Shown here: positions 1 to 26,897 of the stretch, one piece after another
Numbering within the stretch: the stretch's first letter is position 1
Layout of the letters: the number at the start of each line of letters is the position of its first letter
IMG/VR virus record: IMGVR_UViG_3300027770_000215
Coordinates: 1-26,897 of that record
Reading direction: 5' to 3' (one strand)
DNA: 26,897 nt
DNA from: a virus
Made by a program: the position numbers and the translations under genes
Notes under the pieces: generated by a model
Seen by the model: only the letters and a program-made list of their open reading frames with translations
What the model was told of the DNA's origin: nothing
Database searches by the model: none

Positions 1-189
1 CGTATCCCAGCGGCCGCGAATGCTGAACCCTAATAGGATTTGCAGCGCTGGCTTGCTCAGGGTGTGCATGGTGTGGGTATTCATCCACTCCCCTAGCCGG
101 CGGTTCAGTTCCTTCATGGACCCACTGCGCCGCGGCTGTTTCTTGTTTAGCTTAGTGGGCAATGCGCCCGTGTAGACGCCCTTGCCCAT
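1..189 (-). CDS. Replication wHTH-type protein, N-terminal 63 codons (copy cut by window edge)
   Basis: This is the first 63 codons of the same gene that is complete at 25327-25890; it runs off the left edge of the window. The encoded residues are identical to the full copy, and the two base differences at 13 and 16 are silent. The ATG at 189 overlaps the stop of the upstream primase-helicase as TAATG, so the two are probably translationally coupled. In the circular genome this fragment and 25327-25890 are one gene. See the full-length entry for function. Confidence 0.85.
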   Translation of the reverse strand, partial: MGKGVYTGALPTKLNKKQPRRSGSMKELNRRLGEWMNTHTMHTLSKPALQILLGFSIRGRWDT

Positions 190-1196
190 TACCCTAGAAT
201 CTCAAATTGTTGGTGGGCGCCTGAGAATGCGGTGGTGAAATCCTTTTGCTCGCCGTGGCGGTTCTTCATGCAGCGCCAGGTGATCCGTTTCTTCCCGTTT
301 TCTAGCAGCGACTCGTCTAATGCAATTTCGCCAACGAATAACGAATCTACTTGGTAGTCAATTTCACTTGATTCTTTACCGATGTTGCCTATGCGGTACT
401 CCCCATTCTGTTTCGCCATATTGCTTATTAGGATCACGGCTAAATTGCTACTGATCGCTAGCGCCCGTACGCCACGGATGACGCTATCTATTTCCGTACG
501 CCTGTCAGCGCGCGGGTCTATACCGTTTACCAACTGCAAATAATCTATAACAAGTATACTGGCGCCCGCGCGCTCCACCACTTGCGCCATGTTGGAAAAG
601 TTTAATGGTGGCATTATAATTTTTATTCTGTCGGCGTACGCGTGTAGGTTTGCGGCCACCTCTTGCGCCGCCTCTGTTTTCTGTATTGCTTGGTCTAACG
701 TTACCGGTGCATTGGTATCCCAATTTGCAATTGCGCGCGCGGCTATTGCGGTCTTGGTCATTTCGCCTAGGCACCACGCGGAAACTAAATCAGGGTTGGC
801 GCGTGTTGCATCAAGCACAATCTGTAGCGCCAGCGCGCTCTTGCCAACGCCCGGCGCGCCTGTGAAGCAAACCAACTGGCCACGCTTCAGCCCGCCTAGC
901 GCAATGTCTAGCCAGGTATTCGTTTCAATGGTGGGAAGCTCTTTACTGTGTAGCCACTCATGGATGCAACCCGCTAGTGTGTCAGCTTGCGCGGTATCCG
1001 TGTCATCAAACACTGGCGCCGTGTCCTCAGCGCGGTCCATGATCGGCGTACGCTCTTTACCAAAGGCGTTGCGTATTTGGCGTGGTAAATCTGCAAGCCC
1101 GTCAGCGTCCAAGCCCAGCGCCGCCGCCTGAACCATGAGTAGACGCGCGGCGTGTTCCCGTTCCCACCCGCGCGCGTGTAAATCGCAAGCCACCGT
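1..1196. repeat. Left copy of imperfect 1196-bp terminal duplication
   Basis: Bases 1-1196 align to 25702-26897 at a constant offset of 25,701 with no indels. I count about 47 mismatches by eye: two at 13 and 16, one at 498, and the rest between 584 and 1195. The reading frame of the primase-helicase is kept throughout, and most changes are silent. This is the signature of a circular or circularly permuted genome whose assembly ran past its start, with the two ends taken from different strain haplotypes. It is not a fixed phage terminal redundancy, which would be identical. Confidence 0.9.
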
Positions 1197-1877
1197 GAAC
1201 ACCGTTTGGCGGCGCCCTGCGGGCAAACAATAACCCGTTTCTAGGAAACGCCGGCTCAGCGCGCTCATGCTTTGGGTTGCTATCTTTGCTTCCTCAAATT
1301 CCAACACTTCATAGACCCGCCCCGCGTCCACTTCAATTAACTTGGCGCGCGGCTGGGTGGGGTACTTCCAATTTATAAAGCCAGGCAGTCGCATGATGCG
1401 CGGGAAATCCACCACCGCCTTATCGCTGCCTAGGCGCGCCGCTAAACTTTTCTGTAGTTGCGTGAACGTCTTGGCGTCCGTAATCGGCTCGCTCAAGCGC
1501 CACCACGCATGGCACCCGTTGCCTGTTTCCACTATCACAGTTGGCGCCGGCAGGTTGGAATCAGTGATACGAATTTTCGCCTGTTCAACACTTGTACCAC
1601 CGTCAAAATCCGCAAACAAACAGCGGGCGAACAGTACTCCGTCGAGGGTACTGCCGCCCGCCTTCTTGCGGGGATTAGCGCCGAAGTAGGCATGGGTCCT
1701 ACGTGCTTCGTCGTTGAATACCACCGCTAGTTTCTTAAGCGCTTCCGCTACCGTCGCAAGCGTAACCCACTCGCTTTGCCCAGCGCCAGGTAGCGGCCGC
1801 AGTTCAATTATATCTTCAGCGCTGAATATAGTTTCGAGGAATAATAACGCCTCATAGATTTGATCTTCAGTTGGCAT
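189..1877 (-). CDS. Primase-helicase fusion (AEP-type primase plus DnaB/RecA-type helicase)
   Basis: 562 aa replication protein, probably both priming and unwinding the phage DNA in the cytoplasm. The N-terminal half looks like an archaeo-eukaryotic (prim-pol) primase: an acidic DFD motif near residues 90-92, a G-C-H motif near 121-123, and a FPRIMRLPG segment near 158-166 that carries the third motif. The C-terminal half is a DnaB-like RecA fold: Walker A GAPGVGKS at 340-347, Walker B ending ILVIDYLQLV at 441-450, then the typical hydrophobic strand LAVILISNMAK. Such fusions replace separate primase and helicase in small phages and plasmids. The start ATG at 1877 lies inside the end of the tiny upstream gene, and the stop overlaps the next gene as TAATG. 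A second, strain-variant copy of the C-terminal half is at the right end. Function by motif, confident; substrate details inferred. Confidence 0.88.
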   Translation of the reverse strand: MPTEDQIYEALLFLETIFSAEDIIELRPLPGAGQSEWVTLATVAEALKKLAVVFNDEARRTHAYFGANPRKKAGGSTLDGVLFARCLFADFDGGTSVEQAKIRITDSNLPAPTVIVETGNGCHAWWRLSEPITDAKTFTQLQKSLAARLGSDKAVVDFPRIMRLPGFINWKYPTQPRAKLIEVDAGRVYEVLEFEEAKIATQSMSALSRRFLETGYCLPAGRRQTVFTVACDLHARGWEREHAARLLMVQAAALGLDADGLADLPRQIRNAFGKERTPIMDRAEDTAPVFDDTDTAQADTLAGCIHEWLHSKELPTIETNTWLDIALGGLKRGQLVCFTGAPGVGKSALALQIVLDATRANPDLVSAWCLGEMTKTAIAARAIANWDTNAPVTLDQAIQKTEAAQEVAANLHAYADRIKIIMPPLNFSNMAQVVERAGASILVIDYLQLVNGIDPRADRRTEIDSVIRGVRALAISSNLAVILISNMAKQNGEYRIGNIGKESSEIDYQVDSLFVGEIALDESLLENGKKRITWRCMKNRHGEQKDFTTAFSGAHQQFEILG

Positions 1878-1980
1878 TTATAATACCCCATTGGTATAAA
1901 ATCCACCACATTCCAAACAGCCCAATAGATAACCCTAAATAGAAATCGGCTATACTGCCGTCCATTTTCTTCAGTTTCAT
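1867..1980 (-). CDS. Tiny membrane peptide, 37 aa
   Basis: A short frame with ATG at 1980 and TGA at 1867-1869, overlapping the primase-helicase start by 11 nt. The peptide begins MKLKKMDGS, followed by one hydrophobic, Trp/Tyr/Gly-rich stretch of about 22 residues (ADFYLGLSIGLFGMWWILYQ), which looks like a single transmembrane helix with a basic N-terminus. A good Shine-Dalgarno (AAGGA, about 6 nt before ATG) supports translation. It lies just downstream of a strong hairpin. Function unknown: it may be a membrane anchor for replication, a superinfection or toxin-like peptide, or simply a coupling cistron for the primase. I do not recognise it. Confidence 0.6.
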   Translation of the reverse strand: MKLKKMDGSIADFYLGLSIGLFGMWWILYQWGIINAN

Positions 1981-2002
1981 TAGCGTCCTTGCTATAAAGC
2001 TA

Positions 2003-2032
2003 GCGGCGTCAACCGTGGAGGGTTGACGCCGC
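2003..2032 (-). terminator. 12-bp perfect hairpin between SSB-like gene and membrane peptide
   Basis: Arms 2003-2014 and 2021-2032 (gcggcgtcaacc and its exact complement) with a 6-nt loop. It lies 20 nt after the SSB-like stop and 23 nt before the start of the tiny membrane ORF. On the transcribed strand it is followed by TAGCTTTATAG rather than a long U-run, so it is either a leaky terminator/attenuator that lowers primase expression relative to SSB and recombination genes, or a transcript stabiliser. GC-rich stem seen directly; role inferred. Confidence 0.55.
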
Positions 2033-2051
2033 CCGCCGTCCGGGGTTTATT

Positions 2052-2519
2052 TTAAAACGGAATATCCTGATCATCTACCACCGGCGCCTTTACCTTTGCC
2101 GCCACCGCTTTACCACTTGGCGCCGGCAAGAATTGCGTAATGGTATTTTTAATACCAGTCTTGCCTTCGTACTGGCCAACAATGCAAGACACTTTCATAC
2201 CCTCTAAATTGCTTGGGTTCATGTCCGCATTCTTTTCCGTTAGCAATGGCTGGCCGCATGACGCCAGCAAAGCGTTTAGCGCGTTGGTCATATTGACGGG
2301 GATATCGTGGAATATGCGCGGGCGACCGCCTGGCTCACAATCAAGCCATAGACACAATGCGTTACCCCCACTCGACGGGAAATTCTTTAGGTGCCACGGC
2401 TTGTTTTCTTCCGTTGCCTTTGTAATTGTAAACGTGTGCGTGGCACCCGTCTTTAGCAAAATATCCGCGCCCGCTGTAAACGTTTTACCCGCATCCTGTT
2501 TAGAAAATACTGCTTTCAT
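2052..2519 (-). CDS. Single-stranded DNA-binding-like protein (DUF669-like)
   Basis: 155 aa. The C-terminus ends DDQDIPF, closely matching the acidic tip of bacterial SSB proteins (DDDIPF) that docks partner replication and repair proteins. The segment near residues 105-130 (EGMKVSCIVGQYEGKTGIKN) resembles the OB-fold-like DUF669 family found beside phage recombinases. A linker rich in Ala/Lys/Pro precedes the tip, as in SSBs. It follows the annealing-protein gene with an ATGA overlap, fitting a role coating single strands for replication and recombination. It is not a close match to classical SSB in the N-terminal part, so the family call is moderate; the SSB-like role is well supported by tail and context. 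Confidence 0.7.
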   Translation of the reverse strand: MKAVFSKQDAGKTFTAGADILLKTGATHTFTITKATEENKPWHLKNFPSSGGNALCLWLDCEPGGRPRIFHDIPVNMTNALNALLASCGQPLLTEKNADMNPSNLEGMKVSCIVGQYEGKTGIKNTITQFLPAPSGKAVAAKVKAPVVDDQDIPF

Positions 2520-3259
2520 TTTTTGCTTTCCTTTATAAGTTTTTCCGTGCCTGATTTAATCTTCGCCAGTAAACGCTCTTTTACTTCGCTACCATTTGCG
2601 GCGCCCTTGGCGCACTGCGCGCGACACTTTGCGGCCGTGGTGTCATGGCCCAGCTGGTCAGCTATGCCGCACAGTTCAACCGCCAGGCTGTCTATTTCCT
2701 CATCTAAACGCGCCGCGCTGAACCGCTCGGTGATGCCCGCGGCTTTGCCCGTTGGCACTGAATTTGGAAGTGGGAACCCTTGTGAGTTTTTACGCTCAGG
2801 CGCCGGCAGCGCTGGCAGCTCCGGCATTTCCTCAGCGCTACACGATTCAATCTTTGCCATGATGGGTATAACGCTTAGATATAACCTGTAGGATTTTCCC
2901 ACAGCGCGCGTAATTGCCATGCTTCGGATGCTGAATGCGGCGCGCGCCCAAGGGGCATTCTCGTTACTGCTTGCGATGGCACTACCACGTGTAATTTCCG
3001 TGCCATCGCTCACGCGTCGAATTGAAATCAGCGCCTCATATTCAATACTACCATCGGCGGTATCCACTTTACTTACGCTTTCCTCACGCGCCGTAAGGCC
3101 GCAAGCCCAGCCCAACGCAGTATAATAATTTACTGTCGGGTACTGTTTGCCCCTGATGTCTAGTATTAAATGCTTGGCGCGCTTGTGCATTTGCTCAACC
3201 AACGCGTCGGCATTTGAGAATTGTTCGGACGGGTTATTATAAACGATTATATCACTCAT
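2516..3259 (-). CDS. Putative single-strand annealing (RecT/Redbeta-role) recombination protein
   Basis: 247 aa from the ATG at 3259, chosen because it overlaps the exonuclease stop as ATGA; a longer frame opens to 3349 but would run deep into that gene. The core around residues 37-125 has the pattern of a phage/actinophage family: GKQYPTVNYYTALGWACGL, then two beta strands, then the conserved SMAITRAVGKSYR helix near 113-125. The C-terminal third is charged and helical. Placement directly between a RecE-like exonuclease and an SSB-like protein is the classic arrangement of a two-component phage recombination system, so I infer that it anneals the single strands made by the nuclease. The family is not one of the textbook RecT/Erf types by motif, so the function is mainly contextual. 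Confidence 0.55.
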   Translation of the reverse strand: MSDIIVYNNPSEQFSNADALVEQMHKRAKHLILDIRGKQYPTVNYYTALGWACGLTAREESVSKVDTADGSIEYEALISIRRVSDGTEITRGSAIASSNENAPWARAAFSIRSMAITRAVGKSYRLYLSVIPIMAKIESCSAEEMPELPALPAPERKNSQGFPLPNSVPTGKAAGITERFSAARLDEEIDSLAVELCGIADQLGHDTTAAKCRAQCAKGAANGSEVKERLLAKIKSGTEKLIKESKK

Positions 3260-4101
3260 AGCGGTCCCCCATTCTGTAAGGTAAGTTTGTTTAACGCGTA
3301 GCCAGGCAAACGCAGTTCCATTATATTTTCCTGTGGGTAGCCCGGCCAAGACTGGGCAGCATTACACTCATGCCACCACTTATTCATATTCGCTAGGTTG
3401 GACATATGTAAATCCATGTCCAAATCATCTAGGCGATATGCGGCGGTACCGTAAGGCGCTTTGGTTTCAACGCACAAAAATATAAAACTATAATTGTCGC
3501 AGACCAATTTATTCTGCAAACGCAGTGAGGATTTTAAACACTCGCGGTAGTGGCAAGCCTGTTGGGCATAACCAAACTTATCCATTGAACGGCTAAAACT
3601 TCCCGCGTCCACTGGGTCGCTACTCGTCTTGATGTCAATAATCAAATCCTCTTTCCAAGCATCCATCCGTGATTTAATTGGCCCGCCAAAATCGCCAAAC
3701 ACGGATACCTCGCGCTTGGTTTTCTTCAGCGCTTGGGTCCAGCGCCAATCGGCTTGCGCCGCGGCGATCATCCCATTTAGGGTTTCGCCCATTTCGGAAT
3801 CAATGATCAATAGCCCGCCGTGATCCGCTTGGAATTCAGCCCACAGCGCTTTACCTTCCTTTGTCCGGCGGTCACACTCAGGCGCTATGACGTAAATTTC
3901 TTCCTCAGGTTGCAGCATTGCTGCATGGAATGCCGTACCCAAATCAAGCGCTGCCCCCTTAATAGGGGTGTTTTCGTAGTGGTGCGCGTGTAGTGGTGAG
4001 CTACTCGCCAACTTCCGCAACACGCTAGACCCAGTCCACTCCCGCATGGAGTGGTACTCAGCCGCTGGCATATTCTCAATTATGCAAGGTGAAAATGTCA
4101 T
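3256..4101 (-). CDS. RecE-like PD-(D/E)XK exonuclease
   Basis: 281 aa from the ATG at 4101, which overlaps the previous stop as ATGA (upstream ATGs at 4113 and 4128 exist but break this pattern). The motif GTAFHAAML near 55-63 is typical of the RecE/exodeoxyribonuclease VIII C-terminal nuclease group. The catalytic core is visible as E131, D147 (SRMDAW) and the D156-I-K158 of LIIDIKTS, followed by the Q-x(3)-Y-type helix FGYAQQACHYREC near 176-188. It should digest one strand of double-stranded DNA from ends and hand single strands to the following annealing protein. Fold and catalytic residues are seen; partner role inferred from gene order. Confidence 0.82.
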   Translation of the reverse strand: MTFSPCIIENMPAAEYHSMREWTGSSVLRKLASSSPLHAHHYENTPIKGAALDLGTAFHAAMLQPEEEIYVIAPECDRRTKEGKALWAEFQADHGGLLIIDSEMGETLNGMIAAAQADWRWTQALKKTKREVSVFGDFGGPIKSRMDAWKEDLIIDIKTSSDPVDAGSFSRSMDKFGYAQQACHYRECLKSSLRLQNKLVCDNYSFIFLCVETKAPYGTAAYRLDDLDMDLHMSNLANMNKWWHECNAAQSWPGYPQENIMELRLPGYALNKLTLQNGGPL

Positions 4102-4496
4102 TTCGTACCCCATTTCTTTTGGCGCCACATATCCGTAAGTTTCCGCATCGCTGATAGTTTGTTGACTTCCCCAATCAAATCCCGCTCATAGATCATGCGC
4201 TCGGTGTCACCCTGCCCAGTCTTAACTAGCGGGGTTTCATCCGTCTTATTTTGCGCCGCCTTCGCCACCGCCGCCAGCACATCCGTGGCGCTTGCGATTT
4301 TGTCGGCGTCTAGATTGTCAATCACGTCCTGCAACCTGGTCGCAATCACTAGCTGTATCGCTATTGCGCCGCGGCGTAGGGCCTTCGCCTTGTAATCGTC
4401 TTTCGGAAATTCGCTCGACTGATCTATCAGGTGAATCATGGCGAGTACCACGTCTTCCGCTCGCTTTACCCATTGCTCTTGTGTTTTGTAGTTCAT
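4098..4496 (-). CDS. Unknown helical protein, 132 aa, upstream of exonuclease
   Basis: 132 aa, mostly alpha-helical by composition, with many Ala, Asp and Lys residues and no membrane segment or cysteine motif. The ATG at 4496 overlaps the preceding stop as TAATG and its own stop overlaps the exonuclease start as ATGA, so it is a firm member of the replication/recombination operon. I do not recognise the family. A helical accessory protein for recombination or a nucleotide-pool or host-takeover factor is possible but only from position. Confidence 0.7.
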   Translation of the reverse strand: MNYKTQEQWVKRAEDVVLAMIHLIDQSSEFPKDDYKAKALRRGAIAIQLVIATRLQDVIDNLDADKIASATDVLAAVAKAAQNKTDETPLVKTGQGDTERMIYERDLIGEVNKLSAMRKLTDMWRQKKWGTK

Positions 4497-5035
4497 TATT
4501 TTACACCTGCTAAAGTTGTCATTTCTGTATAAGCTGTTTTAATTCCATTTAAAGAATCTTCGTACTTGTTTTTATGCAACCGCATCCAGTTGTAACTAGG
4601 AAATTTCCCAAGGAATAAAACTAAATCAGGCTGGGCGCATACAAAAGAATTTATATGACCATTATTGGTTACGTTACATTCTCTACAAATTATTGAAATA
4701 ATTGGCGGCTCTGTGTTTGTAGCCATATATCTACGCAAACGGCCCGCTACTAAATCCTGTGCTTTAATATGATTACCTTCAGCGTCATAATTAAAACGTG
4801 GTTTTGCATTTTTACGAGTACCAATTTTTGAAAGTTTACTGTTTACTGTTTGCGGTTTTGCAGAATCCTTAATTGCATTAAAAGCCTTTATTGAATCCAC
4901 TGAATTTCGCAAAGCATTACGGGCGTTAATAAAATTGTCGCTGTTCAAATAATCATCAGGCGCCACGATAAACAAATCACTCAACACATTGTGCAAAGCA
5001 TTACGCAAACTATTTAGAATCTCTAGCTGTGTCAT
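4496..5035 (-). CDS. Unknown protein, 179 aa, AT-rich early gene
   Basis: 179 aa. The DNA is clearly richer in A/T than its neighbours and codon choice leans to A/T endings, suggesting a more recent acquisition. The region near residues 110-140 (IISIICRECNVTNNGHINSF) has the look of a small helix-turn-helix or zinc-less knuckle, followed by a hydrophobic patch; this is a weak impression. There is only a weak SD (GAAG) before ATG 5035, but the start overlaps the stop of the 38-codon mini-ORF as ATGA, so translation is probably coupled to it. Function unknown; first sizeable gene of the early operon. Confidence 0.65.
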   Translation of the reverse strand: MTQLEILNSLRNALHNVLSDLFIVAPDDYLNSDNFINARNALRNSVDSIKAFNAIKDSAKPQTVNSKLSKIGTRKNAKPRFNYDAEGNHIKAQDLVAGRLRRYMATNTEPPIISIICRECNVTNNGHINSFVCAQPDLVLFLGKFPSYNWMRLHKNKYEDSLNGIKTAYTEMTTLAGVK

Positions 5036-5148
5036 ATCTTCAATCCGTTTCTAGATTGTGAGGGCGCGCCGCAAGCGTTTAACTGTTCAAGGTCGGACGC
5101 CCGCGGCGCGCTCTCAGAATCTACTTGTGGAAATGTGACCTTGAACAT
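5032..5148 (-). CDS. Leaderless 38-aa mini-ORF at head of early operon
   Basis: A frame of 38 codons from ATG 5148 to TGA 5032-5034, overlapping the next gene as ATGA like most real gene pairs here. Its ATG lies 6 nt after the -10 box of a good promoter, so the mRNA would begin at or within a base or two of the start codon. The peptide begins MFKVTFPQVDSES and has a SDLEQLNACGAPSQS segment faintly like the turn and wing of small phage DNA-binding proteins. The reading frame runs through both pairs of interleaved inverted repeats, so it could be a leader peptide whose translation controls folding of the RNA. Alternatively it is the split-off N-terminus of the next protein. Existence moderately supported, function unknown. 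Confidence 0.5.
   Translation of the reverse strand: MFKVTFPQVDSESAPRASDLEQLNACGAPSQSRNGLKI
5052..5147 (-). repeat. Two interleaved inverted repeats (pseudoknot geometry)
   Basis: Repeat 1: arms 5052-5072 and 5103-5123, 21 bp with 19 matches (core gcgcgccgc/gcggcgcgc). Repeat 2: arms 5084-5094 (tgttcaaggtc) and 5137-5147 (gaccttgaaca), 11 bp perfect. The order is arm1L, arm2L, arm1R, arm2R, so the two stems cannot nest; as RNA they would form an H-type pseudoknot or two mutually exclusive folds. All arms lie in the transcribed leader/mini-ORF between the early promoter and ATG 5035. Confidence 0.75.
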
Positions 5149-5154
5149 TCAAAC

Positions 5155-5183
5155 AGCATGACACACCTAATAGGCTTTGTCAA
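5155..5183 (-). promoter_or_regulatory. Early promoter for replication/recombination operon
   Basis: On the minus strand: perfect -35 TTGACA (5183-5178), 17-bp spacer, -10 CATGCT (5160-5155) with an extended -10 TGT immediately before it. The hexamer is weak but keeps the key A2 and T6. The predicted start site falls at ATG 5148. The -35 box is also the loop side of a small hairpin (GGCTT-GACA-AAGCC). The region 5149-5213 upstream holds nothing else recognisable. Confidence 0.65.
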
Positions 5184-5213
5184 GCCCATTAATTCCGCAG
5201 TAAAACGCTAGGT

Positions 5214-5711
5214 TTACCCGCCACTTAATTTATGAATGATGCTTTGCGCCACGCCCGCCACCGCGCCCACCGCGCTGGCAACGGTGGCGCCGCTGCCTGG
5301 CACTGGACCCCATCTAGCCGGCGTCAACGGGCAAGACGCCCCTGCCAGTGTCACTTTAACGCTTAGCTTGGCGCGCTTGTTGGCGCCGCATGAACAGCGC
5401 CGGCACCACCCCACCGTATCCGTTTGCCCCTTGTAATCCGTGGCGCGATGCTCGCACCCCATGCAAGTGGCCAGGCGCGCCGCGGCGTCCGCCTCACTGG
5501 CTGGCCCTTCAGTGGCGTGTGTCAATTCCACTAACGCGTATTCCTTCGCTAGTTCAAGCTTAGACTTTTCGGCGTCTATCAAGGCGCCACTTACTTGGCG
5601 GTGCGGGCATTGCAAGCAAACGCCTAACGATGGCTGGCCGCCGTAATGACCAGCCGCGCAACAGCCGCCGCTCGGTATTCCGCATTGGGTCCAGTGGTCG
5701 CAAGTGATCAT
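5214..5711 (-). CDS. Cysteine-rich, probably metal-binding protein, end of late operon
   Basis: 165 aa with cysteines in zinc-knuckle-like arrays: CDHWTQC near 4-10, a CC pair near 17-18, CLQC near 32-35, CMGC near 83-86 and CRRCSC near 103-108. The C-terminus (SGATVASAVGAVAGVAQSIIHKL) is a Gly/Ala amphipathic or membrane-associating helix. ATG 5711 overlaps the previous stop as ATGA. Last gene of the late unit, after the lysis-like cluster. Proteins of this cysteine-rich type recur near tail and lysis genes of environmental phages without a proven role. I cannot assign function; structural zinc binding is inferred from spacing. Confidence 0.7.
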   Translation of the reverse strand: MITCDHWTQCGIPSGGCCAAGHYGGQPSLGVCLQCPHRQVSGALIDAEKSKLELAKEYALVELTHATEGPASEADAAARLATCMGCEHRATDYKGQTDTVGWCRRCSCGANKRAKLSVKVTLAGASCPLTPARWGPVPGSGATVASAVGAVAGVAQSIIHKLSGG

Positions 5712-6310
5712 GTAATAGTAAGTATTAAAGGATTAGGAGTACCGCCAATAATTGTTAGATCAATAGTAGCTGGTACTTCGCAAACATTATTCAAAGTTAA
5801 AAATCTACTACTAATTAAATTGTCATAGGTACCACTTACGCAACTAATACAGTTTCTTGTGGTTCCCCAAAAATAACTATTCCCAACGCCGCACAAAAAA
5901 TCGTTTGTAATTCCATCACAGGAAGTAAGTTCTGTTATTGTGCGAGTAGTCGAACACAAATTACAGGCTGGTAATGTTGCGGAATCTGGTAGTGAATATG
6001 AAAAATAAGCCCTGCAATTTATTTGGCATGACCATCCAGGATTTACTATATATGGATATAATATAAAAAAATTAAAATAGACATTAGTCGTACAACCTGA
6101 TACGGTAGTTGTTCCTATATATATAGAGTTAATTCTATATACAATATAATTTTGATTATTAGGAGTAGTAGTAAAACAACATTTGTACGCTACAACGGTT
6201 TGAGCTGTAATACTGTAACCACCGGTTAGAGTCCATGCGGGAAAAGAAATAGAAAAGCTAGATGGTAAACAATTACAAACAGCCCCAGACGTACAACAAA
6301 TTCTACCCAT
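5708..6310 (-). CDS. Secreted-looking or virion cysteine-rich protein, AT-rich gene
   Basis: 200 aa from ATG 6310 (an ATG at 6337 is in frame but overlaps the previous gene and has SD too close). It holds 16 cysteines, including CC at both 5-6 and near 44-45, spread through a Thr/Ser/Ile/Tyr-rich, beta-strand-like sequence without charged stretches. This suggests a disulfide-rich beta protein outside the cytoplasm, or a metal-stabilised virion spike. The DNA is strikingly A/T-rich, unlike the GC-rich genes on both sides, which suggests separate acquisition. The neighbour downstream is also cysteine-rich. Candidate receptor-binding tip, host-derived surface protein, or lysis accessory; not recognised. 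Confidence 0.65.
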   Translation of the reverse strand: MGRICCTSGAVCNCLPSSFSISFPAWTLTGGYSITAQTVVAYKCCFTTTPNNQNYIVYRINSIYIGTTTVSGCTTNVYFNFFILYPYIVNPGWSCQINCRAYFSYSLPDSATLPACNLCSTTRTITELTSCDGITNDFLCGVGNSYFWGTTRNCISCVSGTYDNLISSRFLTLNNVCEVPATIDLTIIGGTPNPLILTIT

Positions 6311-6315
6311 TAGAC

Positions 6316-6837
6316 TCACTTGGCGCCCGCCTTCCATGCCGCCTGAAATAGCGGGTCGCTAGCGATTTTAGCGGCCACAAATTCGCGCGGCGTGGCGGCG
6401 TCATCGCTTAGCATTTTGCGCGCTAGGTCCGCCTCTTGACGTTTGCGCTGGGGCAACCACCCTACTAAAATTCGTAGGAATTGACCGGCGCCGCTTTGCC
6501 AAAATAGGAAAGCCAACGCCGCGCAAACCACCGCCGCGCTCAGCCAAATAGCAACAGTGATTAGCGGGTTTTGTATATCGCGTACGCCACTCACGGCCAC
6601 CGTTATATCTGACGTTTCAGCCAGGATGGCCAGCGCGTCAGCCTGGATGCCCGTAGCGGCCTTGATTGTGTCCGGCTCGACTGAGTGGGTGGTAATCCAC
6701 TCCGCGCGCGTGTAGACAGAATGCGCCAGCGCCGCCGCATGGTCCGCGCTGGTTGCAATTTGCCGGCTAGCTGAACAGCCAGCGCACAAGGCGCCGGCAA
6801 CACAGATAATAGCGTTTAGTCTTTTGGGCCAAACCAT
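6316..6837 (-). CDS. Lipobox plus transmembrane protein, spanin-like
   Basis: 173 aa. The N-terminus MVWPKRLNAIICVAGALCAGCSAS reads as a basic start, hydrophobic core and lipobox-like CAGC with the lipidated Cys near 21 (Cys rather than Leu at -3). A second hydrophobic helix near 92-113 (LITVAIWLSAAVVCAALAFL) is followed by a basic stretch and a 55-residue hydrophilic tail. A lipoprotein anchored to the outer membrane and also crossing the inner membrane is the logic of a unimolecular spanin, though classical ones have almost no tail after the TM. Placement beside two small membrane proteins supports a lysis cluster. Implies a Gram-negative-type envelope if correct. Confidence 0.6.
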   Translation of the reverse strand: MVWPKRLNAIICVAGALCAGCSASRQIATSADHAAALAHSVYTRAEWITTHSVEPDTIKAATGIQADALAILAETSDITVAVSGVRDIQNPLITVAIWLSAAVVCAALAFLFWQSGAGQFLRILVGWLPQRKRQEADLARKMLSDDAATPREFVAAKIASDPLFQAAWKAGAK

Positions 6838-6932
6838 TTTTTAAATACCGCAATGCTCCAAATTTGTCCGCAGATATAACCCACAGCCACACACACCACA
6901 GTATAGAAAATGTTGCCAAGAAAAGAATCCAT
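6816..6932 (-). CDS. Small membrane protein, 38 aa, holin/antiholin-like
   Basis: Starts at ATG 6932 behind a strong SD (AAAGGTGA, 5-6 nt) and ends inside the next gene (22-nt overlap). The peptide begins MDSFLGN, has a single hydrophobic span of about 20 residues (IFYTVVCVAVGYICGQIWSI) and a basic end KKWFGPKD. Size, topology and position between another one-TM protein and a spanin-like protein fit a pinholin, antiholin or anchor. Assigned from form and context only. Confidence 0.6.
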   Translation of the reverse strand: MDSFLGNIFYTVVCVAVGYICGQIWSIAVFKKWFGPKD

Positions 6933-6942
6933 AGTTCACCTT

Positions 6943-7215
6943 TCATTTAACGGTATATCGGTCGATCTTAACAGTGAGGGCTAGTATAGCCTCAGTATGC
7001 TTTTCATCTATAGCCTGTCCACGTATAACGGCTTTGGTTAAATCAGCGGCTATAATTCGTAGCTCTTGAACGTCAGTACCTATGCGGTCAAGGGTTGCCG
7101 TTTTCCGCCCGATGTCAACTACGTATAATCCCAATGCGATTATAATTCCTAGCAGCTGCCCGTACAACACCACGGTTTGCAATGGCGTCAATGATGTTTT
7201 TTTCGCGGGCGCCAT
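6943..7215 (-). CDS. Single-TM, coiled-coil membrane protein (holin-like)
   Basis: 90 aa from ATG 7215, which overlaps the preceding stop as TAATG and has GGGGA 9 nt upstream; an in-frame ATG at 7224 has its SD too close. One TM helix near 15-34 (VVLYGQLLGIIIALGLYVVD) is followed by a 55-residue charged coiled-coil with heptad hydrophobics. This form resembles small phage holins and the haemolysin XhlA group, which carry the coiled coil on the opposite order, so the match is loose. First member of the putative lysis cluster. Confidence 0.6.
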   Translation of the reverse strand: MAPAKKTSLTPLQTVVLYGQLLGIIIALGLYVVDIGRKTATLDRIGTDVQELRIIAADLTKAVIRGQAIDEKHTEAILALTVKIDRYTVK

Positions 7216-7697
7216 TACGAGCATTCCCCGTCAATCGCGTTAGCCACTGAAAATACAAAACGCAAAACACCGTTTGAATCAGGAACCTTTAACATCAAAA
7301 CACAAGTGCCATCTGCGATTGGTTGCAATGCGAACCCCGCTGGAATTGAAGTATGTGTTATGCCAGGCCCGTCAATTGACCCTTCTTCCTGCTGTACTGC
7401 TTCGCACCCGTTGTATGCGTACGCCTGGGTATTTTCGTACGTCAAACTAGCGTCCGGCAGCTCTTGAAAATAGTCAGTGTCGTTAGCTTGATTCGCCCGC
7501 GCCCATTCATATTTCCATTGTCTATCAGCTATGATTTCCTCATTATCTAAAATAATCGCTAGGAACACGGTAGGCGAATCCGCGCCAGTGGGAATGGTTG
7601 TAGGCTTTGCCTTCTCGTTTACCTTGTTTGCCATCGCGTTAAACGCGCGCGGCGTCAACGGGCCAAACCTACCCTTGATGTTGGCTTTAATGTCCAT
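7215..7697 (-). CDS. Tail-region protein of unknown function, 160 aa
   Basis: 160 aa with an N-terminal helical basic segment and a beta-rich remainder ending in a pattern FALQPIADGTCVLMLKVPDS...FVFSVANAIDGEC. Similar short modules are found downstream of tail genes in siphoviruses of environmental bacteria. It is one nucleotide from the upstream gene's stop and overlaps the next start as TAATG. Probable virion or tail-tip component, inferred from position. Confidence 0.55.
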   Translation of the reverse strand: MDIKANIKGRFGPLTPRAFNAMANKVNEKAKPTTIPTGADSPTVFLAIILDNEEIIADRQWKYEWARANQANDTDYFQELPDASLTYENTQAYAYNGCEAVQQEEGSIDGPGITHTSIPAGFALQPIADGTCVLMLKVPDSNGVLRFVFSVANAIDGECS

Positions 7698-7698
7698 G

Positions 7699-8604
7699 TT
7701 AGGTTGTGACTAAACCTAGACTTGAAAAATCAGAAACACTATGAAATGGCTGTTTGTAATAAACCACGCTAGCGCGCCACGGATTAGCAGCGCCAGGTGG
7801 ATCGCCTGGCGTCTTGGGAATAGTGGTTACGCCTTCGGGTCCAGTTAGCGGCTGTTGACGCAAGTGAAAAAATATAGGGTCATACACAAATTGATAGTTG
7901 ACTTCGTATTGATTTGGCCCGGTGCGGCTTGAGCTGGCGCCCGTAAACAGTAACGCGCCTTTAGCACAAGCCAAGTTTTGATTAGATTCTGAACTTTGCC
8001 CTATTGTGAAAATAGCGTTATTGCGTGTACCTATAAAAGCTGCAATGAGTTCATAATCTGGGCGCCCCCATTTTACATTACGTACGGATATATTCATTAC
8101 TGAACCAACATAAGTTACAGGGTCTTTACCCGCGTAAACTATAGTCCCGCCACCGTCCATTAAATTTGTTAAATCAGGATTGTTTATTAAAGCATCGGAA
8201 GCGGGTAAATCTGGATTTATAATCCACTGGTCTATCATAACCGGCGCTATGGAAACTTCAATTGAAGTAAATCCCACCTCCAACTCTGTAAGGACGTCCG
8301 TGGTAACTGGCTCTTCACCGCTTCCTGATGTGCTGTTGAAGGTCATATTCACGTTCCATATTTTGTTTCCTCCGCCGTCAGCGGGCGAAATTGAATAGGA
8401 AGTAAAACGGAACAGATCGGAAATAGCTTCATGGCTATTACCAAATGTTTGGTAAACGGCTAAATACGGATCGCTCGCAATATCAGTAACGGAAATAGCC
8501 TGATTGGTTGTGTCCCTTACAAGGTAGTTTTGTGTCGCTGACCATCTACCGCTATCAAACGTGGCTGACCTGGCTTGATCAGTCCATTCTAAAATTATAC
8601 TCAT
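7699..8604 (-). CDS. Putative minor tail/baseplate protein, 301 aa
   Basis: 301 aa, beta-rich, few charged clusters, with a Pro/Gly-rich linker near 265-280 (TIPKTPGDPPGAANPW) before a short C-terminal domain. It follows the tape measure gene with an ATGA overlap, the position normally held by the distal tail protein or first tail-tip hub protein. No domain recognised by motif. Large tail-tip proteins usual for siphoviruses are missing downstream, so this and the next gene may make up a minimal tip. Confidence 0.6.
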   Translation of the reverse strand: MSIILEWTDQARSATFDSGRWSATQNYLVRDTTNQAISVTDIASDPYLAVYQTFGNSHEAISDLFRFTSYSISPADGGGNKIWNVNMTFNSTSGSGEEPVTTDVLTELEVGFTSIEVSIAPVMIDQWIINPDLPASDALINNPDLTNLMDGGGTIVYAGKDPVTYVGSVMNISVRNVKWGRPDYELIAAFIGTRNNAIFTIGQSSESNQNLACAKGALLFTGASSSRTGPNQYEVNYQFVYDPIFFHLRQQPLTGPEGVTTIPKTPGDPPGAANPWRASVVYYKQPFHSVSDFSSLGLVTT

Positions 8605-9974
8605 GGTGATCCACCTAATTTATTTGATATATCCTGTAACGTTTCGTACGTCTTTTGAGTGTTGTTCGCTGTTTCTTGCGCCTTGGCTAGCGCTTCCTCC
8701 GCGTCTTGCACCGCTTTATTCTTGGAGAAATCGCTACTACCTTGGATTTTCACACCGCCTATGGCCGTGGAAACATCGGTGGCGCCGCCTGATTCCGCCT
8801 TTTGCTTTGCCATTTCCAGTTTGGCTTTTGCGTCATCTACGGAAGCGTTAGCGGTGGCAGCGTCCTCAGCCGCTTTGGAAGTTTTATTGTTGGCGTCTAG
8901 GCGCTCTTTGTCTAACTCCTTTAATGCGTTTGCCGCTTCTATTGCGTCATACGCCAGCACGTACTGTTCCTTCATTTCTTTAGTCATGCCCTTAGCGGTC
9001 TTAAGATTGTCTAGCATGACGTCCCGGGCGCTCATGTTGACCTGGTGCGCCTTTAATTGAATGGCGCTTAGATCGTTAGCCGCTGCCTGTTTTTCGTCAT
9101 CGGTTTTTTTATTTAAATCTTTTATAGTTTGATTTGCGGTAATTTTGTCCTGTAATCCCTTAGCTTCGTTAACCTGATTTTGTACGGCTGTTGCCGCATC
9201 TTCCTCTCTTAATTTTTTAAACTTTGACAATGCGTCAAAATCTGCGTCAGCTTGTTCTTTTGTGGTTTTTGATACGGATGTATCAGTATATGTTTGTCCC
9301 GTTTCAGGGTTCACGCTTTCAGTAACCACGGTATTTTTTTTAATTCTTTCCGCTTGTATTTCTGCTTTTCTTTGGGCTACCAAACCATCAAGAATAACCT
9401 TTTGCGCGGCTTGGCCCTTTGCCTTTATGGAGTCTAGTTCTATTTGATTCGCTGTTTTATTTTGCGAATCTAAGCGCGCTTGCAATGCTTCCTCTTGAGT
9501 AGCCACTCGGTTTTTTTCATCGCCCAAAAGTTTTACTAACGCAATAATTTCTTTGGTTTTTTTCTCAACCTTTTCTAGTGCAATTACTTCCGCATCTACT
9601 CCAAAAAACGCCTTGCCCATCGCCTCGCCTAATTCGTAAAATGTCCCCACAATGGGAATAGATTTAATGCCTGCGGATAGTTGGGCCATCAATCCCTTAC
9701 CCGCTTCGTTCCAGTCCTTGTAGGCGCCGGTGGAAAATCCTTTAATTAGGTTGGTAGCCATCGCGGCGCCGCCAACCGCCAGCGCCGCTGGACTGACAAA
9801 GTTTTTAAGAATGTTGGTACTCGCCGCGTTTAGCTGCTTATTGTTAATTCTGTCCAGGCTAGCGCCAATAGACGAACTCCCCTTCTTGGCGCTGGCAATA
9901 CCCGCGTCAATCCCAGCGTTGAACCCGTCAGCGTTTAGAATTAAACTAGCGACGATGGAACCAGCGTTAGCCAT
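8601..9974 (-). CDS. Tape measure protein (short)
   Basis: 457 aa. Opens with the tape-measure-like SIVASLILNADGFNAGIDAG, has a hydrophobic stretch near 60-80 and another near 100-120, then a long Ala/Lys/Glu/Gln coiled-coil region to the C-terminus. It lies directly after the G/GT chaperones, with an 8-nt overlap. At the usual ~0.15 nm per residue it would set a tail of about 70 nm, short for a siphovirus. It lacks any peptidoglycan hydrolase domain I can see. Confidence 0.85.
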   Translation of the reverse strand: MANAGSIVASLILNADGFNAGIDAGIASAKKGSSSIGASLDRINNKQLNAASTNILKNFVSPAALAVGGAAMATNLIKGFSTGAYKDWNEAGKGLMAQLSAGIKSIPIVGTFYELGEAMGKAFFGVDAEVIALEKVEKKTKEIIALVKLLGDEKNRVATQEEALQARLDSQNKTANQIELDSIKAKGQAAQKVILDGLVAQRKAEIQAERIKKNTVVTESVNPETGQTYTDTSVSKTTKEQADADFDALSKFKKLREEDAATAVQNQVNEAKGLQDKITANQTIKDLNKKTDDEKQAAANDLSAIQLKAHQVNMSARDVMLDNLKTAKGMTKEMKEQYVLAYDAIEAANALKELDKERLDANNKTSKAAEDAATANASVDDAKAKLEMAKQKAESGGATDVSTAIGGVKIQGSSDFSKNKAVQDAEEALAKAQETANNTQKTYETLQDISNKLGGSP

Positions 9975-10290
9975 TTTTTAGTGCCTTTAGTTTTCTCTTG
10001 AATTCTTGCACTGCTTCCACGGGCGAAACGCCTACCGGCTTGCTCTGTGGGAATGGCATGAAGTCTTGGGCAATGTAGGCGCGGCCACTGGCGCGGTGGC
10101 TGTTTGCGATTACCGCGGTGGTAATGCCGGCGCGTAGATCGGCGCGCTGTTCACGGCCGATTGGTTCCGATTTGGAATACGCTATCCACTCGCTTAAATC
10201 TCTACTGGGCATTTGTTCGATCTCATATATGGACTTACCTAGTTCGAGCGCCAGCGTCAGCATGAATCTACGTAGCGGCCGCTGGCTTAA
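9967..10290 (-). CDS. Tail assembly chaperone T part, read by -1 frameshift
   Basis: In the frame of ATG 10263 the sequence reads LTLALELGKSIYEIEQMPSR, DLSEWIAYSKSEPIG, the DUF4035/lambda gpT-like pattern. This frame is open upstream to the A-run at the end of the G gene and is exactly -1 relative to it, so the protein is most likely made as a G-T fusion rather than from its own ATG. The C-terminal basic helix KRKLKALKNG ends just inside the tape measure gene. Fusion chaperones guide tail tube polymerisation around the tape measure. Confidence 0.75.
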   Translation of the reverse strand, partial: LSQRPLRRFMLTLALELGKSIYEIEQMPSRDLSEWIAYSKSEPIGREQRADLRAGITTAVIANSHRASGRAYIAQDFMPFPQSKPVGVSPVEAVQEFKRKLKALKNG

Positions 10291-10299
10291 ATTTTTTCC
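10287..10299 (-). promoter_or_regulatory. Programmed -1 ribosomal frameshift site (G to GT)
   Basis: The minus strand reads GGAAAAAATTTAA with codons GAA AAA ATT TAA. Slipping back one base on the six-A run continues AAT TTA AGC CAG CGG ... TTC ATG into the open T frame without a stop. It is not a perfect X-XXY-YYZ heptamer, so single-tRNA slippage on AAA next to the stop is the likely mode. Confidence 0.7.
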
Positions 10300-10637
10300 A
10301 GCGCATCCGCCTCAGCGCCAAGGCCGCTTAACCGTTGCGATACCGTGAATAGTTTGTCCACTACGGCCGCTGGGAGTGTGCTAATTTCGTCTAGGTCAGC
10401 TGTCGAATCCGTGTAGGCGCGCGCGCCGCCCTCATCAAGAATCGTGCGACAAACTAAACTAGCCCTAAAATTAATAACCCCGCGCTTTTCGTCGCGGGTG
10501 CTATGAATATATTGCTCCCAGCGGTCCCGTTCACCGGCATTTAATCCCCGCAATGTGACGGTGCCAACCCCTTTTATTTCAACCTTTTCAGTTGGTATAA
10601 CTGCGACTAGATTTAAAAGTTTTTGGCGCGTTGACAT
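10287..10637 (-). CDS. Tail assembly chaperone G
   Basis: 116 aa; carries the pattern KVEIKGVGTVTLRGLNAGE typical of G-like phage tail chaperones, and lies between tail tube and tape measure genes. ATG 10637 overlaps the tube stop as TAATG. The gene ends GAA AAA ATT TAA, so a slippery run sits just before the stop. Confidence 0.8.
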   Translation of the reverse strand: MSTRQKLLNLVAVIPTEKVEIKGVGTVTLRGLNAGERDRWEQYIHSTRDEKRGVINFRASLVCRTILDEGGARAYTDSTADLDEISTLPAAVVDKLFTVSQRLSGLGAEADALEKI

Positions 10638-11050
10638 TATGCTACCTGTAGGGTGCCTGTGGTTCGAAGTGTCCAGCTTGCTGTTTGCATCGAATCTACG
10701 GCCGCATCGGTCTTGTACGATTCAACGTACGCAGTGTCACCTGTGGTACCGCCAATCACGCTGCCATCGGCAAACGTCAGAATAAAGTAGGTCAACGTTT
10801 TAGCTAGCATATTCGTGGTTAGCAATGACTGACCCGTGTCCGAAGTGTTTGAGTTACACGTAATCGTGATGGTTCCACCGTCGATAATGCCGGGAAGGAA
10901 CGTCTTATACGTTGAGGACAAAACTGTGGATTCCACCGTGGTCACTTTCAGACCATCGAAAGAAACACTAACTACGCTAGCCACGTTTGTTGTGGGTGTA
11001 GCCGATGATGATACTACCAAAGTTGCGCCATTTCCTATTGCAATTGCCAT
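10637..11050 (-). CDS. Major tail tube protein
   Basis: 137 aa, Thr/Ser/Val-rich and beta-strand-like throughout, with the FDGLKVTTVESTVLSSTYKTFLPG loop and GGTITITC strand typical of small siphovirus tail tube proteins. It has its own leader with a strong SD (TTAAGGAAT before ATG), like the capsid genes, which fits high expression. Located between tail terminator and G chaperone. Confidence 0.82.
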   Translation of the reverse strand: MAIAIGNGATLVVSSSATPTTNVASVVSVSFDGLKVTTVESTVLSSTYKTFLPGIIDGGTITITCNSNTSDTGQSLLTTNMLAKTLTYFILTFADGSVIGGTTGDTAYVESYKTDAAVDSMQTASWTLRTTGTLQVA

Positions 11051-11073
11051 TATAAAATTCCTTAAAAGTTTTG

Positions 11074-11114
11074 CTACTACGTCCCGCTCAAGTCGATTGG
11101 TACTGGCGTAGTAG
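11074..11114 (-). repeat. 8-bp inverted repeat flanking the tail terminator stop
   Basis: ctactacg (11074-11081) and cgtagtag (11107-11114), 25-nt spacing, straddling the end of the tail terminator gene ahead of the tail tube leader. It may form a stem that separates or protects the tail tube message. Modest; could be chance. Confidence 0.3.
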
Positions 11115-11532
11115 ATGTATATATAAAAATTAAATTAACCACACAAATATGGGCGCCAGTTTCGCTTCCGTCATCCCCTGGGTCCCAGTCATAACTCATA
11201 GTAGAAACGTGAATATTCTTTACAACTATTCCAGCTACGGGCAGTGTACCCGATGCGTTGTATAATTCAACCCGTAACTCGTTTGCTATTGTTGCGGAAG
11301 TATTCACCGAAACGGTTATTATCGAAATAGGCACCATCGCTTTTCGGATTGTGTCGGTGTTACCCGTTAGGGTGGGTGACATATACTCATCACTTTCAGC
11401 CCCCACCACGATATAAGGTAGGGCCGTTGTGACCGGCGCGTATGACTGGAATACCCTGCTTGTGCCGCCCAGCAGCGTCATGGTTGACGTGCAACTTTTA
11501 ATGGATTCGTGGACGGCTTGAATAAACTTCAT
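11077..11532 (-). CDS. Tail terminator / tail completion protein (DUF3168-like)
   Basis: 151 aa. Begins with a helix (MKFIQAVHESIKSC), then ALPYIVVGAESDEY, the typical DUF3168 pattern, and central strands with PISIITVSVN. In siphoviruses this ring protein caps the tail tube and joins it to the head. Between gp10-like and tail tube genes as expected, with an ATGA overlap at its start. Confidence 0.75.
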   Translation of the reverse strand: MKFIQAVHESIKSCTSTMTLLGGTSRVFQSYAPVTTALPYIVVGAESDEYMSPTLTGNTDTIRKAMVPISIITVSVNTSATIANELRVELYNASGTLPVAGIVVKNIHVSTMSYDWDPGDDGSETGAHICVVNLIFIYTSTTPVPIDLSGT

Positions 11533-12065
11533 TTTTTCATACCTTTAATTGGCCTTGCGAATTCGCGCCAAAACTGATTATTTAGTTTTTCAATTTCATT
11601 TTTGATGTTTTCAGCTAGCACATTCTGCGCGTGTGCGGACATGGTGGCTACCACCCGTGTCATCAGCCCCCAGCCGCGATACATCGTTAAAGCGTCTTTG
11701 CGCCTTCCGAATTCAAGTAAAAAACTATTTTGAGTCTGCCCCCACATTTTCCCTAAAAACGCTTGGCCGCCTCTAATCATCTTTAATTTAGGTACTTTTC
11801 TAGCAATTGAAATAGCTAGGTTGCGCCGGCTCTCGCCAATGGGGTGTAACGTGTGCCTACTCTTGCCGCCCCAGCGCCACGCTATTTTAGCTTCAGATTG
11901 ACCCTGATCATGTAGCCCGTGCGCCTGTCCGTATTGGGCGGACGCCACGCGCTGTACCGGTATGATCGCCTCACGTATCGCGCGGAAAGCAATAAGTTTA
12001 ACCTTCTTGCCTTTGACAAGTTTCAGCGCTTCCGCAAATCTAGTTAGGTCCGCTACTTGACTCAT
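11529..12065 (-). CDS. HK97 gp10-like tail/head-tail protein
   Basis: 178 aa from ATG 12065 (ATGA overlap with the adaptor gene; an upstream in-frame ATG at 12083 is less likely). Positively charged helical start, a central HTLHPIGESRRNLAISI and QNSFLLEFGRRKD pattern, as in gp10 family tail-joining proteins. Order adaptor-gp10-terminator is the standard one. Confidence 0.7.
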   Translation of the reverse strand: MSQVADLTRFAEALKLVKGKKVKLIAFRAIREAIIPVQRVASAQYGQAHGLHDQGQSEAKIAWRWGGKSRHTLHPIGESRRNLAISIARKVPKLKMIRGGQAFLGKMWGQTQNSFLLEFGRRKDALTMYRGWGLMTRVVATMSAHAQNVLAENIKNEIEKLNNQFWREFARPIKGMKK

Positions 12066-12412
12066 GTTGCAATTTCTCTGCAAATGAAATTTAAAGTGTG
12101 TCCCTCGCTCCGATAGTCCAGGGCGCTGATAATTTCAAACGTGGCGGTAATGGTGGCGTTATTAGCATCCCTGCTAATCTGCGCTTCAAACCGGTCATAG
12201 GATTTAATACCAGGGTAAAAGTTGCAGGTGATTTTGTGGGTAACCACCATGTTTAGTTTTAAGTGGTTTAACTTTTCTTCCGCGCTGGCGTCCGTGATTT
12301 GACCGAACAGCTGGGTAGTCCCGCTGTAGCTGGCTACGCTCTGACCGTAAACGCTTGTGCTGTTAGCCCGTACCTTTAGCACCAGCGGGGTACGCATAAG
12401 ACCCGGATTCAT
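12062..12412 (-). CDS. Head-tail joining/adaptor protein (gp16/head-closure-like)
   Basis: 116 aa, beta-barrel-type: MNPGLMRTPLVLKVRANST at the start, then TTQLFGQITDASAEEK and strand KITCNFYPGIK with a C-terminal strand region. This is the usual pattern of the phage head-tail joining family. It is between the gp8-like connector and gp10, overlapping both neighbours as ATGA. Confidence 0.75.
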   Translation of the reverse strand: MNPGLMRTPLVLKVRANSTSVYGQSVASYSGTTQLFGQITDASAEEKLNHLKLNMVVTHKITCNFYPGIKSYDRFEAQISRDANNATITATFEIISALDYRSEGHTLNFICREIAT

Positions 12413-13014
12413 ACATAGTTACCATTGTTATATTGCGAAATCAAATTTTTAATAGTTGCATTGACCGTAATAGCTACTGGACTCATGGACGCGCGGAATT
12501 CATACAGCGTTGCTATCTGCAATAGAATTGCGTGTTTCAGCGCTTCGGGAACTAGCGCGGCGCTGGCGCCGTAGCCAGCGGTATATACCACCGTTATAAC
12601 GCCCTCCCCGCCATTATGTAAATCACTTGGCCAGTTTGCGGTATCGCGCAAAAGAATGCGCCCCATCCCGTTGTAGCTCTTTACAATGTAATCCGTGGAC
12701 GCGCTTAGCGTGGTAGTTACTGAGGCGGTATTAACATAGGTAACGCTAGTCACACTAACCAGCGGGCTACGCGGTAACACAATTTCGCGCGCCACTGGCC
12801 AAGAATCAAACACCGTGGTAAATCCAGTATTGGGAATTGGTCCGCGTATTTCGTTTTCAATCATCAGGCGGGCGGTGGTAATTAAACCGCTGCCTACGCT
12901 GCCTGTTCCAAATGTGTCATTATCTAGGCTGTGATAGACGCGGCAGTGTGTTTTCGACACAGCCAGGCTAATCGGCTCGAAACTTGGCGCGGTGGTTACG
13001 GTGGTGTTTAGCAT
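12409..13014 (-). CDS. Head-tail connector protein (phiE125 gp8 / HK97 gp6-like)
   Basis: 201 aa. The pattern EPISLAVSKTHCRVYHSLDND, then LITTARLMIENEIRG, a strand YIVKSYNGMGRILLRD and VTYVNTASV match the phiE125 gp8 family of connectors that sit on the portal. C-terminal helix PEALKHAILLQIATLYEFR is also typical. ATGA/TAATG overlaps on both sides. Confidence 0.8.
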   Translation of the reverse strand: MLNTTVTTAPSFEPISLAVSKTHCRVYHSLDNDTFGTGSVGSGLITTARLMIENEIRGPIPNTGFTTVFDSWPVAREIVLPRSPLVSVTSVTYVNTASVTTTLSASTDYIVKSYNGMGRILLRDTANWPSDLHNGGEGVITVVYTAGYGASAALVPEALKHAILLQIATLYEFRASMSPVAITVNATIKNLISQYNNGNYV

Positions 13015-13295
13015 TAGGCGAATACCCTCATAGGTGTGGTTGGCGCCGGGTCAAGTATGGGTAGCTCGTCTAGTTGGTCTTGGGTTAGTTCTCCGCATAC
13101 GCGTAGGTTGGCGTGGTAGCGGGAATCAACTACATCACCATCGGAATAAATTGAGCCAATGAAATCAATGTCCACGCGGCCGCCGTCCCATTGCCCGATG
13201 ATGTCGCCGCTGGCGTTGCGGGTTGCGACACCCGCCGCAAGCAAGCACGATTCCATATTTGACTTGGTCGATGTGCGTAGAAAATAGTCGATCAT
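13014..13295 (-). CDS. Small unknown head-module protein, 93 aa
   Basis: 93 aa from ATG 13295, which overlaps the preceding stop as ATGA; a longer frame to 13430 would overlap the lectin gene by 139 nt and is rejected. Sequence is acidic with beta character (VDIDFIGSIYSDGDVVDSRY). It ends in TAATG with the connector gene. Not recognised; may be a small adaptor or decoration. Confidence 0.6.
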   Translation of the reverse strand: MIDYFLRTSTKSNMESCLLAAGVATRNASGDIIGQWDGGRVDIDFIGSIYSDGDVVDSRYHANLRVCGELTQDQLDELPILDPAPTTPMRVFA

Positions 13296-14596
13296 GTGGA
13301 CATCGCAATCAGTTGCGCGCTGGTCAGCGCGGTTGGGTAATACTTGATTTGGCGAATACTGCCATTTAAAACCGTAGTTAAATCTGTCAACGTTGAACCA
13401 TCTGTACTGGTTCCACCCAAGACAAGCCATGTAGGCGCCACGCTAAACGCAATCGCTGACGATGTGGCAACAGTCCCACCATTCAAGCAAAGATTAACGG
13501 TGGTTGTTGCACCGTCAAAGTTAAATGCGCCCTTGGTTCTTGCGCCGCTTGTGATTGTGTTGGCAGTTGAAACGCTGTGCGCCGCTCCAAAATCCGCAAC
13601 CTTTAACGCACCCGCTGCGCTGACCTGTTGCAAATGCAAATGCTTAGTTGTTTGATCGCTAGTTGAAATGACGCTGCGAACTGTCGAAGTAATTCCGCGC
13701 ACGCCTCCGTACCAATCCACAAAGAATGTGCCTGTAGTTCCACCTGTAAACCAACTTGAGAAGTTGGTGCTGGTCATTAACGCAAGGTCGGGGTTGCGGG
13801 TTACTGCACTGTTTAATGTTTGAATTGTAGATGATGCCGCGCTACCCGCTTCTACTTGGATTCCCCAAATATATACACCTTTGGTTCCATCTCCAGCATA
13901 TGAAACTCCGTAATTTCCTACCATAGATTCATAAACTTGAAATTGTAAACTAAAATTAGTTTGAGTTGCGGTGGTGGTGGTAGTCAATGAAATTTTATAC
14001 CAACCGTTGCCATAAGAAATGGGTGACGAAAATGTACCTCCGCCGCTCATTGTTGAATGCACCGCTCCGGTTGAAGCGTTTACAGTTCCGCCTATGACAC
14101 CTTCCGTATTATCCCAGCAAGTAATAAAATTATAACCTTTGGTTTTATAAAAAAATGAAAGTGTGTATTGTGTGCTTGCAGTCAAACCCGAAATTGTTTT
14201 AGCAATTCTATGCGCTGCGGAATTAGTAGTATTTGGAATTAAAAGTTTATAACTTGTGGCTGTATTGTCAGGAGCTAAATCTGCATCCTGCACAACTGTC
14301 GAAATTAAATTTCCAGTCCAGTTATTTAATTGATAACTATATGTAGCTAAATTTGTAGCTGATCCCTCAATCAACAACCCCTTAGCCGCCAGCGTCGTCG
14401 GGTCATATTCAAACCGAGCTTCGTTTGCCACGGCCGCAGTGACATAGCCCGATGAATTGATGTAGGTCGCCGTGTTCGCTGATCGTGTCAGCACCACGCG
14501 GGAATCCAAAGAGCCACTTGTAAAATCTAAATTCAGCGTGGAACCATCGCCCTTGCGGCGGAACAAGAGCGCCGCGGCGGCGTTGCTTCGGCTCAT
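13292..14596 (-). CDS. Lectin/LamG-type adhesin encoded in the head module
   Basis: 434 aa. The first 90 residues carry the common phage adhesin pattern: LDFTSGSLDSRVVLTRSANT, TYINSSGYVTAAVANEARFE, YDPTTLAAKGLLIEGSATNL. Residues ~90-255 form a carbohydrate-binding-module-like beta sandwich (ASTQYTLSFFYKT... IWGIQVEAGS), and residues ~290-430 a LamG/concanavalin A-like jelly roll (TTGTFFVDW ... LNGSIRQIKYYPTALTSAQL). Such proteins are usually tail fibres or tailspikes. Here the gene lies between the major capsid and the connectors, so it may be displayed on the head and bind glycans. Thr/Ser-rich, without coiled coil or protease motif. ATGA overlaps both sides. Confidence 0.75.
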   Translation of the reverse strand: MSRSNAAAALLFRRKGDGSTLNLDFTSGSLDSRVVLTRSANTATYINSSGYVTAAVANEARFEYDPTTLAAKGLLIEGSATNLATYSYQLNNWTGNLISTVVQDADLAPDNTATSYKLLIPNTTNSAAHRIAKTISGLTASTQYTLSFFYKTKGYNFITCWDNTEGVIGGTVNASTGAVHSTMSGGGTFSSPISYGNGWYKISLTTTTTATQTNFSLQFQVYESMVGNYGVSYAGDGTKGVYIWGIQVEAGSAASSTIQTLNSAVTRNPDLALMTSTNFSSWFTGGTTGTFFVDWYGGVRGITSTVRSVISTSDQTTKHLHLQQVSAAGALKVADFGAAHSVSTANTITSGARTKGAFNFDGATTTVNLCLNGGTVATSSAIAFSVAPTWLVLGGTSTDGSTLTDLTTVLNGSIRQIKYYPTALTSAQLIAMST

Positions 14597-14793
14597 CGCT
14601 TAACGCCCTTCCTGGTCGCTGTGCGTGGCGCCAGCTGTGTGGCGCTTCGTAAATCGTCGCTACTGTCGGCGCGCTCGCAAACACCCGTAGAAATCAATTC
14701 TATGGCTTCCGCTTCGCTCACCGTTAGTATAGTTCCAAGTGGAAAAACTTCAGCCAAAGTGCTACCCGCCTTTATTAGTTTGACGTTTTCCAT
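14593..14793 (-). CDS. Small protein after major capsid, 66 aa
   Basis: 66 aa from ATG 14793, with GGGGGA 5 nt upstream; a TTG at 14805 in frame is less likely. Begins MENVKLIKAGSTLAEVF, has an acidic middle and a basic end RTATRKGVKR. The SD lies inside the right arm of an 11-bp hairpin. It may be a small head protein or linker; position only. Confidence 0.6.
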   Translation of the reverse strand: MENVKLIKAGSTLAEVFPLGTILTVSEAEAIELISTGVCERADSSDDLRSATQLAPRTATRKGVKR

Positions 14794-14798
14794 GAAAT

Positions 14799-14826
14799 CC
14801 CCCAAGCGCGGTTAGGCGCTTGGGGG
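14799..14826 (-). promoter_or_regulatory. 11-bp hairpin after capsid gene that buries the next SD
   Basis: Arms 14799-14809 (cccccaagcgc) and 14816-14826, perfect, loop of 6. The arm next to the gene carries the GGGGGA Shine-Dalgarno of the 66-aa gene. It lies 32 nt after the capsid stop. Likely lowers downstream translation and/or protects or partly terminates the capsid message; the trailing T-run is weak. Confidence 0.6.
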
Positions 14827-14858
14827 GTGAAATCAAATATACAAAAGTAAACCAGTGA

Positions 14859-16109
14859 TTAAGAGGCCGCACACTTCAAAGCTTTAAACGCAAGCGCTGG
14901 CAGTGTGAGAGCAATATCGACGCGATTTTGGAAAAGGTAGCCAGTTTGATTTGCGTCAGCGTATCGCTCACGAAGGGTTTTCATCTCAAAATTACTGCGT
15001 TGACCAATCACGCAATTATTTTTAAACGAACCAATCAAGCCAATAATCTTATTGGCGCCGACTGAATCCAAGCCAGCGGTAATATAAACTGGAATACCCA
15101 TCAGGCGGTCCGGCTCGGATTGATCCGTTGAATTAACCCACAAGAGATTAGTCAAACCGTTTGCGATATTTGGAAGCTGTCGAATCAATGAAGCAGTATT
15201 ATCATTGATAAGAATTACGGCATCTTTGCGGTATTGTCGCGGCAATGCATAAATCCAATCAATCACTTGCTTGGTTGTTGGACCAGTAATAACACTTGCG
15301 CTAGTGGTCAACGCCGCATCGGTTGTAATACCAACGGGTTGATTACTTGCGCCTGTACCTACAAGGAAACCAGTTTCCTCAGTTTCAGCGAGAATACGCG
15401 CGGCTTGCTCTGCGATGATGCTTTGCATATTGAAACTACGGGCGTTGGCATCCTCAATTAACTCGTTGGAAACCTTCAACAAACCCGCCAGGCGCTTAGG
15501 TGTAAGCGTTACGGCGGTGTAGGTTGGCGAGCTTTCTGACGGGGCTGTAGCTTCCGCGGTCCAGCCCGCAACCATTTGCGTGGCTTCCACGGCCACATTG
15601 CGTTGAAAACTGCCGCAATTCATAATTTTGCTTCCGCAATTTCGGACCGCATTTAGCGTCTGAATCTTGGCGGTCAACTGTGCATCATATTCAACTGGCG
15701 GAATAACCGTACCACCTTGGCCCGATGCTTCACCCAACGCTCTAATAAATTGTGGCGCTGTGTGTTCACCGTTGCGAAGATATTGCTCAAACGCATAGGC
15801 GTAACTTTCGGTGCTACGGATTTCCCATTGCTTGTTCAATTGTGCTTCACGCGCGTCGATTACCTTTGCAGACTCGCGAACCACTGGCGCGCCTGGAGTA
15901 TTCTTAGCGGTATTTTCCATGCCCATCAATTCCTCATTGCGCGCCTTTTGTGCGCCAAGCGTGGCGTAGGTTGCCTTGAGAGAATTATACTGAGCTTCTT
16001 GCTCAGTTGACATTCCAGCGTCCATTGCATTTCCAGCCTCTACCAATGCTGACATTTCTTGGTAGACCTCGCCCATCTTCGTCAACACTGTTTTGTAATC
16101 ACTAGCCAT
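14859..16109 (-). CDS. Major capsid protein 2, HK97 fold with N-terminal scaffolding (delta) region
   Basis: 416 aa. The first ~110 residues are a charged helical delta-like domain with a coiled coil, ahead of a likely protease cleavage area. The mature part begins ~FEQYLRNGEH, then GGTVIPPVEYDAQL, strands LLKVSNELIEDA near the E-loop side, ETGFLVGTGASNQPVGI, and an A-domain ending in ERYADANQTGYLFQNRVDIA. All are hallmarks of HK97-fold capsids. Strong SD AAGGA in a leader of its own. The gene directly before it encodes another capsid protein of the same fold, so this phage has two. Confidence 0.88.
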   Translation of the reverse strand: MASDYKTVLTKMGEVYQEMSALVEAGNAMDAGMSTEQEAQYNSLKATYATLGAQKARNEELMGMENTAKNTPGAPVVRESAKVIDAREAQLNKQWEIRSTESYAYAFEQYLRNGEHTAPQFIRALGEASGQGGTVIPPVEYDAQLTAKIQTLNAVRNCGSKIMNCGSFQRNVAVEATQMVAGWTAEATAPSESSPTYTAVTLTPKRLAGLLKVSNELIEDANARSFNMQSIIAEQAARILAETEETGFLVGTGASNQPVGITTDAALTTSASVITGPTTKQVIDWIYALPRQYRKDAVILINDNTASLIRQLPNIANGLTNLLWVNSTDQSEPDRLMGIPVYITAGLDSVGANKIIGLIGSFKNNCVIGQRSNFEMKTLRERYADANQTGYLFQNRVDIALTLPALAFKALKCAAS

Positions 16110-16135
16110 TGTTCATTCCTTATAAAAGTTCAAAC

Positions 16136-16194
16136 ACCGCGGTAATATCATTGCTTCAACGCGAAGCGTGATACCTACCGCGGTGGTAGGTATC
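16136..16194 (-). repeat. Hairpin and repeated accgcggt palindromes between the two capsid genes
   Basis: Perfect 10-bp stem gatacctacc (16170-16179) / ggtaggtatc (16185-16194), loop of 5, starting 10 nt after the stop of capsid 1. The palindrome accgcggt occurs at 16136-16143 and 16177-16184. No long U-run follows, so a processing or stabilising element is more likely than a full terminator. May set the ratio of the two capsid proteins. Confidence 0.55.
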
Positions 16195-16203
16195 TATGAA
16201 AAG

Positions 16204-17214
16204 TTAACTCCGTGTAACGTTTAATACTCCAGCTGCATTTAGTAAGGCGCCATCGGCGCGCACACTTCCTACGAATAATGTCTGATTTGTGTCCGCAAAA
16301 GTTTCGTCATATCGCGCCACGCTAAACCCGCCAACGTTCGTGGCCAGTAAATACTTTGTGAAATCGGCGAAGCACACTAGCGGCTCACCGCTGGCGATTG
16401 AAGCGTTGGTAGTCAAGCGTTGGTATACCACTGGCAAACCTTCGTATACCGTTCCCTCTTTCATGGCGCCGCTCATTGTTGGGAATAGGATGGGGTACGC
16501 TGACGGGTCCCATGAACCTAGCGCGCGTGAATTAACCACCGCTATGCTGTTGCGCCAACTCTCATAGTCCATAGGTGAATCTGTGCTTGCGCCTGAAAGC
16601 CACGCGGCGCTCAACACGTCTTTAATCGTGTTGGTTGTAGCCACGCCTGTGGCGGCAGTGCGCGCGTAGTTGCGCGCTGAATTGTAAACGCCTTGGCATT
16701 CCGTGCTACCAGCGCCCACAACCATTTGGCGATTGATTTCGTTAATCATTTTGGAAGTAAGTTCACGCTGCAAGAATGCTTCGACGTCTTGCCCAGCTTG
16801 CGAATCGTTAAGCAATTCGTTAGAAACCTTGACCCATGAAGTAACCTTATTCAAGCTAAAGGTGTATTCCGTAACGCTGGTGCCGGTGCCTTGCGCTGTC
16901 TTGGTAAACAACGGGCTACCACCCGTTCCTAAACTTGCTTCAGCCACTCCAGTGTTCAAAGTATTGTTTGTGGTAAGCACTGGCTGCGTAAAGCTAGTGG
17001 TGGTTTCAACGCGCTGGACGCGCGATAGCAAAGTGTCCTGAGTCATGGCATTATCAATGAACGTGGCCCATGAAGCGCCAGCGATTACAGCGCCGCCAGC
17101 GCCTACGGAAATGGCGCGAGTTTCAGCGTCAGTAAGCATATTGCGGCCGCGCAAAAGGTACTTACTGTAAATTGCTTGGTAATCTTCGGATGCTGTGTCA
17201 AGTGGTTTGTTCAT
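16204..17214 (-). CDS. Major capsid protein 1, HK97 fold without long scaffolding domain
   Basis: 336 aa from ATG 17214, with CAGGA 7 nt upstream (frame opens further to 17292 without SD). Near residue 45 it begins mature-capsid-like sequence (RAISVGAGGAVIAGASWATF). Also visible: LNKVTSWVKVSNELLNDS, a GAGSTECQGV loop, PILFPTMSGAMKEGTVYEGLPVVYQR, and a C-terminal ARYDETFADTNQTLFVGSVRADGA closely echoing ERYADANQTGYLFQNRVDIA of the next gene. The N-terminal prefix is only ~45 aa, so it lacks the ~110-aa delta domain of capsid 2 and would rely on it or on another scaffold. Could form pentamers or a second capsomer type, as T4 gp24 does beside gp23. Confidence 0.85.
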   Translation of the reverse strand: MNKPLDTASEDYQAIYSKYLLRGRNMLTDAETRAISVGAGGAVIAGASWATFIDNAMTQDTLLSRVQRVETTTSFTQPVLTTNNTLNTGVAEASLGTGGSPLFTKTAQGTGTSVTEYTFSLNKVTSWVKVSNELLNDSQAGQDVEAFLQRELTSKMINEINRQMVVGAGSTECQGVYNSARNYARTAATGVATTNTIKDVLSAAWLSGASTDSPMDYESWRNSIAVVNSRALGSWDPSAYPILFPTMSGAMKEGTVYEGLPVVYQRLTTNASIASGEPLVCFADFTKYLLATNVGGFSVARYDETFADTNQTLFVGSVRADGALLNAAGVLNVTRS

Positions 17215-17355
17215 ATTATTCCTGTGGGTATAAACCCATTTATTAAGTATAAAAGTAGTACGCTGGATTACGCTACGCTCAGGGCGCCGCATTGCTCCAC
17301 TCTAGGCCGCGGCGTCAGGCGCCACGGCTAGGCAATATTTAATTAGTGACAGTAT

Positions 17356-17386
17356 AACTATACTTGCAGTTTACGCAAGTATGGTT
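17356..17386 (-). terminator. Hairpin at the end of the protease gene
   Basis: Arms aactatacttgc (17356-17367) and gcaagtatggtt (17375-17386), 11 of 12 paired plus a wobble, loop of 7, touching the protease stop codon. It precedes a 170-bp non-coding stretch (17215-17385) before capsid 1. The remainder of that stretch has a candidate TATACT box ~30 nt before ATG 17214 but no clear -35. Probable separation or processing of capsid message. Confidence 0.45.
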
Positions 17387-17928
17387 CAAAACTGAGGCGG
17401 CAAGTATACGCGTCGCTTTTGTTTGGGTAGTTCCCGAACCTGAACCTCGGTATTAGGATTTGCGGGAAAGCAAACTAGACTTAGTTCCATCAGCTTCGCG
17501 CGTTGGATTTTGCGTGTGGGTTTTGCCGCCCCCTTTTCTCTAATCATTACTTCCTGTTCGCATATAAATCCAAAACTGCATTGATTATAAACGCCAGCGC
17601 CTACCAAGGTGTGTACCTCTCGCGCGCTAGGTGTATCCAATAGGCTACACTCAAAGCCTAAACCCACCTCGTCCGTGAATACCCGTAGGTTGCCGGCGCT
17701 CACGCGTCCAAGTGGTTTGCTAGTGTCATGGTTCCAGAGCAAAACAATACTAGGATTATCTTTACTGGCGTCGAAACAGTCAGCCGCAAGGGTTTCCCAA
17801 CAGTCACCCATGTCATAAGGGTTATTAAACTTGGCGGCATAACCTCCGATTTTCAGAGGTTCGCCCGGCAGTGGTTCGCTGCTTGCATTTAGTTTTACCT
17901 GTACTTCTTTTCGTGTTTCAATTTTCAT
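17386..17928 (-). CDS. Prohead protease (S78 family)
   Basis: 180 aa. Catalytic His in the LLWNHD motif (His67) and Ser in YNQCSFGF (Ser118), with ELSLVCFPANPNTEV near the end, as in HK97 prohead proteases. Expected to cleave capsid delta domains during maturation. Starts 10 nt inside the portal gene end. Confidence 0.87.
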   Translation of the reverse strand: MKIETRKEVQVKLNASSEPLPGEPLKIGGYAAKFNNPYDMGDCWETLAADCFDASKDNPSIVLLWNHDTSKPLGRVSAGNLRVFTDEVGLGFECSLLDTPSAREVHTLVGAGVYNQCSFGFICEQEVMIREKGAAKPTRKIQRAKLMELSLVCFPANPNTEVQVRELPKQKRRVYLPPQF

Positions 17929-19879
17929 TTGGCGCCTTTCGGTTTGTTTGGATAATTTCGGAAATCAGCCGGCGCGCTAGCGCTTCGGCGGTGGCGATAT
18001 GCCCTACTGTGTGCCAGTCATCTTTACGGGCGCGCGCCTCACGCTCAATCGTGTCGGCAAACGCGGTGGCGATAGCGGCGCCGTCACCGTCACCTACGCC
18101 ACCCAATAGACTTAACAGCCCCTTGTATATGGGGGAACACTCGGCGCCTAGGCGCGCCACGTCAGGGCGCCAGCGCTGGACCTTGGCGGGCGTCCGGCAA
18201 GACGCCAGGTACTTTGCCTCCGCTTCACACGCGCGCGCCATAGCGGCTTGTGCGCTCGGTAGGAACAGCTCTAGCGCTTTGGTTTCGGCTACGGGCGCTT
18301 CGGGCGCCACAGGCGCCGCGGGCGCTGGCGCCGCTTTGGTTGGCGCTGGCGCTGTTGCGTTGACGCCAGCCAATACCGCGTCCACCTTTGCGGGGTCAAG
18401 CGCTGGGAAACCCGCAAGAATTAAAGCCTTGCCAGCTTCGCTGGACAATACGCCCGTTGACACGCTCCCAAGAATTTCCAAAATGCTTGCAATTTGTGCG
18501 CCGTTGAGGGCGGTATCGGCGATAATAGGCGCGCTGTCGGAAGGTGCCGGCGGTGGCGTGGTTTGTGTCCCGGTTTCACTTCCTTGTTCCGGCGGGACAG
18601 TTCCAGCCGCCGCCGGCGTTTGACCGTCAGGCGCCGCGCCTGGCGTTGTGGTGTTCAGCGGTACGCGCACTGTGTCCCCGCTTTCGCCAATGCTCGGCAA
18701 TGATTCCAACGCCCGCGCCTCATTGACAGTGAGTAGGCCTGTAGTTAAACCAATGTTATACGAGCTGTAACGGCTGGCGCGGTCACCCCGCTGTAAATCG
18801 TCAAAATTTATACGAGTATAATAATCGCTGCCGCGCTTAAATAGTTTGCGGTTTACTTCCTGCTCTATAATGCTGGCGTAGTTGGCAAGCGTCGAACTGA
18901 TAAACGCCGCCTCACCTTGCTCTTGTGAGGAGTAGGAAATACTTTCAGTGGCGCCAATCTTAAACGATGGGACGCCAAAGGCGCTGGCGATCTGCGCCCG
19001 GCAATACTTGCGGACGTCAATCATCTGATTTTCTACCATGTTCGTCGACACGGGATTAAACGTAAGGCCGTTTTCTAGCACTGCAATGCGCCCGCTGTTA
19101 AATACTCCGCCCTGCTGTTTCTGCCATGACTCGCGCAATCGCCCGGCTGCTTCAGCGCTCAGGGTGCCTGCCATCGTTAGTATACCGCTTGGCCTTGCGC
19201 TGTTGGCGAAAAATCTAGCAACATATTCCTCCAGCGCCAATTCCTGAGCAATTAAGTTACGCATCGCCGCGATTGGCGCCATGCCTAAAATGCCATCGCC
19301 GCCCGTGGCGGTCAGGCAATGTAAAATATCAAACGGGCGGAACATTCTCTGTTTGACTGAATCGCTCGCCTTCTCACTCACTGACCCAGAATAATATTGA
19401 TAATACGGCTGGTTGGATTGGTCGCGCTGCATGAACATATAATCAGGGCGCAAATGCTCTAGCGATACCGCTTCACCCGCGGCGTTGCGCTGAATAAAAC
19501 TGTAGCTGTTCCCGTATAAACATAAATCGGATACGGTCAATTCTCGCCACGTGTGGGCCGTTTGGTCTTCGTTACTTTCCACGTTGAGTAGCCCGTAAAT
19601 ACTGTGTTCTTTATCAGGCTCGGCGGTGCCTGTTTCGTAGTCGTTTTCTAGAACCATCCACGGCATACGCGCGATGGTTTGCGAAATTAGTTTGACGCAA
19701 GCGTAAACGCTCGGCGCGCTCATCGCATTCTCAGGCGTTACGGTTATATTGCTTGTGCTGTAATCGCTCAGATAACTCTGAATACTCGGCCCCACTGGCA
19801 TACCGATTTGAGTATTTTCCTCGAAGTCAGCCCGCGGGGGAGTCTTAAAAGCGCGTAAGAATAAATCTTTCAGAGCCAT
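17918..19879 (-). CDS. Portal protein with long C-terminal extension
   Basis: 653 aa. Residues 1-400 are an HK97-family portal: NAMSAPSVYACVKLISQTIA, LTVSDLCLYGNSYSFI, FRPFDILHCL, AFGVPSFKIGATES. After the usual end near LTVNEARALESLPSIGESGD comes a ~250-aa extension. It has a Pro/Ala linker, the known portal add-on motif DTALNGAQIASILEILGSV with PALDPAKVDAVLAGV, another Ala/Pro linker, and a helical end domain RTPAKVQRWRPDVARLGAE that is not recognised. Its stop and start overlap the protease and terminase genes. Confidence 0.88.
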   Translation of the reverse strand: MALKDLFLRAFKTPPRADFEENTQIGMPVGPSIQSYLSDYSTSNITVTPENAMSAPSVYACVKLISQTIARMPWMVLENDYETGTAEPDKEHSIYGLLNVESNEDQTAHTWRELTVSDLCLYGNSYSFIQRNAAGEAVSLEHLRPDYMFMQRDQSNQPYYQYYSGSVSEKASDSVKQRMFRPFDILHCLTATGGDGILGMAPIAAMRNLIAQELALEEYVARFFANSARPSGILTMAGTLSAEAAGRLRESWQKQQGGVFNSGRIAVLENGLTFNPVSTNMVENQMIDVRKYCRAQIASAFGVPSFKIGATESISYSSQEQGEAAFISSTLANYASIIEQEVNRKLFKRGSDYYTRINFDDLQRGDRASRYSSYNIGLTTGLLTVNEARALESLPSIGESGDTVRVPLNTTTPGAAPDGQTPAAAGTVPPEQGSETGTQTTPPPAPSDSAPIIADTALNGAQIASILEILGSVSTGVLSSEAGKALILAGFPALDPAKVDAVLAGVNATAPAPTKAAPAPAAPVAPEAPVAETKALELFLPSAQAAMARACEAEAKYLASCRTPAKVQRWRPDVARLGAECSPIYKGLLSLLGGVGDGDGAAIATAFADTIEREARARKDDWHTVGHIATAEALARRLISEIIQTNRKAPNEN

Positions 19880-21501
19880 TTTAGATCGTTGCTTTCATAA
19901 ATTGAGGGTGTATTATTTTCCGCATCCTTTGAACACATACACGCGAGCGCTGTTACTAACGCGCTACACGCGTCTATCCGTTCCGTTGACTTTGCTTTAC
20001 TCGGCTTACAATTAGCGGCCGCGTCCAGTTCCAAAACCGTATTACTTACGCACCAGTCAAGCACCACGTTCGCTGGGTGCTTCAGCCGTCCACTCAAAAT
20101 TAAACTCTCTAATTTCTTACACGGCTCCGACATTGTTCGGAAACCTTGCCGCACTTCAACCATTTTAAACCCCTGGCTTTGCAACGTGGTTGCCAACATC
20201 GTGGCATTCCAAGGGTCATACCCACACAGTATAATAGACTTTGCTATTTTCGCAATTCGTTGCAAAGTATTCACGATGGCGTCATAATCCACCACGTCCC
20301 CGCTGGTTGCCTCTAGGTGGCCGCGCTCGCGCCAATCCTCATACGGTACGCGGTCTAATTTCGCGCGGCGGCGTATACCGTTTTCGGGGCAGAAACTGAA
20401 AGGAATACACGTTACATTTTCTTCCTCATCCGTGAATATACAAGCTATGGAAGTAAGGTCCACGGTGGTGCTGAGGTCCATTCCGATATACAGATTTTGA
20501 CCCGCCAGTGATTCAATGTCTAAGCCTGGCACCGCGCAAGCGTTCCAGCTCTCGGCGCTGATCCATCGCGTTTCGCTTTCGGTCCACTGGTTTAAATACA
20601 GCCGGCGAAACTGCGAACTATAACCCGTCAGCTCTTGCGCTTTGGCGTGTTCGGCGCGCAAGAATTCTAAACTCACTGACACGCCTAGCGATGGGTTACA
20701 TTTTGCCCACACCTTTTCGTCGTGCCAATCATCGTCTTTTTCCGCCCCCCAAATCACGGGCAAGAATGCTGGGTCTTTTACTATACCCTTGCGGACATGA
20801 TCCGCATACTGATGCAGCTTCCAACATAACGAATTCTTGTCATGCCCCGCGGTGGTTATGCTTAGTATAAGTGGTTGCGCGCGCGCGCCCACACCCGTTA
20901 CCAAAGCGTTGTATAACTCCTCGCCCGCTGGTCCAAATGTATGGACCTCATCCAGTATAATAGTGCTACAACTTTTGCCGTGCTTATTGGCTGCATCGCT
21001 GCTGATTATATCCAGGCGTCCCGCGTTATCTTTAGACGATATGGTGTTCCGCATGACCTCGACGCATTCGCTCAGCGTCTTGGAATTCTTTACCATCATG
21101 CGCGCCGTGTCACCGCATACCGCCGCCTGGTCCCGGCTACTTGCGGCTATCACTACTTCGGGTGCATTCTCGCCGTCAGCTAACAAGCAATATAATCCCA
21201 CCGCGGCCATCATCGTGGTCTTTCCATTCTTGCGTGGTATTTCCACAAAAGCATTTCGATAGCGCCGCGTCCCATCCTCGCGCATCCACCCGAACAGATT
21301 AGATATAAACGAGTGTTGCCATGACTCTAAGATAAATGGCTTACCCGCCCACTTGCCTTTATAATGGGTTATGTGGGTTTCAAAAAACCAACACGCATTT
21401 TCTGCCCGCTCATTATCGTAGTAGTCCCCTGGCGCCGCGGTGGCTACTGGGTCATAGCCTGGAATATTCTTGGGGCAAACAATCTTACGTTTTCTTGGCA
21501 T
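19870..21501 (-). CDS. Terminase large subunit, HK97-like
   Basis: 543 aa packaging motor. ATPase: adenine-type segment WQHSFISNLFGW near 61-72, Walker A PRKNGKTT near 89-96, Walker B IILDE near 181-185, coupling motif SITTAGHD near 214-221. Nuclease: first acidic motif GMDLSTTVDLT with Asp342 and last acidic DACSAL near 518. The small subunit is the P27 type, as in HK97-like cos phages; the upstream repeat region may be its target. Starts 17 nt inside the small subunit gene. Confidence 0.9.
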   Translation of the reverse strand: MPRKRKIVCPKNIPGYDPVATAAPGDYYDNERAENACWFFETHITHYKGKWAGKPFILESWQHSFISNLFGWMREDGTRRYRNAFVEIPRKNGKTTMMAAVGLYCLLADGENAPEVVIAASSRDQAAVCGDTARMMVKNSKTLSECVEVMRNTISSKDNAGRLDIISSDAANKHGKSCSTIILDEVHTFGPAGEELYNALVTGVGARAQPLILSITTAGHDKNSLCWKLHQYADHVRKGIVKDPAFLPVIWGAEKDDDWHDEKVWAKCNPSLGVSVSLEFLRAEHAKAQELTGYSSQFRRLYLNQWTESETRWISAESWNACAVPGLDIESLAGQNLYIGMDLSTTVDLTSIACIFTDEEENVTCIPFSFCPENGIRRRAKLDRVPYEDWRERGHLEATSGDVVDYDAIVNTLQRIAKIAKSIILCGYDPWNATMLATTLQSQGFKMVEVRQGFRTMSEPCKKLESLILSGRLKHPANVVLDWCVSNTVLELDAAANCKPSKAKSTERIDACSALVTALACMCSKDAENNTPSIYESNDLKWL

Positions 21502-21970
21502 TGGTAAACCTAGCGGCTAGCTTTGCGGCGCCGCTCACCGCGGCCACGGCTTGCGTGGTCAGCCCTACGCGGGCGCTGGCGGTCAGCCCGTAGGCTTGGA
21601 TGATCTTCACCGCGTCCGCCCTAGCGTCACGCGCGCGCCGGCTCCACGGATTGACTACCAAACCTTGCGGGGTTTCCACACAATCGCCGCCCGTTTCCTC
21701 AATCATGCGCTCGCAGTGGTTGCCCTTTGCCAGCGCTTCCGCGCAAATGCTCAGCGCTAGCCCGTCTTGCATCTTTAATACTCCCAGCGCGCCAATATCA
21801 CGCAACAGAATATCGTACATTTCCAGCGCTTCAGTATTTTCTAGAATGAATGGCCACGGCTTTGGAATACCGTCAGTCCCCTGGACTTCCTTTAATGATC
21901 GCGCGAGGCCATGTTCCGAACCTCTATCAATTAGTATTTTAGTTGGCGTTCGTTGTGGCCCGCGCGACAT
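21485..21970 (-). CDS. Terminase small subunit, P27 family
   Basis: 161 aa from ATG 21970, whose product begins MSRGPQRTPTKILIDRGSEH, the hallmark P27 start; an upstream ATG at 22057 is in frame but unlikely. Remaining helices with LLRDIGALGVLKMQDGLALS and YGLTASARVGL are family-typical. No SD, but a TATACT box lies 8 nt before ATG, so the mRNA is near-leaderless. Confidence 0.85.
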   Translation of the reverse strand: MSRGPQRTPTKILIDRGSEHGLARSLKEVQGTDGIPKPWPFILENTEALEMYDILLRDIGALGVLKMQDGLALSICAEALAKGNHCERMIEETGGDCVETPQGLVVNPWSRRARDARADAVKIIQAYGLTASARVGLTTQAVAAVSGAAKLAARFTNAKKT

Positions 21971-21978
21971 TGTAAACG

Positions 21979-22006
21979 AGTATACAGACACAAAAAAAAT
22001 ATACAA
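21979..22006 (-). promoter_or_regulatory. Late promoter candidate in front of terminase
   Basis: Minus strand TTGTAT (22006-22001), 16-bp spacer containing an 8-T tract, -10 TATACT (21984-21979). The -10 is strong (5/6), the -35 weak (3/6). ATG 21970 starts 8 nt after the -10. Would drive the late module, if no other activator is needed. Confidence 0.5.
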
Positions 22007-22143
22007 GTTGCGCGCGAAATGTATACCACCCGAAATAATACGCGCACTGGCGCGCAAATAATCAAGGTATTAAATAAAAAGGGTCTTTTCTATACTGTCG
22101 GGCGTGTGTGTGGATTTGCGGAGGACGGTTACCCATGTTTCAT

Positions 22144-22289
22144 GACTGAATCGCCACCCCCCCCGTACGTCCGTTTTTAGTGGCGTTTTTGGGTCAGAAT
22201 CGCCACTATTGGGGAGTAAGTGGCGTTAGTGCGTCAGAATCGCCACTTTAGGGCGTTTAGTGGCGTTAGCGCGTCACGGCTGGCGCAGT
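22144..22289. repeat. Candidate cos/pac: hairpin-forming repeats with 40-bp period
   Basis: Two 29-bp repeats at 22179-22207 and 22219-22247 share agtggcgtt...cagaatcgccact; each carries inverted ends agtggcg/cgccact. A third, degenerate unit begins at 22259 exactly 40 bp further, overlapping the HNH stop, and a half unit gaatcgccac is at 22148-22157. The region 22007-22143 between this and the promoter holds AT-rich DNA with no other clear feature. The position between HNH and terS is where cos lies in HK97-like phages. Confidence 0.65.
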
Positions 22290-22612
22290 GGCGTACGTTC
22301 CATTATGGTCTTACGGCGGTGGCATGACTTGCACAGCGGCATTAGGTTACTCCGTGTTAAACGTAATTCTGGCGCAAGTGTGACAGGCACTATATGATCC
22401 ACCTCTACCGCCGCTTCAATGCGCGGGCGCTGGCTGTGGCTCCCCTTTAAACACAGCCGGCACAATGGCTCCTCGCTGATTACCTTAGCGCGCAAGCGCT
22501 GCCAATCCTTCCCGTATCCGCGGACTCCACTGTTAGGGCGTAAGTCCGGCGCTCGCTGCTTAGGCTGTGCGGCCTTGGCTTTGGCGCCTAGGATCGGTGG
22601 CTTTATGGGCAT
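22274..22612 (-). CDS. HNH endonuclease next to terminase
   Basis: 112 aa from ATG 22612 (AAGGTGGG SD; in-frame TTG at 22630 rejected). Zinc-binding CRLC near 51-54 and CKSC near 94-97, catalytic VDHIVPV near 71-77, and NLMPLCKSCHRRKT. Small HNH genes beside terS assist terminase cutting in cos phages (HK97 gp74 type). Its 3' end overlaps the cos-like repeats. Confidence 0.87.
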   Translation of the reverse strand: MPIKPPILGAKAKAAQPKQRAPDLRPNSGVRGYGKDWQRLRAKVISEEPLCRLCLKGSHSQRPRIEAAVEVDHIVPVTLAPELRLTRSNLMPLCKSCHRRKTIMERTPLRQP

Positions 22613-22881
22613 CGGTATCCCACCTTCCAAAGCGCCTGGCTAATCCAGCGCGCGCTGTCCGTTACCGCTTGCTCATCGAGTAAGGGTAATGAACCGTGTA
22701 TACATTCATGCAATATCACTTCAAGACGTACGCGCCCCTTTAGCGAATCCCTTATGGTTATTGTTGGGTGACGTCCAGGTGGCCAGTCAATCGTACCGTC
22801 AGCGCGCTTGCTTATAGCGGTGGACTTAACAAAGCGTATGCGCCATACCACCTCGTTTAGTTTAACCCGTATTGGTTGCAT
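22603..22881 (-). CDS. Small HExxH zinc-metalloprotein, 92 aa
   Basis: 92 aa with HECIH near 58-62 and a downstream Glu near 70 (LLDEQAV), consistent with a gluzincin-type zinc site. Too short for a full SprT or ImmA protein; such minimal proteins are found in phages beside packaging and DNA genes. Possible roles are anti-repressor-type cleavage or a non-catalytic fold. The SD AAGGGCAG lies before its ATG. Confidence 0.6.
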   Translation of the reverse strand: MQPIRVKLNEVVWRIRFVKSTAISKRADGTIDWPPGRHPTITIRDSLKGRVRLEVILHECIHGSLPLLDEQAVTDSARWISQALWKVGYRCP

Positions 22882-23829
22882 TTAATCTGCCCTTGTAAAC
22901 TCTACCGCTAGCCCGCCGCCTTCATACTCACCATCCCATTTCAGCCGCATCCACACCGCGCCTAGTATTTTCGGTGGCTTGCCCGTTTCAATGTGCCAGC
23001 CGCCATAACCTGTGGAATACTCATCCTTATACGTGCCGCATTTAACATGATGGCTAGGCATTATAACGGTCTTGTATATTCCGTTCATGGTTACCAATCG
23101 CTGCTCTGCTAGGGTAACTATCCAGCTGTCATGGGTATGTCCGCTTACGAATATATCCGCGCCTGAAATAAAGCTGGCGATACGCCTAGTGGCAAGCGTT
23201 CCGTGTGACATGATTCCGCCGGCGCCAAGGCCGTGAGTGTAATGCAGTTTAAGATTAAAGTAGGCGCCGCCTGAGTACAGACTTATAATAACCCATCCAG
23301 TATAACCACCGTTATACACTGGGTACTTGCTCTTGGCGCTTAGACGCGCCGTCAGTTGTGTGGTTAAATCTGTTTCGTGTCGTTTCGTTATTGCGGTTTC
23401 GTGGTTGCCCCTTGTGACCAACGCTATATTCTCAGAATACGGTTGGTAGAATTCCGCGGCGGTCTTGACCAACCTATCTAAGTAATGCCCGTCTTGATGC
23501 TCAGGGCGCAACGAATCGCGGCTACTGCGTGTGTCCCATTTCCCGTTCATGGCGCAAAAGAGATCGCCAAAATCCATTATAATGGCGTTGCGTTTCTTAG
23601 CTTCCTTTAAATGCTTTAGCTCTAGGTCTTGGTCGGTGTGCGCGTTATCGTGGTGGCGGTCGCTGCTCAATAGAAACCACTGGCTTACATTCTTGCGGCT
23701 CTCGCCATTCTCAATTATAATCCTGTGTATATTCTTTTCGTGTTGCACAACGGTCCAGCGCGAACCCTTGGCGCTGCCTGGTCTATAATGCTTTGGGTCT
23801 ACCCGCTCTTTATATTGTGTTGGCGCCAA
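22882..23829 (-). CDS. Calcineurin-like phosphoesterase (phage nuclease-type)
   Basis: 315 aa starting with TTG at 23829, backed by GGGGA six nt upstream and no later ATG before the first motif. Metal ligands: SDRHHD near 56-61, DFGDL near 86-90, GNHE near 141-144, HYTHG near 196-200 and GHTHD near 230-234. This is a complete binuclear metallophosphoesterase site, as in SbcD/Mre11-like enzymes. Likely acts on DNA ends or structures, but nucleotide substrates are possible. Confidence 0.83.
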   Translation of the reverse strand: MAPTQYKERVDPKHYRPGSAKGSRWTVVQHEKNIHRIIIENGESRKNVSQWFLLSSDRHHDNAHTDQDLELKHLKEAKKRNAIIMDFGDLFCAMNGKWDTRSSRDSLRPEHQDGHYLDRLVKTAAEFYQPYSENIALVTRGNHETAITKRHETDLTTQLTARLSAKSKYPVYNGGYTGWVIISLYSGGAYFNLKLHYTHGLGAGGIMSHGTLATRRIASFISGADIFVSGHTHDSWIVTLAEQRLVTMNGIYKTVIMPSHHVKCGTYKDEYSTGYGGWHIETGKPPKILGAVWMRLKWDGEYEGGGLAVEFTRAD

Positions 23830-24178
23830 TCGTTTCCCCTGTTAATGTTTGTATTTCGCGCGCGAATGCCGGCGCGTCTTTTAATCGCATCATCGCCACC
23901 CATTCACCCGCGCCGTCTTGGCGGAACACCACCACGGGAATATTCCCCGTGGCGCTGGCGTCACGCTCGGCTTGCTCTAGCCATTCCGTAACGGTCTTAA
24001 TTGATTTGCGGCGCTTGACCTCAACGTGTAACCGCCCCGTACCCGTTAAATCTGCGGTTCCGTCACCGCCGCAGAATTGCACACTGCGCCGCACCCCGTT
24101 TAATTTCCACCATTGCATTAACTCCGCCGCGGCCTCACGCTCACCACATTTACCCTTTGTCTTGGAATGGATAGCCAT
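23810..24178 (-). CDS. PD-(D/E)XK resolvase-like nuclease
   Basis: 122 aa: KGKCGEREAAAELMQWW with the Glu14, then QFCGGDGTADLTG with Asp43, and HVEVKRR with Glu53 and Lys55, making the full PD-(D/E)XK core of Hjc/Holliday-junction-resolvase-like phage proteins. Followed by W-L-E-Q-A-x-R helix and a PVVVFRQD strand, both typical. It probably trims branched DNA before packaging. Confidence 0.8.
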   Translation of the reverse strand: MAIHSKTKGKCGEREAAAELMQWWKLNGVRRSVQFCGGDGTADLTGTGRLHVEVKRRKSIKTVTEWLEQAERDASATGNIPVVVFRQDGAGEWVAMMRLKDAPAFAREIQTLTGETIGANTI

Positions 24179-24184
24179 ACGTGT

Positions 24185-24211
24185 ATTCTACCGCAAGTAT
24201 TTATTTAGCAA
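24185..24211 (-). promoter_or_regulatory. Weak promoter candidate, -10 TAGAAT 6 nt before ATG
   Basis: TAGAAT at 24190-24185 lies exactly 6 nt before ATG 24178, which has no good SD. A poor -35 TTGCTA (24211-24206) is 15 bp upstream. Same geometry as the two better promoters; could give a leaderless resolvase mRNA. Confidence 0.35.
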
Positions 24212-24213
24212 GT

Positions 24214-24486
24214 TTATCCCTCATAAAACTTGACTTCCCCGCCGTCGATGACTCGGAAGCGCCCGATATACCACCACTTGCCATCGGCCATGCGCGCGTA
24301 TAAAGCTTCGGAATATGACCCGCGCTTCGATGTCCACATTTCATGGTCCAGACATATACCGCGCAACACAACCAAACGCATCTGTGTGTCAGGTTTTGGG
24401 CCAATCGCTACGGTTGCGGTATCGCCACAACACGGCCCGCCGTTTAGGGTTATTTCCTCGCTGTCCTCATCCTTTAAATCATCCAC
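24214..24486 (-). CDS. Unknown acidic protein, 90 aa
   Basis: 90 aa from a GTG at 24486 without a visible SD, beginning MDDLKDEDSEE and containing CC near 19-20 and a WWYIGRFRVIDGGEVKFYE beta end. Unrecognised. Start uncertain; the neighbour's stop is 15 nt upstream. Confidence 0.5.
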   Translation of the reverse strand: MDDLKDEDSEEITLNGGPCCGDTATVAIGPKPDTQMRLVVLRGICLDHEMWTSKRGSYSEALYARMADGKWWYIGRFRVIDGGEVKFYEG

Positions 24487-24501
24487 CGGTGCATTATAAT
24501 T

Positions 24502-24687
24502 CTACTTGCTAGGAATGCTACGGTGGCCTTGGTATCCGCGCTGGCGTGGCGCCAAGCGCTTTACATCAGCTTGTGTAAATACCATGGTGCTACCTATTCG
24601 TTTACCAATGCCAAGTGTGCGCGCTCTGCGCCACACACCTGGCAAGCTGCAACCCAGCGCGGTGGCTACGTCTTTAGCACTAAGCAT
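24502..24687 (-). CDS. Excisionase/MerR-like helix-turn-helix protein
   Basis: 61 aa: AKDVATALGCSLPGVWRRAR is a helix-turn-helix and STMVFTQADVKRL is the wing and following helix of the excisionase-like HTH_17 group. With no integrase here it is more probably a small transcription regulator than a Xis. It starts 7 nt inside the upstream gene. Confidence 0.7.
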   Translation of the reverse strand: MLSAKDVATALGCSLPGVWRRARTLGIGKRIGSTMVFTQADVKRLAPRQRGYQGHRSIPSK

Positions 24688-24949
24688 TTTTATCCCACTT
24701 CAAGCAATGCTTTCTAATTATTTGCGCGTGTGAATCGCTTTTGCCGCCAACGTCTAACCCAGCTTTTATTAAAGCGTGGTGTATTGTCTTGCGTTGTTTG
24801 GCGGTGGTTGGTCGCATTGAATGCCTGTATTCGTAATCCCAAAAGTAACATACGCCCATGTAATCTTCAGTGCCAATAAATGTTTTATCTAACTGAAATA
24901 AAGAATGGGTTGCTTTCCAGGTTGTAGTTTCTAGGTTTATGATTGACAT
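24680..24949 (-). CDS. Unknown 89-aa protein, head of accessory unit
   Basis: 89 aa, begins MSIINLETTTWKATHSLF. No SD; ATG 24949 starts 6 nt after a -10 box, so it is read from a probably leaderless mRNA. The central part has Tyr/Trp/Cys (MGVCYFWDYEYR) and the end is basic (IIRKHCLKWDKNA). No domain recognised; perhaps an early host-takeover or regulatory protein. Confidence 0.55.
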   Translation of the reverse strand: MSIINLETTTWKATHSLFQLDKTFIGTEDYMGVCYFWDYEYRHSMRPTTAKQRKTIHHALIKAGLDVGGKSDSHAQIIRKHCLKWDKNA

Positions 24950-24955
24950 GGAGTA

Positions 24956-24983
24956 ATAGTAACACGCTTACCGTTACTGTCAA
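24956..24983 (-). promoter_or_regulatory. Strong promoter of accessory/nuclease unit
   Basis: TTGACA (24983-24978), 16-bp spacer ending in an extended -10 TGT, then TACTAT (24961-24956). ATG 24949 starts 6 nt later, so the transcript is leaderless by position. Confidence 0.7.
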
Positions 24984-24992
24984 GCGCAATAC

Positions 24993-25015
24993 GTAAAAAA
25001 ATCAAAGATTTTTAC
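24993..25015 (-). terminator. AU-rich terminator-like hairpin
   Basis: gtaaaaaaatc (24993-25003) and gatttttac (25007-25015) pair with a 3-nt loop; as minus-strand RNA the stem ends in a U-tract. No G+C core, so weak. It separates gene 25041-25373 from the promoter downstream. Confidence 0.35.
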
Positions 25016-25040
25016 AATGGCGTTTTTAAGGTAGAAACGG

Positions 25041-25373
25041 CTATAAACGTATGCCACCGCGCCGGCCACCTGTTTTCTTGCCTGGCTGTCGTTCCCGCAA
25101 GTGTTCACCCGCTGCGGCTATTGTAATTCGTACAACGTCTTGGGCGCGGTTCTTATCTTCGGTGCAAAGCATGAGCTGGACCCGCAAGTGTTCCAGCGCG
25201 TCCCTGTCCGCCTTGGCTTGCGACACCGCGGCGTCTAGGCGCCCTAGGAACCCTAGCAGCGAGTCGGCAGCGGCGTAGGCGCCGTTAGCCCTAAGACGGT
25301 CTAGGATTCGATTAAAGCGCTCTAGCTCAGTCAAGGGGCGCCGCGCTCTCTTGAGGGGTTGGGGCGCCCCCAT
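25041..25373 (-). CDS. Small basic coiled-coil protein, 110 aa
   Basis: 110 aa with basic ends (KRARRPL and GKKTGGRRGGIRL) around a helical, Ala/Leu/Arg-rich centre with heptad spacing. Overlaps the replication gene by 47 nt. Not recognised; nucleic-acid binding is plausible from charge. An AAGGGA lies 9 nt before ATG. Confidence 0.6.
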   Translation of the reverse strand: MGAPQPLKRARRPLTELERFNRILDRLRANGAYAAADSLLGFLGRLDAAVSQAKADRDALEHLRVQLMLCTEDKNRAQDVVRITIAAAGEHLRERQPGKKTGGRRGGIRL

Positions 25374-25890
25374 TTAGGGGCGTCCCTTTGTATATACTTG
25401 TAAGTACATTTGTAAGGGGTGTGACTGTATAGCCCCCTGTTCGTGATAGTATAGCCCCCTGTTCGTGATTATATAGCCCCTTCGGTACCTTTGCTGGGTC
25501 GGTTAATTCATAGGTTGCGGACTCGATTCCTTGGCGTTTTTTTATCACAATGACTACCCCCTTTCGTATTAGTTCCTTGAACCCAATCGAAATTCTGCGG
25601 TGATCTACCCCGCCTTTGACGCCTAGAATTACACCTTTATTTTCGTGCAATGCGGCGCCGTACTGGGTGGCTATCGCCTTGTGGCCACAGCGCCACTGGC
25701 ACGTATCCCAGCGCCCTCGAATGCTGAACCCTAATAGGATTTGCAGCGCTGGCTTGCTCAGGGTGTGCATGGTGTGGGTATTCATCCACTCCCCTAGCCG
25801 GCGGTTCAGTTCCTTCATGGACCCACTGCGCCGCGGCTGTTTCTTGTTTAGCTTAGTGGGCAATGCGCCCGTGTAGACGCCCTTGCCCAT
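25327..25890 (-). CDS. Replication initiator-like winged-helix protein with internal iterons
   Basis: 187 aa. Begins MGKGVYTGALPTKLNKKQPR, then helices MKELNRRLGEWMNT and KPALQILLGFSIRGRW, HKAIATQYGAALHENKGVIL and a wing-like strand VVIVIKKRQGIESATYEL; these form a plausible winged-helix DNA-binding domain of residues ~45-130, as in phage replication proteins. The last third is low in structure and is encoded by the tandem 22-bp iterons. It follows the primase-helicase gene with a TAATG overlap, as lambda O and P are paired. Function by context and fold; family not identified. Confidence 0.65.
   Translation of the reverse strand: MGKGVYTGALPTKLNKKQPRRSGSMKELNRRLGEWMNTHTMHTLSKPALQILLGFSIRGRWDTCQWRCGHKAIATQYGAALHENKGVILGVKGGVDHRRISIGFKELIRKGVVIVIKKRQGIESATYELTDPAKVPKGLYNHEQGAILSRTGGYTVTPLTNVLTSIYKGTPLNGGAPTPQESAAPLD
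25389..25486. repeat. Three tandem 22-bp iterons plus AT-rich flank: candidate replication origin
   Basis: Units at 25421-25442, 25443-25464 and 25465-25486, each gtga..gtatagccccctgttc; the first two differ at only two bases and the third is degenerate at its right end. Because 22 is not a multiple of 3, each repeat is read in a different frame, so the conservation is of DNA rather than of protein. An AT-rich stretch (25389-25415) lies beside them, as a duplex-unwinding element would. Confidence 0.7.
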
Positions 25891-26897
25891 TACCCTAGAA
25901 TCTCAAATTGTTGGTGGGCGCCTGAGAATGCGGTGGTGAAATCCTTTTGCTCGCCGTGGCGGTTCTTCATGCAGCGCCAGGTGATCCGTTTCTTCCCGTT
26001 TTCTAGCAGCGACTCGTCTAATGCAATTTCGCCAACGAATAACGAATCTACTTGGTAGTCAATTTCACTTGATTCTTTACCGATGTTGCCTATGCGGTAC
26101 TCCCCATTCTGTTTCGCCATATTGCTTATTAGGATCACGGCTAAATTGCTACTGATCGCTAGCGCCCGTACGCCACGGATGACGCTATCTATTTCCGTTC
26201 GCCTGTCAGCGCGCGGGTCTATACCGTTTACCAACTGCAAATAATCTATAACAAGTATACTGGCGCCCGCGCGCTCCACCACTTGCGCCATGTTCGCAAA
26301 GTTTAAAGGTGGCATTATAATTTTTATTCTGTCGGCGTACGCGTGTAGGTTTTCTGCCACCGCTTGCGCGGCCTCTGTTTTCTGTATTGCTTGGTCTAGG
26401 GTTACGGTTGCCTTGGTATCCCAATTTGCAATGGCGCGCGCGGCTATGGCGGTCTTAGTCATTTCGCCCAGGCACCATGCGGAAACTAAATCAGGGTTGG
26501 CTTGGGTTGCGTCTAGCACAATCTGTAGCGCCAGCGCGCTCTTGCCTACGCCCGGCGCGCCTGTAAAACAAACCAACTGGCCACGCTTCAGCCCGCCTAG
26601 CGCCACGTCTAGCCAGGTATTCGTTTCAATGGTGGGAAGCTCTTTACTATGCAACCACTCATGGATGCAACCCGCAAGTGTGTCGGCTTGCGCCGTGTCC
26701 GTATCGTCGAACACTGGCGCCGTGTCCTCAGCGCGGTCCATGATCGGAGTACGCTCTTTACCAAAGGCGTTGCGTATTTGGCGTGGTAAATCTGCAAGCC
26801 CGTCAGCGTCCAACCCCAGCGCTGCTGCTTGAACCATGAGTAGACGCGCGGCGTGTTCCCGTTCCCATCCGCGCGCGTGTAAATCGCAAGCCACGGT
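25702..26897. repeat. Right copy of imperfect 1196-bp terminal duplication
   Basis: Counterpart of 1-1196 at offset 25,701. Mismatches are absent or rare up to 26284 and frequent beyond (about 7% from 26285 to the end by eye). Confidence 0.9.
25890..26897 (-). CDS. Primase-helicase, C-terminal part of strain-variant copy
   Basis: The frame is open to the window edge; it corresponds to residues ~229-562 of the full protein at 189-1877. Walker A and B are kept. Seven substitutions are seen, e.g. I325V, R359Q, N389K, P391T, E406A, A409E and S428A, five of them within 389-428. It is not a separate gene, but the same gene from a second strain in the mix. Confidence 0.85.
   Translation of the reverse strand, partial: TVACDLHARGWEREHAARLLMVQAAALGLDADGLADLPRQIRNAFGKERTPIMDRAEDTAPVFDDTDTAQADTLAGCIHEWLHSKELPTIETNTWLDVALGGLKRGQLVCFTGAPGVGKSALALQIVLDATQANPDLVSAWCLGEMTKTAIAARAIANWDTKATVTLDQAIQKTEAAQAVAENLHAYADRIKIIMPPLNFANMAQVVERAGASILVIDYLQLVNGIDPRADRRTEIDSVIRGVRALAISSNLAVILISNMAKQNGEYRIGNIGKESSEIDYQVDSLFVGEIALDESLLENGKKRITWRCMKNRHGEQKDFTTAFSGAHQQFEILG

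Follow-up and report, generated by a model that had tools for sequence, protein, structure and literature searches.

Organization of the head gene module

The stretch of DNA analysed here, referred to as the window, comes from IMG/VR as a virus record 26,897 bases long, and all the relatives examined are metagenomic contigs. The two ends of the record (1-1196 and 25702-26897) overlap with 96% identity over 1,196 bases, with 47 mismatches and no gaps; the record probably represents a genome of about 25.7 kb that maps as a circle, its ends joined through reads from a strain differing slightly from the rest. The head genes lie on the minus strand in the order terminase large subunit, portal, S78-type protease, MCP-A, MCP-B, small gene, adhesin-like gene and head-tail adaptor. 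With its terminase, portal, protease and adaptor this is an HK97-type head-gene neighbourhood, while a lambda-like tail tube protein in the window marks a siphovirus-type phage. Portal and protease genes are present as single copies in the module, in which no separate scaffold gene was seen. The features are as follows.

19870-21501, minus strand: terminase large subunit (PF20441, 2.1e-52; PF03354, 4.5e-29)
17918-19879, minus strand: portal protein (PF04860, 3e-90)
17386-17928, minus strand: S78-type prohead maturation protease (PF04586, 1.2e-36; phrog_80, 1.4e-41)
16204-17214, minus strand: MCP-A, HK97-family capsid protein without a delta region, 336 aa, class I allele (PF05065, TIGR01554; kept in all relatives)
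16110-16203, minus strand: structured A-B spacer RNA, overlapping and mutually exclusive hairpins upstream of the MCP-B start (z -4.5; covariation; four diverged types)
14859-16109, minus strand: MCP-B, HK97-family capsid protein with an N-terminal delta-like region, 416 aa (PF05065, TIGR01554; profile matches to Rcc01687 and HK97 gp5)
14593-14805, minus strand: small gene between MCP-B and the adhesin-like gene, weak head-tail connector similarity (PF23976, 0.0012, below cut-off; phrog_748, 0.038; kept in relatives)
13292-14596, minus strand: optional adhesin-like gene, LamG/phrog_5939-like, conserved N-terminal anchor MSRSNAAAALLFRR (phrog_5939, 3.1e-66)
13014-13295, minus strand: small gene, start MIDYFLRT, alongside the LamG-like gene in several relatives (phrog_18574, weak)
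12409-13014, minus strand: head-tail adaptor, the downstream marker for measuring the insert (phrog_442, 1.3e-22)

Elsewhere in the window, a single protein (189-1877, minus strand) fuses a RepB-type primase domain to a DnaB-type helicase domain, and a cysteine-rich ORF of 209 aa (5708-6337, minus strand) has no Pfam match. In the portal gene (window 17918-19879; L030:1993-2896), the C-terminal part varies in length and sequence among close relatives, the remainder being conserved.

MCP-A and MCP-B are diverged HK97-family proteins and only MCP-B has a delta region

The initial annotation had proposed two HK97-type capsid genes back to back, and the coordinates that it gave for them are exact. 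Both products belong to the HK97 family, with matches above the curated cut-offs to PF05065 (MCP-A 5.4e-23, MCP-B 8e-45) and to TIGR01554, major_cap_HK97 (MCP-A 1.5e-26, profile positions 83-380; MCP-B 8.6e-60, positions 11-384 of 385). The proposal that the delta region is restricted to MCP-B is borne out by the same profile, since MCP-B spans its whole length while MCP-A enters at the point where delta ends. The signatures said to be common to the two proteins are also found (VKVSNELLND / LKVSNELIED and RYDETFADTNQT / RERYADANQT), and all 12 class I MCP-A proteins in alignment A3 match PF05065. Pairwise similarity between MCP-A and MCP-B is weak (23% identity, E 0.006); profile alignment with hhalign places residues 7-328 of MCP-A on residues 98-404 of MCP-B, a full-length match with a probability of 98.3%.

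Profile searches with MCP-B retrieved the gene transfer agent capsid Rcc01687 (1.8e-41) and HK97 gp5 (3qpr, 8.9e-7), the latter match taking in the N-terminal delta region. The best PDB profile match of MCP-A was 9gyi, which is not significant (E 0.1), and the AlphaFold2 models were unusable: predicted from shallow alignments, with just 6-7 near-identical sequences each, they had pLDDT values of 30 for MCP-A and 35 for MCP-B. Against the T4-type Gp23 family (PF07068) MCP-A scored 21.7 bits (1.5e-4), under the cut-off of 24.4 bits, and MCP-B gave no match. The sole match to encapsulin families, to family 3, was insignificant (E 0.036), and with terminase, portal and protease as neighbours the genes belong to a phage head module rather than to a cellular, cargo-bearing encapsulin operon.

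The two capsid genes form an obligate pair in one phage lineage

The relatives were collected from IMG/VR through searches with progressively wider alignments, and each contig was counted once. Every MCP-A gene with enough downstream sequence (72/72) is directly followed by MCP-B within 300 nt. Seen from the other side, in the 93 full-length B-type capsids whose upstream sequence exceeds 1.5 kb, MCP-A precedes MCP-B in 58/58 cases scoring at least 350 bits and in 0/35 of the more distant capsids below 233 bits. The search for the pair in other phage genomes, which had been proposed as a check, finds gene order and delta loss kept in every relative examined. As in a pair of the T4 gp23/gp24 type, two diverged HK97-family proteins are encoded together in one phage. 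In a tree that includes single capsids of other phages, MCP-A forms one clade (100/100) and MCP-B a separate one (99/97), and dN/dS values of 0.02-0.25 indicate purifying selection on the two genes. Pairing, separate clades and purifying selection together show that the A-B pair marks one large uncultured phage lineage.

A redundant or decaying copy is rejected, both genes being under purifying selection, and a recent tandem duplication is not supported, as MCP-A is a clade of its own on a long branch; old duplication and acquisition both remain as origins of the pair. One contig has MCP-B split over three reading frames downstream of an intact MCP-A (L142:5656-6961), which is either a sequencing error or a broken gene.

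Among the 50,697 phage records of GenBank, MCP-A has at best about 28% identity to any protein, with one place per record, and MCP-B reaches 32% identity, or 36% over part of the protein; two records show two places for MCP-B. In GTDB genomes class I MCP-A has no match and a mixed MCP-A profile matches with only 22-25% identity, so that no host was identified.

A structured RNA separates the genes in part of the lineage

The hairpin reported between the two genes is genuine: the 94-nt spacer of the window folds more stably than shuffled sequences, with a z of -4.5, relatives that have the element give -2.6 to -5.2, and the structure covaries across them. Two spacer hairpins covary, with 23 double-changed cells versus 6.6 in shuffles (0/500). 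The 5' hairpin overlaps a long-range stem, so that the two are mutually exclusive, and four diverged types of spacer sequence show this arrangement of alternative hairpins. The loop GCGUU(G) is conserved in the spacer hairpins (window 16110-16203, minus strand; L016:5712-5809; L027:5601-5698; L150:1377-1477). Rfam has no match for the element. An intrinsic terminator between the genes was considered and rejected, a terminator scan having found none there.

A separate Shine-Dalgarno-like sequence precedes each of the two genes (AGGA and AAGGA), in line with the separate leaders first described. The independent dosage of the two proteins derived from these features is weakly supported: the RNA element is real in the part of the clade to which the window belongs, but it is missing from clades in which MCP-A and MCP-B are 15-24 nt apart. 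The conserved, structured spacer is consistent with separate control of the two genes, and the element is a possible RNA switch controlling MCP-B.

MCP-A is an exchangeable cassette

Close relatives with nearly the same MCP-B can carry highly divergent MCP-A proteins. Protein identities are 97% for MCP-B versus 29% for MCP-A in L032/L034, 96% versus 25% in L019/L038, 95% versus 31% in L030/L035, 93% versus 28% in L024/L047 and 99% versus 31% in L043/L044. At the nucleotide level the breakpoints are sharp and lie at the ends of the MCP-A gene: homologous flanks reach into its first 10-55 bases, the body has no nucleotide similarity between swapped pairs, and homology resumes at or just past its end. 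In L024/L047, for instance, identity is 95% in the protease, 97% in the upstream leader, 47% (background) in MCP-A, 97% in the spacer, 90% in MCP-B and 89% in the adaptor. Between MCP-A classes the first 48 residues are 45-54% alike, and the middle of the protein, taken as the axial domain by alignment, is least conserved (19-29%). On the MCP-B tree the MCP-A class switches at least 11 times. MCP-A is thus a cassette that is swapped wholesale between close relatives.

A variable adhesin-like gene co-varies with the MCP-A class

The distance from MCP-B to the head-tail adaptor is bimodal, being either 256-268 nt or 1.3-2.2 kb. The long form carries a gene with a mostly constant N-terminal anchor (MSRSNAAAALLFRR or MKGNAYVPFMLRRGDG, with close variants) and a variable body, which may be LamG/phrog_5939-like, weakly carbohydrate-binding-like, GDSL-hydrolase-like (PF13472, 2.1e-8) or glycine-rich (PF21722, 5.3e-22). 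This hypervariable slot is occupied at 13292-14596 (minus strand) in the window, L006:5605-7026, L026:7354-8769 and L164:4898-5755, and is empty elsewhere.

Presence of the insert requires one change on the MCP-A tree (23 contigs with, 28 without) and four on the MCP-B tree. The four independent contrasts are all concordant with the MCP-A class, a number too small for significance (sign test, p = 0.125). The anchor sub-type also tracks MCP-A and not MCP-B: L016 and L024 have the anchor of the window and a sister MCP-A, but their MCP-B proteins come from another clade. MCP-B sits between MCP-A and the adhesin-like gene, so transfer as one block does not explain the link. The product is a probable host-binding protein, for which gene position and co-variation with the MCP-A class suggest a place on the head; its family is annotated as a tail protein, and it may therefore sit on the tail.

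Could the swaps be artefacts of assembly, with contigs wrongly joined at the conserved flanks of MCP-A? These flanks, upstream of MCP-A and between the two genes, are 93-100% identical in the compared pairs, and L043, which is frameshifted at the end of MCP-A, comes from the same metagenome as L044. Such joining would scramble the MCP-A class relative to the insert beyond MCP-B, yet the association is perfect in 51 contigs, and L016, L017, L018 and L020 are concordant although they come from four metagenomes. Most contrasting pairs come from different metagenomes. L043 may be chimeric, while the other four pairs listed above each span different metagenomes; as an account of the swaps in general we regard chimerism as very improbable, and the A-B pairing itself is independent of the swap evidence.

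A proposed two-component head

The explanation that we favour, tentatively and at a likelihood somewhat short of even, is a two-component HK97-type head in which MCP-B forms the lattice and MCP-A separate capsomers, most likely the vertex pentamers, with an adhesin docked on them in some classes and a ratio that the spacer helps to set where it is present. MCP-B, with its built-in scaffold, would build the main lattice, a role suggested by its delta region and by its being the more constant partner, and the S78-type protease would then remove delta from it. Because MCP-A has no delta region it would be unable to scaffold itself and would have to rely on MCP-B, co-assembling with it in separate capsomers made of MCP-A only; these would most likely be the pentamers of every vertex other than the portal vertex. 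That MCP-A makes capsomers of its own is the easiest reading of its full replacement beside a near-constant MCP-B, since most contacts of a capsid subunit fall within the capsomer. The adhesin or hydrolase would dock by its N-terminal anchor on MCP-A proteins of classes I and IV, and the spacer RNA, where present, would help to set the A:B ratio. The copy number of MCP-A, its position and the docking of the adhesin are all inferred.

The main rival of vertex pentamers is a shell of variable composition, in which MCP-A and MCP-B share capsomers in variable proportions and without fixed positions, as in a Family 2B encapsulin. That system provides a precedent with the HK97 fold, in which a component unable to assemble alone is incorporated at 0 to ~60% (PMC12407261), and MCP-A, lacking delta, would likewise need MCP-B. 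The encapsulin pair, however, is highly similar whereas MCP-A and MCP-B are only 23% identical; moreover, MCP-A classes that are 25-31% identical work beside nearly the same MCP-B, while shared capsomers would demand matching A-B contacts. We consider a shell of this kind unlikely.

Less probable still is that MCP-B makes the ordinary head and MCP-A an alternative particle, of a different head size or for conditional use. It would fit such an arrangement that both capsid genes are complete, have a ribosome-binding site each and are separated by a conserved structured spacer, but MCP-A has no delta region and the module no visible scaffold gene to replace it, portal and protease are each encoded once, the pairing is invariable, and some clades have a 15-24 nt gap with no RNA element. 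Host defences that sense phage capsid proteins are established, and MCP-A might accordingly be no shell subunit of the virion but an HK97-derived assembly factor, a decoy or a counter-defence protein whose diversity reflects escape from such systems. Cassette exchange with deep divergence is the trace expected of diversifying selection. Against this stand the full-length capsid homology of MCP-A, its constant place in the head module and strong purifying selection within its classes; besides, immune escape could equally act on a true shell protein. This last reading appears to us slightly more improbable than an alternative particle.

A more doubtful extension, though one we consider possible, makes the head modular throughout this clade of small tailed phages, with a conserved self-scaffolding lattice protein and a delta-less, exchangeable vertex protein that would determine which head-borne adhesin or cell-surface hydrolase is carried. 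If so, swapping one capsid gene together with the adhesin would re-equip the head and leave the lattice protein untouched. Wholesale swapping beside a near-constant partner suggests that an HK97-type shell tolerates large sequence change in one component, and an obligate pair across a clade of ~26 kb phages offers many small natural systems for studying how capsids assign proteins to positions. Should the adhesin dock on MCP-A, the head may take part in host interaction alongside the tail.

Comparison with known capsid systems

In tailed phages this small, hexamers and pentamers are expected from one protein; T4, the textbook exception, is known to build one head from two different HK97 capsid proteins. 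The literature searched, which leaves out most subscription journals, contained no description of such paired genes in a small tailed phage, nor was there a precedent in the GenBank phage records. As far as these searches reach, what is new is an obligate pair in small siphovirus-type phages, its delta-less partner, the cassette exchange and the association with an adhesin-like gene.

MCP-B matches HK97 gp5 and Rcc01687 by profile, for HK97 with the delta region included, but those are single-protein heads, whereas here a second, delta-less protein is always encoded upstream. In Streptomyces lydicus, the two-component Family 2B encapsulin is likewise built from two shell proteins with the HK97 fold whose genes are neighbours; one of them forms no shells alone and enters the shells of the other (PMC12407261). 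It is a non-viral compartment of two highly similar proteins in which irregular tiling has been demonstrated. For the adhesin-like gene, head fibres of the T4 Hoc type, surface proteins bound to particular capsomers (Hoc is present once per gp23 hexamer; PMC9958956), provide a working analogy, with the difference that a head location is here deduced from gene position and co-variation with MCP-A.

The closest working analogue of the pair is T4 gp23/gp24, in which gp24 is the precedent for a vertex protein and is ~20% identical to gp23 (PMC9958956), compared with 23% between MCP-A and MCP-B. Both systems have two diverged HK97-fold proteins per phage and a maturation protease in the same module. 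They differ in that the present phage is small (~25.7 kb) with a siphovirus-type module, that the scaffold is the delta region of MCP-B itself whereas T4 uses a separate core, and that MCP-A lacks delta and is exchanged as a cassette. MCP-A and MCP-B may thus work like the gp23/gp24 pair, yet by sequence neither is a member of the Gp23 family.

Follow-up and report, generated by a model that had tools for sequence, protein, structure and literature searches.

The cos site of phage lambda, with cosQ, cosN and a cosB that holds R3, R2 and R1 and the IHF site I1, is a cut site with multi-copy protein sites nearby; its cosB, with the repeated sites for the small terminase (TerS), is found on the terS side of cosN. 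The right-end element cosQ is needed for termination, according to the excerpt of PMC4669245, and the excerpt of PMC9410871 describes 5' overhangs for lambda and no HNH endonuclease. HK97 has 3' overhangs, of 10 nt in PMC11331095 and in a legend of PMC9410871, whereas the discussion of the latter gives 12 nt, and according to the excerpts of PMC11331095 and PMC10370121 its TerS requires the stretch from +15 to +29, with C:G at 21 and an A-tract at 24-29. For HK97, stalling at cos is reported to depend on both TerS and a low speed (excerpts of PMC9410871 and PMC11331095). By what means HK97-like cos phages halt at the correct place is not yet settled; the HK97 papers, in the same excerpts, put the emphasis on slow translocation together with a single site for TerS. 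The HK97 record (AF069529) starts with GTTTGAATTTAACGCTAACCCGATTTTTTT and ends in GGGGGGGGGATCAAATCTTCAAAACCTTTGCCCCAAATGAC CGCCGCCAAA, with GAC directly before CGCCGCCAAA, and the record of Pseudomonas phage D3 (AF165214) ends in CAC CGCGCCCCCA; both have G-runs upstream of the right end.

The DNA analysed here, which in its full length of 26,897 nucleotides is called the window, comes from the IMG/VR virus record IMGVR_UViG_3300027770_000215. We interpret the region between its HNH and terS genes, with a probability of about 0.6, as an HK97-type cos with 3' overhangs of approximately 10 nt, accompanied by a lineage-specific accessory array of predicted protein-binding dyads at the chromosome end that is packaged last. 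The features of the region, in their order on the minus strand, are the following.

22274-22630, minus strand: HNH endonuclease gene (PF01844)
22259..22289, minus strand: third unit, degenerate but with one good half-site; it reaches into the 3' end of the HNH gene
22221..22245 (29-bp form 22219-22247), minus strand: dyad unit 2, 25 bp, TGGCG...CGCCA
22181..22205 (29-bp form 22179-22207), minus strand: dyad unit 1, 25 bp, TGGCG...CGCCA
22157..22164, minus strand: G8 run (C8 on the plus strand), which corresponds to the G9 run of HK97 and precedes the mapped left end by 40 bp
22145..22156, minus strand: lone half-site TGGCGATTCAGT, directly 3' of the G-run; from 22156 the minus strand reads TGGCGATTC
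~22117..22127, minus strand: predicted 10-nt cohesive end (GTCCTCCGCA or, shifted by 1, CGTCCTCCGC), placed to within 1 nt from relatives in which both ends are mapped
22116, minus strand: +1, the left chromosome end; contigs L002, L003 and L004 start at the homologous base
22086..22102, minus strand: candidate TerS site CCCGACAGTATAGAAAA, +15 to +31, in an HK97-like register
21485..21970, minus strand: terS (PF05119)
19870..21501, minus strand: terL (PF03354 and PF20441)

The first-pass annotation had placed the units between HNH and terS, and Pfam matches confirm HNH, terS and terL as the neighbours. Judged from relatives, the more likely start of terS is the ATG at 21970 rather than the TTG at 22057. 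Directly before the gene, at 21980-22026 on the minus strand, there are three GTATAC/TGTATA-like motifs, mostly preserved in four relatives (L001, L002, L003 and G008), which could possibly be an operator or promoter of terS. The gene order on the minus strand is HNH, the repeats, terS, terL, portal, protease and two capsid genes; the latter are adjacent and different, and both match the capsid family PF05065 (14859-16109 and 16204-17292, minus strand). A protein of 61 amino acids resembling HTH_17, encoded at 24502-24687 on the minus strand, is a candidate DNA-binding partner, with an E-value of 0.0014 that is under the Pfam cut-off. The two ends of the record (1-1193 and 25702-26894) overlap over 1193 bp with 96.1% identity, 46 mismatches and no gaps, which is not a true terminal repeat, in all probability, but the mark of a circular genome of about 25.7 kb that was closed with two strains.

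The physical ends were approached by using the ends of contigs from relatives as proxies. Three TerL relatives from three IMG/VR datasets (L002, L003 and L004, the last two with nearly the same sequence) all start with AATCCACGCACACG, which is homologous to position 22116 of the window on the minus strand. A scan with a TerS profile gave 17 loci bearing terS, of which nine start at one homologous base, seven span it and one (L131, the same as L001) starts inside the G-run. The nine (L129, L130 and L133, which are L003, L004 and L002, and L134, L135, L137, L139, L140 and L141) have nine dataset ids, with identical starts within L129/L130 and within L140/L141; the homology of the base between the two sub-groups was read by eye from the register, with AGT (GGT in L140/L141) at +21 to +23. 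Of the 59 TerL loci that begin at a contig end, 39 have their start 490-1180 bp ahead of the terL match. The anchor GTCAA/CCCAA is found near the start in 20 of the loci, at exactly base 17 in 11 of them and at 7 to 62 in the others.

For the right end there are 12 contigs with the array. Four of these stop 30-31 nt after the G-run (L299, L308, L298 and L305), six span the region, and the remaining two, L270 and L294, run on beyond the homologous base for 16 and 14 nt. On the spanning contig L138, counted from 0, the end of L299 falls at 2332 and the start of L140/L141 at 2342, with the gap CGTGCTTGGC, and L308 (matched on L142/L144) and L139 (matched on G011) flank an identical 10-mer, CGCTCGTGGA. 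Thus, for two of the four contigs ending after the G-run a left-end contig starts exactly 10 nt beyond the right end; L298 and L305 share one end, for which no left partner was found. If both ends carry 10-nt 3' overhangs, end repair leaves a gap of 10 nt, whereas a 5' overhang is filled in and duplicated. The gap in two groups of relatives is what would be expected if 10-nt 3' overhangs had been lost in library preparation, and it is from the gap that we infer which strand protrudes.

Within this intergenic region the contig ends of relatives, left and right, fall on fixed homologous bases, and on these grounds the sequence comparison supports the locus as a cos site. The first-pass annotation had left the choice between cos and pac open; the fixed ends speak for the former and against the latter, as the variable or permuted ends of headful packaging were not seen among the relatives, in which the ends recur at one base. 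A cut within the units themselves is not supported, since on the terS side about 50-65 bp separate unit 1 from the mapped ends.

In its layout the locus resembles HK97. Both have the order HNH, cos, terS and terL with a TerL of PF03354/PF20441, the G-run precedes the left end by 42 bp in HK97 and 40 bp in the window, and a C/G stretch followed by an A/T tract at +15 to +29 is common to them. In terms of sequence, it is the C/G and A/T tract at +15 to +31 of the window, and not the repeats, that is the candidate occupant of the position where TerS binds in HK97. No profile similarity of the window TerS to HK97 TerS was detected, the HK97 protein had no match to a Pfam family at E 0.01, and the TerS profile found only unrelated kinase-fusion chains among the PDB sequences. 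An AF2 model of the window TerS had a pLDDT of 64.7, with residues 1-32 and 130-161 below 50, and a Foldseek search with this model placed HK97 TerS (8pop) at the first rank, at a non-significant E of 1.1. Phage D3 shares with the window an HNH gene at the right end, a G-rich run and terS at the left end, and its right end reads CACCGCGCCCCCA. For phiC31 and PSA the HK97-like layout fits only partly, and the phiSLT record was uninformative, being opened at att and not at cos.

The array is what sets the lineage of the window apart. The last 330 bp of HK97 hold no TGGCG dyad unit and those of D3 no dyad, D3 also being without a significant inverted repeat upstream of its G-run, and in the right-end stretches searched the TGGCG dyad was absent from HK97, D3, phiC31, PSA and ENT39118. 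The units are thus not needed for cos function as such. Inverted repeats upstream of the G-run at p<=0.005 were found in the window, in L259 and in only two of 14 control regions (L071 and L077), with borderline values for phiC31 (0.055) and HK97 (0.08), and palindromes can be rejected as a general property of that place in HNH-linked cos sites. The comparison suggests that a G-run placed some 40 bp before the left end recurs in such sites. A run of at least six G within 700 bp after the HNH match was found in 11 of 23 HNH loci, in a set chosen by the HNH match and checked only in part for adjacency to terS; against the run as a general mark, 12 of the 23 are without it, PSA has CCCCCCGGG instead and the run of phiC31 is broken. 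Compared with lambda, the array is dyad-symmetric and lies on the HNH side, whereas cosB lies on the terS side, and the array of the window is therefore not placed between cosN and terS as the multi-copy TerS sites of a lambda-type cosB are. The remark that the units are unlike the lambda R-sites agrees with this difference in side and with the dyad symmetry.

Read directly on the plus strand, unit 1 is AGTGGCGTTTTTGGGTCAGAATCGCCACT and unit 2 is AGTGGCGTTAGTGCGTCAGAATCGCCACT. The first description of them, as two 29-bp units with a degenerate third, 40 bp apart, holds: they are identical at 26 of 29 positions with a start-to-start distance of 40, and the third, from 22259, follows at the same distance with an 81% match over the 21 nt compared, although it scores below the threshold of 8 of 10 outer matches. 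With up to three mismatches, the two-unit pattern was found only in these two places in the window and not in any of 100 shuffles, and strict 25-bp dyads number two in the window against a shuffle mean of 0.02; a looser form of the dyad adds one chance-like site at 17992.

The units were also looked for upstream of terS in relatives, as had been proposed, and the 25-bp dyad TGGCG..CGCCA is conserved beside cos and invariant across the array-bearing lineage, which consists of uncultured bacterial viruses with TerL identity down to 50% and TerS identity down to 34% (window against L259). In 13 array regions, head-to-head TGGCG/CGCCA pairs occur 27 times at exactly 25 bp and 8 times at 54 bp, which is the span of two dyads 29 bp apart (25+29), while between 10 and 60 bp every other distance is absent. 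The counts are not independent, since several of the regions are close relatives. An exact pair is present in 11 of the 13; L136 and G011, the two without one, have degenerate right half-sites. By the threshold of 8 of 10 outer matches each of 14 arrays has one to six copies, where shuffles give means of 0.03 to 0.24. The start-to-start distances in bp, one array for each lineage, are 40; 56, 40; 29, 44, 32; 29, 54; 25; 25; and 29, 54, 65, 29, 54. Since the spacing between dyads varies from 25 to 65 bp, the suggestion that a 40-bp spacing keeps the units on one face of the helix does not generalise, and there is no 10.5-bp phase (Rayleigh p ~0.60, 15 distances from 7 arrays). A sister phage group (L259, L304 and L305) has five to six units per array, and the 29/54 spacing seen in L142 recurs in two of these three arrays and partly in the third.

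A dyad scan of viral sequences gave 56 stretches, and screening for a second dyad or a nearby G-run left 12 cos arrays. In the other 44 the match stands alone, and within about 300 bp of it there is no further dyad and no G6 run, so chance-like lone units occur elsewhere. A decoy pattern with a spacer one base longer gave 40 viral stretches with no second dyad and one G-run, inside its own match. In genomes the decoy gave 65 stretches, many from one Bacteroidales assembly; the Bacteroidales MAG Hs463_bin99 (JAISLH01, L188-L248) holds dozens of 30-bp AGTGGCG...CGCCACT palindromes, which are likely a REP-type element unrelated to the phage. Strict dyads are confined to cos in the window, in G008 and in the sequence of L259 and L298 that was examined, and G010 has no strict dyad in a contig that stops short of the array.

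The position of the array between HNH and cosN suggests a role in cos function, and most likely a cos-associated protein binds the repeats, at the end of the chromosome to which the motor comes last. On the minus strand the order would be the HNH stop, the 25-bp dyads, the G-run, the cut (overhang at ~22127-22117, +1 at 22116), the candidate TerS site and terS. Each dyad may be a place where a dimeric protein, or a protein arranged in symmetric pairs, contacts double-stranded DNA, and the array would then form a nucleoprotein segment at the right chromosome end, in the position of lambda cosQ and not of cosB. If packaging starts at the terS end, with the polarity of lambda and HK97 assumed, the motor would meet the array, the G-run and cosN in that order when packaging ends, and the array could help to stop or slow it, or recruit HNH, TerL or TerS for the terminal cut. 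Candidate binders would be TerS, HNH, TerL, the small HTH_17-like protein or a host factor. Since stalling of HK97 depends on TerS and low speed, an array occupied by protein could act on the motor by slowing or marking it. It is tempting, though speculative and as a specific proposal unlikely, to see the array as a "brake strip", in which one to six dyads with a bound phage or host dimer slow the motor before cosN and let TerS and HNH trigger the terminal cut. If true, it would be a multi-copy cosQ-like element, of which none is reported for HK97 in the portion of the literature searched.

That TerS itself is the binder, in the manner of cosB, appears doubtful to us. All the arrays studied adjoin cos, and in one group of relatives the half-sites TGGCGATTTT and TGGCGTTTTT have a G/C stretch followed by an A/T tract like the region of the HK97 TerS site, CCCGATTTTTT. 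HK97 TerS binds, however, on the other side of the cut, at +15 to +29, and as the stretch that matches this site in the window also lies across the cut, the position of the array disfavours TerS; the half-site core TGGCGWT, moreover, remains unchanged while TerS identity drops to 34%. Operators are typically symmetric dyads that occur in tandem ahead of an operon, and these are properties that the units share, being upstream of the packaging operon. They could be bound by a phage or host transcription factor that controls the late (terS) operon, and be near cos only since both precede terS; the gene for the small HTH_17-like protein and a weak promoter-like site at 22025-21998 (two found in the region against 0.9 expected) are compatible with this. 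We nevertheless hold it to be unlikely, since unit 1 is beyond the cut and about 210 bp from the terS start, and the copy number goes from one to six with free spacing. The finding of no second strict copy elsewhere in the window or in G008 counts against operators to a lesser degree, as a single late promoter needs only one place.

Could the units act as RNA, as hairpins after the HNH gene that terminate transcription or stabilise a 3' end? On the transcribed strand both fold better than shuffles (z -4.4 for unit 1 and -3.0 for unit 2), as does the whole 181-nt stretch (z -2.15), and in several relatives the first unit is found immediately behind the HNH stop or overlapping it. Folding is better still on the opposite strand, at -15 against -10.8 kcal/mol for unit 1 and -11.2 against -10.1 for unit 2, and units 1 and 2 are not followed by a T tract when read directly; the terminator-like sites called in a scan restricted to loops of 3-8 miss the units, which do not have the form of Rho-independent terminators. 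An Rfam search gave no match. The inner arms do not covary significantly, with 103 of 168 positions paired against 98.2 for shuffled partners (p 0.19, 24 distinct dyads from 12 regions), which favours a DNA-binding site over an RNA hairpin, and the length of 25 bp is kept even where the arms are unpaired (a unit of G008, and G011). This makes hairpins very improbable as an explanation. Just as improbable are neutral or selfish REP-like palindromes that accumulate in an intergenic gap: the copy number does differ between relatives and some units are degenerate, but the exact dyad length is preserved across phages with 50% TerL identity, and the strict units are confined to one place in the window and in G008.

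Binding of a cos-associated protein is thus the reading that we prefer. No description of such an array was found in a partial search of the literature, and a lineage with a dyad array of variable copy number at the end packaged last is a natural experiment on how packaging is terminated. The analysis also illustrates that the ends of public metagenome contigs reveal cohesive ends and the length of their overhangs. In a distant TerL group in IMG/VR (L007-L057) the contigs repeatedly begin after a C-run (CCCTTCTGTTCGTCCTGTCAATA), and judged by these starts the group has another, putative cos with ends that are readable from contig ends.

Follow-up and report, generated by a model that had tools for sequence, protein, structure and literature searches.

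Three 22-bp iterons inside the gene of an orphan protein mark a probable replication origin in an uncultured phage

In lambdoid phages, the middle of gene O contains iterons and an AT-rich tract, and the O protein is a dimer (PMC7466680). A similar arrangement is found at SPP1 oriL, where direct repeats and an AT-rich unwinding element are located inside gene 38, which encodes the origin-binding protein (PMC6316719). The oriV of IncQ plasmids contains three iterons of approximately 20 bp together with AT- and GC-rich regions and palindromes, and replication involves a helicase, the RepB primase, and RepC (PMC7557826), while the Rep helicases of SaPI and SCC elements bind to repeats that closely follow the helicase gene (PMC7581432). 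Here we analyze a locus in the virus record IMGVR_UViG_3300027770_000215, of which the whole stretch from position 1 to 26,897 (26,897 nucleotides) is referred to as the window. An original prediction, made from the letters alone, had proposed a lambda O-like origin near 25.4 kb with iterons inside an initiator gene.

A 22-bp repeat array within a protein-coding gene

The window contains three 22-bp repeats arranged head-to-tail on the minus strand (25484-25419). Tandem Repeats Finder (array 25427-25480, period 22, 2.5 copies, 93% matches, score 94) and a pattern scan agreed with the prediction that the iterons occupy the 3′ part of a gene, here nucleotides 411 to 470 of a 564-nt open reading frame (ORF), or 73 to 83% of its length. 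The best period within the array segment was a lag of 22, and among the tandem arrays that Tandem Repeats Finder detected in the window, this one ranked second by strength. A pattern derived from the copies matched these three sites in the window and no others, with 0 expected from 100 shuffles. Scanning with a position matrix did not yield a fourth copy, as the best other site in the window scored 13.0, compared to 25.8 to 28.1 for the iterons. The coordinates of all features are given in Table 1.

Table 1. Features of the iteron locus and its surroundings (window coordinates)
Feature	Coordinates	Strand	Basis or remark
Iteron 1, CGAAGGGGCTATATAATCACGA	25463..25484	-	Pattern and position-matrix scans
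Iteron 2, ACAGGGGGCTATACTATCACGA	25441..25462	-	Pattern and position-matrix scans
Iteron 3, ACAGGGGGCTATACAGTCACAC	25419..25440	-	Pattern and position-matrix scans
187-codon ORF, proposed initiator, orphan	25327..25890	-	ORF list, family and relative searches
Block nearly unchanged compared to L003 (4/102 codons changed)	25318..25635		Codon comparison
Candidate unwinding element (AT-rich, 67% AT)	25386..25421		Melting scan; unchanged in L003
GC-rich imperfect inverted repeat spanning the start codon of the next ORF	25361..25386		Unchanged in L003
110-codon ORF, downstream	25041..25373	-	Conserved in L003
Primase-helicase gene (RepB_primase and DnaB_C), 3′ part only, truncated where the window ends	25890..26894	-	Domain search

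Because 22 is not a multiple of 3, the iteron copies are read in three different frames (...KGLYNHEQGAILSRTGGYTV...). The tandem score of the array (28) exceeded the maximum reached in 200 codon permutations (11) and in 200 synonymous recodings that preserved the protein (14.5). Codon usage over the array was −0.17 bits per codon, compared to +0.15 before and +0.14 after it. Since the score lies above that of every recoding and codon usage over the array is unlike that of a gene, the repeats are a DNA feature written over the protein; they exceed both chance and what the protein requires. This bears out the earlier proposal, based on a period that is not a codon multiple, that selection acts on the DNA.

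In agreement with the original remark that no sequence relation to known origins was recognizable, searches at the DNA level revealed no relation to any phage or plasmid record. Iteron pattern scans found the iterons in a single relative (L003, described below), and all other matches were coding repeats or unrelated arrays. A GATAGTGGGCTATAGCGTTGGT-like repeat occurs three times on a short viral contig (L012, 3155-3208), next to a very GC-biased stretch, and no replication gene was seen on that contig. Two further viral contigs (L011, 6-138, and L005, 13571-13628) carry tandem GGGGCTATACAGGCTCAGCCCCTAC repeats that are unrelated to the window array.

Conservation of the locus in a relative

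Searches of viral contigs, bacterial and archaeal genomes, phages, and plasmids with the 187-residue protein identified one true relative, IMGVR_UViG_3300009185_000146 (L003), which is 93% identical over the aligned residues. The Burkholderia and faecal-phage matches were rejected as chance, having neither a matching replication ORF nor a phage context. In L003, the only relative found to keep the protein, the three iterons are all present and differ by a single base, in line with the prediction. Over the 13 shared genes that were compared by codon, 36% of codons differ between the window and L003. The 187-codon ORF holds the longest unchanged codon runs among these genes, in the part that includes the iterons, with 0 changes in 43 codons, 1 in 64, and 4 in 102 (25635-25332), and 0 of 2,000 permutations reached any of these three runs, although the permutations assume independent codons and a recombination tract could also give such runs. 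The conserved block reaches about 150 bp upstream of the iterons.

The two phages could therefore share a recent recombination tract that accounts for the conservation, with the repeats being minor or neutral. Consistent with this, the comparison involves two genomes only, the conserved block is sharp-edged and extends past the iterons, and a second patch of low divergence lies at 24684-24495. Replication modules have also been exchanged in the group: in L089 (10059-10252), an unrelated gene directly follows the ssb-like gene and takes the place of the primase-helicase gene of the window, and the replication module is thus exchangeable. The array, however, stands independently of the conservation, as it exceeds all synonymous recodings and has atypical codon usage, and we consider a mere recombination tract highly improbable. 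A short helix-turn-helix/excisionase-like ORF at 24502-24684 differs from L003 at 5 of 58 degenerate codons, compared to 44% for the neighboring ORF.

The host gene and its surroundings

No match to the 187-residue protein was found in Pfam or NCBIfam, a search of PDB sequences returned nothing, and tblastn against phages detected no O protein. By inspection, residues 96 to 129 (approximately) form a helix-turn-helix and wing-like stretch, in which DHRRISIGFKELIRKGVVIVIKKRQGIESATYEL resembles a recognition helix followed by a wing. The sole PHROG with an E value below 1 was phrog_678, annotated as “replication initiation O-like” (E = 0.11; residues 92 to 143, 52 residues); this match is weak and colinear, and phrog_678 matches one ORF in this genome but also rings in 14 of 14 control genomes. 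A profile comparison with eight O proteins using hhalign gave a probability of 1.7%, and the phrog_678 match is the only hint of a family. AlphaFold models from two-sequence alignments had a mean pLDDT of 34.5 and 38.0 in two runs, which is too poor for a fold search. The array and the gene neighborhood suggest that the protein functions as an initiator, and both the protein and the iteron sequences appear to be new to the collections searched.

The primase-helicase gene, named as a neighbor in the prediction, lies directly upstream of the 187-codon ORF, and its stop codon overlaps the ORF start (TAATG); the two genes are probably translationally coupled. Its product combines a RepB-type primase domain (PF16793, E = 1.8e-9) with a DnaB-like helicase domain (PF03796, E = 3.2e-21), and a full copy, a close variant, is present at 189-1877. 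Further upstream are a short conserved ssb-like gene, a phrog_19042 ORF, and an exonuclease VIII-like gene. The ssb-like label reflects size and position only, as this protein had no family match. With the exonuclease VIII-like gene and the primase-helicase, the gene context is that of a replication module, and no loader was identified.

This gene order also bears on the question of which protein recognizes the repeats. An origin at the iterons might be recognized by the primase-helicase itself or by a host protein, leaving some other role for the 187-residue protein, given that about 410 nt separate the primase-helicase stop from the first repeat downstream and that SaPI and SCC elements provide a precedent for repeats directly downstream of a rep gene (PMC7581432). 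We regard this as unlikely, because helicases of the DnaB-like type, to which the helicase part belongs, normally depend on a separate initiator for recruitment, and because the repeats lie inside a second gene that encodes a helix-turn-helix-like stretch.

Downstream of the iterons, the predicted AT-rich neighbor is real but mild. This 36-bp stretch falls in the 99.2nd percentile for ease of melting at 30 bp, the 98th at 40 bp, and the 92nd at 100 bp, and it lies outside the easiest-melting DNA of the window. The adjoining GC-rich inverted repeat has a 10-pair stem with one G-T pair and a loop of 6; it is imperfect as DNA and, on its own, weak evidence. RNA folding of 25327-25490 gave a z-score of −2.4, and GC-rich pairs form close to the next start codon. 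The window contains no Rfam family and no tRNA.

The downstream 110-codon ORF shares 47 nt with the 3′ end of the 187-codon ORF, and the array ends about 45 bp before its start. The repeats could accordingly be operators through which a regulator, perhaps the 187-residue protein, controls this ORF or operon, rather than an origin, and the whole stretch is unchanged in L003, including the inverted repeat over the start codon. There is, however, no promoter-like site at the array on the minus strand, and three direct 22-bp repeats next to AT-rich DNA and a primase-helicase gene fit an origin better, which makes a purely regulatory role doubtful. Iteron initiators often autoregulate, so operator and origin functions could coexist.

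A GC-skew turn near 25.4 kb, proposed as a check on the origin, was not found: the skew falls steadily through this position and, with nearly all genes on the same strand, carries no information about the origin. The window ends (1-1193 and 25702-26894) repeat each other over 1193 bp with 96.1% identity (46 mismatches, no gaps), and this terminal repeat appears to reflect a circularly permuted or circular genome of ~25.7 kb whose ends derive from different strain variants. Three related contigs (L014, L015, and L016) all start at one homologous base, AATCCACGCACACG..., and this common start suggests a putative cos cleavage site at about 22116/22117 on the minus strand, between an HNH gene (22630-22274) and the terminase small subunit gene (22057-21485). 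A 40-bp repeat containing GAATCGCCAC occurs in 2.5 copies at 22179-22276, and related repeats are found at the same place in L017. Since they adjoin the putative cos site, these repeats are probably terminase-binding sites; as a candidate for a rival origin they were set aside, the packaging (cos) region being the better fit. The genome also has two adjacent genes of the HK97-type capsid family PF05065 (16204-17292, E = 7e-23, and 14859-16109, E = 8e-45); two different capsid proteins in tandem are unusual.

Comparison with described origins and a proposed mechanism

For comparison, the tandem-array scan was also applied to nine O genes, either known or annotated as such, and it recovered the iterons annotated within lambda O and within gene 15 of phi80. 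Arrays with a period of 20 to 24 were located at 39 to 54% of the gene in lambda, phi80, P22, Gifsy-2, mEp043, 4C10, and PSA04, whereas the O gene of PAJU2 showed a 33-bp period and that of one Salmonella phage a 14-bp repeat only. Synonymous recodings sometimes reached the observed score in P22, PSA04, PAJU2, mEp043, and the Salmonella phage with the 14-bp repeat.

As in lambda (and the phi80, P22, Stx, and Gifsy-2 types), iterons with a period of ~20 to 24 bp lie in an initiator gene, the initiator being a proposed one here. They are located 3′ of the DNA-binding part, and, as at lambda ori, AT-rich DNA (in the window a candidate unwinding element) and a helicase or helicase-loader gene (here the RepB_primase and DnaB_C gene) adjoin. 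However, a defining feature of the lambda O type is that each iteron is an imperfect dyad to which an O dimer binds, while the window iterons are asymmetric, with dyad arms of 3, 3, and 2 bp compared to 3 to 7 bp, mostly 5 to 7, in lambdoid iterons; a first dyad test, run without an open center, was less clear for phi80 and P22. The array also lies further toward the 3′ end of its gene than the 39 to 54% seen in O genes, the helicase gene is upstream rather than downstream, and protein homology to O is not established. Of the proposed lambda O-like origin, the placement of iterons inside a probable initiator gene is supported; assignment to the narrow O type is not supported, given the lack of dyads, the weak protein match, and the position of the array.

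Compared by description only, SPP1 oriL combines asymmetric direct repeats and an AT-rich element in an initiator gene, an anatomy that agrees with the window and its proposed initiator gene, although SPP1 has a separate loader (gp39), a helicase (gp40), and a second origin. IncQ oriV, served by the RepA helicase, the RepB primase, and the RepC initiator, resembles the window in having three iterons, a similar layout, and a RepB-type primase (PF16793). In contrast to the window, oriV is intergenic. The window primase forms one protein with a DnaB-like helicase, its iterons differ in sequence from the published IncQ-3 iteron, there was no plasmid DNA match, and no RepC homologue was recognized in the window. 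The locus might conceivably be an IncQ-like strand-displacement replicon in a tailed phage, with an orphan winged-helix initiator acting on three asymmetric iterons in its own gene and the RepB-type primase/DnaB-like helicase fusion, independent of host DnaB and DnaG, priming at the GC-rich inverted repeat, but we consider this very unlikely. Like the window, Rep-type origins of SaPI and SCCmec have a replicative helicase gene that is followed by short repeats. Their repeats are intergenic and are bound by the helicase itself, whereas those of the window fall within another ORF and the window helicase is DnaB-like. The window thus resembles known origins at the level of sequence organization, yet homology to any of them is not established.

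We favor, with a probability of roughly 0.6, the reading that the array is the core of the phage origin and lies within the gene for the phage’s own initiator. A winged-helix-like domain of the 187-residue protein (residues 45 to 130, approximately) would bind the three asymmetric 22-bp iterons, and with a spacing of about two helical turns, all bound copies would sit on the same face of the DNA. The protein-iteron complex would then open the adjoining AT-rich stretch, after which the phage’s own primase-helicase would be brought in and replication would start. The locus is probably a functional origin whose design is known but whose orphan initiator and iteron sequence are new.

Together, these analyses predict, from sequence, where replication starts in an uncultured phage group. 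Placing an origin within the initiator gene is a recurring design, and the initiator and iterons described here appear to be an unrelated addition to it. If the protein is unrelated to lambda O and SPP1 gp38, this design arose, or was repopulated, more than once.
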